From: Cristatella mucedo
Taxonomy: Eukaryota > Bryozoa > Phylactolaemata > Cristatellidae
Direction: 5' to 3'
Assembly: GCA_009760855.2 (NCBI GenBank)
Contig: WPIO01000274.1
Coordinates: 1 to 64,000, forward strand
Length of the DNA: 64,000 nt
Below are positions 1-64,000 of this stretch, piece after piece. The position numbers and the translations under genes were made by a program. The first letter of the stretch is position 1. Every line of letters begins with the position of its first letter. The notes beneath the pieces were generated by a model. That model was not told the origin of the DNA and made no database searches. It saw nothing but the letters and a program-made list of their open reading frames with translations.

Positions 1-442
1 AACAGTCATCGATTTTTGAAGAAGAATTTGCAGTGCCGGTTTTCATTTTTCTGGCCATGATTGGGGGAACGGATTTTGTATTCCCACGACAAAACAATAG
101 CAAAGATGTCATCAGCAAACCGTTGCTGAGAAACGTACGTATTACCCAAGGCTAGATGGTTACTAAGCAACGATCAGTGACAAGTGTTGCATTTTATTTT
201 GAATAAACTATAACAGCACTTGCTTTGACCTAAATATAGATGCAAGCATCCGGACGTTATCTGGACGCACTTCGTACCTCCTTTCGCATGCACGAAATAT
301 ACTTGTTGGTTCATTGAAAAATTATGCCGGCGGCTTAACTTAGTTCATTGTTACTGTACTGGCACACGAAATTTCAGCTTTAGGACTTTTATTCTCTTCA
401 CGAAGATTCTTAGAAATCCCATCGATTGTTTTGTCGGTGTCA

Positions 443-976
443 ATGTATGTAGCTCCATCAGTAACTCCACAAAGTCATAAAGACATGTGGGTGTTAGGCA
501 GGAGAGTTTTGTATAGCACACTCACAGCCTAAGCGGCTTTCGGTACACATTCGGTAGCCATAAGGCTTCGTCTTACGCAACAAAGAGAAAGTGGGAAGCA
601 TATCGGAGTTAGGAGTGCAGTTGAGGTAGTGAGTAGCATAGAAGTAGCAGTTCAGGACCGCTGAAAAAGATGTGCCATAGTCGGCAGTTGGAGAGTAGAT
701 GTCGTTGCTTAAGAATTGTGGAAGCGAGTTCCACAGTCTAGGACCTGCAGAGCTAAAGCTTCTGTCGCCAACTGTCTTTAATCGGAGGAATGGGCCAGCT
801 AATTAATTGTCCACATATGACCTGAGGGCTCAAACAGGCTGAAACTGATGCAGCAGTTCAGCTAGGTACAAAGGAGCCAAGCCGTGGTGGGCGTTGTGGG
901 TCAGAATAAGAACTTTGCTCTGTATCCTTTGCTCAACCGGCAACCATCCTAGCTCCTTCAGCAAAGGTGACACGTG
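443..976 (-). mobile_element. Beta-family LINE 3' fragment in unit 1
   Basis: A 534 bp 5'-truncated non-LTR element on the minus strand. Its residual frame ends with the LINE C-terminal signature SSAGPRLWNSLP, followed by a Cys/His-bearing tail. Its 3' end at the low coordinate is a short 'atgtatgta' tail. The borders are defined by comparison with the empty site at 15,597-15,600. The insertion is intronic and antisense to the ROCO gene. Confidence 0.88.
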
Positions 977-1594
977 TTTGTACATAGCACGTACACGTCA
1001 GCCAATATTTGATGTTGGGTGATCTCCCCTCAATAATGCGTCCTGAGGCTTATCAACATCTGTCCCCACTGGCAGGCACAAATTATCGTTAACTCAACAA
1101 TCCAGTAACCCTGGTTCGTTATCAACACAAGGCAATGGGAACATAAATCTGTACCTTGTGTACTCATAGTGCTAGGCTTCAGAATATACAAGAAGTAGAT
1201 GAGATAAAAGACTTCTTCAAACATTGAAATTTAGTCTTCCGTTCACGAACTATGGCTTGCTGTGCTTATGTGAATTTGTAGTTGAAATCGCTATTTTTTT
1301 CAGCTTTTGTGTTAGCGAACGTAATCAACCACAATGAGAGTCGGTGATTCTTTAATCTTTCTACATTCCATTGGCTATGTAGTTCTGAGGTGTAGGAAGG
1401 TGTTTGTAACATTAACCGATCGCCTTTGAGAGTAGGTTCGTTAGTGATGTACGTATAGATGATGGAAGGACGAATGCTGTGACACCAGTGTGGTCCCTAT
1501 TTGAAATACAAAATAAGCTGTCATCTCCTGGATAACCGTCGTTAGACAGGCTGGTTCGACTGTAACTATGGTTCTTTTGGGTGTGATGTTTTAG

Positions 1595-1735
1595 CTTGAG
1601 GAGCTCTGGATCAGTGAAAATAAAGAGCTCTGCAGTCTTCCTCCCTCAGTTTGTCAGCTGCAAGCCCTGAAAAAGCTCGGTGCTTCTGACTGTGGCCTAA
1701 CTAAACTGCCCGATGGCTTGGAAGTCTTGCAGTTG
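1595..1735 (+). CDS. ROCO gene, LRR exon A of unit 1
   Basis: The 141 nt exon encodes 47 residues as two leucine-rich repeats, beginning LEELWISENKELCSLP and ending with a second repeat of the form LKKLGASDCGLTKLP. It is bounded by a pyrimidine-rich acceptor (gatgttttag) and a donor (gtaaga). Both borders are phase 0. LRRs of this LxxLxLxxNxL type fold into a solenoid used for protein or ligand binding. In ROCO proteins such repeats lie N-terminal to the Roc GTPase, which fits the Roc-COR exon downstream on the same strand. This copy alone has Gly where the other A exons have Asp in LKKL(G/D)AS. The exon is too short and start-less to show as a long ORF; it was found by reading the splice-bounded frame. 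Confidence 0.87.
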
Positions 1736-2642
1736 GTAAGATAACGAGTGGCATTTTAGCCGTTAAGTGAAGTTCCTACTTTAATGTGGAAAAGATGCCA
1801 CTTTCTGTGTTTTGCATCCCAAGATGCAGTATTTTCGCAGATCAAAAACACATATCCACGACATTGAAATATCCTATTGTTTTGGCAATAGCTTCATGCC
1901 TCTATTGTGCTTTGTGACCTACCAATGTTAGCAGTGTGTAAACCAGAAATACTTGTTTCGGCAGACCGACGTTGAGTAGTTGGTCCTATGTATGGTCATG
2001 TTCACTGAAAATGTGCTTTGGAAAGTGACCTGAATATTTTCACTTAACGGGCTTAGCCTAAATTTGAGGGCAGCATTATATTCAAGTTGAGCACAACATG
2101 AATTTTTATTGTAGGTATAAAATTAAAATATGCTTGTACATTCAGTCTTTTTTCTTAGTGTTTCTACCGTTCTTTTTATAATTGATAACCCCGAGCTAGA
2201 TGCGAAGGTTATCTAGCTGAAAAATCGAAAATATGGTGAAGTTAAAACAAACAAACAATTTAAACGGTGCATTCATTTGTGTGCTGGTATCGTTACTCGT
2301 TTTTACTAGTCAAATGGAGTTCTTTTCACACAATTTCCGACTGAATCGCTAAAAAAGCTACAGGAGCAAAATTACAGGTTAGAGACAGTTTTTACGTCGA
2401 TGTTATACTCAAGTTGAAACACTGTCTAGCATGATATAATGATATACATGTTACTAGTCGCTTGATCATACACGTGACAGCCCTTGGTGGCTCATTATTG
2501 GAGGAAACTATTATTGTCCTCAAACGGTTTGTATATCGTCTTCGTGTCCCACCTTAAGTATACTATTTGTTTACTTCATGTTTCAGTAAGGAGCAGATAG
2601 TAAGAAGCGTATTGTGAGTCGTTTACTCTTTTTAATTTTACT

Positions 2643-2686
2643 GTGTCTCTGGCTGCTGCAGTCCTATTGGAATCTCACAGAGACAC
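2643..2686. repeat. Short inverted repeat in the A-B intron, unit 1
   Basis: GTGTCTCTG and CAGAGACAC form a perfect 9 bp stem around a 26 nt loop. The same hairpin recurs at 6426-6469 and 10,224-10,267, and in unit 4 near 14,012. It is intronic and of unknown role. Confidence 0.7.
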
Positions 2687-2887
2687 GAAGACACAATTTT
2701 TACGTTAAATGACTGTTTTACAGAGACCTTATTTGAGTGATGTCAATGCAGATGATGGAACAATAACTTGTGTGTCCCGCCCCTGATATTTATTCGTAAT
2801 ACTCAACACACTGTCATCCCTTGAACGACCGTAGATAGCCATTGTGGCTCGGAAGTCACCGTGGTTCTTTTTCGTGTCATTTTTTAG

Positions 2888-3025
2888 CTGGAAGAGCTCC
2901 GGATCAGTAAAAACAAGCTCATCAGTCTTCCTTCCTCCATATGCCAACTGCATGCACTGAAAAAGCTCGCAGCATTTCAGTGCAACTTAAATAAACTGCC
3001 TGAAGGCTTGGAAGGAATGCGGTCG
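2888..3025 (+). CDS. ROCO gene, LRR exon B of unit 1
   Basis: The 138 nt exon encodes 46 residues, exactly two 23-residue LRRs: LEELRISKNKLISLP in the first and LKKLAAFQCNLNKLP in the second. The acceptor is tcattttttag and the donor is gtaagttagg; both borders are phase 0. It is paralogous to exon A (same LEEL start, same LP spacing) but distinct in sequence. This matches the nested duplication of the unit. An open frame on the opposite strand covers the exon but is only its antisense shadow. The intron between exons A and B is about 1.15 kb. Confidence 0.87.
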
Positions 3026-4224
3026 GTAAGTTAGGAAGTGAAACTTTAGCTATTGCAAACCGAGAGGTTCTTCTTAAATATATAGGAATGCTGTTGCTTT
3101 GTAACTCTTGCAACCTATGATTCAGCATCGCTGTCAATTAAACGTGGTCCTAAGCAGGGTCGTTTTCGCAAATAACGTGCTTTCGACAGTAGGATGCATA
3201 TATTATGGGATTTGGCTTAGCTTAAAATTAAGGACACTTAAATAGTTCAGGTAAACTCAACATAAAATCTCAATTCAGCTTTATAAATGAAACAGGACGT
3301 TACTTTCAGTCGTTATTCGATTGTTTGTAATGCTTTTTCTTTAATAATTGATAACCCTGAAGTTGAGACTAGAGTTGTCCTGCTGCAAAAGGCTGTACTG
3401 GAGTTGATAACCAAGTTAAAGAAGCCTAAAGATTGCATTAAAATGTCTGGTGCTATCGTCATCCTTACGTATCATTTGGAAGAAGCTCTTTTCCCAGAAT
3501 TTTAGACTCATATGCCTTACGAGCATAAGGGGCTAAATTATACCATTTAGATTGCATTTTACAATGCTGTTCTCTTCTTGTTAAAACGCTGTTTAGCAGG
3601 TTAAATACGAAGACTGTCTTGCCGTTCATTTGCAACATACGACGGCCCTTGGTGACTCGGGTTTGTAAAACCTATGAGTGTCCTAAAACTATACGTGGAA
3701 AATGCCTGCCGATGTTTACTCATAGTTCACTTCATGTTTTACTTAGCAGCAGGTAGTTGCAAGCTTCTAATTGGTCAAGTCCGAACCAGTCATCGATTTT
3801 CGAAGAAGAATTTTCAGTGCCGGTTTCTTTTTCCTGGCCATGGTGGGGGCAACGGATTTCATTTTCGCACGACAAAACAATAGCAATGATGTCATGAGCT
3901 AACCGTTGCTGATAACGTACCGTATTACCCAAGGCTAGATGGTTACTAAGCAACGATCAGTGACAAGTGTTGCATTTTATTTTGAATAAACTATAACAGC
4001 ACTTGCTTTGACCTAAATATAGATGCAAGCATCCGGACGTTATCTGGACGCACTTCGTACCTGTTTTCGCATGCACGAAATATGCTTGTTTGTTCATTAA
4101 AAAATTATGCCGGCGGCTTAACTTAGTTGATTGTTACATACTGGCATACGCAATTTCAGCTTTAGGACTTTTATTCTCTTCACGAAGATTCTTAGAAATC
4201 TCATCGATTGTTTTGTCGGTGTCA

Positions 4225-4758
4225 ATGTATGTACCTCCATCAGTAACTCCACAAAGTCATAAAGACATGTGGGTGTTAGGCAGGAGAGTTTTGTATAGCA
4301 CACTCACAGCCTAAGCGGCTTTCGGTACGCATTCGGTAGCCAACAGACTTCGTCTCACGCAACAAAGAGAAAGTGGGAAGCATATCGGAGTTAGGAGTGC
4401 AGTTGAGGTAGTGAGTAGCATAGAAGTAGCAGTTCAGGACCGCTGAAAAAGATGTGCCATAGTCGGCAGTTGGAGAGTAGATGTCGTTGCTTAAGAATTG
4501 TGGAAGCGAGTTCCACAGTCTAGGACCTGCAGAGCTAAAGCTTCTGTCGCCAACTGTCTTTAATCGGAGGAATGGGCCAGCTAATTTATTGTCCACATAT
4601 GACCTGAGGGCTCAAACAGGCTGAAACTGATGCAGCAGTTCAGCTAGGTACAAAGGAGCCAAGCCGTGGTGGGCCTTGTGGGTCAGAATAAGAACTTTGC
4701 TCTGTATCCTTTGCTCAACCGGCAACCATCCTAGCTCTTTCAGCAAAGGTGACACGTG
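4225..4758 (-). mobile_element. Beta-family LINE 3' fragment in unit 2
   Basis: Same 534 bp insertion at the same place in the unit. It was copied by array amplification rather than inserted independently. It retains a ~106-codon open frame (SSAGPRLWNSLP motif). Its variants match the unit 4 copy (tacgcattcggtagccaac) rather than units 1 and 3. Confidence 0.88.
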
Positions 4759-5377
4759 TTTGTACATAGCACGTACACGTCAGCCAATATTTGATGTTGG
4801 GTGATCTCCCCTCAATAATGAGTCCTGAGGCTTATCAACATCTGTCCCCACTGGCAGGCACAAATTATCGTTAACTCAACAATCCAGTAACCCTGGTTCG
4901 TAATCAACACAAGGCAATGGGAACATAAATCTGTACCTTGTGTACTCATAGTGCTAGGCTTCAGAATATACAAGAAGTAGATGAGATAAAAGACTTCTTC
5001 AAACATTGAAATTTAGTCTTCCGTTCACGAACTATGGCTTGCTGTGCTTATGTGAATTTGTAGTTGAAATCGCTATTTTTTTCAGCTTTTGTGTTAGCGA
5101 ACGCAATCAACCGCAATGAGAGTCGGTGATTCTTTAATCTTTCTACATTCCATTGGCTATGTAGTTCTGAGGTGTAGGAAAGTGTTTTTAACATTAACCG
5201 ATCGCCTTTGAGAGTAGGTTCGTTAGTGATGTACGTATAGATGATGGAAGGACGAATGCTGTGACACCAGTGTGGTCCCTATTTGAAATACAAAATAAGC
5301 TGTCATCTCCTGGATAACCGTCGTTAGACAGGCTGGTTCGACTGTAACTATGGTTCTTTTGGGTGTGTTTTTTTTAG

Positions 5378-5518
5378 CTTGAGGAGCTCTGGATCAGAGA
5401 AAATAAAGAGCTCTGCAGTCTTCCTCCCTCAGTTTGTCAGCTGCAAGCCCTGAAAAAGCTCGATGCTTCTGACTGTGGCCTAACTAAACTGCCCGATGGC
5501 TTGGAAGTCTTGCAGTTG
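5378..5518 (+). CDS. ROCO gene, LRR exon A of unit 2
   Basis: Second copy of exon A: 141 nt, phase 0 at both ends, open throughout, acceptor with an eight-T tract before the AG. It differs from unit 1 by Ser to Arg in the first repeat (LEELWIR instead of LEELWIS) and Gly to Asp in the second. Both changes are non-synonymous and both fall on exposed positions of the LxxLxLxxN strand. The donor is gtaagttaac. Confidence 0.87.
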
Positions 5519-6670
5519 GTAAGTTAACGAGTGGCATTTTAGCCGTTAAGTGAAGTTCCTACTTTATTGTGGAAAAGATGCCACTTTCTGTGTTTTGCAT
5601 CCCAAGATGCAGTATTTTCGCAGATCAAAAACACATATCCACGACATTGAAATATCCTATTGTTTTGGCAATAGCTTCATGCCTCTATTGTGCTTTGTGA
5701 CCTACCAATGTCAGCAGTGTGTAAACCAGAAATACTTGTTTCGGCAGACCGACGTTGAGTAGTTGGTCCTATGTATTGTCATGTTCACTGAAAATGTGCT
5801 TTGGAAAGTGACCTGAATATTTTCACTTAACGGGCTTAGCCTAAATTTGAGGGCAGCATTATATTCAAGTTGAGCACAACATGAATTTTTCTTGTAGGTA
5901 TAAAATTAAAATATGCTTGTACATTCAGTCTTTTTTCTTAGTGTTTCTACCGTTCTTTTTATAATTGATAACCCCGAGCTAGATGCGAAGGTTATCTAGC
6001 TGAAAAATCGAAAATATGGTGAAGTTAAAACAAACGAACAATTTAAACGGTGCATCCATTTGTGTGCTGGTATCGTTACTCGTTTTTACTAGTCAAATGG
6101 AGTTCTTTTCACACAATTTCCGACTGAATCGTTAAAAAAGCTACAGGAGCAAAATTACAGGTTAGAGACAGTTTTTACGTCGATGTAATACTCAAGTTGA
6201 AACACTGTCTAGCATGATATAATGATATACATGTTACTAGTCGCTTGATCGTACACGTGACAGCCCTCGGTGGCTCATTATTGGAGGAAACTATTATTGT
6301 CCTCAAACGGTTTGTATATCGTCTTCGTGTCCCACCTTAAGTATACTATTTGTTTACTTCATGTTTCAGTAAGGAGCAGATAGTAAGAAGCGTATTGTGA
6401 GTCGTTTACTCTTTTTAATTTTACTGTGTCTCTGGCTGCTGCAGTCCTATTGGAATCTCACAGAGACACGAAGACACAATTTTACCGTTAAATGACTGTT
6501 TTACAGAGACCTTATTTGAGTGATGTCAATGCAGATGATCGAACAATAACTTGTGTGTCCCGCCCCTGATATTTATTCGTAATACTCAACACACTGTCAT
6601 CCCTTGAACGACCGTAGATAGCCATTGTGGCTCGGAAGTCACCGTGGTTCTTTTTCGTGTCATTTTTTAG

Positions 6671-6808
6671 CTGGAAGAGCTCCGGATCAGTAAAAACAAG
6701 CTCATCAGTCTTCCTTCCTCCATATGCCAACTGCATGCACTGAAAAAGCTCGCAGCATTTCAGTGCAACTTAAATAAACTGCCTGAAGGCTTGGAAGGAA
6801 TGCGGTCG
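6671..6808 (+). CDS. ROCO gene, LRR exon B of unit 2
   Basis: Second copy of exon B: 138 nt, identical in coding sequence to unit 1 exon B, with the same acceptor and donor. It encodes two LRRs in phase 0. The identity points to a recent duplication or homogenisation between units 1 and 2 here. Confidence 0.87.
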
Positions 6809-8016
6809 GTAAGTTAGGAAGTGAAACTTTAACTATTGCAAACCGAGAGGTTATTCTTAAATATAGGAATGCTGTTGCTTTGTAACTCTTGCAACCTATG
6901 ATTCAGCATCGCTGTCAATTAAACGTGGTCCTAAGCAGGGTCGTTTTCGAAAATAACGTGCTTTCGACAGTAGGATGCATATATTATGGGATTTGGCTTA
7001 GCTTAAAATTAAGGACACTTAAATAGTTCAGGTAAACTCAACATAAAATCTCAATTCAGCTTTATAAATGAAACAGGACGTTACTTTCAGTCGTTATTCG
7101 ATTGTTTGTAATGCTTTTTCTTTAATAATTGATAACCCTGAAGTTGAGACTAGAGTTGTCCTGCTGCAAAAGGCTGTACTGGAGTTGATAACCAAGTTAA
7201 AGAAGCCTAAAGATTGCATTAAAATGTCTGGTGCTATCGTCATCCTTACGTACCATTTGGACGAAGCTCTTTTCCCAGAATTTTAGACTCATATGCCTTA
7301 CGAGCATAAGGGGCTAAATTAGACCATTCAGATTGCATTATACAATGCCGTTCTCTTCTTGTTAAAACGCTGTTTAGCAGGTTAAATACGAAGCCTGTTT
7401 CGCCGTTCGATTGCACGTAAGACGGCCCTTGGTGACTCGCCTTTGTAAAACCTATGAGTGTCCTAAAACTATAGGTAGAAGATAGTCATGTCCTGCCGTT
7501 GTTTCCTCATAGTTCACTTCATGTTTTACTAAGCAGCAGGTAGTTGCAAGCTTCTAATTAGGGAAGTCCGAACCAGTCATCGATTTTTTTTGAAGAAGAA
7601 TTTGCAGTGCCGGTTTCATTTTCCTGGCCATGGTTGGGGCAACGGATTTCGTATTCCCACGACAAAACAATAGCAATGATGTCATCAGCAAACCGTTGCT
7701 GAGAACGTACCGTATTACCCAAGGCTAGATGGTTACTAAGCAACGATCAGTGACAAGTGTTGCATTTTATTTTGAAATAAACTATAACAGCACTTGCTTT
7801 GACCTAAATATAGATGCAAGCATCCGGACGTTATCTGGACGCACTTCGTACCTGTTTTCGCATGCACGAAATATGCTTGTTGGTTCATTGAAAAATTATG
7901 CCGGCGGCTTAACTTAGTTCATTGTTACTGTACTGGCATACGAAATTTCAGCTTTAGGACTTTTATTCTCTTCACGAAGATTCTTAGAAATCCCATCGAT
8001 TGTTTTGTCGGTGTCA

Positions 8017-8550
8017 ATGTATGTAGCTCCATCAGTAACTCCACAAAGTCATAAAGACATGTGGGTGTTAGGCAGGAGAGTTTTTGTATAGCACACTCAC
8101 AGCCTAAGCGGCTTTTGGTACACATTCGGTAGCCATAAGACTTCGTCTTACGCAACAAAGAGAAAGTGGGAAGCATATCGGAGTTAGGAGAGCAGTTGAG
8201 GTAGTGAGTAGCATAGAAGTAGCAGTTCAGGACCGCTGAAAAAGATGTGCCATAGTCGGCAGTTGGAGAGTAGATGTCGTTGCTTAAGAATTGTGGAAGC
8301 GAGTTCCACAGTCTAGGACCTGCAGAGCTAAAGCTTCTGTCGCCAACTGTCTTTAATCGGAGGAATGGGCCAGCTAATTATTGTCCACATATGACCTGAG
8401 GGCGCAAACAGGCTGAAACTGATGCAGCAGTTCAGCTAGGTACAAAGGAGCCAAGCCGTGGTGGGCCTTGTGGGTCAGAATAAGAACTTTGCTCTGTATC
8501 CTTTGCTCAACCGGCAACCATCCTAGCTCTTTCAGCAAAGGTGACACGTG
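8017..8550 (-). mobile_element. Beta-family LINE 3' fragment in unit 3
   Basis: Same 534 bp insertion. Its variants match unit 1 (acattcggtagccataag). One extra T in the poly-T near 8080 and other small changes break the long frame seen in units 2 and 4. Confidence 0.88.
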
Positions 8551-9168
8551 TTTGTACATAGCACGTACACGTCAGCCAATATTTGATGTTGGGTGATCTC
8601 CCCTCAATAATGCGTCCTGAGGCTTATCAACATCTGTCCCCACTGGCAGGCACAAATTATCGTTAACTCAACAATCCAGTAACCCTGGTTCGTTATCAAC
8701 ACAAGGCAATGGGAACATAAATCTGTACCTTGTGTACTCATAGTGCTAGGCTTCAGAATATACAAGAAGTAGATGAGATAAAAGACTTCTTCAAACATTG
8801 AAATTTAGTCTTCCGTTCACGAACTATGGCTTGCTGTGCTTATGTGAATTTGTAGTTGAAATCGCTATTTTTTTCAGCTTTTGTGTTAGCGAACGTAATC
8901 AACCACAATGAGAGTCGGTGATTCTTTAATCTTTCTACATTCCATTGGCTATGTAGTTCTGAGGTGTAGGAAGGTGTTTGTAACATTAACCGATCGCCTT
9001 TGAGAGTAGGTTCGTTAGTGATGTACGTATAGATGATGGAAGGACGAATGCTGTGACACCAGTGTGGTCCCTATTTGAAATACAAAATAGCCTGTCATAT
9101 CCTGGATAACCGTCGTTAGACAGGCTGGTTCGACTGTAACTATGGTTCTTTTGGGTGTGTTTTTTTAG

Positions 9169-9309
9169 CTTGAGGAGCTCTGGATCAGTGAAAATAAAGA
9201 GCTCTGCAGTCTTCCTCCCTCAGTTTGTCAGCTGCAAGCCCTGAAAAAGCTCGATGCTTCTGACTGTGGCCTAACTAAACTGCCCGATGGCTTGGAAGTC
9301 TTGCAGTTG
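9169..9309 (+). CDS. ROCO gene, LRR exon A of unit 3
   Basis: Third copy of exon A: 141 nt, phase 0, acceptor ttttttag, donor gtaagttaac. It encodes LEELWIS in repeat 1 and LKKLDAS in repeat 2, and is identical to the unit 4 copy. The following intron carries a small duplication (gtgagtgaag) not present in the other units. Confidence 0.87.
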
Positions 9310-10468
9310 GTAAGTTAACGAGTGTGCATTTTAGCCGTTAAGTGAGTGAAGTTCCTACTTTAATGTGGAAAAGATGCCACTTTCTGTGTTTTGCATCCCA
9401 AGATGCAGTATTTTCGCAGATCAAAAACACATATCCACGACATTGAAATATCCTATTGTTTTGGCAATAGCTTCATGCCTCTATTGTGCTTTGTGACCTA
9501 CCAATGTCAGCAGTGTGTAAACCAGAAATACTTGTTTCGGCAGACCGACGTTGAGTAGTTGGTCCTATGTATTGTCATGTTCACTGAAAATGTGCTTTGG
9601 AAAGTGACCTGAATATTTTCACTTAACGGGCTTAGCCTAAATTTGAGGGCAGCATTATATTCAAGTTGAGCACAACATGAATTTTTATTGTAGGTATAAA
9701 ATTAAAATATGCTTGTACATTCAGTCTTTTTTCTTAGTGTTTCTACCGTTCTTTTTATAATTGATAACCCCGAGCTAGATGCGAAGGTTATCTAGCTGAA
9801 AAATCGAAAATATGGTGAAGTTAAAACAAACGAACAATTTAAACGGTGCATCCATTTGTGTGCTGGTATCGTTACTCGTTTTTACTAGTCAAATGGAGTT
9901 CTTTTCACACAATTTCCGACTGAAATCGTTTAAAAAAGCTACAGGAGCAAAATTACAGGTTAGAGACAGTTTTTACGTCGATGTTATACTCAAGTTGAAA
10001 CACTGTCTAGCATGATATAATGATATACATGTTACTAGTCGCTTGATCATACACGTGACAGCCCTTGGTGGCTCATTATTGGAGGAAACTATTATTGTCC
10101 TCAAACGGTTTGTATATCGTCTTCGTGTCCCACCTTAAGTATACTATTTGTTTACTTCATGTTTCAGTAAGGAGCAGATAGTAAGAAGCGTATTGTGAGT
10201 CGTTTACTCTTTTTAATTTTACTGTGTCTCTGGCTGCTGCAGTCCTATTGGAATCTCACAGAGACACGAAGACACAATTTTACCGTTAAATGACTGTTTT
10301 ACAGAGACCTTATTTGAGTGATGTCAATGCAGATGATGGAACAATAACTTGTGTGTCCCGCCCCTGATATTTATTCGTAATACTCACCACACTGTCATCC
10401 CTCAAACGACTGTGGATAGCCATCGTGGCTCGGAAGTCACCATGGTTCTTTTTCGTGTCATTTTTTAG

Positions 10469-10606
10469 CTGGAAGAGCTCCGGATCAGTAAAAACAAGCT
10501 CATCAGTCTTCCTTCCTCCATATGCCAACTGCATGCACTGAAAACGCTCGTAGCGTTTCAGTGCAACTTAACTATACTGCCTGAAGGCTTGGAAGGAATG
10601 CGGTCG
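10469..10606 (+). CDS. ROCO gene, LRR exon B of unit 3 (most divergent copy)
   Basis: Third copy of exon B: 138 nt, open, phase 0. The second repeat reads LKTLVAFQCNLTILP instead of LKKLAAFQCNLNKLP. These are four amino-acid changes (K to T, A to V, N to T, K to I) with one silent change beside them. The changes sit in a ~190 bp patch of raised divergence (about 10,386-10,575) that also covers the preceding intron. This looks like a conversion tract from a unit outside the window. Confidence 0.86.
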
Positions 10607-11810
10607 GTAAGTTAGGAAGTGAAACTTTAACTATTGCAAACCGAGAGGTTATTCTTAAATATAGGAATGCTGTTGCTTTGTAACTCTTGCAACCTATGAT
10701 TCAGCATCGCTGTCAATTAAACGTGGTCCTAAGCAGGGTCGTTTTCGAAAATAACGTGCTTTCGACAGTAGGATGCATATATTATGGGATTTGGCTTAGC
10801 TTAAAATTAAGGACACTTAAATAGTTCAGGTAAACTCAACATAAAATCTCAATTCAGCTTTATAAATGAAACAGGACGTTACTTTCAGTCGTTATTCGAT
10901 TGTTTGTAATGCTTTTTCTTTAATAATTGATAACCCTGAAGTTGAGACTAGAGTTGTCCTGCTGCAAAAGGCTGTACTGGAGTTGATAACCAAGTTAAAG
11001 AAGCCTAAAGATTGCATTAAAATGTCTGGTGCTATCGTCATCCTTACGTATCATTTGGAAGAAGCTCTTTTCCCAGAATTTTAGACTCATATGCTTTACG
11101 AGCATAAGGGGCTAAATTAGACCATTCAGATTGCATTATACAATGCCGTTCTCTTCTTGTTAAAACGCTGTTTAGCAGGTTAAATACGAAGCCTGTTTCG
11201 CCGTTCGATTGCACGTAAGACGGCCCTTGGTGACTCGCCTTTGTAAAACCTATGAGTGTTATAAAACTATAGGTAGAAGATAGTCACGTCCTGCCGTTGT
11301 TTCCTCATAGTTCACTTCATGTTTTACTAAGCAGCAGGTAGTTGCAAGCTTCTAATTAGGGAAGTCCGAACCAGTCATCGATTTTTGAAGAAGAATTTGC
11401 AGTGCCGGTTTCATTTTCCTGGCCATGGTTGGGGCAACGGATTTCGTATTCCCACGACAAAACAATAGCAATGATGTCATCAGCAAACCGTTGCTGAGAA
11501 CGTACCGTATTACCCAAGGCTAGATGGTTACTAAGCAACGATCAGTGACAAGTGTTGCATTTTATTTTGAATAAACTATAATAGCTCTTGCTTTGACCTA
11601 TATATAGATGCAAGCATCAAGAAGTTATCTGGACGCACTTCGTACCTGTTTTCGCATGCACGAAATATGCTTGTTGGTTCATTGAAAAATTATGCCGGCG
11701 GCTTAACTTAGTTCATTGTTACTGTACTGGCATACGAAATTTCAGCTTTAGGACTTTTATTCTCTTCACGAAGATTCTTAGAAATCCCATCGATTGTTTT
11801 GTCGGTGTCA

Positions 11811-12344
11811 ATGTATGTACCTCCATCAGTAACTCCACAAAGTCATAAACACATGTGGGTGTTAGGCAGGAGAGTTTTGTATAGCACACTCACAGCCTAA
11901 GCGGCTTTCGGTACGCATTCGGTAGCCAACAGACTTCGTCTCACGCAACAAAGAGAAAGTGGGAAGCATATCGGAGTTAGGAGTGCAGTTGAGGTAGTGA
12001 GTAGCATAGAAGTAGCAGTTCAGGACCGCTGAAAAAGATGTGCCATAGTCGGCAGTTGGAGAGTAGATGTCGTTGCTTAAGAATTGTGGAAGCGAGTTCC
12101 ACAGTCTAGGACCTGCAGAGCTAAAGCTTCTGTCGCCAACTGTCGTTAATCGGAGGAATGGGCCAGCTAATTTATTGTCCACATATGACCTGAGGGCTCA
12201 AACAGGCTGAAACTGATGCAGCAGTTCAGCTAGGTACAAAGGAGCCAAGCCGTGGTGGGCCTTGTGGGTCAGAATAAGAACTTTGCTCTGTATCCTTTGC
12301 TCAACCGGCAACCATCCTAGCTCTTTCAGCAAAGGTGACACGTG
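11811..12344 (-). mobile_element. Beta-family LINE 3' fragment in unit 4
   Basis: Same 534 bp insertion, sharing the unit 2 variants, with a ~106-codon open frame remaining. It is a relic of a LINE ORF2 C-terminus, not an independent gene. Confidence 0.88.
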
Positions 12345-12963
12345 TTTGTACATAGCACGTACACGTCAGCCAATATTTGATGTTGGGTGATCTCTCCTCA
12401 ATAATGCGTCCTGAGGCTTATCAACATCTGTCCCCACTGGCAGGCACAAATTATCGTTAACTCAACAATCCAGTAACCCTGGTTCGTTATCAACACAAGG
12501 CAATGGGAACATAAATCTGTACCTTGTGTACTCATAGTGCTAGGCTTCAGAATATACAAGAAGTAGATGAGATAAAAGACTTCTTCAAACATTGAAATTT
12601 AGTCTTCCGTTCACGAACTATGGCTTGCTGTGCTTATGTGAATTTGTAGTTGAAATCGCTATTTTTTTCAGCTTTTGTGTTAGCGAACGTAATCAACCAC
12701 AATGAGAGTCGGTGATTCTTTAATCTTTCTACATTCCATTGGCTATGTAGTTCTGAGGTGTAGGAAAGTGTTTTTAACATTAACCGATCGCCTTTGAGAG
12801 TAGGTTCGTTAGTGATGTACGTATAGATGATGGAAGGACGAATGCTGTGACACCAGTGTGGTCCCTATTTGAAATACAAAATAAGCTGTCATCTCCTGGA
12901 TAACCGTCGTTAGACGGGCTGGTTCGACTGTAACTATGGTTCTTTTTGGGTGTGATTTTTTAG

Positions 12964-13104
12964 CTTGAGGAGCTCTGGATCAGTGAAAATAAAGAGCTCT
13001 GCAGTCTTCCTCCCTCAGTTTGTCAGCTGCAAGCCCTGAAAAAGCTCGATGCTTCTGACTGTGGCCTAACTAAACTGCCCGATGGCTTGGAAGTCTTGCA
13101 GTTG
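12964..13104 (+). CDS. ROCO gene, LRR exon A of unit 4
   Basis: Fourth copy of exon A: 141 nt, phase 0, acceptor gtgattttttag, donor gtaagttaac. The coding sequence is the same as in unit 3 (LEELWIS, LKKLDAS). Confidence 0.87.
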
Positions 13105-14256
13105 GTAAGTTAACGAGTGGCATTTTAGCCGTTAAGTGAAGTTCCTACTTTATTGTGGAAAAGATGCCACTTTCTGTGTTTTGCATCCCAAGATGCAGTA
13201 TTTTCGCAGATCAAAAACACATATCCACGACATTGAAATATCCTATTGTTTTGGCAATAGCTTCATGCCTCTATTGTGCTTTGTGACCTACCAATGTCAG
13301 CAGTGTGTAAACCAGAAATACTTGTTTCGGCAGACCGACGTTGAGTAGTTGGTCCTATGTATTGTCATGTTCACTGAAAATGTGCTTTGGAAAGTGACCT
13401 GAATATTTTCACTTAACGGGCTTAGCCTAAATTTGAGGGCAGCATTATATTCAAGTTGAGCACAACATGAATTTTTCTTGTAGGTATAAAATTAAAATAT
13501 GCTTGTACATTCAGTCTTTTTTCTTAGTGTTTCTACCGTTCTTTTTATCATTGATAACCCCGAGCTAGATGCGAAGGTTATCTAGCTGAAAAATCGAAAA
13601 TATGGTAGATTTAAAACAAACAAACAATTTAAACGGTCCATCCATTTGTGTGCTGGTATCGTTACTCGTTTTTACTAGTCAAATGGAGTTCTTTTCACAA
13701 AATTTCCGACTGAATCGTTGAAAAAGCTACAGGAGCAAAATTACAGGCTATAGACAGTTTGTACGTAGATGTTATATTCAAGTTGAAACACTGTCTAGCA
13801 TGATATAATGAAACGCTTGTTTCTAGTTACTTGATCATACACGTGACAGCCCATGGTGGCTCATATTTGGAGAAAACTATTCTTGTCCTCAAACGGTTTG
13901 TATATCGTCTTCGTGTCCCACCTTAAGTATACTATTTGTTTACTTCATGTTTCAGTAAGGAGCAGGTAGTAAGAAGCGTATTGTGAGTCGTTTACTCTTT
14001 TTAATGTTACTGTGTCTCTGGCTGCTGCAGTCCTATCGGAATCTCACAGAGACACGAAGACACAATTTTACCGTTAAATGACTGTTTTAAAGAGACCTTA
14101 TTTGAGTGATGTCAATGCAGATGATGGAACAATAACTTGTGTGTCCCGCCCCTGATATTTATTCGTAATACTCAACACACTGTCATCCCTCGAACGACCG
14201 TAGATAGCCATCGTGGCTCGGAAGTCACCGTGGTTCTTTTTCGTGTCATTTTTTAG

Positions 14257-14394
14257 CTGGAAGAGCTCTCGATCAGTAAAAACAAGCTCATCAGTCTTCC
14301 TTCCTCCATATGCCAACTGCATGCACTGAAAAAGCTCGCAGCATTTCAGTGCAACTTAAATAAACTGCCTGAAGGCTTGGAAGGAATGCGGTCG
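14257..14394 (+). CDS. ROCO gene, LRR exon B of unit 4
   Basis: Fourth copy of exon B: 138 nt, phase 0, open. A two-base change (cgg to tcg) replaces Arg with Ser at position 5 of the first repeat (LEELS instead of LEELR). This is an exposed concave-face position. It is otherwise identical to units 1 and 2. It is the last array exon; the next live LRR exon seen is about 19.7 kb downstream. Confidence 0.87.
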
Positions 14395-15156
14395 GTAAGT
14401 TAGGAAGTGAAACTTTAACTATTGCAAACCGAGAGGTTATTCTTAAATATAGGAATGCTGTTGCTTTGTAACTCTTGCAACCTATGATTCAGCATCGCTG
14501 TCAATTAAACGTGGTCCTAAGCAGGGTCGTTTTTGCAAATAACGTGCTTTCGACAGTAGGATGCATATATTATGGGATTTGGCTTAGCTTAAAATTAAGG
14601 ACACTTAAATAGTTCAGGTAAACTCAACATAAAATCTCAATTCAGCTTTATAAATGAAACAGGACGTTACTTTCAGTCGTTATTCGATTGTTTGTAATGC
14701 TTTTTCTTTAATAATTGATAACCCTGAAGTTGAGACTAGAGTTGTCCTGCTGCAAAAGGCTGTACTGGAGTTGATAACCAAGTTAAAGAAGCCTAAAGAT
14801 TGCATTAAAATGTCTGGTGCTATCGTCATCCTTACGTATCATTTGGAAGAAGCTCTTTTCCCAGAATTTTAGACTCATATGCCTTACGAGCATAAGGGGC
14901 TAAATTATACCATTTAGATTGCATTTTACAATGCTGTTCTCTTCTTGTTAAAACGCTGTTTAGCAGGTTAAATACGAAGCCTGTTTCGCCGTTCGATTGC
15001 ACGTAAGACGGCCCTTGGTGACTCGCCTTTGTAAAACCTATGAGTGTCCTAAAACTATAGGTAGAAGATAGTCATGTCCTGCCGATGTTTCCTCATAGTT
15101 CACTTCATGTTTTACTAAGCAGCAGGTAGTTGCAAGCTTCTAATTAGTTAAGTCCG

Positions 15157-16640
15157 TACCAGTCATCGATTTTTGAAGAAGAATTTGCAGTGCCGGTTTC
15201 ATTTTCCTGGCCATGGTTGGGGCAACGGATTTCGTATTCCCACGACAAAACAATAGCAATGATGTCATCAGCAAACCGTTGCTGAGAACGTACCGTATTA
15301 CCCAAGGCTAGATGGTTACTAAGCAACGATCAGTGACAAGTGGTGCATTTTATTTTGAATAAACTATAATAGCTCTTGCTTTGACCTATATATAGATGCA
15401 AGCATCAAGAAGTTATCTGGACGCACTTCGTACCTGTTTTCGCATGCACGAAATATGCTTGTTGGTTCATTAAAAAATTATGCCGGCGGCTTAACTTAGT
15501 TGATTGTTACATACTGGCATACGCAATTTCAGCTTTAGGACTTTTATTCTCTTCACGAAGATTCTTAGAAATCTCATCGATTGTTTTGTGGGTGTCAGCT
15601 TTGTACATAGAACGAACACGTCAGCCAATATTTGATGTTGGGTGATTTCTCCTTAGTAATGAGTCCTGAGGCTTCTGTCCCCACTGGCAGGCACCAATTA
15701 TCGTTAACTCAGCAATTCAGTAACCCTGTTTCGTTATCACTGCAAGGCGTTGGAAACATAAATCTGTACCTTGCGTACTCATAGTGCTAGGCTTCAGAAT
15801 GTACAAGAATTAGATAAGATAAAAGACTCCGGCAAATATTTCAAATTGGTCTTCCCTTCACGAACAATGGCTTGCTGTGGTAATGTGATTTTTAGTTTAA
15901 ATAGCTATTTTTCAAGGCTTTTGTGTTAGCAAATGCGATCAACCACAATGAGAGTCGGTGATTCTTTAAAACCAATGAGAGTCTGATGTTCTTGAAAGTG
16001 TTTTTACATTCCATTGGCCAGATGATGGAAGGATGAATAATTTACTATTTACGATAGAAAAAACTTATGATTACATCTCACCGTTGTTGGTTTTGGTTCA
16101 GCTTTATTAATGAAACAGGACGTTACTTTCATTCGTTATCCGAGTGTCTGTAATCCTTTTTTTTAAATAATTGATAAACCTGAACTTACGGCTAGAGTCG
16201 TCCTGCTGCAAAATGCTGCAGTGGAGTTGATTAACAACTTAAAGAAGCCTAAAGATTGCATTAAAATGTCTGGTGCTATCGTCATCCTTACGTACCATTT
16301 GGATGAAGCTCTTTTCTCAGAATTTTAGACTCATATGCCTTACAGCACGAGGGGCTAAATTAGGCCATTCAGATTGCATTATACAATGCCGTTCTCTTCT
16401 TGTTAAAACGCTGTTTAGCTGGTTAATTACGAAACCTGTTTTGCCGTTCGATTGCATGATAGACGGCCCTTGGTGACTCGGCTTTGTAAAATCTATGCGT
16501 GTCCTAAAACTATAGGTAAAAAATAGTCATGTCCTACCGACGTTTACTCATACTTCATGCATTTTTACTGAGCAGCAACAAGTAGTTACAAACGTCTAAT
16601 CGGTGAAGTCCATACCAGTCGTCGAATTTTGAAGAACGAT
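15157..16640 (+). repeat. Decayed terminal unit lacking the LRR exons
   Basis: From 15,157 to about 15,597 this partial unit is nearly identical to units 2-4. From 15,600 on it is clearly more divergent. It lacks the 534 bp LINE fragment. It jumps from the equivalent of position ~1475 to ~3270 of unit 1, so both LRR exons are gone. The remaining part (16,086-16,640) corresponds to unit 1 positions ~3265-3800. Homology stops near 16,640, which marks the array edge. Confidence 0.85.
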
Positions 16641-16659
16641 TTGCTTTGCATTCACGAAG

Positions 16660-16855
16660 AAGCTCAGAGCGCACCTGTTTAACTCAGCATTTAGCTGATC
16701 TGTGTATTTAGCTCTTCGTGTGCTTACTCTGTGCCGGCCCCTTGAGGATTTTGTTACCATGCACTTGGAAATGCTTTTCATGCAGCATTTTTAAAGTGCC
16801 TGGAGTGAGATGTAGTTCTCTTAAAGTGCTAACATTTATTTACTTATCGCTTAAA
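16660..16855 (+). mobile_element. Old LINE/SINE tail with alpha-type 3' hairpin
   Basis: The end reads aaagtgcctggagtgag, then tagttctcttaaagtgct, a diverged version of the alpha LINE 3' stem-loop. The upstream ~130 bp (cttgaggattttgttaccat) resembles 19,060-19,080, so both belong to one dispersed family. Confidence 0.5.
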
Positions 16856-16859
16856 AAGC

Positions 16860-17585
16860 TGCATATCGTGCTTGCAATATTAACCTGGCCTTTCAAAATG
16901 TTGACTAACTTCATGGTAAGATATCGTAGATGATTTGTGTATTTCTATTCGTTCTAAAACCAGGGCCTAATTATTGTGACAATCTTTCTGAATGTCTCAA
17001 CGTGTCAGCCAGAATTTAATTTTTAATATTAACGTTCCACTGGATCGTTTGGGATAGTTGATGTCTATGCTGAAGGGTAACGTAATTTATTCTAGTTGTA
17101 AGTTAGGTGTTGTCAGTTAGCAGGTAGAAGGCGTACTGTGGTTTTTCGTTGTGAATTTGTGTGATTGCTGGTGGTAGGTCATATATAGCCTTAAGGTAGA
17201 GTGGATTAACTAGTAGGTGTTATAGAAACCAATGTTTTTTTAAGCTGTGTTGTAAGATACCAAATTCTTCGACTTAGAAAGAGTGTTTTCTTACTACCAG
17301 CGATTGAGAAACTGGATCATCCACCAGGTTCCATTCTAGGTATGTAGACAGGAGCTATAGTTTGTTTGGCTTATGTAATCGAGCAGCCGATCGGTCTTTT
17401 GTCCGTGCATGACTGCCCACTCTTTTTTTGTGGGGCTGGATGTGATCTCCTATAGCAGATGCTTGAAAAGGACCTAAACATAACATTCTAGTGAGTGGCC
17501 GGACGGTTGCATGAACAAGTAGATTCAAGCCAGCTGGACTCGCCGTGCTAGAGAGCGACCTCGGGCGACTCCTAGCAGGGTGTGG
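16860..17585. other. Intergenic/intronic, nothing recognised
   Basis: No convincing ORF, exon or repeat was seen. The stretch is AT-leaning and ends where the beta LINE begins. Confidence 0.5.
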
Positions 17586-17589
17586 ACCT

Positions 17590-18598
17590 TTACTATCTCC
17601 GTCTGTAAATCCACAAAGTCATAAAGACCGTGCGGGTGGTACGCAGGGGAGTTTTGTATAGCCCACTCACAGCCTAGGCAGCTTTCGGTACGCGTCAGGT
17701 AGCCAAAAAAATTCGTCCCACACAGCAAAGAGAAAGTGGGAAGCAAAGCAGAGTCAGGAGAGCAGTTGAGGTAGTGAGTAGCATGGAAGTAGCAGCTCAG
17801 AAGGGCTGAAAAGAATGAACCATAGTCGGCAGTAGTACAGTAGTTGTCGTTGCCTAAAAATTGTGGAAGTAAGTTCCACAGTCTAGTACCTGCAGAGCTA
17901 AAGCTCTTGTCGCCAAAGGTCTTTAAGCAGAGGAGTGGGACAGCTAATGTATTGTCCACACAGTACCTAAGGGCGCGAACAGGCTGAAACTGATGCAGCA
18001 GTTCAGCTAGGTATGAAGGAGCCGAGCCGTGGTGGGCCTTGTGGGTCAGCGTTAGAACCTTACTCTGAATCCGTTGGTCAACCAGCATCCACCTTAGCTC
18101 TTTTAGCAAAGGAGACACGTGCTCAATTTTCTGGGACTTTTAGACTAGCCTTGCAGCCATATTCATAGTCAGCTGCAGTGGCCTAATCGCTTTTTTGGTA
18201 GCCCAGCCACAAGGGAATTACAATAATCAAGCCGAGACAGAAATGAAGAGCTAGTTAATTTTTTTGCAAGCCCCTCTGGAAGGCAGCTCCTAATCTTGGA
18301 TAGGGATAGGACGTAATGGCTAGCGGCAGAAGCAGTCTTCCGAATGAAGCTTTTACAATTGAGGCAGCTGTCGAAAACGACACCTACATTTCGAGCACGT
18401 AGTGATGGTATCACAACAGCATCACCTATTAGAAGAGCAAAGCCTTTTAATCCAGCCACATGTTTACGGCGTCCTATGAACAGTACTTTGGTTATATCGT
18501 CATTAAATTTAAGGAAGTTTTCCGATATCCAGGATCGAATATCGGCAAGGCAAGCATTCAGTTTTTCAGTTGCTGCGGAAAACTCCGACGGTTGGTTG
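17590..18598 (-). mobile_element. Beta-family LINE, C-terminal half of ORF2, broken
   Basis: Two minus-strand frames cover one LINE ORF2. 18,169-18,615 has the post-catalytic RT region (ADIRSWISENFLKFNDD, RLDYCNSLVAGLP). 17,525-18,118 has the C-terminus (KVLTLTHKAHHG, SFSSAGTRLWNLLP). They are joined by a frameshifted stretch near 18,120-18,170. The 3' tail is at 17,590 (ctatctccgtctg). The same family occurs at 55,855-58,430. At the 5' side it abuts a plus-strand alpha fragment at 18,599. Confidence 0.88.
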
Positions 18599-18960
18599 TC
18601 TACTGGCCTGCGCAATCAGGTACTTTCAGTTGGTGGGAAACTCTGCAGGTTGGCTCATCAGCATTGATGTTTGCAATTACCACATCGCACCTCTTCTAGC
18701 CCACAGGACTGTATTCCCATCAAGTATGGAATTGACGTCAACATTGTTTCACTTATTTTTGGCTCCGGTCTGGTTTCAGCCTTCTTTATCAGAACTTCTC
18801 CTGTATTCGGCGAAGAATAGCACACCTTCTTGTTCAAACTGGAATCGTTTAGTCATAACTCGCCTTAGCCTCAAAACCTTTGTTACCTATAGTTCGCACG
18901 GAATGAAAGCATGGTCATGCCTAGCGAAGATTTTCACTACCTTCTGAAACGGCTAAATTT
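18599..18960 (+). mobile_element. Degraded alpha-family LINE fragment
   Basis: The sequence ctactggcctgcgcaatcag, then ggtgggaaactctgcaggtt, matches the alpha LINE segment at 27,500-27,560 with many changes. Similarity fades after about 18,750, so the right border is approximate. Overlapping open frames here are fragments only. Confidence 0.5.
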
Positions 18961-19295
18961 CAAAAGAAGCTTACAATGCACTTGCTTAACTCGGCAACTG
19001 GCGAAACTTTGCAATCTGTTCGGTGTGTTCATTTCTCTTCTTGCACTCTGCCTGCTGCTTGAGGATGTTACCACAGTAATGTCATGTATCCCTGCCTGTT
19101 ACTCTGCAAAGTCAAAAAGACCATGTGAGTGTTAAGCAGGAGAGTTTTGCTTAGAGCACTCACAGCCTAAGCGGCTTTCGGTAACCAAGTGTCCTTGGCA
19201 ACACTTTCTATGTAGCATATGTAAAGTGCCTAGAATAAGATTCAGTTCTCTGAATGCTCTTCCACGCAAATGTATTTTTATTGTTATTACGAATA
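18960..19295 (+). mobile_element. Alpha-like tail element split by a beta tail
   Basis: A plus-strand copy of the family at 16,660-16,855 ends with aagtgcctagaataag, then ttcagttctctgaatgct (3' hairpin) and tatttttattgttatt. Between about 19,078 and 19,190 it is interrupted by a minus-strand beta 3' end (agtcaaaaagaccatgtgag, then gcggctttcggtaacc). This is a nested insertion. Confidence 0.6.
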
Positions 19296-19430
19296 GATGT
19301 AACCCATCTAATAAGTACGCTGGTATCTTCCGACGTATTTCATTAATAAGCATGTTTTAAAATTGAAAAGATGGCTCATGACGCAATCTTAGACTGTAAC
19401 CTGCAACAATTGTAAAGGAGACATTACCTA

Positions 19431-19505
19431 GGGCTGTGATATCCTGGTAAGCAAGGTGTTGGATGCTCGCGACCGAGGTCGTGAGGTGGAATCTTGCGGA
19501 AGGAA
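19431..19505 (+). mobile_element. Possible degraded tRNA-derived SINE head
   Basis: The stretch contains tcctggtaagcaaggtgttg (A-box-like position) and gaccgaggtcgtgaggtgg (lead-in to a B box), in the order and spacing of tRNA-derived SINE heads. The B box itself is poor. The motif gaccgaggtcgtg recurs at 49,695-49,718. Confidence 0.35.
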
Positions 19506-20093
19506 CACCTAGGAGGCTGATGGCAAGTCGTGGTCATATCATAACCGTTAACTCTCAGCTGCAACTATAAAAATGATTATATTACAAAGGCTAATGTTTA
19601 TGTACTCATATTTTCAAAAGAGGTCAATCCCATCTGCAATATTATATTACAGCTAGCCAATATGAAGGCTGAGTAACATCGTGTTCGGATGCTTAAGACG
19701 TTTTGTGTATTTACGTTCGTACTGAAATCAGGGCGAAATTAGTGCCACAGTTTTTCAATATTTCTCAATGTTACAGGTATAATTTAACGTATAATATTGA
19801 CGTTTCACTGGATCGTACTCGATATTTGATATCCAGGGTGAAGGGTAACTAGTTTATTCTAAGTGTATGTTAGATGATGTCAGTAAGAAGGCAGCACATT
19901 TACTGTGGCTTCACGATGTTAATTTGTATTTTTGGCTGTGATTGGTCATGTCCAGGGGTCAGAGGCTAATTCCTGCCAAATAAGCCATACTCCGGCCATG
20001 CTGCCGCTCGCCATGCTGCTGAACTATGATAAGACAAGTGGCCATCAGCTAAGACCACTTTGTAACATCGCATGCGTAAGCAACCGTCAAAGG
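19505..20093. other. Nothing recognised before the P repeats
   Basis: No ORF with exon-like borders and no clear LINE similarity. The stretch just before 20,094 is not part of the repeated P motif. Confidence 0.5.
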
Positions 20094-23000
20094 GCGTTCG
20101 GCTGAGCGGATTTTTCAATTATCGGCAAAGGAGGTACACACGTTCTTCTTGGCACCACCTAAGTAGACGGTCGCAATAAAATCGCGAGCTTAATCTCGCA
20201 GATAGGACGCATCAAAACTCGTTTAAGGTGGTTAAAAAGCCAATGGTAAGTGATAGGCAGTACATCACCTTTCAAAAACTAAACGTGCATCGCGCTTTTA
20301 CTTTCGTAGTGATACAAGAAACTAGATATTAGGTGGAAATGGTTAATCACCCCCCCTTTTGATTCTACATAATTTATTACTTGCTAATGCAAAGCTCAAG
20401 AATAACTACACAGTCGGCTTTCCTAAGTTTAGTGTTATTCGGCCTGCGTGTAATATTAGATAATTATTTAACTTTCGGGCTTGCACTTTCAACTACGGCG
20501 TTTAATAGTCAAAAAGAATGTTTCTTCTCGGGTAATCGAGGGACCGCCAAAGCATGCTGTAAGTAGTTATAACACGCAACAACATGCAGTAACTAACATT
20601 GCAATCAAACAGTCGGTACGTGAAACCGCACGCCTAAAAATGTTTATCCCAGTGGTGTTATCATAGGTTGAATGCATCTAGGAAAATTGGAAGTGAACAA
20701 TTTCAAGCTGCTCTTAGTAGGTGTTCTAGGCTGGTTGCGAATTGGCTTGAACTGGTGTAAATATGCCGCACTACATTTACGTTTGATTCAGGGCAAACAA
20801 TCTGTGGTTGTTTGGCATTTGAAAACACATGCTTGTTTTGAATCACCTGGTGAATAATAGACAGGCATCGACCCCTGTATTTTGTTAAGTTACTAGCCAA
20901 CGCTAAAAACTCCATGAGGATTGACGTACCTGACCTATACACTTGCCGGACATTTAGCGGAGTGGTTTTGTTTGTACGGGCTTGAACGTCTCGACAGCTG
21001 CAACTTCGCAGCTACTGGCAAGGAAATGGCACCGGTAGCACGTGGGAACCATTAATGACCATAACAACGAAATAATTCCCTTAATCTATCGAATAAACCT
21101 TTCCATCCCCCAAAGCTAATCCAATAAATGAATTCATATTATTGTCGAGTCGTTTAGCCTGCCTGGGTGTTGTGATGTCAATCAAACGAAGTATATCCAG
21201 TAAATACATTTGTTGTAGTGACAACATCTTATTTTAATTTTGCCTTGAGAAGTACACCTGTAAGAAACGTCAAATTAAAATAATCATTTTTGCATCGCTT
21301 TAATAACCTGTGCGTCGTCGTAAAGGGAACGTTTTATTTGAAGAATACTTCCAGCCGACGCACACCACGTGCAGAACGCACACTTAGGCTTTGCAAAAAA
21401 ATGGAAAGACCAAATGGAATTAGAATTAGCAGCCGGTTACGTACAGTTGATCTTTATATCTTAAATATGTGCTGATATAACGTGATTTTCAGCAACAACA
21501 GTGAAGTTTCTTTTCTTACCGATTACATTTAACTAGTCGTTTATTATATTTTGCATGTGAAATAAAGCTTAATTTACGCTGATGCTGGATAGATGCAAAA
21601 TATTTAAGCGACAGGCAAAATGCATGGCTGATTTTGTTCCACTTGCTAACTAACGAAAGCCGCCGTTTTTAACAAGATTTCACTTTTAATATGCCGTAAA
21701 AGCATAATGGGTTTGGGCGTCTAACTGTCTAATAGCTTCCGAGTAGATGTTTTAGGCTGGCTAAAATCCGTCGTAGCTTTAAGTATAAATTCTGCGTGGT
21801 AGTACCATTTGATCCAAGGGACAAGAGCCTTCCTTCGTGCGGATTTTTAAAATCTTGTGTTTTGTGTGGTAGTACCGTTCGATCCTCGGGACGAACGATT
21901 TTTTTATACGGATTTTTATAATCTTGTCTTTTCTTGAATTTACAGATCGTTATTTTGACGGCATCGTGTGATGCTTGGTAATAGTTAATAGCAGGTTGAC
22001 GAAACCTCTCAAGGCCGTCCATAAGCCGTGTCAGCGACTATCGTAGGGCGTTCGGCTGAGCAAATTTTTAAATTATCGCAAATCGAGGCACACTAGGTCT
22101 ATCTTGGCACCAACTAAATACAGAATAGTAATACAATCGCGAGCTTAATCTCGCAGTTAGGAGGTTCATTACACGTTTGAGGTGGTTAAAAGGGAATGGT
22201 AAGTGACAGGTGGTACATCACCCTCCAAAAACGGAAAGTGTGTCACTGTTTTACTTTAGTAGTGATACAAGAACCTAGATATTGGGTGTTAACGGTTAAT
22301 CACACTAAGTGATTCTAAGTAATTAAATACTTGCTAATGCAAAGCTAAAATATGATTACACAGACGGCTTTACTAAGTTTAGTGTTATTCGGCCAGCATG
22401 TAATGTTAGAAATTTCGGCCTTGCACTTTCAACTGCGGTTGTAATGTCATTTAATCGAAGTATTTCAAGTGAAAATAATTGTTGTAGTGACAGCAGCTTA
22501 ATATAATTTTGCCATGTGACCTACAGCTGTAAGAAACATTAAAATAAAATAACCTTTTTTGCATTGCTTTAATATCCTGTGCGTCGTATTAAGGGGAACG
22601 TTTTATTTTAAGTATACTTCCTGCAAACACACACCGTGTACAGATCGTACTATTAGGCCTTGCAAAAAATTGTAGGATCATATTGCTTCAAGGTTAACAA
22701 ACATCATGTAACGTACAGTTAATCTCATCTATCTTAAATATAGGCTGTCGTTATGTGATTTTCAGCAACATCAGCTAATCTTATTGTCTCACCGGTCACT
22801 TTGAGCTAAACGTTTGTTTTGTTTGGCTTGTGAAAAAAGCCTAAGTAGGTTTGACGAAGGATAGATGGGAAGTATTTTAATGACACGGGAAATTCTTTGC
22901 TGATTCTGTTCTACTTGTTAACTAATGAAAGGCTGCGTTTTCATCATGATTTCAGTTTTAATATGCCGTAAAAGCATAAAGGGTATGAACGCCTAACTTT

Positions 23001-23755
23001 CTAATAGCGTCTGAGCAGATATTGTAGGCTGGTTAAAATACGTCATAGTGCTAAGTAAATAAGCCGAGTGGTATTGCCGATCATAGGGACGAGAGCCTAC
23101 CTTTGTACAGATTTTTAAAATCTTGTCTTTTCTTGAATTCCCTGATAAAATTTTTGGTGGTATCATCTGCAGTTTGCTAGTAGCTAAATATCAGGTGAAT
23201 GAAACCTCTCACGGCCGTCCGTAAGATGCGTCAGCGACTGTCGTGGGGCGTTCGGCTGAGCGGTTTTTCAACTATCTGCAATAGAGGCACACAAGGTTTT
23301 TTCTTGGCGCCGACTAAATAGACAATAGTAATAAAACTGTGAGCTTAATCTTGCAGTAAGGACGCTTCAATTCTCGTTAGAGGTGGTTAGAGGGCAATGG
23401 CAAGTGACAAGTGGTGCATCACCCTTCAAAAAATAAACGTGGGCCACGCTTTTAAGCTCGTAAAAGTGCAAGAAACTAGATGTTGGATGAAAATAGGTAA
23501 TGATACTTATTTATTCTACATAATCTAATACTTGCTAATGCAAAGCTCAAATATAATTACACAGACGGCTTTACTAAGTTTGCTGTTATTCGGCCTGCTT
23601 GTACTATTAAAACGTTGGGGCTTGCACCTAAAACTTTAGCGTTTGATCTGCCATGTAGAAAATTTCTTCTCTGGCAATTGAGGGACCGCCAAAGCAAGCA
23701 GTAACTAGTTCGTGCTAGTTGGTTTTACTTAAATGCCCACATGCTCATGTTGAAG
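20094..23755. repeat. Old tandem repeat 'P', three decayed copies
   Basis: The landmark gcgttcggctgagc occurs at 20,094, 22,048 and 23,248. It is followed each time by related sequence (gagcttaatctcgcag; aagtgacaggtggtacatca; ttactaagtttagtgttattcgg variants). Spacing is about 1954 and 1200 bp. Copy 2 lacks some 680 bp present in copy 1 (about 20,510-21,170). Copies are much more diverged than the LRR array. No live exon was found in them. Confidence 0.8.
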
Positions 23756-24184
23756 TTATACGGCGATCGTTTTCAGGTAGCACTTAGATTTCTAAATAAC
23801 GACTGAAATTGTTATTATAGGCAACCGTACTACTGGTAGCAGTGTTACATAATTCATGGTCCCCATCTTGTCTTAAGTATCCAGCGTAAATGCAGCATTG
23901 CTCTTTTGAAGCTGAGGTCAAGGATTGGAGCTATACGACTAGTGCAAGCGATTGGTGGTCTGTTTAGGACAGTTCATCCCACATGTACTTTTTGGATGTG
24001 AATGCAATCAATTCCAGAGGTCGTTCAGAAGCATTAGCAAATAATTGCGTTATATGAAGAAACCGTATGCAGGAGCACAGCTTTTGGAGCATTGTAGTTC
24101 TCCTGTAAGCATTCAATAAAAGTGCCATTGAATGTATCGTTTGCCTTCGCAGGAAGTTTGTAGTACACAGGTCGCTCCATTTTT

Positions 24185-24257
24185 ACCGAGTTGAGTCACC
24201 TCGGAAAAAAATCTTGCTAAAGATTTCTCTGCAGCCTGCCGTTTTTGGTGAACTATA
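24185..24257 (+). pseudogene. Possible decayed LRR exon in Q copy 1
   Basis: Reading from acc at 24,185 gives TELSHLGKK, then KISLQPAVFGEL before a stop at 24,255. The LxxL...SLxPxxxxxL spacing resembles the first LRR of exons A and B, but no clean splice acceptor is visible. Could be chance. Confidence 0.3.
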
Positions 24258-24920
24258 ATTTAAATGGAGGCGACCGCACATGTCGTAGTTCGTCCATACC
24301 TACAACTAATCTGCAACTAAACCTCGTAAATCGGTCTAATGATAGTGCCTTATTTAGATGGATTTGTGATCTTCAAGATGCAGCGAAAATGCTCAAGGAG
24401 CTTACAGATCTTTATTGATTTTTACAGATCGAATAAAAGCGTATACTGGCATCATATTTAATTTGTTTCCAGTTTGAGTTTAGTTATACGGCGATCGTTT
24501 TCAGGTAGCACTTACTTCTCTAAATAGTGACTGAAATCGCTAGAAAAGGCAACTGCACTACTGGTAACAGTGTTAGGTAATTCACTGTCCACATCATGTC
24601 ATCTTAGGTATTCAGCATGAATGCAGCATGGCTTTTTTGAAGCTGAGGTGAATGACTTGAGCTGTTAGACTAGTGCAACCTATTGGTGTTCTGTATAGGA
24701 CAAGTGGCTCATTCCCACAAGTACTTTTAGGATTTGAACGCAATCAATTCCAGAGGTCGTTCAAAAGCTTTAGCGATGAATTGCATTGAATGAAGAAAGC
24801 CGTACGCAGGAGTACTGCTTAAGGCGCATTGTAATTCACTTGTAAGCATTCCAAAACAGTGCCATGGAATGTTTCTTTAGTCTACGCAGGAAGTTAGTAG
24901 TACACATGTCCCTCAATTTT

Positions 24921-25025
24921 ACTGAGTTAAGCCACCTCGATAAACTAGTTTTCTTTAAGATTTCTCTGCTGCCTGCCGTTTATGGTGAACTGCAATTTAA
25001 ATTGATGCGACAGCACGCGTTGTAG
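24921..25025 (+). pseudogene. Possible decayed LRR exon in Q copy 2
   Basis: The frame from 24,921 gives TELSHLDKL, then ISLLPAVYGELQFKL, before a stop near 25,023. The spacing is LRR-like and better preserved than in copy 1. The borders lack convincing splice sites, so this is a weak call. Confidence 0.35.
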
Positions 25026-25290
25026 TTCGTCTCAATCTACAGCTGATGGGCAACTAAACCTCGTAAATCTGTCCACTGATACTGCCACTTTAAATGGCTT
25101 TGTGATCTTCAAGGTGCAGCGAAAATGCTCAAGTATCCTACAGCCTGCTATTGATTCGCACTCATCGAGTTAAAGTGTGCACTGACGTCACGTTTCGCTA
25201 TTTTTAATAATGTTTTTTGCTCGGCTTACGATTCTTGGCAAGCTTAGAAAGTCAAAGTGTTTCTTAAGCCTGTGAGTGGAACTTTAGCTA

Positions 25291-26037
25291 TGCCACTTGC
25301 TATTTCTCTTGCATTACCGCCGTCTAAGTAAGAACTGGTTTATTAACATCATTCGATTGGATCGACCGATCATTCACTAGCGATTTAGATGAACATTATG
25401 CTAAGGTGACCAGTATGTCTTGTGCCTGGTACTTACCTGTATTGAGAAATTGGCCGTGCTTTCTTTGAAGATTTGGTCTCGAAGGCCAAAGCGGCGTAGT
25501 ATAAACGACTGTCTTTAATAAAAAAGAATTGTTTTCGTGACGGCTCATGTCCTCTCTTTTCCTCGGTAACATACATTTGTTCAGCCAAACTAAAACGAGA
25601 AAATGACGTTGTCGCACTGCGTTCTTAAACCTTGGTCGTTAGCAAGGTTCTTTCTTATAGCATTCCCACTTGCGACTTGGCTTGCACACACGGTAAGGTT
25701 TTGTGTAATTTACAATTAAAGCATGCAACTAGCTTTTAGGTTGAGAATTTATAACGGTTAGTCACGCTTTCGATCTATACGGTACGTTTAGGAGCTTTTA
25801 CTGTTAGCAACATTTGCGTTCGTCGTTGTCTGAATGAAATGCTTGAATATGATGTCGGTCCTATATGTAAAAAGAAAGAAAAGCAGCATTATTAGGACGT
25901 GAGCAGGATAAAACCATAGATTCATATGGCACGTGAGATCCTCTTTCGATCCCATTGTGCTTGTTGAAGTATTAAATAGTGCTGTTTTCAAAGAACCCCT
26001 GAATCAAATTACTTAACGTACTAACTGTCCATCGACA
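25291..26037. other. Intronic spacer, nothing recognised
   Basis: Small frames on both strands show no family resemblance. The stretch ends at the 5' truncation point of the alpha LINE. Confidence 0.5.
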
Positions 26038-28165
26038 GGCATATGAAGACTACTGTAGGTCGTACCAATCGATCCTAGCAAAGGCTAAGTCTAGCTTCTA
26101 TAGAAACATTGTTGAATCACAGATGCACAATCCAAAAAAATGCTGATGTCGACAATAAACCATCTCCTCAACCGTTCCCAGGTTAGCTCCTTACCTGACG
26201 ATCCTTGTGATGATCTAGCCGATCGCTTCTCTCGATTCTTTGTGCAGAAGATAGACAAAATCAGGGAATCCATCCCTGCGACGACAACCTTCCCACTAGA
26301 ATGCTGTTCCTCGGTTCCTGGCTGCGCCTCAATGTCTGCATTTAAACAGGTCACCAGTGACATAGTCCTAAAGCTCGTATCTCAATCAAAGAAGACAACA
26401 AGTCCACTGGACCCTATTCCCACTGTCCTGCTCCTACGTTGCATTGATCTGCTGCTGCCATGCATAACCAACATCATTAATATGTCATTAGCCTCAGGTC
26501 AGGTCCCAGCACCTTTCAAAAAGCTGTAGTCAGGCCACTTCTCAAGAAAGCTACACTAGACCAAGAGAACTTAAGCAACTACCGCCCAGTCTCCCTTCTA
26601 CCATTCCTATCAAAGACACTGGAACGGGTCGCGGCAGACCAGCTGAACTCGTATATCGAAAACCTCACACCTTGCTAGTAATTTCCAGTCTGGCTTTAGA
26701 GCTAATCACTCCACAGAGTCAGCATTGCTTCGGGTATACAACGACCTACTTAGGAATGCAGACATGGGTAGAGTGTCTCTTCTTGTTTTTGCTCGATCTT
26801 TCGGCAGCTTTTGATACCATCGATCACAAAGTACTTCTAGAGCGCCTCTCATCTCGCCTGGGCATCACTGGCACTGCTCTGCAGTGGTTCAGGTCCTATC
26901 TCAGTGGGAGACTCCAGAGTGTTGATGTGAATGGACAAAGATCATCTGAAGTACCTCTAAAATATGGAGTACCTCAGGGCTCTGTGCTAGGTCCGGTCCT
27001 TTTTCACCGTCTATACTCTCCCTCTCGCTGATGTGATTGCCAAGCACAATCTAGGCTTTCACTTCTATGCGGATGACACTCAGTTGTACCTTTGCTTTGA
27101 TCCCTCCCAGCCTTCGAGCACCTCAAATTCTCTCAACTCACTTGCTGCATGCATTGATGACATCCGATCATGGATGGCAGCAAATTTTTCTAAAAACTAA
27201 ACGATGATAAAAACTAACTTACTAGTTATGGGCAAACCTAGTGTTATTCAGAAATTTGAAAGGCTGACTTTCAAAAATTGGCTCTGCCAGCATATCTCCA
27301 GTTGCATCAGCTCGAAATCTAGGTGTCATATTCCAAAGCGACCTCTCGTTAGACGACCACATCAGCTCCACAGTCAAATCAGCCTATTTTTCAGCTTCAT
27401 AACATTGCTAAAAATTAGGGCTTGTTTAGATAAGGATACCACGTCCAAGTTGGTCCATGCATTCGTGACATCTCGTCTCGACTTCTGCAACTCACTGCTT
27501 ACTGGCCTACCAGCATGTGCGATCAGGCGATTGCAGCTGGTGCAAAAACTCTGCAGCTAGGCTTGTCTGCCGTGAGCGTCGCAGTTGCCACATTACTCCA
27601 CTTCTCGCCGACCTGCACTGGTTACCAGTCAAGCAACGGATTGACTTCAAGGTTTTGTCGCTCACTTTTAGGTCTCTTCATTCTATGGCTCCAGCCTATC
27701 TTTCAGAGATACTACCCCATCAGGCAAAGCATCGTACCACTCGCTTTTTGGAATCCAACAGTCTAGAAATACCTCGTACAAAACCTTAAATCCTTTGGAG
27801 ACCGTGCATTTAGCTCGTATGCTCCCACAGCCTGGAACTCCCTCCCGACCTGCATCAGAACATCCCCTGATCTGACCACATTTAAAAGAAACTTAAAAAC
27901 ATACCTATTTAGGACAGCATTTAGTGGGTCCTTGTGATTCGTCCTCGATGTGCTTATGCGTGCTGACACTGTTCATGCTGCCACTAACCACATTTGCATG
28001 CTGACCCAGTGCATGTAACCCCTAACCATGTTATTCATTTTGTTTGTTTTTCAAGCATGATTTTACTTACTATTCTATTGCGTATCACTTTGCAGCAAAT
28101 GTAAAGCGCCTAGAAAGAGATTAAGTTCTCTGAGGGCGCTTTATCAAGTGCAATATTATTATTAT
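26038..28165 (+). mobile_element. Alpha-family L2/CR1-like LINE, 5'-truncated, frameshifted
   Basis: A 2.1 kb non-LTR retrotransposon copy encoding most of an RT. It starts in the linker after the endonuclease (AKAKSSFYRN), then [36 protein letters not shown], the catalytic FYADDTQLY near 27,063, and the C-terminal RLDFCNSLLTGLP and SYAPTAWNSLP. Several frameshifts split it (for example near 26,520 and 26,690), so it is dead. The 3' end has the stem-loop AAAGCGCC ... GGGCGCTTT (28,103-28,142) and an (ATT)n tail. It interrupts the old P/Q repeat region. Confidence 0.95.
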
Positions 28166-28600
28166 TATATTTCGGGCTCACTAATTCAAGTAAGACGTTT
28201 GATTTTCCAAAATGAATATTTCTTCTCGGCTAATTGAGGTACCACCAAAGCAAGCAGTAGCCACTTCATCCTATTTGGTTTCAATTTAACCCACGCATGC
28301 TCTTTTCAAGTTTAGTAATACGGCGATCGTTTTCAGGTAGCACGCATTATTTTTATTATTAGTACATAATAGCAGTGACCTATTTTTATTAGTTTCTGCT
28401 CGGTTTCCAATTCTTCACTCCGTTGGTATGTTGGTAGACTTCAAACGACGTTTTCGTTGCTTTGAAAAACGTTCGTCGTGGTCATAGCTCGTCCCAAAAA
28501 GTTTTTCATGCTAGATTCAGCTGCTTAGAAGTGATGCAATAAGCAGTAACTGTTCCTTAGTCGTTATTAAAAAATGGCAGTCCGAGCCTATGATCGATTT
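28166..28600. repeat. Continuation of P/Q repeats after the LINE
   Basis: The stretch aattgaggtaccaccaaagc matches 23,680-23,700. The landmark cggcgatcgttttcaggtag near 28,320 matches Q. Similarity fades by about 28,460. Confidence 0.65.
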
Positions 28601-29190
28601 CAAAAAATCCTCATTTGACCCTTCTCTTGAATGGATAGTGAGGATAGGCTACCCTAACATTGAATGCCTACACTGGCCTTACTGTGATGAATATCCGTTT
28701 TGGATTTAAAGCTAAAAGTCCTGTTGAAATGTTTCCAATAGCTCTAGCATATGCGATCCTTTTTTATGATTGGTAAACCTAATCTTGATGATAGACTTAT
28801 GTGACATTAATGAAGACATACGCATGGTTTCAAAGAGTTCAGTATTAATCTGCTGCGTGCGATGTGGGAAGTTTAGGGCCTCGAATGAAAAATACGGTTG
28901 ATGTGCGGCTAGTGAGGAATGTTTCTAGTTAGATATAATTGTAGGACTGCGAGGTATGCCGTACGTAGGACACATAAAAATGTGTCAGCCTGACAGAAGG
29001 CTGTAGTTTTTGATGCATCTAATATTGCAGTCAATGTTCCCACATAGCACTTTTAAAACTTCGCGGAAGCTCACTATTAGAGCTAATCTCTCCGACGTTA
29101 AGAATATGGCAGAATTTAACAGTGGTTGTAGCTCAATGTAATTTCTTATGGTTTATACACAATTTCTTCTTGGATTATGAGCGGTTTATC
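28601..29190. other. Spacer, nothing recognised
   Basis: No ORF or repeat that I could support. Confidence 0.5.
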
Positions 29191-29191
29191 T

Positions 29192-29262
29192 TAGAAAGAG
29201 ATTGAGTTCTCTGAGGGCACTGTATCAAATGTTTTATTATGGTTATTATTATTACTATCCGA
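29192..29262 (+). mobile_element. Alpha LINE 3' tail remnant
   Basis: ttagaaagagattgagttct, then ctgagggcactg, followed by an imperfect (TTA)n. This is the extreme 3' end of an alpha copy; the 5' half of the hairpin is missing. Confidence 0.75.
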
Positions 29263-29890
29263 CCATGTTGCGTTACAATAAGCTATTTGTGGTTCAGTAT
29301 AGACCAGGTGACTTAGCCTCACTTACATCGCTTGGAAACGAATGCAGCCAATCACTGTGCCTAATGCTGAGGTTTTAGAGACAACTCGAGTTGGAAGTGA
29401 AGGGCTATTTGCAGCAGCAGTCTGACATTTCTAGTTATCACTTTGGATGTTCAGATAATTTCCATCCAGTCTCTCCTTAGCTGCAGCACATCGTTTGGCT
29501 CCTAACGTCGCTCATTTTCGCCAAGTTGGATCATCTCCCTAGAATAATCGGTCGTAATACTTGTTTCACTTACTGCCTTCTTCGGCGAGCTGTTATTTAC
29601 TTTTATATCGAAACCGGAAATCCCAATGGCTGCCTTTGACAGCTGATAGGCAGGTACAACTGTAAGCTTTATGAAGATAAGCCGCAGGTGGTGGCTTTAC
29701 AATGTTTAGGAATCAGCTGCGAGGCAAATGTACATGTATCTTTCGTATTATTATTGCAGCACTCATTTTAACGTGCATCATTTTTTCGTTTCCTCATTCT
29801 TAGTTGCTGTTAGTTGCTCTTCTTTTGTTTTGCTGACAGTAATAAGTTGGGTCGTCTTGCAAACGAGTCTTTGGTCCCTATTTTGGCTAT
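29263..29890. other. Spacer, nothing recognised
   Basis: A hydrophobic 70-codon frame at 29,728-29,940 is low-complexity T-rich sequence running into a LINE tail. It is not supported as a gene. Confidence 0.5.
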
Positions 29891-29892
29891 TT

Positions 29893-30055
29893 GCTCCTTT
29901 CCTAGCCATGCTATTCATTTTGTTTGTTTTTCAAGCATGATTTTACTTACCATTCAATTGCATTTCACTTTACAGGAAATGTAAAGTGCCTAGAGAGAGA
30001 TTACGTTCTCCGAGGGCACTTTATCAAGTGAATTATTATTATTATTATTCTTATC
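29893..30055 (+). mobile_element. Alpha LINE 3' tail copy
   Basis: A 5'-truncated ~165 bp copy with a complete 3' hairpin AAAGTGCC (29,983-29,990) ... GGGCACTTT (30,014-30,022) and an (ATT)n tail. The next alpha copy is inserted directly at its tail. Confidence 0.85.
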
Positions 30056-30585
30056 AAGGTTTTGTCGCTCACTTTTAGGTCCCTTCATTCTATGGCTCCA
30101 ACCTATCTGTCAGATATACTACCCCATCAGGCTAAACATCGTACCACCCGCTTTTCGGAATCCAACAGTCTAGAAATACCTCATACAAACCTTAAATCCT
30201 TTGGAGACCATGAATTTAGTTCATATGCTCCCAAAGCCTGGAACTCCCTCCCGACCTGAGTCAGAACATCCCCTGACCTGACCACATTTAAAAGGAACCT
30301 AAAAACACACCTATCTAGGACAGCCTTTAGTGGGTCCCTGTGATTCGTCCTTGATGTGCTTATGCGTGCTGACACTGTGCATGCTGCCACTAACCACATT
30401 TGCATGCTGACCCTGTGCATGTCACCCCTTACCATATTATTCATTTTGTTTGTTTTTCAAGGATGATTTTACTTACCATTCAATTGCATTTCACTTTACA
30501 GCAAACGTAAATCGCCTAGAGAGAGAGATTAATTTCTCTGAGGGCGCTTTATCAAGTGAATAATTATTATTATTATTATTTCCTC
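30056..30585 (+). mobile_element. Alpha LINE 3' fragment
   Basis: Begins abruptly at aaggttttgtcgctcac, encodes LTFRSLHSMAPTYLSDILP and SYAPKAWNSLP, and ends with the hairpin and (ATT)n. The 5' junction point is the same as that of the copy at 59,343. Confidence 0.9.
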
Positions 30586-30589
30586 GTAT

Positions 30590-31855
30590 TAGGGTCCGCA
30601 AAGACGATCTCGTGTCATAATCTGACGTAGCATTTAAGGAAACGTTTGGTGGTATGACTGATTCACACTGTACCTGGTACTTGCACTACCTATTATGCTG
30701 ACCTCCCTCAGTTTTAGTGAACGTGTTGCAGGGTGAACTTATGCACTCTGGACACCTCTCCAATATATTTCAGCCCTCTTATTCTTGACATAACTAATAT
30801 TACAATATACCTGAGGCAGGTTGTGAGTTGCCATTGGTGCTGACATCATGGCCGAATTATCGGGAAAGACCTGTATGAACGTCTTTACTGTTAGGTCTGA
30901 ATTAAATTATTAATTTAAAGCTTGGAGTGAATAGTCACGGATAGCTCATAACTAAGCTCTATGCTTTCTGTCAGGCTCAAGCTTTATATAGGAATTGTCA
31001 TTCAGCAGACAGTCCACGGCAAGTTACTTTTTAGTAATTATTTGTGAGCCAGGTTTAGGTGGGTCATCTATGAACTAAAGATTAAACCGTTAAATCGGTT
31101 CATGTATTAGCAATTAACGTGAATTGAGTAAGTTTGTAAGATCCCCGTGCCTTTGACTTTGATAGCTGATACCCTCAGTCCCAAAGAAAATGGGACCTTC
31201 CAGTTGTGCCTGCCCAACGACCGAACCTATAGCTTGCCACGAGGATCCAACTGACGAGGCGTTTTGATTGCCGCCCTGCTGGAGAGTCCATCTCTTCAGG
31301 ACGGCTTGAAGTAACTCTTATTTAGTGGCTCTGTGATTAGAATTTAGTGTCGTTAAGTGACTGGTGGCTTGATTTCAGCACTGCCTATTGGCGAGCCAGC
31401 CAGTAGCACCACTTGTGCAGAGCGAAATCGTGTCTCTCAATTTTTACCATGAGTTTTGAGGGCACTGTTAGTTCTACTTCAGGTATTTTTTAGGAGGTTG
31501 CACTACGACAGAGTAGTTGCACGAACACTGCTGTTTTTTCACACTATCACTAAAGGTTTTATCATTTTGTCCTTGAACTCACTCTGTAGTACTTCCCTTT
31601 AGTTTCACATGTTCCTTGCATTACACTTTAGTAAACAAACTCAATAATAGTTTACACAATCTAAATAAATGTCTCAAATTTATTCTACTGAAAAACACGA
31701 ATATGATTTATTGCATGTTATCAGCATTATTTATTAATAAATAATGGCACGGAATGACTTCTACATGATTTACCATATATTCACCAAATCAGATGTACTT
31801 TTTCGGTGGTATTCTTGATGAAGCATTAGTCACCAACCATTTCTTAATAACTTTA
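30590..31855. other. AT-rich intronic spacer
   Basis: Nothing recognised; no exon-like frame. It becomes strongly AT-rich after 31,600 before the TA tract. Confidence 0.5.
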
Positions 31856-31867
31856 TGGCCAGAGGAA

Positions 31868-31924
31868 TATATATATATATATCATATATATATTTCTATA
31901 TATGTATATATATATATATATTCC

Positions 31925-31968
<44 letters not shown>

Positions 31969-32074
31969 CCGGAATATATATATAAGGGGGCAATATATGT
32001 ATATATTATATATATATATATATATTATGTAGCCTATAATTATATTATATATATAAGATATAATTAATATATCT
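31868..32074. repeat. (TA)n tract
   Basis: Long imperfect TA dinucleotide repeat. It is interrupted at 31,966-31,992 by aagccggaata and aagggggca, short pieces that also occur in the adjacent SINE tail. Confidence 0.9.
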
Positions 32075-32210
32075 ATTCCGGCTCTGCCCCCTTAAGAGAA
32101 CTTAATCTCTTATTCCGGCTCTGCACATATGCCACTGGGGTTGAGCCCACGATCTCAGCCGGACCTGGGTAGGGGCGAGCACCTTAACCACTGGGCCAAT
32201 CCAGCTCCTT
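32075..32210 (-). mobile_element. tRNA-derived SINE
   Basis: On the minus strand the head has a perfect Pol III A box, TGGCCCAGTGG (32,188-32,198). About 50 nt on is a B-box-like GGGCTCAACCCC (32,137-32,148). The 3' part reads GCAGAGCCGGAATA, then AGAGATTAAGTTCTCT (hairpin), then a second GCAGAGCCGGAATA before the TA tract. The hairpin matches the inner part of the alpha LINE 3' stem-loop. This suggests the SINE borrows, or has converged on, that LINE's tail. Confidence 0.75.
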
Positions 32211-32214
32211 CATA

Positions 32215-33085
32215 GAGCTGGAGCCAAATATCACCATTGTAATCGTTGGATTGGTGCATGGAAGAAACGAGGCTCAGCCATTGCCTGATATCCGAGAGCC
32301 ACTCGTAATTATCATCATTCCTTATACAAGTGCCTGCCCATGTGATGTTGATGTTATAGCAAGGCGTTCCTGGTCAGAGTCAGTACCTTGCTACGTGTTT
32401 ATCACTCGCATAATATTGCAATGTTATGTCTCCTCTCCAGAATCATTAGTCATGAGACTTTTCTGCATGCTTAGTTTTTCATAGGACTGGTCATTCATTT
32501 GTAGCCGCACCAAAAAAATCCTTTTCCATCCTTGACTAAAGCTGCCATGTACCTAAAACTGCAAGCGTTTTGTCTGCAATCGCCTTGCCACGAAGGGGCG
32601 CTATTTGTAGTAGGCATATACGACGGGGGTTCGCCATGCAGCTGCCTCTGGATTATTTCTGCACTTACATAAGTTTGAGCTTGCCACACGTAGCTCAACT
32701 CTCCATTTGTGTTGATCACTCTACTTCTCACTGGCGACACCGATATGCTGCTTCTTACTGAAATTATTTTTACCCCACATTTTGCCACATGCCTTCTCGT
32801 CTTATAAAGGTCAACGCAAACAAAGTTAGATGATAAGTTTACAGATTTATGTAAACAAGCTTTTGATAGTGATGCTGCTGTCGGCGATTTTAATATTATT
32901 ATCCGGTGCTTTAATTTCTACTAACTCACAATATGAACTTTGCTGACTTTCCAAATCAAGCACGCGAAGGAGAAAGTTTCCAGAACATTGGTTCATTGTT
33001 CTTCACTTTATCGAGTAGGGGAAGGTCTACAGCAACCAGAACAAATGCCTGCGAGAAATTGAAAAGGCTAGTTTTCGTTGCTTTT
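32215..33085. other. Spacer, nothing recognised
   Basis: Two opposing small frames at 32,495-32,788 show no family resemblance. Confidence 0.5.
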
Positions 33086-33090
33086 TCAAG

Positions 33091-33237
33091 CTGAGGTATC
33101 TCAATCTTTAAAAAAAAACTGCGGATCTCGCCACTCTTTCTCCGTCCATGTGGCAGCTGCATCATGCACTGAATCGGCTGCATGCTTCTCTATGCGGCCA
33201 AACCAAACTGACAGATGGCTGAGAAAGCATGCAGTCA
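33091..33237 (+). pseudogene. Dead LRR exon of the ROCO gene
   Basis: Aligned with exon B, the frame reads LRYLNL, stop, ... LSPSMWQLHHALNRLHAS ... QTKLTDG, stop, ESMQS. The Leu positions, the CQLHAL-like core and the TKLxDG end are all recognisable. The acceptor AG survives (ctttttcaag), an A run has expanded, and the donor GT has become gc. Two in-frame stops make it non-functional. The gene therefore once had further LRR cassettes between the array and the 34.1 kb exon. Confidence 0.75.
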
Positions 33238-33239
33238 GC

Positions 33240-33720
33240 GTTAGGTTCTACTGGTTTTAATACGGTATTCGAATTTATGTTGCTATGGTTCGAAAAATGT
33301 GTCTATTAGTCATAAAAAGAGCAGTGTACACAGCAGCACAGCAGTTAAGAAGTGTATGAATCATAAACAATCGTTCATGCATTGCTGTATGCGACCACTG
33401 GTCATACGCTAGGCCAATGCATATGGAAGGAGTCGGAGCAAAGGAATAATTGGAATTGAGAACGAAGAGGAGCCAAATTCAGTTCGAACCAGGGACCAAT
33501 ACATATATGATCTCCAATTCTAAATGCACTGACCTATTTTCAGTCACAACTTTCAGCGGTCAATAAATGATCAACAGGCTTTGCAGGGTCAAATCTACTA
33601 TACGAAGTATTCTTTTTAACTCAATGAAGCCTTCATACTAACGAGTATGTGTTCGCATGATCGTTATGGCATTGCACTCACTCTTTATTTGGCCAGCAGA
33701 GAATCAATTTGGTGCTTTTA
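33240..33720. other. Spacer, nothing recognised
   Basis: No exon or repeat seen. Confidence 0.5.
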
Positions 33721-33874
33721 GACATTTATTATTGCTATTTCCGAGCATTAAATATACTGCCCCGAAACCATTGTTAGTGGTACTTCCGTGAGCATATTAT
33801 GCAGTGTCTCCTATAAGGAGTGGAGACTTTCAAATAATCTTTGCATACGGCCATGATATAAACTTCCGGAAATG

Positions 33875-34096
33875 CTACTCCAGCATCTCCTGAGTTTTGC
33901 CATCCACTTCTATCTCCAAGTACATGCAGGTTTGCTTTGTCAAATGCATTGCCAATCCATAAGCCATTTCGGGTTTCCGTTGCCGGTACTGTAATAATAA
34001 TTCCAGCTTATTATTCGGATGGTTGTCAAGGATCGTCAGTATTGCTGAGGCTTCCGACAAATCATCATGCATATAATCCTTTCTTCTGACCTTCAC
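33875..34096 (-). CDS. Unrecognised minus-strand open frame
   Basis: A 73-codon frame, MKVRRKDYMHDDLSEASAIL onward, rich in charged residues and natural in composition (for example NNKLELLLQYRQRKPEMAYG). It ends at a stop, and an AATAAA lies about 150 nt further on (minus strand, 33,730-33,725). It may be a terminal exon or retrocopy fragment of an unknown gene, or chance. I do not recognise a family. It lies in a ROCO intron just upstream of the LRR exon. Confidence 0.25.
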   Translation of the reverse strand: MKVRRKDYMHDDLSEASAILTILDNHPNNKLELLLQYRQRKPEMAYGLAMHLTKQTCMYLEIEVDGKTQEMLE

Positions 34097-34115
34097 ACTT
34101 CTTTCCTCTCTTTAG

Positions 34116-34223
34116 TTGCAGGTGCTGCGTCTTAATGACAACTGCCTGAACACTTACCCTACTGGTACCCTCGGTTTGAAGAGTCTTCGAGAACTCGACC
34201 TATCAAATGACTGGCATGGCTGG
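34116..34223 (+). CDS. ROCO gene, LRR exon before the Roc-COR exon
   Basis: A 108 nt exon, 36 codons, phase 0 at both ends. The acceptor is tcctctctttag and the donor is gtaagtcc. It reads LQVLRLNDNCLNTYPTGTL, then LKSLRELDLSNDW, about one and a half LRRs of a more canonical type than the array copies. It joins in frame to the exon at 41,837, whose start (AFAGHGN, then ITELPDEV) continues the LRR. The true 5' border could be six bases later (after ttgcag), which would keep the frame. Confidence 0.85.
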
Positions 34224-34454
34224 GTAAGTCCTTAAATACAAATGAATGCTTTTATGCTGGGACATTCAGCTAGAGTAGGTGTCCTTAATTTAACCTCGGC
34301 TGCTTACACACATAGAGTGTTTTTAATTCTTAATTTGCAGATCAAGCTGAATGATCTCGTTCTGTTGCAGTCGGATTTGTTAGTTTTGGACTAACCATCT
34401 TCAGAGTCTTGTGACAGTTTGTGGAGCTTACATCTCCTTCTGAATTAAAAACAA

Positions 34455-35110
34455 ACAGTAATAACAAGATCACTAGTAATATATTGGTATAGCACCTACA
34501 TAGAACTTACTCTTCTTCGAGGCACTTTATGTTTGCTGCGATGGAAGCATGATCACATGGTTAGTGATATCAATGATATCAAGCATTCCCTTGTTAGAGT
34601 TGACACGCTCAGGTTCAGCAATGCAAACAAAGTTAGTGGCAGCATGCACAGCGTTAGCTAACCTAAGCACACAAAGAAAGAATCACGTCGACACTGTAAA
34701 ATCTGTGATAAATAAATGCATTTTTAGCTTCGTCTAAAATGTCGTCCATCAGGAAATGTCATTACCGACGTCAGAAGTGAGTTCCAGGCTATGAGAGCTT
34801 ACAAATTAAAGGCATAGTGACCAAATGTGTGAGGTTTGAACCAGCTATATGTAAACGATTGTATACAGAAAAGCTGGTATTACTATGCTTAGCCTGGGTT
34901 GGAGAGGAGATCTGACAGGTAGGCTAGAGCCGAAGAATGAAGGGACTTAAAAGTGAGTAACAGAACCTTGAAGTTTATGTGCTGATTTACTGAGTGCTAG
35001 CTCAGGTTGGCGAGAAGTGGTCTGATGTGGCAACTGTGAAGCTCAAGACAGACACGATTAGCTACAGAGTTTGCAACAATTTTAAGTGCCTGATTAGAGG
35101 CCCAGTGACC
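34455..35110 (-). mobile_element. Degraded alpha LINE 3' fragment
   Basis: The minus-strand order of alpha features is kept: tail near 34,455, hairpin half aggcacttta (34,519), ttagtggcagcatgcac (34,634), gttccaggct, then gtgagtaacagaaccttgaag near 34,960. It is many-fold mutated. Confidence 0.75.
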
Positions 35111-35127
35111 AGCAACCTGAGAGTTGC

Positions 35128-35312
35128 ATGTGTCGAGGCTGGATGGCCCGCCACAGCTTGGCTTCTTCGCATCTAGCTGAACTGTTGCATCAGCTTCAAT
35201 CTGTTCGAGCCCTCAGGTCCTGTGTGGATATTGAATTAACCGTTCCATTCCTCTGCTTAAAGACTGCTGGCGACAGAAGCTTTAGCTCTGCAGTTCGTAG
35301 ACTGTGGTTTAA
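35128..35312 (+). mobile_element. Beta LINE fragment
   Basis: The plus-strand frame SHLAELLHQLQSVRALRSCVD ends at SFSSAVRRLW and matches the C-terminus of beta ORF2. It runs directly into an alpha copy. Confidence 0.8.
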
Positions 35313-35336
35313 AAGTTTATCAGTTTATCACTTTAT

Positions 35337-36805
35337 CATGTGATAAACTGATGCTAAATTACTAGTCATGGGAAAACCCAGTGTGATTCAGAAATTGGAA
35401 AGGCTGGTGCTCAAAAGTGGCTCTGCCAGCACATCTACATTGAATCAGGTCGAAAAATTGGTGTCATGTTACAAAGTGACCTCTCGTTAGACGACCACAT
35501 CAGCTCCACAGTCAAATCTGCCTACTTTCAGCTTCATAACAATGCTAAAATTCGGGCTTGTTTGGATAAGGATACCACGTCTAAGTTGGTCCATGCATTT
35601 GTGAAGTCCCGACCTGACTTCTGTAACTCGCTGCTGGCTGGCCTACCGACATGGGAAATCAGGCGATTACAGGTGGTGCAAAACTCGGAAGCTAGGCTCG
35701 TCTGTCGTGAGCGTCACGGTTGCCACATGTAATGTAATGTATGTAATGTATCTCCGTCAGTAACTCCACAAAGTCATAAAGACCATGTGGGTGTTACGCA
35801 GGAGAGTTTTCTATAGCCCATTCACAGCCCAAGCGGCTTTCGGTAGGCATTCGGTAGCCAACAGACTTCGTCTCACGCAACAAAGAAAAAGTGGGAAGCA
35901 CAGCAGAGTTAGGAGAGCAGTTGAGGTAGTGAGTAGCATAGAAGTAGCAGCTCAGGACCGCTGAAAAAGATGTGCCATAGTCGGCAGTTGGAGAGTAGAT
36001 GTCGTTGCATAAGAATTGTGGAAGCGAGTTCCACAGTCTAGGACCTGCAGAGCTAAAGCTTCTGTCGCCAACTGTCTTTAAGCGGAGGAATGGGACAGCT
36101 AATTCATTGTCCACACAGGACCTGAGGGTGCGAAAATGCTGAAACTGATGCAGCAGTTCAGCTAGGTACGAAGGAGCATAGCCGTGGCGGGCCTTGTGGG
36201 TCAGCCTAAGAACTTTGCTCTGCATCCTTTGCTCAACCGGCAACCATTCTAGCTCTCGCACCACCTCTCGCCGATCTGCTCTGGCTACCAGTCAAGCAAC
36301 GGATCGACTTCAGAGTTGGTCGCTCACTTTTAGGTCACTCCATTCTTTGGCTAGAGCCTATCCCTCAGATCTACTGCCCCACCAGGCCAAACCTCGCAAA
36401 ACCTGCTATTCGGAATCCAACAGTCTAGAAATACCTCGTACAAACCTTAAAACCTTTGGAGACCGTGCATTTAGTTCGCATGCTCCAAAAGCCTGGAACT
36501 CTCTCCCGACTTGCGTCAGAATATCCCCTAACTTGACCATATTTAAAAATAATTTAAAAACACCTATTTAGGACAGAATTTAGTGGGTCCCTGTGATTCC
36601 TCCTTCATGTGCTTATGCGTGCTGACACTACATGCTGCCACTAACCACATTTGCATGCTTACCTTGTGCATGTCACCCATAACCACTTTGTTCATGTCGT
36701 TTATCAAGCATGATATTACTTGCGATTCAATCGAGTTTCACCTTGCAGCAAATCTAAAGCGCCTAGAAAGAGATTGAGTTCTTTGAGGGCGCTTTATCAA
36801 ATGCA
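35337..36805 (+). mobile_element. Alpha LINE fragment split by a beta insertion
   Basis: Part 1 (35,337-35,740) covers the late RT region (SSTVKSAYFQLHNNAKIRAC). Part 2 (36,258-36,805) covers LTFRSLHSLARAYPSDLLP to the 3' hairpin and a short tail. The break falls within the codons for CRERxxCHxTPLLADLHW and is filled by a beta copy. With the insert removed, the two parts are collinear with 27,200-28,165. Confidence 0.88.
35741..36257 (-). mobile_element. Beta LINE 3' fragment nested in alpha
   Basis: A ~517 bp 5'-truncated beta copy. It retains a 156-codon frame with SFSSAGPRLWNSLP and a clear (ACATT)-type 3' tail (atgtaatgtaatgtatgtaa on the plus strand). It shows the full tail that has eroded in the array copies. 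Confidence 0.9.
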
Positions 36806-37470
36806 TTGAAATTAATATTAACATGCTTTGGTAGTGATAGCTGTTAATCATATGCCAATAATTGAATGAGCCTGTTATTTGGCTCTCTTTTATTAGCTTT
36901 AGTTCAGCCCTCCACTAACTTGATTGTATTGGTCAGGATCTCTGTGTGACTGTTCTGTTTCCTGCTCGACAGTTAGCATATAGTTCACTGTGTTAGAGAA
37001 TGTGGGGATAACTGCACCTAGTGAAATGACGGATCTCGCTGTGTTACTCTGCAGGTAACAGGTGCAGAGTAACGTGCCGAGCCGCCTTAGGCTATTGGCC
37101 AGGCAGTTCGATGAGTGAGGACAGCTCAAAAAGCCATTTTGAAATTCGGACGTCCAAAATCCGTGCCGAAGCTTAGTGGGTATGCTGCCAGCACCAACGC
37201 CGGTTGGACCTCTCTCTAGTCAATGGTTCGGGGTCATTATCGATAATATTGAGAAATTGTGCAGTCATTCACGGCTAGTATATGCATTTATAACAACAAT
37301 TAGCTATTAATTAAGCTCTTTTTAAGGTGTCTAATTATATTGCTAGTCACTTTAATGATGTTGACAAGTGAGGTAGTTGCAAACTTTTAGGTCAGGGAAA
37401 GCTGAATGTTGGCAAGTCACTGGTACAGCTGTCTGTGTCAGCTCCTTGGAAATTATAGTTCAACATAGCA
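36806..37470. other. Spacer, nothing recognised
   Basis: A short inverted pair, ctctgcaggtaacaggtgcagag (7 bp arms), lies near 37,050-37,072. Otherwise no feature. Confidence 0.5.
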
Positions 37471-37473
37471 TAG

Positions 37474-37540
<67 letters not shown>

Positions 37541-37547
37541 CAGAGAA

Positions 37548-37580
<33 letters not shown>
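37471..37580. repeat. (GA)n microsatellite
   Basis: About 110 bp of GA repeat with occasional GAAA and GACA interruptions. It creates long Arg/Glu and Ser/Leu frames that are not genes. Confidence 0.95.
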
Positions 37581-38635
37581 ACTCTGTCAAACGAGAACAT
37601 AAGTACCTAAACCTGCCCCCTTGTTTTGTACACTTTTTAGAGATTAATATGATTACATTTGAACAGTTGACTTTAAACATTACACTTGAAACTATAACAA
37701 GAGAAACGATAAGAACTATAACAAGAGAAACGATAAGCTTATGTAGAATAATAAGGCTCTCTTATGGAACCTTGCAAATAAATAACATTAGTGCATGCCT
37801 GACATGAACTTTTTAGTATTTAAATCAAGTTTATTTGTCTCAGCTGCATACAACTAGGCTCCTCCAGTAAATTCTGGTTTATTCTTGAGAAAATTTGCGT
37901 TGTATACTCAGAAGAGCTATGTCGGCAATAATTTGGTTAGTTGTTAACCATCTCCAACCAGTCATTTATTCCACTGTTCCTTACTGAAGTTATCAATAAT
38001 GGCCTCTCTACACGTTATTCCTATGACAGAGTATGCAAAAAAACACTTGCATGGTAAATATTTGGCATAATGCGGCTTTAATACTATGGAAGTTAGTTGA
38101 CCGTTCCATAGTGGCTTGAGAACGAACCACGAACAGCTCCTGTCAACTTTAACTCTGCCTTAATACGATTAATTAATGGCTGTTTATACAACTGAGGGCA
38201 GATTAGACAATGCAGATAAAATTATCCCATTCATGCTTTTGCAGCAGTTACCATATTTATATGTCCTTATGGTGTGTTTTCATAGTTTGGCTCATACTCA
38301 AATGATCTATGGTTGACCGTGATGACAAGCATGTGCAATAAATATTGCTACTTAAAAAATTGGGTTGCAAGTTGGACAATCGCAGGCACTTTGCATGTCT
38401 GCTACTTGCTTGAAGCAATGATAAAAACTATTAAGACATATGTATCGTACCTTAACATAACTTAATTGCTTTATCAGTGCTTCATGTAGGCTGCTATAGA
38501 AGCATCTCAAATTAGAAGTTGCTTTAGCACTGTCTGCAAGAACAAGCAGATTCAGGAATTGTTTTATGAATCCACCAAAGTGTTTGTACCTAAGAGATTC
38601 TGTGTTGCTTCTTTTTCAACGTCAAATCAGGCAAA
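37581..38635. other. Spacer with a short direct duplication
   Basis: aactataacaagagaaacgat occurs twice in tandem at about 37,689 and 37,712. Nothing else recognised. Confidence 0.5.
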
Positions 38636-38639
38636 TTCG

Positions 38640-38870
38640 TGATGTCAGTCAAGAGTGAATGCCAGGCTGGTGGAACCAACTAGGGACGTGTATAATTTCC
38701 AAGGGCCTTGATTTTGGTTAGACTCGTTGGAGGAAGTATGCCTACCTAGCCTTATTGCGAAGTAGTTCCCTTTTAAAGGTCAGAGTATGAGAATGAAAGT
38801 GCCTACAAGTGAGTGACAGAACCTTGAAGTAGATAGCAGCAGTTAGCATACATCTTAAATGCAGCCATTT
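38640..38870 (-). mobile_element. Degraded alpha LINE fragment
   Basis: gtgaatgccaggctggtgg and gtgagtgacagaaccttgaag match the reverse of alpha 3' coding sequence. The borders are approximate. Confidence 0.5.
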
Positions 38871-39037
38871 CAAGACGAACTGCCGAGCTCTTATTGGGTA
38901 GCCTAATTGAAGCTCAATTGAAGACGCGTTTGGGGTTCTCCCAAGTTTCCATGGAAGCGTGATTGTGGCAGATGTGTGCTGCTTCTGTTAGAGGTGCCAT
39001 TCTCAGGATTGCACAGCCTGCATTAGCATCGTGGTGA

Positions 39038-39262
39038 ATGACAAGTTTGCATTTGACTTCGAGGCCTATGTACTCTGACCTTAAATGGCTTACCCCATAT
39101 GTCAGCCGTTGCTTGCGTCCTTCATACCTAGCTGAAGTGCTGCGCCAGTTTCAGCTTCCACGAGTTTTAAAGTTGGCTATAGGCAGTGAATTAGCTGTTC
39201 CATTCTCATTCTTCAAGCCTCTTGGGAACAGAAAATCTTTGCTGGCTGGTCCTCGCTAGGAC
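39038..39262 (+). mobile_element. Beta LINE fragment
   Basis: The frame reads RPSYLAEVLRQFQL, then SELAVPFSFFKPLGN and LLAGPR, matching beta ORF2 C-terminal sequence; broken on both sides. Confidence 0.7.
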
Positions 39263-39264
39263 CA

Positions 39265-40320
39265 AGCAATGCGAGCAAACAAAACTCCTACAGCTTCAGG
39301 CACATTTAGACACATTCACAGGGCAGGCAGGTTCAAGGAAATCTGCTTAAAGCAAGTCTTTAGCTGCACCTCATGTTAATGTTGTAAGGGGGGCCAGATC
39401 TGAGGAAGCAAAGCCGGCAGCAGCAGCATCAGGTTTTCGCCTTAACAACAGCTATTTCTCTATTCAGACGACTATGCTAAGCTTTACCTAATGCCTCAGG
39501 CTTTGCACAGCACGACTCTCGTGACACAACTTCCTAACAGAATAATTAATTATAGCAGACGTTTCCTAGTCTAAAAATCGACAAGAGTGACGCAGCCATG
39601 GACTCTCACATGGGTGTGACAAATAAGTAACAGTTTCCATCCTCTTTCTCATACGATATGAAATCCTTGCCTGCTGCAAAATGCTGCAGATCGACATGAC
39701 ATCTCAGAAGAACGTGTGCTCTGATTTCTGTCAGATAATACGTTCAAAATAAAAGCCGTCACGTAATATCTGTTTACACTTTTAGTATTTTAGGTACAGC
39801 GCTACATGGGCATAGTTTCAGTGCACCTACACTCTCTCGAACTCACTCTTTCTCTTCAAATCCCTTGGTGACAGTCATATATTCTAAGTCAATTACTGCA
39901 GTGCCGAAAATGCCATAATTTTTTACAATTTTTGTACTCTGGGAAAAATGAACGAATGGCTTTGCCTAAGGCTGCTTAATTGCCAAAACCCTTCATTTAT
40001 CCCGAAGGCCTTGCTGAAAGACCTCTTGCTTACGGTTGGCTTTAAGTGGCTATTCAACACTGAACTCAAAAGCAAAGATTGGAATCACTCTGCATCTGAT
40101 AATCGCTCAATGCACAAAAGGCGACATAAGTTTCAACGCACTTTAATGCTTGGTGGTAAGCTGTCACATCATCTAGCGTTTCTCCAAGTGTGAAACCACT
40201 ATGAAAGTCGATACAGCTAAAAGTTTAGGTCGCAAGCAGGAAGAAACTAGGCCACTGCCGCCGACTATGAATATGGCTGCAAGGCAAGTTTAAAAGTTCC
40301 AGAGATTTGACCTAGTGTCT
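39265..40320. other. Spacer, nothing recognised
   Basis: An 81-codon frame at 39,948-40,193 has no recognisable features. Confidence 0.5.
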
Positions 40321-40324
40321 CATT

Positions 40325-40705
40325 AGCTAAAAGAGCTACGGTGGCTGCCAGTGGATCAACGGTTACAGGACGAAGTTCTTACGCTGATCCACAAGGCCTG
40401 CCACGGCTTAGCTTCTCCAGACCTAGCTGAAATGCTGCACAAGTTTCAACCTTCTCGGCCCCCCTCTCCTTGTATGGACAATGAATTAGCTTCTCCATGC
40501 CACTGCTTCAAGGCAGTTTGCGACAGAAGCTGTAGCTATGCAGGTCCTAGACTGTGGAAATCGCTTCCATAACTCTTGCACAACAACAACTACCCTTCTG
40601 CTACTGACTATGGCTCTCCCTTTTCAGCAGTTCTGAGCTGCAACTTCCATGCAACTCACTACCTCAACTGCTATCCTGACTCAATACTTTACTTATTCAA
40701 CTAGC
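40325..40705 (+). mobile_element. Beta LINE 3' fragment
   Basis: The sequence taaaagagctacggtggctg starts the fragment. The frame then gives QDEVLTLIHKACHGLASPDL and SCSYAGPRLWKSLP, with a degraded cattcac-like Cys/His tail after 40,640. Confidence 0.8.
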
Positions 40706-40857
40706 TGCTTCAATAAGCTTATTCAAGTAGCTGCTCTACCGACTCGTCTACATGCCCAAAGCCTCGGGCAGTTATTCGGCATCGGCAGAAGGAACAGTCA
40801 AAAATGCATCTTTGCTCCATAGTAAATATGTAGGTCACTTAAAGGTCATTTTCTTCA

Positions 40858-41212
40858 TGATAATAACAACAATATTGATGCATACCCTCTGAGAACTTAA
40901 TATCTTTATTGGCACTTTAAGTTTGATGCAAAGGAAGCACGACCGAATGATTAGTGGCATCATGCTCAATAAAAAAGAAGTATAACATGGTTGGAGGAGA
41001 CGAGCACATTGTCAGGATGCACAGGTAGTTAGTGGCTGTGGGCACAGTGTCAGCAGGCTTAAGCAGATATGGACAAATTACAGACCCACTAAATACTATC
41101 TAAAATGTATGAGTTTTAGTTCTCTTTTTAAATTTTCACAAGTTAGGAGATTTCGTGACACATATCCATATGAACCGAAGGCGTGCTCTCCAAAGGATTT
41201 AAGATTTTACTT
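40858..41212 (-). mobile_element. Alpha LINE 3' fragment
   Basis: The (ATT)n tail remnant at the low coordinate (ataataacaacaatattg) is followed by the hairpin (ttggcactttaag), ttagtggctgtgggcacagt and ctccaaaggatttaag. All are in minus-strand alpha order. Confidence 0.75.
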
Positions 41213-41214
41213 TT

Positions 41215-41836
41215 TATTGTATGCTAAGAAAGCCCTGGCATGGCACTTATTTTTTAGTATTTAGTAATGAAAACTAGAGTTAATTTTTGAGTCGCTTGGA
41301 GGAGCTGGCGATTTAGTACCTTTACTCATGGTTTAGTTCAGCCCTTCAGGAAAAACAGACTTTCCTGCCGATGGTAAACTAATCTACAGTTTTATAGAGG
41401 TGTGTCTAGGCTTTTTATGGAACTGCTAACATGGCACTTATTTTTATATTTAAATGAAAACCAGAGCCTCTTGAATGCTGTTTTTTTGCTTGAGAGAATG
41501 TATGCTGTCTGTTCCCTCTTGAATGCCTCTTTTTGCTTGAGAGAATGTATGCCGTCTACTTGTAAAACCTAGGTTTTATGTAATTTAATTAGTTTAAACA
41601 ACAATGTAATTAGTAATTAAGTATCTCCAGTCAGGTATGTATTTCACTGCTCATTGCGGAATTCTATGTGTAATAGTAACGATAAATAATTGCCCAGCAG
41701 CTTATTTGTACGGCTACGTCTGCTAGCATAATATGCATGAAAGAATATTACATTATTTGCCTCTGCTAGTGCCAAGTCGTTTTTTGACAATTTTCTGTTG
41801 ACAATTTCGGTTGAGCTCTCTCTTGTTTTGCTTTAG
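41215..41836. other. Intron before the Roc-COR exon
   Basis: AT-rich. A ~60 bp direct duplication lies at about 41,468 and 41,519 (tgcttgagagaatgtatgc occurs twice). It ends in the acceptor ttttgctttag. Confidence 0.6.
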
Positions 41837-43673
41837 GCGTTTGCTGGACATGGAAACATGATAACTGAGCTGCCAGATGAAGTTGTTCATACCTCACTGA
41901 CCAATCTCTCATTGGAAGGCAATCCAATGGTTTTTCCACCTAGTGAGGTGTGTGACCAGGGAATTAAAGCTATTCGGCAGTACTTCCGAGATAGCAGTCA
42001 GGGGAAGGAATCGCTATGCAATGATACTATCAACATGCTTGGAGACACGGGAGCAGGAAAGACTAGCATCGTTCAGTCGTTACTCTTCGGCCGGCCATCC
42101 ACTGCTGCAGCTGACGATAGAACTCGTGTGATAGATCAGAGCCTTGTAAACATTGAAAATCAGATCATAAATGTGAATGACTTTGGTGGACATGAAATTT
42201 ATCAAACAGTGGTTCCAATATTTTTGCCTTCCAATGGACTTTGCATAATTGCGTTCGACGTATTCAAAAACCTTAAGAAGCAGAAGGAGCAGGTAAACAA
42301 GTGGCTTATGACGATATTTGCTAAATCAACCGAGATACGAGTTATCGTAGTTGGCACGCATTCCGATCTTCTTGTTGAACCAGGCCAACTAAAGGTTGTG
42401 GAAGAAGAGATGGAGAAGTACGTAAAAGAAATTCAGCTGTCTGCTGAAGAAGAGCTTACATTTCATATAAATGCACTTGAATCAAGTCCGGATTCCTCCA
42501 AAACTAACGTCGACTTCCTCAAACAGCATCTTGAAAATATAAAAGATGCTGACATTCAAGTCACAACGATGAGCTGCAAAGACAGAGGTGAAAATCGCAT
42601 AGGTGAATTGAGATCATTAATCAAGAAAAAACTAAAGGCCTCGGAGCAATATCCTGCAACATGGTGTCATATTATGAAAGAAATAAGGGGCCTTAAGTCA
42701 GACGATGACAACTATCGACCATATTTGGAATGGGAGCAGGTCAGAAAAGTTTATGCAAGACACTTGGAGCCGGAGCCGGACGACTCCACACTGAAAGCTA
42801 TACTTAGATCTCTCGTATCTACATCCCAGATTATATGGCTAGAGAGCTCTTCGTCTCTTAAACACTTAGTTTTCAATCAACCTCAACGAATTGTTGACGA
42901 TTTAAAGAAGATATTGCATCACAAATATTCCGAAAGTCATAAAAACGACTACTATTACCAAGACTGTATGAATTTATATCGTCAATGGGAACTTCATAGA
43001 GATTTCTTTGCCCAGTTGCTGGGAAGTGAACATGTCAATGCTGTCAGCGATTTTATGCAACATTTTCACATGATCGCCAAGTCTTCTGAGGAAAAGTACA
43101 TCTTGACTGCCAATCTCCCTGAGCAGCCTCCTTCTAGGCTGCAAGAGTGGCTAAGAAAGGCAGCTGAAGATCCTCCTGTTTGCTTGCGGCTCAGCTTCTT
43201 GAGAGATCTCATGCCACTTGCTTTCTTTCCAACGAACCTTGCATCAATGTTATCCTGGCTGTTTTCGGAAAAAGCTGAGCCAGAATTCTGGAAGGATGGT
43301 ATGCTTGTCAAACTGCATGGTGTACCTATAATAATGAGACGTAACAAGAGTGCTTTGGAATTGGTGGCATTTTCAACAGCTGGCAAGAATGAAGTCTGGA
43401 GACCTTTAAATTCCTTGCTTGACTGCATCACTAAGAATGTGGCAATGTCGTGGAAAGGCGTCAAACCGATGTGTACGCTTATCTGCCCTGGATCGAGATA
43501 CCTGGAGAGCCTGCTTCCAACGGACCAACCACCTCTGGGACGTTTAGTGGATTGGAATGAACTGGCGAAAAACGGGCAAACTAGAGCTGAGATTACACTA
43601 CATTCAAGAACCTGGTATTGCAACAAGTGCTGCTATGAAATACCTTTGATGTGGATGTATCTACAACAGCCAG
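41837..43673 (+). CDS. ROCO gene, Roc GTPase and COR exon
   Basis: A large 1,837 nt exon, entered in phase 0 at AFAGHGN. Residues below are counted from the Met at 41,858. Residues 1-40 finish the LRR region (ITELPDEVV, LTNLSLEGNP). The Roc GTPase follows: P-loop GDTGAGKTS (62-70), G3 DFGGHEIY (108-115), G4 VVGTHSD (164-170) and a G5-like SCKDRG (239-244). COR covers about 265-605, including FFPTNLASMLSWLF and WNELAKNG. Known family role: Roc-COR is a dimerising GTPase module in LRR signalling proteins such as LRRK and MFHAS1. The G4 motif is THSD rather than NKxD, a form familiar in Roc domains. The frame stays open 20 nt past a donor at 43,674 (cag|gtatga), so further exons are likely; no kinase is visible in the window. 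Alternatively, read-through gives a stop at 43,691-43,693. Confidence 0.95.
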
Positions 43674-43693
43674 GTATGACCACACATCGTTAG

Positions 43694-44190
43694 TGCTCTA
43701 CTCGTGAGATAATCTTCGTGAGCCTTAAAATGGGTCACGTTTAGACAAGGCTTTGTTGACCTTGGAGACTTGTAGTACGTCCTGATTTTATTATTGCTTT
43801 CACTCTACCCCAGTTCGACTAATGGACTGATATGGTGCTTTGCCTTAGGTGATGCACTTTAGTCTCTCCGTTGTATTATCTGATTTAGTCTCTGGTTCTA
43901 GGTAGGTTCTGCAACTTTCTTAAGAGCTGGTGCCCATACGATACTGTTTATTTAACGTATAAACTCAGCAAAATCTGTTTTGTGTACCTCTCCACTATGT
44001 TCTGTGCAGTTTTCGGCCGTTAAACAGACCGTAAACTAACTCACTGTTGGACTCGGAGGGGTCACCCTGACCAGTCAGCCTAATAGCTGCAGAAGTATTA
44101 CTGGTCGGCCTGTCAGGATTATTGTCTGCTTAAGCTGTCTCTTTCATTTGAAGACTTATGCAGCCTGCTTTATTTGTGCAGCAGGTAACC
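43694..44190. other. Region after the Roc-COR exon, nothing recognised
   Basis: No AATAAA signal was seen here, which favours splicing at 43,674 over termination at 43,693. Confidence 0.5.
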
Positions 44191-44194
44191 GTAA

Positions 44195-44720
44195 TAAGAG
44201 TAATAATAATACATTGTATATAGAGCCCTCAGAGAACCCAATCTCGGTCTAGGCTCTTTACATTTGCTCCAAAAGAAGCACGTTCGAGTGGTTAGTGGTA
44301 GCATGCTCTACGGCAACAAGTATAGCATGGTTAGAAATGACATGCTTAGAGTCAGCATGCAAATATTGTTAGTGGTAGCTTGCACAGCCTCAGACAGTGT
44401 AAGCACGTAATGGACGAATCACGTGGACCTAGTAAAAGCTGTGATAAATAGATGTGTTTGCAGTTTCTTTTTAAATTCAGTCAAGTCAGGGGATGTAAGT
44501 AGTTCGGGCTGCTAGCCTGCATTCATGCAGGCATAATGAGACCTTACGTCACTTGGGACAAAACTGAAAACGTTGCCCTCCCTTGTCATAAAGTGATGCA
44601 AAATAGCTCCACCACAGAAGTAACTTTAAACACTCATATAGCAGCCCTATCGAGTCGAGAAAGTTTTATTAACCGCAGTACATGTTAAAGGTATCTAACG
44701 CAGCTTTAACCTGTGTGAAT
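44195..44720 (-). mobile_element. Alpha LINE 3' fragment
   Basis: The tail remnant (agtaataataata) at 44,203 is followed by the hairpin: GAGCCC (44,223-44,228) and GGCTCTTT (44,252-44,259). On the minus strand this reads AAAGAGCC ... GGGCTCT, a third version of the covarying stem. The 3' coding remnants follow. Confidence 0.75.
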
Positions 44721-44756
44721 TTTTATCCTTGAACGTTGTTGACTGGTCGATGCAAG

Positions 44757-45330
44757 CCTAATCAAATGGTTCGTGGTAACATGCTCGATTACAAAAAGCA
44801 TAACATGGTTAGAGGTGACATGCACACGGTCAGCATGCAAATACGATTAGTGGCAGCATGCACAGTTTCAACATACGTAAGCACACAAAGAACGGATCGC
44901 ATGGAAAGACTAAATGCTGTGATAAATATATGCTTTAGCTTATTTTTAAACTTGCTCAAGCCAGGGAATGTCGTGAAGCTAGTCGGATGAAATTTCCAGA
45001 CTTTGGGAGCATGCTAACTATTGGCACAGTCTCCAAATAGTTTGAAGGCTCGTATGAGATACGAGTAAACAACTATATTCCGAGAAGCATGTGATAGGAT
45101 GCTTAGCATGATGGAGGATCCGATAGGTGGGCTGGTCAAGCTCCCTCAGCCAAACAACCCTCACTGCAACACTGCAACACGGCGGCTCTATGCCTGCAAT
45201 GTGTAGTGACCTGGAGCTTGCAATAAGCCAACGATAAAAAGACATTGCATTATTGAAGGTGCTCAGCACTAGCAACAAAATCTTATTAGTGAAAGCAATA
45301 CAATTCCCTCTACTTTACGGCTGACACACA
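44757..45330 (-). mobile_element. Second alpha LINE 3' fragment
   Basis: catggttagaggtgacatgc, gcagcatgcacagtttcaac and cttagcatgatggaggatcc follow in minus-strand alpha order. It lies next to the previous copy in the same orientation. Confidence 0.7.
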
Positions 45331-45427
45331 AGGGCGACTGACAGCCGACTGGCTACAGGCTTACAGCATTTCAAGCTCAGCGCTAGACTAGCAGAGCTTT
45401 GCACCAACTATAAGCTCCTGATTTATA

Positions 45428-45572
45428 TAATTCATTTTTTTTGTTTTTTCAAGCATGATTTTACTTACTATTCTATTGCATATCACTTTGCAGCAAATGT
45501 AAAGCGCCTAGAAAGAGATTAAGTTCTCTGAGGGCGCTTTATCACGTACAATATTATTATTATTATTGTTAT
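45428..45572 (+). mobile_element. Alpha LINE 3' tail copy
   Basis: A ~145 bp tail with a complete hairpin (aaagcgcctagaaagag, then gagggcgcttt) and (ATT)n. A minus-strand alpha body abuts the (ATT)n tract. Confidence 0.88.
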
Positions 45573-46930
45573 TACCTGGCTGGTAAACCACCAAGAAGCA
45601 TGTTACAGAAGTCGAGACGGATGTCACAAATGCATGGTGGAATTTACATGTAATATCACTGTCTAAGCAAGCGCGAATTTCAGCAATGTTAAATATCTGA
45701 ACGAAGGCAGACTGAACTATTTAGGTGATGTTGTCTTACAGTACAAGCTCACTTCAAAACAGGGCACCTAGGTTACGTGCAGATCCATTAGTAGGTATGC
45801 TGGCTGAGCCTATTTTGAGAGTTAAGCTTTCCAAGTTTTAAACTAAACTCAGTTTGCCCATAACTAGTAAATTGGCTTTATCCTCATTTAATCTGAGTGA
45901 GGTTGCTGCTATCCATGTGCAGATTTCATCAATGCGTGCAGCAAGGGAGTTGAAAGAGCCAGGATGTCCAGCTGGATGGCTGTAAGGGAGGACAGCAAAG
46001 GTACACTGACAGTCGTCGACATCATGTAGTGAAAGTCTAGATTGTGCTTGGCAATATTGTCGGCGTCAGGGATAGTATAAAGGGTGAAGAAAATCAGATC
46101 ACACGCAGAGCCCCGGAGTTCTCCATTCTTCAGTGAGTTCTCGGATGATTTTCTTCCGTTCACATCGATGCTCAGGAGTTCTCCAGAGTTGTTAGACCTA
46201 AACCATTTTAGTGCAGTGCCAGTGATGCCTGGGCGAGGTGAGGAGCGCTCGAGATGTAGTTTATGACCAATAGTATTAAACCTGTGTCATAGATCTAGCA
46301 AAACAAGTAGAGAGGGTTCACCTAAGTCTACATTGCTGAGAAGGTCGTCGTAAACCCTAAGCAGGGTTACTCTGTGGAGTGATAGGTTCTAGAACCAGAC
46401 TTTAACGTGCTTGCTAGGTTAGCAGCTTCTCTGTAGACGAGTTTAGCTGGTCTGCCACAACTAGTTCTTGTGTCTTTGAGAGGAACATTAGAATGGAGAG
46501 TGCACGGATGCTGATCAAGCGGTTTTTGTCTAGTTTTTCTTTTTCTTTATTAGTGGCCTAACTGCAGCCTTTTTGGAAGTGGCCCGGATATGTAGTGATG
46601 CTAAATGCATTATTTTGATGTTAGGTGGCAGATGATGCCATGGCAGCAGATCTATGCTTCATAGAGTTATGACAGGGGATGTACGGTCAAGAAGATTGAT
46701 ATACTTCTTGGATTTGAAGATGAATTGAGGATGAGGTCACTAGTGGCCTCCGTGAGTGTAGACATTGAGATGCTGCACGGAATTTAGGGTGAGGAGTCCT
46801 GTGGGGTCGTTAACGATTGACAGAAGTGTTAAAGGGGTGCTGCTGCCTTAGGAGTCTAGACTCTAATCTTGTCTATTGTGCCTAAAGTGAAGCTGAAGAA
46901 GTGATCATGTAGATCTTCAAACCCAATTAC
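45573..46930 (-). mobile_element. Degraded alpha LINE body
   Basis: It begins with the reverse of RLDFCNMLLGGLPA (ggtaaaccaccaagaagcat). It continues through the RT region (caatattgtcggcgtcaggg) to the linker (cttcttggatttgaagatga) near 46,720. The order fits one minus-strand RT. The 3' end is absent. Confidence 0.7.
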
Positions 46931-47096
46931 TATGAAGAGATTGTTGCATTTGTTGAAAGAATGAATCGAACATTAAGCTGAAAGAGCCTATTTGCACAGT
47001 GTTAAAAGGAAATCGAAAGTATTAATATAGGAGAATTAGTGTTTAGAAACAAAGAGTGAGTATAAAGGTAGGAGAACCATGAAAATGCCAGGAACA

Positions 47097-47400
47097 ATTC
47101 AAACGTTCACTTCTATGCAGATAAGACTGGTATGTTCACTTCTATGCAGATAAGACCTTTGCCTTGATTGCTCCCTGCCCATCAACATGTCGATTTCTCT
47201 CAACTCAAATAATGCACATATTGATAGATTCTGCACATGGATGGCAGCAACTTTTAAAACTGTACGTGTGATAAAAACCAACTGACTAGCATGAACGATC
47301 CACGTTTGATTTATCAATTTGAAAGGTATAGTCTCAAAATTGGCCCTGCCAGCACATCTAACACTGAATCTTCACGAAATCTAGGTGTCCCTGTTTCAAG
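47097..47400 (+). mobile_element. Degraded alpha LINE fragment
   Basis: cacttctatgcagataagac corresponds to the FYADD region. It is followed by ctcaactcaaat, acatggatggcagcaac and aaaaaccaactgactagc in alpha order. About 35 bp including ttcacttctatgcagataag is duplicated at the start. Confidence 0.6.
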
Positions 47401-47429
47401 TGAGCCATTTGCATTGGCAACTGACTACT

Positions 47430-49015
47430 CAAGAAAACAACACTAAATTAAGAGAACTTGAGCAACTTCCCCAAATCTTCCTTGTACTGTTTCAAATCAA
47501 AGACGCAGTGCCGAGTTTGTAGCCATCCAGCTGAACTCTTACATTAAAACTTAAGACTTGCTGCTCAAGTTCCAGTCTGATTTTAGAGCTGATTACTTCT
47601 CGGGGTAAGCATTGGTTTTACCAATATATCGCCCTACATAGGAATGCAGACTCAGTTATAATATCTCTGCTTTTTTGCTCGTTCTTTCAACAGGTTGTAG
47701 CACGTCGAGACCAAGTCCTTCTGAAGCTACTTTCTCGCCCGAGCATCGCTGGGAATGTAGCACTGGCATGGTTTTAGGTCTCATCTCTATAGGAAATTCT
47801 ACAGTATTGGTGTGATAAATGGACACAGATAATCCCGGGTACCTCAGAAGGATAATGTACCTCTAACGCTGTGCTAGGTCAGGTTCTTTTACTGCTGACA
47901 CACTAACTCCAGCCGTTGTGATTGCCAGGATACAATCTAGGCTTTCACTACAGATGGCACTTAGCTGAACCTTTACTTAGATCACTCCCACCCTCGAGCG
48001 TATGAAATTTTCTTAATTCCGTTGCTGTGTTTTGATGACAGATGCACAGGGATGGCAGCTGAATTTCTTACTTTGAATTTTGGTAAGATCTACTTACTAA
48101 TAATGGGCACACCAAGTGCCACTCATAAATTGGCAAGGCTAACCCTCACAATTAGCTCTGCCTGCGAACGTCCTGTTGAATCTGCACGAAATGTACGTGT
48201 CCTGCTCCAACGTGACCTTTCATTAGGTGATTACACGAGCTCCACACTCAAGTGTGCCTCCTCTAAGCCACATAGCATTGCTAAAATCTGTGCTTGCCAA
48301 AACGTCGATGCCTCATCAAAATTGGTCCACCTACTTGTGACATCACAACTAGATTTCTGTTAGATCACTGCTTGCTAGTCTAGAGGCCTGTGCAATCATT
48401 CGCTTACAGCTGGTGCAAAAGTCTGCAGCCATGATTGTCTGTTATGAGCCTCGCAGTTGATACATGATACTGCTCCTCGCCGACCTGCACTATCTCACAG
48501 TCAAGCGACACGGCGACTTCAAGGTTCTGTTACTTACCTTTTAGATCCTTTTATTCTGTGCCTCCAGTCTACCTATACAATATAATCTTCCATGAGGCTA
48601 AGCGTCGTACTATCCAATTTTTGGATATTAATTGTTTACCATTAAACTCAAAAAACCTCAAATACTTTGGAAACCGTGCATTTAGTTGGTATGCTCCGAA
48701 GCCTAGAACCCATGTCTGACATCCATCAAGACAGGGCCTGACTAGACTGCAAGCGAATAGAAACTAAAATTTCGTCTATTTAACGTAGAATTTAGTGGAT
48801 CTGTGTGAGTTTTTATGTGCTTATGTGAGCAGAAACTCTTCTCCTTGCCCTAAGCATATTTTGAAGCTGGCCATTTGCGTGTCACCCATAACCGTGATAT
48901 GCTAGTTGTCATTGAGCGAGCTACTATTAATCACTAGATCGTGCTATCTCTCCAGAAAATATAAATTGACCCGAAAGAGATTAAAGTCTCTAAGGGAACT
49001 ATATTAAATGTATTG
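47430..49015 (+). mobile_element. Degraded alpha LINE, RT to 3' end
   Basis: aagagaacttgagcaacttc matches the NYRPVS region near 26,570. It runs collinearly through ctgtgctaggtcaggttct (the SVLGPVLF block, 47,865-47,885) and agatttctgttagatcactg (48,350) to a 3' end with gaaagagattaaagtctctaaggg (48,976-48,999). Heavily mutated, an older insertion than 26,038-28,165. Confidence 0.75.
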
Positions 49016-49019
49016 TTTA

Positions 49020-49600
49020 TTTGTCTATTAAAGGAGCTCCTTTTTTAGTCGGTGCTTAACTCATAGAGCTTAAATGTTCTTCGCAGTGCCTCAGTTAGAG
49101 CTTGGCTCAGGCTGCTCTAAACTAAAGGCCTTATACTTCTGACACGGGCTGTGTAATGCGGTTAACCTCTGATTACTTTCGACCAAGTTCAGTGATACCG
49201 GAATATGGAAAAGCAACAAAACAGTCAGAGATGCTGCCTCGTGCTCCAAAAAACCGACTCCTGTAAATAATTGTGATATAAAGAGCGTAATATTAGTTAC
49301 AACTAGTCCATGTAGTTAATGTAGAACAATTTCTTAATTAGCCAGAGTGACATGGCTGTACCGAGCTAGCCATATTACTTGCATTACTATCAAAGATGCA
49401 CTTACTTGCTGAAACCAAAATCGCAACATAAACGTTAAAGCCCTAAACAAATATATTGATTATTACTTTTAACATATCCTGCCAATATTTACCGTTTTTA
49501 AAAATAGTTCTTTTTTTCGAGTGTCTGATAACAGTAACTTCCGTCAAATATTTGCCGATTTGATACCCAGTAAATAAATAAATAAATCCAAGCTGATTGA
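49020..49600. other. Spacer, nothing recognised
   Basis: No exon or repeat that I could support. Confidence 0.5.
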
Positions 49601-49619
49601 ACAGCCTCTTTCTGTATAG

Positions 49620-49735
49620 CGACAGAAGAGCCTTTATGGCTATCACCACTGCTTGCAGTTTCGATAAAGGATCGCCCACTGCAGGAATCAAACCCACGAC
49701 CTCGGTCCCGAGGTCGTGTGTTCGATAAGTAGGCA
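49620..49735. mobile_element. Head-to-head tRNA-like SINE pieces forming a palindrome
   Basis: CACGACCTCGG (49,695-49,705) and CCGAGGTCGTG (49,708-49,718) form a perfect 11 bp inverted repeat with a 2 nt centre. The minus strand reads onward into GGTTTGATTCC, a good Pol III B box. The plus strand reads into tgtgttcgataag, a poorer B-box-like stretch. This looks like two SINE 3' halves facing apart. A boxes are absent. Confidence 0.45.
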
Positions 49736-49859
49736 ATGTTTTTTTAAAGCTGTTTGCATATTATTTGTACTTCGTAGTTCGTTCATTCCCTGTAGAAGCA
49801 CAACCTTCAACATCTATTGCAGCCAATAACAAAAATCTGGCGGATGCTATCACAAAAAT

Positions 49860-50039
49860 ATGACAGCTGTTGTTAGTGGACTGAGCATGGAACAAGTGGA
49901 GCAGATTGCACGTGCTCTGACCGAAAGCGGGCTGCTGATCAGCGGAGAGAAAGAGACTATACTGGTAACCAATTATGCATTGTTCGTTCAAGCTGCCCTC
50001 AAAGCCGAAAGCTACTTGACAGATCTTGCTATTGATTAG
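49860..50039 (+). CDS. Short unrecognised open frame (59 codons)
   Basis: An ATG-to-TAG frame reading MTAVVSGLSMEQVEQIARAL and onward through TESGLLISGEKETILVTNY. It is rich in helix-forming charged and aliphatic residues, unlike random translation of the AT-rich surroundings. Upstream in-frame stop at 49,827. It could be a single exon, a gene remnant or chance. No family recognised. Confidence 0.25.
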   Translation: MTAVVSGLSMEQVEQIARALTESGLLISGEKETILVTNYALFVQAALKAESYLTDLAID

Positions 50040-51835
50040 TTTACCTTGTCTTTCGAAGCTGTATGTAAAGGCATGCCTTAACCGATATGATCTCATCCTA
50101 ATTTATTTTGATGCCAAAGAGAATTAGGTGCTGCATATATCTCCTCCAGTGACATAAGCTCTGTTGCCTGCTCCAGGTCTTGAAATAAACGTCCGGTTCG
50201 TTATGTGACAGCACCTTAGCTTAGGTCAGTCCTACGTCTGGAACTGGAAAAAGAGTGCGACCCAATTCCCAAGTTGTCCTTAATCGTGCATCCTTAGAAG
50301 CGTTTATTAATTTTTTTAAGTTATGCACAACGATATTACCATAAACCTGTTATAAGATGTTGCAGGCGTCTTTTTCCTAGTAGGAGTATTCACTGCCGGT
50401 TGACTAAAATATACTACTGCGATAAAAGTATCAATAATATGTTTAGGTAGTTGGGTAAAAACTGCTAGAGAATTTAATCTTGGTATTGCCACTTCGCCGA
50501 TGCTCGGAAGAAAGCATATTGTGATTACGGCAATTTAGTCGGCAGAGGCTTTAAAGCTTTCAGCCCAGCTCCAACTGACATACTTTTTCTTAACTGAAAA
50601 AGCACTACAGTTTTGTCCATCTGCATCTCTCATTCTTTGGCCTTGCTTCATTATAAAAGAGAAACCATTTGGTAGGGTGCGAATCTAGCGGTATCCCCTA
50701 CTTGGCTATGACTCTGCCTCGCCGTCGTGCCTGCGTCCTTCCTATATCCGTGTTATTGCTGTCTGGGTAGCCAGTCAGCACGTACCTTCAAGCCATCAAG
50801 CCGTTGTGACTCTTGTCCAGTCCCGACTCTTTTCCAATTCGTCTCACTATTAGCAGTCGGAAGTAGCAGCATAAAAAGTCTCCCTTTGATGAAACCGTAG
50901 TAGTTTATTTGCCATTATTGTGTACTATTCTAATTGCATGACTTCTGCGAGTTTCTTTCCATATTGATACAAGTTCTCATACCTTCGAAAGTATCTAGAT
51001 AGTGTAAGGCTGTTTAATAACGCGCTAGTCAGCCTAAGACATTCTGGTGTTGGCAAGTAACTATTAAGTTTGTAGGCATTTTCAGTGACAATGCTTCCTC
51101 CGTTGTCCCTCAGCAGAACGTTAGTAAAATAGATAAAGGTCACTTTTTTTGGATAACCTTACAAGGACAGCTGTCACTAGCTCAATTTATACGACATAGA
51201 CTTACCGTGCCAACTTAGCTATTGTCTCCTATGCTTTTCCGTGATCTCTTGAAGGCTGCAGTGGCATTAATGTAGATCGGGTGAGTTCAAGGAGTTCAGG
51301 CCAGTTTCGGCAGGTTAGAGAGTTCTGAAAGCTTAGCCATGCTCAGCAGAGAACAAGTAAGTTAGGTAAGTAGGGTAAGGTTCGGTATATTTCTGGAAGC
51401 TCTCACAAATATTGGAGTTTAAATAAGTTCAGTAAATTCTAGTAGCAAGTCTTATTATTGCACTAATGTCAGCTATCTAGCTTGTGACATTTGTGCAATT
51501 TCTTCTGAGATAAATCAGTAGGAATTGAAAATAAGCAACACAGTACCTATAAATAAAAGCTGTTAGATTTCACACTACATGTACAAAAGTGTGATTTAGG
51601 CTTAATTGAAGTTTATAGCGCCTCCATAAGAAAAATTGAGCATTATAGTGAACCCATTCCAACTTGAAAGTCTGGTGTGTTTTTAAAAACAAGGCCCGAA
51701 TGTTTGTGTCAGCTCTGGCCAAACAGACTCGGCATGACGTTTGTCTCTCTTGCGACTGCTTTTTGCAGCACAGCACGAACACTGCTACGAAAGCAGCTGG
51801 TTACCTCGTAGACATCGTGCTAAAGAATTGGAAGA
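50040..51835. other. Spacer, nothing recognised
   Basis: About 1.8 kb with only short opposing frames and no repeat that I recognise. Confidence 0.5.
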
Positions 51836-52315
51836 CAAGAGCCAGTGCCTTCGTTGCTACTCTTCGCCAGGTCAGACCCTGACCTAGCCGATCGAATCGA
51901 AGGTAAAGGAGCCAGCGCCTCCAGTGCTCCTCTTCGCCGGGATAAGTCCAAAGCAACTTTAAATCCTTTGGAGACCGTGCATTTAGTTCATATTCTCCCA
52001 AAGCCTGGAACTCCCTCCCGACCTGCGTCAGAACATCCCCTGACCTGACCACATTTAAAAAGAACTTAAAAAAACACCTATTTAGGACAGCATTTAGTGG
52101 GTCCCTGTGATTCGTCTTTGATGTGCCTATGCGTGCTGACACTGTGCATGCTGCCACTAACCACATTTGCATGCTGACCCTGTGCATGTCACCCCTAACC
52201 ATATTATTCAATTTTTGTTTTTTTCAAGCATAATTTTTACTTTGCATTTTCCCTTTGCAGCAAATGCAAACCACCTAAAAAGAGATTGAGTTCTCTGGGG
52301 GTGCTTTACTAAGTG

Positions 52316-52350
<35 letters not shown>

Positions 52351-52435
52351 GCGAACTTACCGATCTTTTTTGAAGGTAGAGAACCGGTAGGTGCTCCTCT
52401 TTGCCAGGAAGTCGGCGAAGCTGAAAAACTAATGG
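51836..52435. repeat. Three diverged copies of a ~70 bp repeat around an alpha insertion
   Basis: Copies near 51,838 (gccagtgccttcgttgctac), 51,908 (gccagcgcctccagtgctcc) and 52,385 (accggtaggtgctcctcttt) each end in a ctcttcgccagg-like motif. The alpha fragment sits between copies 2 and 3. Confidence 0.5.
51952..52350 (+). mobile_element. Alpha LINE 3' fragment
   Basis: It starts at aactttaaatcctttggag, continues through ccaaagcctggaactccctc to the 3' hairpin (aaaccacctaaaaagag, then gagttctctgggggtg). It ends with eleven TTA units (52,318-52,350), the longest pure tail in the window, so it is perhaps a young copy. Confidence 0.88.
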
Positions 52436-52755
52436 CTGATGTCGAACAGCAAGGACTTCGCTAAGAAAAATCCAGGTGAGTCACCATAATTAAGACCAGG
52501 CAAAGTCCACAATGAGCGTATCCAGGTGAAAATTCAATGAAGTCCTGGTGAGTATCCATTTAGTTAGCCCTAGTGAGTATCCCACATGTGAGACTAAGTG
52601 AGTCTTCTGTGAGTGAGATCTGATGAGTAATCAATGAATAACCTAGTTAAGTGAATCCATTTTTTAAGTTAATCGTCAGTAATGAATTGCACCCTAATTC
52701 AACGTATCTTCACGTATACCTAGGCCCGAGCACTAGTAGCTGCTGAGTGTCACCC
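52355..52755. other. Spacer with short gtgag-type repeats
   Basis: Loose repetition of tgagtatcca and gagtgag-like motifs at 52,470-52,640; no gene. Confidence 0.4.
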
Positions 52756-52759
52756 AAGA

Positions 52760-52905
52760 GAGTACTGTTTTGCACACTAACAGCTAAAGCTACTGCAGCA
52801 GGACATACCGTAGCCAACAGACTTCATCTAAGGAAATTAAAATGAAAATGAGAAGCATAGCCGAGTCACGAAGGTAATCAAGGAAGTGAGTAATAGTGTT
52901 TTCTT
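52760..52905 (-). mobile_element. Beta LINE 3' remnant
   Basis: gtagccaacagacttcatct and atgagaagcatagccgagtc match the beta tail on the minus strand (compare 4336-4390). Confidence 0.65.
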
Positions 52906-52949
52906 AAACAGTTGTACAGCAGCATTAGATACCTCAATCTTTCTCTAGT

Positions 52950-53180
52950 CACTGCACATGATGAAAATGAATCAGATCAAAATTATTAGTGGTAACATGC
53001 CCAATGAAGGCAAGCCTAGCAAGGTTGGAGTTGACATTCACCGGTCCAGCATGCACGACATGGTTACTGGTGGTTTGTCTGGTGTCAGCATACATTGGCA
53101 CACCTATAGAAATCAATAAGATCCTATGCATGCTAAACAGGTGCCTCTAAGGCATTTTTACGTTTTTACAGTCGGGGGAT
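52950..53180 (-). mobile_element. Alpha LINE 3' remnant
   Basis: ttattagtggtaacatgccc, caaggttggagttgacattc and ccagcatgcacgacatggtt follow the minus-strand alpha 3' order. Confidence 0.6.
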
Positions 53181-53209
53181 GATGTTACGCTTGTAGAGAA
53201 TGGTGAATG

Positions 53210-53740
53210 TGCTTTGGCAGCAAACCAACTACAGGCGCCATCTGCAGCTAGTGCACAACTCTGCAGATAGGCTTGTCTGCCGTGAGTTTTGCGTTCGTAG
53301 CATCGGATCATTTTTTTCACTGACCTGCACTTGCTTCCAGTCAAGCAAAGCATCGACTTCAAGCTTTCGTCACTCACTTTTTAGTTCCGTACTTTCTTTG
53401 GCTCCAGGTTACCTATTAGATCAACTTCCTACCAGGCTAAGCATGTACAACTCGATTTTCGGAATCTGTTTACCAGTACATCGTACAAATCTGGTATTAC
53501 AGCATTTGTCGGGCCCATGTGCTTCGTTCTGTATGTGCTCACTGGTGTTGACACCATGCATACTGCCACTAACCATAATTTCATGACCTATAATAACCTC
53601 TGACCATGTTATTCTTGCTGTTCATTAAGCATGCAATAACTATTAAATTATAATTATTCAAAACCATACCCCCTTATCATCGTATTTCCTTTGGAACATA
53701 ATCTGCTAAAGTGCCTAAAAAGTAATTTAGGTCTCCGATA
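53210..53740 (+). mobile_element. Degraded alpha LINE fragment
   Basis: cagctagtgcacaactctgc, then aggcttgtctgccgtgag and ccagtcaagcaaagcatcga, matches 27,530-27,650. It ends near tgctaaagtgcctaaaaag (53,705-53,723). Confidence 0.7.
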
Positions 53741-53744
53741 TAGA

Positions 53745-55600
53745 TCCGATATCCGTTCTGCGTTGAGACGTCCACCGACCGCACATACGTGTGGAGGGGA
53801 TTGTTGCCTGCCGTGTGGCCGTGCAGTAGTGAAGGGCATTTCTGTCAATCGTGGTTGATTCGTCGCCGAGTTTCGGCGTCAAGTCGTTCGGCGGTCGGTT
53901 GCTGAGTTGATTATTAGCGTCTAGTTGTCAGTCGTCTTCACGTTGCAAACCCGTTTCGTTGTTGCCTAGTTGAAAGTAGGTTGACTTAATTATCAACACG
54001 ATCAAATAATCTATTTTACTCTCAAAATAGTGCCCATATAGCGAACTGATGCAGCACGATGCGAAGAATCGAGCTTGATTTGAGGGTGAATATATTAAAA
54101 TTTTAGAGTAAGGAAAGATGTGCCCGTACAAAGTAAGTTGTTGAGAGATTTTTCTGCTGTCGAATTGCGGACGTTTGCAACACTTGCTGCACAGGACTTC
54201 GGATATGCGTGTGTCCAGGAAAACAGGATGATTTCAAATCACTGAGGGAGCTGTGGTTCGTTTAGATTAAAAATAATGCTTGACTTTGCATGCTAATAAT
54301 GTGTGCTAGAGGCCAAGTATACATTGGAAAAAGAGTGAATCTTACTTTAAAGCCTTTTTGGATTACAGATTTTGGTTGACATCAATCCTCCGATGTCTCC
54401 CGCGAGACAGTACCAAAACCATGGGCCGGTGTGTAGTGCCTCATTCTCAGGTGAAGCTTTTCGATCAGGATTTCTTTTGTTTCGTGGTTGAATGCAGTGG
54501 ACTGAGGTGGATTGTGGTATTAGCCTCGGTCATTGCGATCTTATTTCAGTGGACTTCGTGAGAACAAGATAGTGGAATCGAGCGAAACTTTCTGTGTAGA
54601 TTATACGTGTAGCGTAGTTTGATATTCCAAACTTTCTGGAGCTGTTTGCTGCTGGATTTGTGGTGGATTTGACGTCAACTTCAATGAATTTCGGTGGACT
54701 GTGGTGTACAGGCATGCGTCGTCAAAGATCATTTGCATAAAACTTGGATGGGCTCAGCGACACGAAAATTTGGTGGACAGATAAATTCAAACGTATGCTA
54801 CAATATCAGCACAAGAATTTGAGCTCGGCAACGCTAACGTCCGGTCGTTTGTTTAGCCTCATTAGATTGGATTGTGTGGATTGTGGTAATTCGTTGAACC
54901 CAAGAAAAGGGCTGCAACGGTCAAGCGATCCCTGGTGGTCCGGTCGAAACACGAAGGTTTGAGCCCTCAGCTGTGCTAGTGAAGGGAGCCTGCCAATTGG
55001 ACAGGGAAGCTAGCTTGCTTGGGCCAATGCTGCTGCGTTCGAGGTCAGGGTCAAGCATAAGCTGCTGAATGGTTTGGCTGCAAAGTTGCAAGCAGCCGTT
55101 GGCTTAAAAATGCCGAGTTCAGAGAATTTGCCATGTCTGACGTGTCTTTTGCTGACCATTTAACTGGACTGTCATCAAGCATGCATAGATGACTTTGCTA
55201 CATTGTGACCACGGTCATCTGGAGGCATAGTCGGCACGAGCTGCGGCAGATCGGCTTGATCTGGCTTTTTGCTGCAGACATTGGCATTGGACCTCGTTCT
55301 GCAGTAATCGACGCCCCAATCGGCTCTGCCCAAGTGCTACTGCTGCATGTCTACCAGGTTCCAGTGCATAAATAACAGGGGAATTCGTGGTCTCCAATGC
55401 AATTATGCATCCCACTCTGGCTGGTGATCAGCATAAGCAAGTGTACCAATACTACTTCCTCGATCTAGGAGATGGGTCAGCATTTAACAGAAAAGTAACT
55501 TCGGCTTCGAGCCAGCTACATTGAGCATTCTTAAGCCACTTAGTCCTTGTGGCTTTGTGGAGTTGAAGCCGGAGATACGTCACATTACATCAAACACAGA
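53745..55600. other. Mixed-composition spacer, no supported gene
   Basis: Somewhat GC-richer at 53,745-54,000. Short frames at 54,358 and 54,744 show no motif. A donor-like cattctcag|gtgaag lies near 54,450 downstream of an ATG, too weak to call an exon. Confidence 0.45.
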
Positions 55601-55602
55601 GA

Positions 55603-55795
55603 TTGACAGTTCAAGTGCTCCCACAGACTTATCCCAGCTTAAGTCACGATATTTCTGGACTTAAGAACTTTAAAAAGGAGCTAAAAAAACTCACACGATC
55701 CTTACAGCTTTTTACTCGTGCTGACAAAGCACAACTGACTGGCATGCTTCTTCTCCAGCCAATGCCTTGTTTGTATCAATGTAATTTTATTGTTA
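55603..55795 (+). mobile_element. Possible LINE ORF C-terminus
   Basis: The frame contains ISGLKNFKKELKKLTRSLQL, like the phase in many LINE ORFs where LxxFKxxLKxxL follows the WNSLP motif. No other part of an element is visible. Confidence 0.3.
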
Positions 55796-55854
55796 AGGTC
55801 ATGGGTGCGGCCGCCGGAAGCCAGTCCGAGCATCGAGGTTACAACCGTCTACTC

Positions 55855-58430
55855 TAGCCGTCTCCAGAAGTAGCAGTGAGAAACGCCTGGCAGTCTTCTG
55901 AATGAAGCTTTTGAAATTGAGGCAGCTGTCGAACACGACACCTAGATTACGAGCACGTGGTGAAGGTCGCACAATAGCAGCACCTATTAGAACAGCAAAG
56001 CCTTTTAATCCAGCCACACGCTTAGGGTGTCCTATGAGCAGCAGTTCGGTTTTTATCGTCATTTAATTTCAGGAAGTTTTCCGACATCCAGGATCGAATA
56101 TCGGCAAGGCAAGAATTCAGTTTCTCAGTTTCTGCAGCAGATTCCTACGGTTTAAATGACAAATACAGCTGAGTATTGTCAGCATAGAAGTGATATCCTA
56201 TTCCATGGGCCTTAATCACTTTTCCCAGAGGTTGCGTATAAATAGAGAACAGCAAGGGACCAAGTACAGACCCTTGAGGGACTCCACAGGTGACCCCTTC
56301 TCATGTCTGAGACCTGACCCCCACACGACACGGATTGAACACGACCAGACAAGTATGATTTAAACCATGCCAGTGCTTCGTCTGCCAGACCGATCGTTGT
56401 TCTCAATCGTTCAAGCAGAACTTCGTGATCAATGGTGTCGAAGGCAGCAGACAGATCTAGCAGAGCTAGGGCAGTGACATTCCCATCGTCGTTGCCACGT
56501 AGAATGTCATTGCCAACACGGAGGAGAGCAGTTTCAGTAGAGTGCTGCCTCTTGAAACCTGATTGAAATGTTTCTGACATTCCATTATTTTCAATATGTT
56601 CAACTAGCTGCTTGGCAACAATTTTTAAGAATCTTTGATAAGAACGGAAGAAGGGAAACTGGACGATAGTTTGCTAGGACATCTGTGTCTAATCCAGGCT
56701 TTTTTTAAGAATAGGTCTAACGATTGCCGATTTGAAGGACTTGAGGACGACCCATTTTTCCCCAAAGAAGCATTAAAAATCTTGGTTATGGTAGGGCTAA
56801 GGTGGTCTGCAAGTGAAGACCACAGAGATGAAGGTATAGAGTCTTCAGGAGACGAGCTCTTTTTGCTAGACCTTATTAAGGCAGCCACATCACAGGCAGA
56901 AACATCAGTTAACCTTTTAAGAAAGGTCACAGGTTGAGGAACGGCGATTGATTTGGTCGGAGTGGGCTTAATGGAGGCACGAATGTGCACAATTTTTTCA
57001 GTAAAGAAGGCTGAAAACTTTTCGGCTGAGCCCCTTAATATCTGGGGAGTCAGACCTGACAGCATTGGCCAGTAAATGGTTTTACTGTCTTAGAAATCTG
57101 TTTAGTGTCCGACTGGCAGGAATTCAGTTTTTCTAATGAAAAAGAAGCATTGGCTTTTTTTAAGCTTTCGGGTGTAAACTCGAAGGAAGTCTTTAAAATT
57201 GACTAGGTCTGCATCAGACCCCGATTTCTTGAAACGACGTTCCAGCCTCTGCTTAACACGGCGCATCTTAAGCAGTTTGTTTGTAAATTGAAAGCAATCT
57301 CGACGACTTTGCACAGGTAGAGCGAACAGGAGCATGCTTGTCAAGAGCACTCCTAAGTGTCATGTTCATCGCATCTGTGAGGGTATCGAGGCTGCCGGTC
57401 GAGTCTGAATGCAGATCAAGAAGGCCTGCATCACAAACAGATTTCAAAACCTTGTCCATGTCAATGCTTCGTAAATTACGTCATTTGGCAAATTAGACAT
57501 TGCCCTGCACGTACGAGGGAGCAGGAACAGTAAACGAGACCGAACATGATCTGAGAGGTTCAGTGGGCACACCACAAAGTCAGTGGGGAGGATATCCTTA
57601 GTGATCACGAGATCTAGAATGTGGCCACCGACGTGGGTGCTATGATTAACGTGTTGGGCCAAACCAAAATTTTCAAGACAGGCAAGAACTGAGCAGACCT
57701 GGCTGTTGCTAGGGTTGTCAACGTGAATAGTGAAGTCTCCTACAATCAGTAGCGGCCTTTCACACACAAATATTTTAGCGAGGAACTCTGAAAACTCCTC
57801 TATAAACAAGTTTGGACAGCCAGGAGGCCCGGTATATCACAACGGTGAGAGGCATTGTCTTTGATGAAGACCTGATAGCAACCGATTCAAACGATGACCC
57901 ATGCGAGAAACTGCACATTTTATAGCTAAACGATTCGCGAACAACAATTGCAACCCGCCACCAACCTTGTCAGAACGCATGGACGGATAGAATTAAAAGC
58001 CGGGTGGGGTGGTCTCGGAAATACAACTGCTGGAACGAGGCGTCATCCAGGTTTCGGTAAGCAGAAATGCATCTAGCTTCTCCTGGACCACCTGATCGCG
58101 GATAAGTAACCCCTTTGGTTTTTTTAGCGAGCGGACATTTAGTAGGCGGAATTTAAGAGGTTGTCCAACAACTTGGCGACGGCGATGAAGTGGCCTGAAT
58201 TCTATACCGTTTGCGTCCGGCCCGGCGGACGCTGGCTCTTCGAATTTGAATTTGACCTTGGTAACGGCCGTGGGACGACGTTTCACAACGTGCTGGGCTA
58301 CAGCGGGTGGGCTACTACCGCAACAAGTACGACTTAGGGCTTTAAACTTACGAGGCGTAGGTTTGATAGCCGAGCTGTTGATGGGGCGAACGCAGGATGC
58401 AGGTAGGTTCACACTGACCCGCCGGAGAAG
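55855..58430 (-). mobile_element. Beta-family LINE, endonuclease and RT, broken
   Basis: The most complete beta copy. In minus-strand order: an N-terminal APE endonuclease start (FRLLNVRSLKKPKG, LLTETWM; 58,175-58,020), the GDFTIHVDN endonuclease motif (near 57,740), a linker, then the RT with LLDLSAAFDTIDH (near 56,470), [13 protein letters not shown] (near 56,270) and YADNTQ (56,186-56,170). The catalytic YADD second Asp is Asn here, and several frameshifts are present, so it is inactive. The C-terminus ends around 55,855 with RNLGVVFDSCLNFKSF, collinear with 18,350-18,500. Confidence 0.93.
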
Positions 58431-58550
58431 GCCCGCTGGTAGGTATCGACTAATGGCGACATCGCATCTTATGCTAAGCAGGTCCTGTTTTGAGCGTTGT
58501 CTAGAGTGCTCTCCTCGAGGAAAAATGGCTTAGGACGCTCTTCCTCCCCG

Positions 58551-58996
58551 ATGTGGGCTGCCGCACTATGCATGCGAAATTCATGCTGACTTTGCTGGTT
58601 TTATAATTTACTTTCTGTCGATCGCGTTGTCTTCGTGCGACAGCTCGAGGCAATGGCTGCATTCCCTAATTTGATCCAGCAGGGTTCATGACCAGTGGCA
58701 TTGTTAAGGCGCGAACCTGTAGTAATCCCAGCACACAGCAACTTATCTTTTGAGGCTGTTTTATAAGCGCAACGCAGACGAGTAAACGTTGGCTCACGTC
58801 AGCGCCATAAATGGAATACCGTTTTCAGAAATTCGATTCGCTTCGGTAAAGAATATAAACCCACTAATTTGGCTTCAAGGCAAACGGTGTTACGGAGCCC
58901 ATGCGAATAGAGGTTAGAGGAATGATGCGGGCGTACGATTGTGCTTCCTTCACAGCAAAGTAAGTGACTAGAAAAAGATTGAGTCTCTACCGTCAA
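58551..58996 (+). repeat. Delta repeat copy 1 (LINE-tailed, ~450 bp)
   Basis: It matches 59,832-60,300 over its whole length (atgtgggctgccgcac; caatggctgcatt; gcgccataaat; tagaggaatgatg). It ends with gtaagtgactagaaaaagat, a diverged alpha-type 3' hairpin. No coding frame is shared, which suggests a non-autonomous element or a LINE 3' UTR. Confidence 0.8.
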
Positions 58997-59011
58997 GCCG
59001 CCCTACTCTGC

Positions 59012-59335
59012 GGCGCTCGTACTGCGAGCGCCTTCGCGGCGTCGGATTCCCGCCCGGCGAACGTGCAGGCTGAAGGTGATTTTGCGCTCGCACCGGCCTA
59101 GCGATGGGCCTTGGACGTTCGCCGACGGCGACATCAAAGGCCTACTAGCCCCCTCCGCAGACGTCAGCTCGGCGGCCGCTTCCTGTCGGACCGCCTACGC
59201 TTTGTTGATGCGGCGGCGCGTAGTTAAGAGACGAGAGGGTCGCCAGAGGATTCTTGCTAGTCAAAAGATGGGGCCACGGCCAGCAGGTGGGATTGTAGGA
59301 AAGAGTACCACCCGGGAGATTTACCAACCGGATTT
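59012..59335 (+). repeat. Epsilon GC-rich repeat copy 1
   Basis: It matches 62,612-62,925 (gattttgcgctcgcacc; gacatcaaaggcc; cctacgctttgttgatg; agcaggtgggatt). It starts with a GGCGCTCG/CGAGCGCC hairpin (59,012-59,032). It is joined directly to a truncated alpha fragment, with gatttaccaacc occurring twice at the junction. Confidence 0.75.
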
Positions 59336-59342
59336 ACCAACC

Positions 59343-59825
59343 AAGGTTTTGTCGCTGACTTTTAGGTCACTTTATTCTTCGGCTCCAGCTTATGCGTCCG
59401 ATCTACTCCCCCACCAGGCCAAGCACCGTACCACCGCTTTTTGGAATCCAACAGTCTATCAATATCTCGTACAAACCTCAAGCCCTTTGGAGACCGTGCA
59501 TTGAGTACGTATGCTCCCAAAGCCTGGAACTCCCTCCCGAATTGCGTCAGAACATCCACTGACTTGACCACCTTTACAAAGAACTTAAAAACACACCTAT
59601 TTAGGACAGCATTTAGTGGGTCCCTATCATTCGTCCTTGATGTGCTTATGCGTGCTGACACTGTGCATGCTGCCACTAACCACATTTGCATGCTGACCCT
59701 GTGCATGACACCCTAAACATGTTATTCATGTTGTTTATCAAGCATGATATTACTCACCATTAAATTGCGTTTTCCCTTGCAGCAAATGTAAAGCGCCTAG
59801 AAAGAGATTGAGTTCTCTGAGGGAG
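59343..59825 (+). mobile_element. Alpha LINE 3' fragment
   Basis: It starts at aaggttttgtcgctgac, encodes LTFRSLYSSAPAYASDLLP, then carries the 3' UTR up to gagttctctgaggg. It lacks the last half of the outer hairpin arm and the (ATT)n tail, being cut where delta copy 2 begins. Confidence 0.88.
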
Positions 59826-59831
59826 CCCCAG

Positions 59832-60311
59832 ACGTGGGCTGCCGCACGAGGCACGCGAGACTCATTCTGACTTTGTTCATTTTAGAATTCACTTTGTGTC
59901 GACCTCTTTGTCTTCGTGCTGTAGCTCGACGCAATGGCTGCATTATCAAATTTGATTTAGCAGGGTTCGTGACCGGTGGCAGTTGTAAGTGTCCACCCTG
60001 TAGTTACCCAGCGCACAGTGACTTATCTCTCGAGACTGCTATACAAGTGCGACGCAGTCAGGTATAAGTTGGCTGACGTAAGCGCCATAAATCGAGCGTC
60101 GTTTTCTAAAATTCGACTCACTTCGGTAGAAAAAAATGAACCCACGTATGTGGCTTTAAATCGAATGACGTCGCGGGGCCCATATGAGTAGAGCTTAGAG
60201 GAATGATGTGGGCGTTCGATCATGCTTTCTTTGCAGAAAAGTAAAGTGCCTAGAAAGAGATTGAGCTATCCGAGGGCGTTGTATAGAATGTATTATTATT
60301 GTTATTGAAAT
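59832..60311 (+). repeat. Delta repeat copy 2 (LINE-tailed)
   Basis: Homologous to 58,551-58,996. Its 3' end is better preserved: aaagtgcctagaaagagat, then gagggcg, then tattattattgttatt. This is the alpha LINE 3' hairpin plus (ATT)n tail on an otherwise unrelated body. Confidence 0.82.
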
Positions 60312-60810
60312 AAGCGTGCGTGCAAGCGTCCGAAAGCGAACGCAGCCAGAAGGATTGAAGCCATAGAACCCGTGAGTCAAGCGTAGTAGCACAAATGCGA
60401 CGCGAAAAGCATCGTTAGCGGGTTCGGCCCGGTGGTCGCGACGAAGGCGTCAGGTTAGACTACGTCTTGGCGTGAGAACGAAGGGTGCCAGACGCTTTCT
60501 ACCGGTAGGAGGCGTGACGTCACTGCCCGGTGCGTTACCTATGCCGCTCAGCAAAGACGCTCGAGCAGCGAGACCTCTTTTTTCGCAGCGGCCGCCGGCC
60601 TCGCATGCATATTAGCCTCCCGTCCGAAGAGATCGTGCAGTCGTAGGACGACTGTCGAGCGAGCACTGGGCGGCGAACACTGGCGGCCGCCAAGCGACAA
60701 CGCGCGTAAACCATGCGGCGACGAGGCCGCTACTGCATCCAAGTGCCGGGCGCTGTCGATGAAAAATGTAATGTGTCTCCATCTATGAAAAACGAACAAA
60801 ACTCCTCAAA
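60312..60810. other. GC-rich spacer
   Basis: CpG-rich with gcggccgcc motifs near 60,590 and 60,680. No gene that I could support. Confidence 0.45.
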
Positions 60811-60814
60811 TGTG

Positions 60815-61325
60815 GTTAGTCATAAAGACCATGTCGAGGACGAATCACAAGCTATAACTCCTCAAAGTTACGCAGGAGAGTTTTGTATAGAGCACTAGCA
60901 GCGTGAGCGGCTTTCGGTACGCATTCGGTAGCCAACAGACTGCGTCTTAACCAACAAAGAGAAAGTGGTAAGCGTAGCGGCATCAGGAGAGCAGTCCAGG
61001 TAGTGAGTAGCATGGAAGTAGCAGCTCAGGACCACTGAAATGACTTAGGCAGAGTCGGCAGCAGGAGAATAGTTGTCGTTGCGTACCAATTGTGGAGGCG
61101 AGTTCCACAGTCTAGGACTTGCAGAGCTAAAGCCTTTGTCGGCAACGGTCTTTACGCGGAGGAATGGAGCAGCTAATTTATTGTCCACACAGGACCTGAG
61201 GTCGCAAAGAGGCTGAAACTGGTGCAGCAATACAGCTAGGTACGAAGGAGCCAAGCCGCAGTGGGCCTTCTGGGTCGGCGTAAGAACTTTGCTCTGTATC
61301 CGTTGCACAACCAGCATCCATCGTC
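60815..61325 (-). mobile_element. Beta LINE 3' fragment
   Basis: The minus-strand frame reads IQSKVLTPTQKAHCGLAPSY and SSASPRLWNSPPQ. The tail region near 60,815-60,880 carries a ~30 bp insertion relative to the other copies. Confidence 0.85.
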
Positions 61326-61444
61326 ACATCGTGGCAACCCCCGACACCTTAGGTATTTCGATTGCCCGCGGGAAGGTCAACATGTGCGTTAGGCAACGGC
61401 GGTGGCCGGGCACTGCTCATGGTTAGCACGACTGACGTAATGTC

Positions 61445-61650
61445 ACGTCGGAATGACGCGAGGTCGCAGCCTAAGCGGCTCTTGGTAAGCATTCGGCAGC
61501 TAACGAACTTCATCTCGCACAACGAAGAGAAAGGGAGAAGCATAGATGAGTTGGGAGAGCCGTTGAGACAGTGAGTAGCATGACAGTTGCTGCTCACGAG
61601 AGCTGGACAGGATGCGCCGCAGTCGGTAGCTGGAGAGTAAATGTCGTACG
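61445..61650 (-). mobile_element. Beta LINE 3' remnant
   Basis: gcctaagcggctcttggtaa, ttcggcagctaacgaacttc and gtgagtagcatgacagttgc match the beta tail. The same orientation as its neighbour suggests a second insertion or a duplication. Confidence 0.75.
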
Positions 61651-61654
61651 TTAC

Positions 61655-62605
61655 CTTTCTAGTCTTCTCGGCCGGCCGCCTTTGTTATTTTCTGTCCGAC
61701 CTCAACTTCTACTGTACCACTATAGTGCTATAAGTCTTTCCACCGCCATTAGGTCCTTCTGCTGACGACGTATATTGCAGATGCAGAATTTCTCAGCGTT
61801 TCGCGTGCGTCGGGCTCTCGAAAAAGAATATTGCAAATTTACGACTCACGGTTGCCTCTTGATCGATTTTACATCACCCGCTCTCTGTGTTATGCAAAGT
61901 ACTTTTGCTGACCGTTCGTCTGGAACTCGCATGCGGTATATGGTGGCATTGAGTGGATGATCGCCTCGCTATACTTGAACTCTATTTGAGTTCCGTGCAG
62001 TAGCATTACTCAGCTATGATTCGTCGCGAGCTAAGGGCGGTGACTGCGCGAGGCTCATATTGATTCGCTTCGCCGAGAACGCTGCAATTGCCGAATGGCG
62101 CTGAACTGGTCGAAGCAAAGTCTCCAAGCGGTTCCCTGTTGTAATATGCAATCGCCACATGAGCGTCGCATTCGCCGCTGCGCCTGGCGAATTGATGGAT
62201 TGCAGCGTGGCGAAGCGGGCTGGCGAACGAGCGAAATGTGATAGCTCATTTCAAGAGCGTTTGCGTGCGGAATACCTCGACATTTCGCCGATAAGCCGTA
62301 AACGTCTCAGTGAAACCCCCCATTCACGCCCTTCGCAGAAATTCCTAACGAACGGGAATGTAGTAATTTAAGAGAGCCCGCCCACTACTGCCGCCGCCAG
62401 CTCTCGGCAATACTCCAAGACAAAATTCTCTAACCTGCCGCTGTTCGGTCACACACGACGTAAACCAAGATTCACCCGTTAAAGTATTCGCCTACGCGCT
62501 AAGCTCCGTCTCGATGCCGCCGCTCAGACGACCGCGCTTCCAGAAAATTTGCGCCCATCGCCGGAGCAGCTCGCAGTAACCGTCGGCTGCGGCTGCGGTT
62601 GGCTC
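61655..62605. other. GC-richer spacer, nothing recognised
   Basis: Short frames on both strands, no motif or repeat partner found. Confidence 0.45.
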
Positions 62606-62611
62606 GATTGC

Positions 62612-62925
62612 TTGTGCGTTTGCAGCGTTGGATTCGCGCGCCACGAACGCATGGGCGGCTGGCGATTTTGCGCTCGCACCTGCCTACTGACGGGCCTTCG
62701 TCGCCAGCCGACAGCGATGTCAAAGGCCGACTAGCCGCCCTCCACCGCCGACGTCGGCTCGGTGGCCGCTCTTACTCGGACCGCCTGCGCTTTGTTGATG
62801 CCTTGTGGGTTGTAAGGAGGTCAGAGGGTCACTCGAGGATTCTTACTAGTCATAAATGGGGAACAGGATGAGCAGGTGGGATTTTAGGAAATAGAACTAA
62901 CCGAGAGATTTCCGAACCGGAGCGA
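62612..62925 (+). repeat. Epsilon GC-rich repeat copy 2
   Basis: A diverged copy of 59,012-59,335 without the alpha fragment. It ends at gagatttccgaaccgg, the counterpart of gagatttaccaaccgg in copy 1. Frames running through it are not conserved between copies. Confidence 0.75.
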
Positions 62926-63365
62926 CTCTCCAACCGTTCCTTGCATCGTTAATATATTGTCGACTCGAGTTCTAAACGCCTTTTGACAGGAATGCATTTC
63001 CGGGCTTCCGTTTCTTGTTATTATGTGCCGATAAGAAGCTGCAAAAGAAAGTCGAGCGCCTACTGGGATGAAAACTGAAATTCTGCTCAACTTAAGCACC
63101 AAACACGCTATCTGGGCTGAAATTAAGGAGGTACGAAAAGCCGATACGAGCCCAAAAGCTCGTCGAGTGTGGTATTGCGGTCAGGAATTGCCCTTTCAAT
63201 GCAACTCCTGCTGCTCCTGCTTGAACTTCAAAGGTGACGCCGATTCGCATAGCTCGCATGCTGACATTTCTCTCTGCAGCGGCGGGCGACCGCTGGCACG
63301 CTGGCGGAGGAGCCTTTCCATCGCTACGAAGACTGCACCAGTGCAAATCGGGTGGTCCATACATG
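62926..63365. other. Spacer, nothing recognised
   Basis: A 100-codon frame at 63,068-63,370 (Cys-rich centre CNSCCSCLN) overlaps an equally long opposing frame. Neither is supported. Confidence 0.4.
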
Positions 63366-63369
63366 TATG

Positions 63370-63570
63370 ACATCCAGTCTCGAAAACTGTAACTCAAAAA
63401 ATGTCTCCCATCTTCCAGCCTGTGCAATGAGAAGCTTCCAGACGGTACACACCGAAGCGACTAGGCTCATCTGTCTTTTACATCGCAGTCGCCTCGACAA
63501 ACCACTTCTTAAAGACCCATACTTCATCCCCCATCAAACTGCCAATCTTCGTCATTCAGTTCTTGGCCCG
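63370..63570 (+). mobile_element. Highly degraded alpha LINE fragment
   Basis: tctcgaaaactgtaactc and ccagcctgtgcaatgagaag, then aggctcatctgtc, correspond to alpha 27,475-27,560 (RLDFCNSL ... PACAIRRLQ ... ARLVC). Many changes. Confidence 0.45.
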
Positions 63571-64000
63571 TTGATTTTCTCACTTCAGCCATACTATCCG
63601 AAGTAGTTCTCAGTCCGGCCACGCGTTGCTCGACCTATCCATCAAACTTTAATCTAATCACGTGACTACGCGGCCATTCGTAATCCATTCCCAATTGGCC
63701 GGATAGGACTAGGCTGCTAAGGAGTTACCTGCTCACGCCTATGCTGCCTACTGGACGTCAGTGAGTCTAGTTCAAGCTGTACAAAGTGGCAGCGACGCCA
63801 CGCCCACACTACCTAGCCGTATCGTCCAGAGGTTACGGGAAGATTAAGCGCTTTTATGATGAGTTGAAATCTTCTATTTGGGTCTCCCCGAATCAAGCGC
63901 ATCGACACCCTCACCTGCCCACGATCCTACTCAGAAACTGTCTCTCGACGAAAGGGCTTGATCTGAGCCAGCTGTCGCCGACCGTGCTAAAACGGTGCCT
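63571..64000. other. Window end, nothing recognised
   Basis: No ORF, repeat or RNA gene that I could support. Confidence 0.4.

What the first reader, a model, noticed from the sequence alone, without database searches (positions are those of the whole stretch)
1..16640. LRR-exon cassette array in a ROCO GTPase gene
Seen: four ~3.79 kb units, each with two splice-bounded phase-0 exons of 141 and 138 nt encoding two LRRs each, and all eight exons open. The Roc-COR exon of the same strand lies downstream. Known: LRRs in ROCO proteins precede Roc-COR. Inference: the gene has grown its recognition domain by whole-unit tandem duplication, giving at least 16 array LRRs, possibly more upstream of the window. 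A recent intragenic exon array of this size feeding a Roc-COR module would be unusual and could underlie variable recognition.
Basis: partly seen in the sequence, partly recalled or inferred. Interest (0 to 1): 0.85.

Follow-up and report, generated by a model that had tools for sequence, protein, structure and literature searches.

The report
Expanding LRR-exon arrays in animal ROCO genes
An invertebrate genome carries a family of ROCO GTPase genes in which pairs of leucine-rich repeats sit on interchangeable exons that have multiplied in tandem and changed fastest on the surface that would touch a target, as expected of a recognition receptor.

Summary
Four tandem units of about 3.79 kb (97.4-98.4% identical) each hold two open, AG/GT-bounded, phase-0 exons of 141 and 138 nt with two LRRs each; a Roc-COR exon lies downstream on the same strand. 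The contig begins inside the array. Three more short contigs carry the same array: 18 A-type and 17 B-type exons in all. About 35 Roc-COR loci, fragments included, occur in the genome. All 93 related LRR places found on contigs with a Roc-COR locus share the strand of the nearest one, and 80 lie upstream of it, so the LRR series are most likely the 5' parts of ROCO genes. Several paralogues have arrays with other periods. Array exon B shows 19 amino-acid changes at concave-face codons against 5.9 expected from introns, with a conserved framework; nine of nine exon groups agree in direction, five significantly. Best reading: an animal LRR-ROCO family whose recognition surface grows by tandem exon duplication and diversifies under selection. 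Brown-algal ROCO genes are a close analogue. Splicing, expression, ligand, effector, species and copy-number variation were not shown.

The parts
3..3786 (+). array unit 1
3787..7573 (+). array unit 2
7574..11371 (+). array unit 3
11372..15159 (+). array unit 4
15160..16644 (+). terminal partial unit: lacks both LRR exons and lacks the LINE insertion (empty site near 15597/15600)
1595..1735 (+). LRR exon A1, 47 aa, two LRRs
2888..3025 (+). LRR exon B1, 46 aa, two LRRs
5378..5518 (+). LRR exon A2
6671..6808 (+). LRR exon B2
9169..9309 (+). LRR exon A3
10469..10606 (+). LRR exon B3
12964..13104 (+). LRR exon A4
14257..14394 (+). LRR exon B4
443..976 (-). non-LTR retrotransposon fragment inside unit 1 (kind judged by eye from its peptide); counterparts at 4225-4758, 8017-8550, 11811-12344; 95-96% identical to 36 dispersed places scored elsewhere
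33124..33234 (+). relic LRR exon with an in-frame stop; the stop is also present in paralogues C128 and C167
34116..34223 (+). LRR exon C (36 aa, phase 0-0); close counterparts in C128 and C167 (86-89% identical), related ones in C107 (66%) and C148 (48%)
41837..43673 (+). Roc-COR exon (last LRR stretch, Roc GTPase, COR); reading frame open to 43690; phase-1 donor-like site after 43673

Best explanation
The array is the 5' (LRR) part of a ROCO gene of the simplest architecture (LRRs, then Roc, then COR), one of a family of about 35 Roc-COR loci, fragments included, in this animal. Each LRR exon is a symmetric phase-0 cassette that starts at the first leucine of an LRR and carries two LRRs, so any number of cassettes joins in frame and in solenoid register. 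Unequal exchange between tandem units adds or removes cassettes. Copies keep the LRR framework, but residues on the concave beta-sheet face diversify under positive selection. Proposed mechanism: the LRR solenoid binds variable, probably microbial, ligands; binding changes Roc-COR nucleotide state or dimerisation, which signals. Shown: cassettes, array, family, strand and order, selection pattern. Inferred: splicing of the array to Roc-COR, unequal exchange as the process, ligand binding, signalling, immunity.
For: Anatomy. Same array in contigs C470, C491, C509 with a shared 3' flank (97.7-98.3% identical to C193); 18 A and 17 B exons, all open. LRR places on contigs with a Roc-COR locus: 93 of 93 on the strand of the nearest one, 80 of 93 upstream, 18 contigs. 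57 of 60 fetched diverged places can be read as phase-0 exons of 141 (55) or 138 nt (2). Concave-face pN exceeds the group's overall pS in 9 of 9 groups; pooled concave pN 0.165 / pS 0.081, rest pN 0.058 / pS 0.096. Array exon B: concave 19 changes vs 5.9 expected (p 1.3e-5), rest 8 vs 18.9 (p 0.004); array exon A rest 5 vs 19.4 (p 1e-4). Roc over its cut-off; the 11 structure matches with E<=0.001 are all ROCO proteins. Conflicting site patterns among the four units fit exchange. The LINE is absent from the terminal partial unit of C193 and from the first and fifth units of C509 but present in the units between.
Against: No transcript or protein evidence. In C193 about 20 kb with many retrotransposon-like fragments separates the last array exon from exon C, and the one LRR exon found between them is a relic. 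Roc-COR dN/dS is 1.02, 1.26 and 1.04 against the three closest paralogues, which fits relaxed constraint as well as positive selection. Synonymous sites in the concave codons of the array exons are very few (about 4-5). Array exon A shows no concave excess over introns (4 vs 6.2). Permutation p is below 0.05 in only 5 of 9 groups; in C148 concave pS (0.236) exceeds concave pN (0.217); in C167+C239, C150 and C274 the pN of the remaining codons is also slightly above overall pS; C150 and C274 are near-copies and not independent. One B exon (C491:14637) has lost its AG acceptor, one A donor is GC, and one C491 unit has lost exon B. 13 of 93 LRR places lie downstream of their nearest Roc-COR locus; for 9 of these no further Roc-COR follows on the contig. 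The 3' end and an effector were not found.
Confidence: 0.74

Rival explanations
1. The array is a separate LRR-only gene or a reservoir of LRR cassettes next to a ROCO gene, not normally spliced to this Roc-COR exon.
For: A 20-kb gap rich in retrotransposon-like fragments and a relic exon lie between array and exon C. LRR-only sequences outside ROCO genes are reported in brown algae (PMC11378527, passage seen). C470, C491, C509 carry arrays without a Roc-COR match, but are only 25-31 kb long.
Against: 93 of 93 strand agreement and 80 of 93 order; in C107 and C148 the LRR series leads through an exon-C-like exon to Roc-COR within about 11-13 kb of the last two-LRR exon; exons A, B, C and the Roc exon acceptor are all phase 0.
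Confidence: 0.15
2. Dying segmental duplicates: the exons are open only because the duplication is recent.
For: Recent units (97-98%), Roc-COR dN/dS near 1 among the closest paralogues, many broken Roc-COR copies, lost acceptor and lost exon in C491.
Against: Framework codons of array exons A and B show 5 vs 19.4 and 8 vs 18.9 expected changes; concave codons of B exceed the intron rate about threefold. Decay does not sort changes by position in the LRR. Diverged exons elsewhere keep the frame (57 of 60).
Confidence: 0.08
3. Cassettes are chosen by alternative splicing (Dscam-like) or rearranged in somatic cells (VLR-like), so one locus makes many receptors in one individual. (Compatible with the best explanation, as an extension of it.)
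For: All modelled cassettes are symmetric phase 0 and in solenoid register, so any subset would stay in frame. Alternative splicing of LRR exons is reported for brown-algal ROCO genes (PMC11378527).
Against: No transcript data; no search for recombination machinery was made; nearly every array cassette has its own good splice sites, which equally fits constitutive inclusion.
Confidence: 0.2
4. Assembly artefact: collapsed or mis-joined repeats.
For: C193, C470 and C491 begin inside the array, where an assembler would break; unit number and haplotype assignment are uncertain.
Against: Units within C193 differ pairwise by 1.6-2.6%; C509 holds five units between the shared 3' flank and a left end whose first 37 bases are not unit sequence; other loci show their own arrays with other periods.
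Confidence: 0.04

Closest known systems
Brown-algal LRR-ROCO genes (Ectocarpus, Saccharina and others; PMC11378527: abstract, introduction and start of methods, passages; Zambounis et al. 2012 recalled and cited there, not read)
   Same: LRR-Roc-COR genes, expanded family, LRRs on repeated symmetric exons, positively selected sites on the concave face, proposed immune role
   Different: Algal exons are 72 bp, phase 2, one LRR each; here 141/138 nt, phase 0, two LRRs each, in multi-kilobase units with long introns and a LINE fragment. The organism here has an animal-type mitochondrial code (by eye), so the exon architecture probably arose separately (inference).
Tetrahymena LRR genes with 90-bp exons (PMC6564038, passages seen)
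   Same: Recent intragenic tandem exon units, species-specific expansion, LINE-like element near LRR repeats
   Different: Phase 2, 90-bp exons, more than a thousand LRR genes in most species, no Roc-COR link in the passages seen
MFHAS1-type (group 1) ROCO proteins (PMC6337361, passages seen)
   Same: LRRs followed by Roc-COR
   Different: One of four ROCO proteins in vertebrates; here a large, fast-evolving family with exon arrays; whether further domains follow is not known
ROCO domains in Aplysia TLR- and MyD88-like genes (PMC9334734, passages seen)
   Same: Invertebrate immune-type genes with LRR and Roc-COR
   Different: TIR-bearing, few genes; exon arrays are not mentioned in the passages seen; no TIR match lies near a Roc-COR locus here
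Lamprey VLR and arthropod Dscam (PMC13428168, passages seen)
   Same: Repertoires built from repeated modules
   Different: No evidence here of somatic assembly or alternative splicing

Membership tests
ROCO proteins | Roc GTPase domain | tested here: met
   Pfam Roc 52.1 bits against cut-off 27; core residues AGKTS, DFGGHE and TH.D invariant in the 10 aligned paralogues (motif meaning recalled)
ROCO proteins | COR domain after Roc | tested here: met
   COR-A E 0.0018, below its curated cut-off (18.6 against 35.3 bits), but the 11 PDB structure matches with E<=0.001 are all ROCO proteins, two of them COR-only chains. The model is weak (mean pLDDT 54.6).
Group 1 ROCO (LRR-Roc-COR) | LRRs directly N-terminal to Roc | tested here: met
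   The Roc exon itself opens with LRR sequence (NMITELPDEV...LSLEGNPM; by eye); exon C upstream
Group 1 ROCO (LRR-Roc-COR) | No kinase or other C-terminal effector | tested here: inconclusive
   A phase-1 donor-like site follows the exon, so more exons are expected; they were not found. TIR (3 places) and Death (11 places) matches lie on no contig with a Roc-COR locus, except one TIR contig (C550) about 2.1 Mb away. Kinase was not searched.
Brown-algal-type shuffled LRR-ROCO | Tandem symmetric LRR exons in the gene | tested here: met
   splicing not shown
Brown-algal-type shuffled LRR-ROCO | 72-bp phase-2 exon with one LRR | tested here: not met
   141/138 nt, phase 0, two LRRs
Brown-algal-type shuffled LRR-ROCO | Alternative splicing of LRR exons | not testable with these tools
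   no RNA data
VLR-like somatic repertoire | Incomplete germline gene assembled from cassettes in somatic cells | not testable with these tools
   single assembly only

The most novel reading that the evidence does not exclude
An animal in which very few TIR-domain exons were found (three) uses a family of LRR-ROCO GTPases as its main hypervariable intracellular recognition system. Two-LRR phase-0 cassettes expand and contract by unequal exchange within each gene, so individuals differ in number and order of cassettes, and combinatorial splicing multiplies the repertoire: an adaptive-like, splice- and copy-number-based system evolved in parallel with brown algae.
Probability: 0.25. Interest if true: 0.92.

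Novelty: new variant of a known kind. Interest (0 to 1): 0.74.

Why it matters
If the array exons are spliced to Roc-COR, animals and brown algae have separately turned the LRR domain of ROCO GTPases (the family of LRRK2 and MFHAS1) into an expandable, positively selected recognition surface. It would make testable what the LRRs of simple LRR-Roc-COR proteins bind, and would add an intracellular GTPase receptor class to the known ways in which invertebrates diversify recognition.

Tried and rejected
Whole-unit DNA search of the genome returned only the LINE fragment among the places scored (36 of 6988 candidates), so the search was repeated with the LINE-free part 1400-3270 (40 of 296 candidates scored). 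A 3' terminal exon was sought downstream of 43673 by comparing the window with paralogue flanks: non-coding DNA of C128 is itself largely 85-91% identical, so no exon stood out. TIR and Death domains were searched for as effectors: none near a ROCO locus. A NACHT search did not complete. The mitochondrial contig (C688, 21,008 bases; 14.3 kb of it fetched) reads sensibly with AGR=Ser and ATA=Met, i.e. code 5, judged by eye on COX1 against the recalled consensus. AlphaFold of the Roc-COR exon was weak. Rejected: pure decay, because changes sort by LRR position. C150 and C274 were first taken for alleles; their 3' flanks differ by 121 of 1466 bases while 5' flanks differ by 6 of 1350, so this was left open. 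Their third-from-last LRR exons differ at 12 of 141 bases with only 2 of 220 in the flanks, whereas the last exons differ at 1 of 141 and 0 of 220; over all 25 pairings the exons differ by 1 to 14 bases. Rows dropped: array exon A of 144 nt (C470:4375) from all A selection counts; group C215 and the 138-nt exons of C167 and C239; three places (L074, L079, L090) not modelled. The exon picker demands AG/GT and rewards 46-47 aa, so splice sites and length there are not independent evidence. Roc rows (63) were grouped into 35 loci by hand, leaving out the weak C40 row and C239:66530-66787. One search scored 150 of 263 candidates, so LRR counts are lower bounds. The concave positions were set from the general LRR pattern (recalled) after exon B had been seen.
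Full report
WHAT IS THERE. The window is bases 1-64000 of contig C193 (150,735 bases) of a 572-Mb genome in 688 contigs. It opens inside a tandem array: four units of 3784-3798 nt, pairwise 97.38-98.39% identical over aligned bases, then a partial unit. Each unit holds exon A (141 nt, 47 aa) and exon B (138 nt, 46 aa). All eight exons are open, phase 0, with good acceptors and donors. Each encodes two LRRs of 23-24 residues (counted by eye) and begins at the first leucine of an LRR, so consecutive exons keep the solenoid register. Site patterns among the four units conflict (9 against 9 against 2 for the three two-by-two splits), as expected from exchange between units.

HOW THE ARRAY GREW. 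Every unit of C193 carries the same 534-base fragment of what looks like a non-LTR retrotransposon on the minus strand, 95-96% identical to the 36 dispersed places scored elsewhere. The terminal partial unit at 15160-16644 lacks it. In C509, units 2-4 carry it while units 1 and 5, which have both LRR exons, show the uninterrupted site. So the insertion happened in one unit, and units descended from it now fill the middle of the array (inference from these facts).

THE ARRAY IS LARGER THAN THE WINDOW. A LINE-free query of the unit found further units in three short contigs, C509, C470 and C491 (25.6, 31.4 and 28.2 kb), all in the same orientation. With C193 there are 18 A exons and 17 B exons, all open; one A exon is 144 nt, one A donor is GC and one B exon has lost its AG acceptor. 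All four contigs share the 3' flank of the array (C193 16097-22434, in C470 from 16124 on; 97.7-98.3% identical to C193). Whether they are alleles, paralogues or pieces of one locus cannot be told. In C470, C491 and C509 further diverged LRR exons follow the array (28296; 22556, 22871 and 26168; 24623), open over their matches; no such exon was found in C193.

THE LINK TO ROC-COR. The Roc-COR exon at 41837 is one of about 35 loci, fragments included, grouped by hand; by my reading of that table, 12 loci have an uninterrupted match over at least 600 of 618 residues. A protein search with exons A and B gave 149 LRR places (150 of 263 candidates scored), 35 of them in the four-contig array. On the 18 contigs that hold both kinds, all 93 LRR places are on the strand of the nearest Roc-COR locus and 80 of 93 lie upstream of it. 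Of the other 13, four (C114) are followed by a further Roc-COR fragment on the same strand, and nine (C215 five, C214 three, C276 one) have none before the contig ends. In C107 and C148 the LRR series leads through an exon-C-like exon to Roc-COR. This is strong indirect evidence that LRR series and Roc-COR form one gene; splicing itself was not seen.

A FAMILY-WIDE HABIT. The LRR places of several loci are evenly spaced: about 6.1 kb for the last five of C148, 3.1 kb in C150 (last four) and C274, 3.0-3.07 kb in C167 (five of six), 2.8-3.1 kb in C239, 3.8-4.7 kb in much of C173; in C107 and C237 the spacing is irregular. I fetched 60 of the 114 places outside the four-contig array: 57 of 60 can be read as open phase-0 exons of 141 (55) or 138 nt (2) (the picker demands AG/GT and favours that length). 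Tandem amplification of the cassette therefore seems to have happened repeatedly, in different ROCO genes (inference from different periods and sequences).

SELECTION. Mean pairwise divergence of 17 A-B introns in the four-contig array is 5.2%. In exon B, the ten concave-face codons (x positions of LxxLxLxxN; pattern recalled) have pN 0.167, the other codons 0.026. Counting minimum changes against the intron rate, concave codons of B show 19 amino-acid changes against 5.9 expected (p 1.3e-5) and the rest 8 against 18.9 (p 0.004). In exon A the rest shows 5 against 19.4 (p 1e-4) and the concave codons 4 against 6.2, no excess. In nine of nine groups of exons concave pN exceeds the group's overall pS; the permutation p for extra amino acids at concave codons is below 0.05 in five of nine. 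Against this: in C148 concave pS is above concave pN, and in C167+C239, C150 and C274 the remaining codons also have pN slightly above overall pS. Copies share history and exchange, and C150 and C274 are near-copies, so these p values are approximate. Codons that vary most across 72 exons of 47 aa are 32, 29 and 8, all concave; the next two, 46 and 13, are not.

ROC-COR. Roc is over the Pfam cut-off; COR-A is below it, but the 11 structure matches with E<=0.001 are all ROCO proteins, despite a weak model (mean pLDDT 54.6). dN/dS of the C193 exon is 1.02, 1.26 and 1.04 against C167, C128 and C239, 0.62 against C263 and 0.31-0.48 against five more distant paralogues: the signalling part also evolves fast, by relaxed constraint or positive selection. 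A conserved TWxCxxC...PG tail precedes a phase-1 donor-like site. What follows was not found.

MECHANISM. Most likely the cassettes form a long LRR solenoid whose concave face binds changing ligands, and Roc-COR turns binding into a signal by nucleotide state and dimerisation. Array growth lengthens the solenoid; exchange and selection change its face. Binding, signalling and immune role are inference. The genome shows only three TIR places with the Pfam TIR model; this is a loose hint, because exons are searched singly and counts are lower bounds.

NOVELTY. The nearest precedent is brown algae, where ROCO LRRs sit on 72-bp phase-2 exons with one LRR each, with positively selected concave sites and alternative splicing (PMC11378527; abstract, introduction and passages). 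Tetrahymena has 90-bp phase-2 LRR exon arrays (PMC6564038, passages). ROCO domains occur in Aplysia TLR-like genes (PMC9334734, passages). I found no report of such arrays in animal ROCO genes in the listings of searches of an open-access library; I opened five papers, and subscription papers are not covered. The organism's mitochondrial COX1 reads sensibly with AGR=Ser and ATA=Met, which points to a protostome-like animal; the species is unknown. I file it as a new variant of a known kind.

Noticed in passing
C193:146588-148369 (outside the window): A second, broken Roc-COR copy on the same strand about 105 kb downstream of the first. Other contigs (C107, C114, C276, C214, C215, C245) show LRR-exon sequence about 9-66 kb past a Roc-COR locus, C214 also about 107 kb, as if whole ROCO genes were in tandem.
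   Followed up: partly
whole genome: Only 3 TIR and 11 Death matches found with the Pfam models, which seems few for an animal genome (recalled expectation).
   Followed up: no
C150 and C274: Two near-identical ROCO copies (Roc-COR exon 99.0% DNA identity); their LRR exons differ by 1 to 14 of 141 bases across pairings and the 3' flank by 8%.
   Followed up: partly
window 43600-43673 and paralogues: Conserved C-terminal tail with a CxxC pair and tryptophans (TWxCxxC...IPxxWMY...PG), possibly a small metal-binding element.
   Followed up: no
C688 (21,008 bases): Mitochondrial contig read with code 5, about 44% GC in the parts read, gene order COX3-ATP6-COX1-ND3 and ND6-CYTB-ND4L-ND4-ND5 on one strand (genes other than COX1 named by eye, not by a tool).
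   Followed up: partly
window 31867-32055, 37475-37580, 52317-52350: AT, GA and ATT simple repeats downstream of the array.
   Followed up: no
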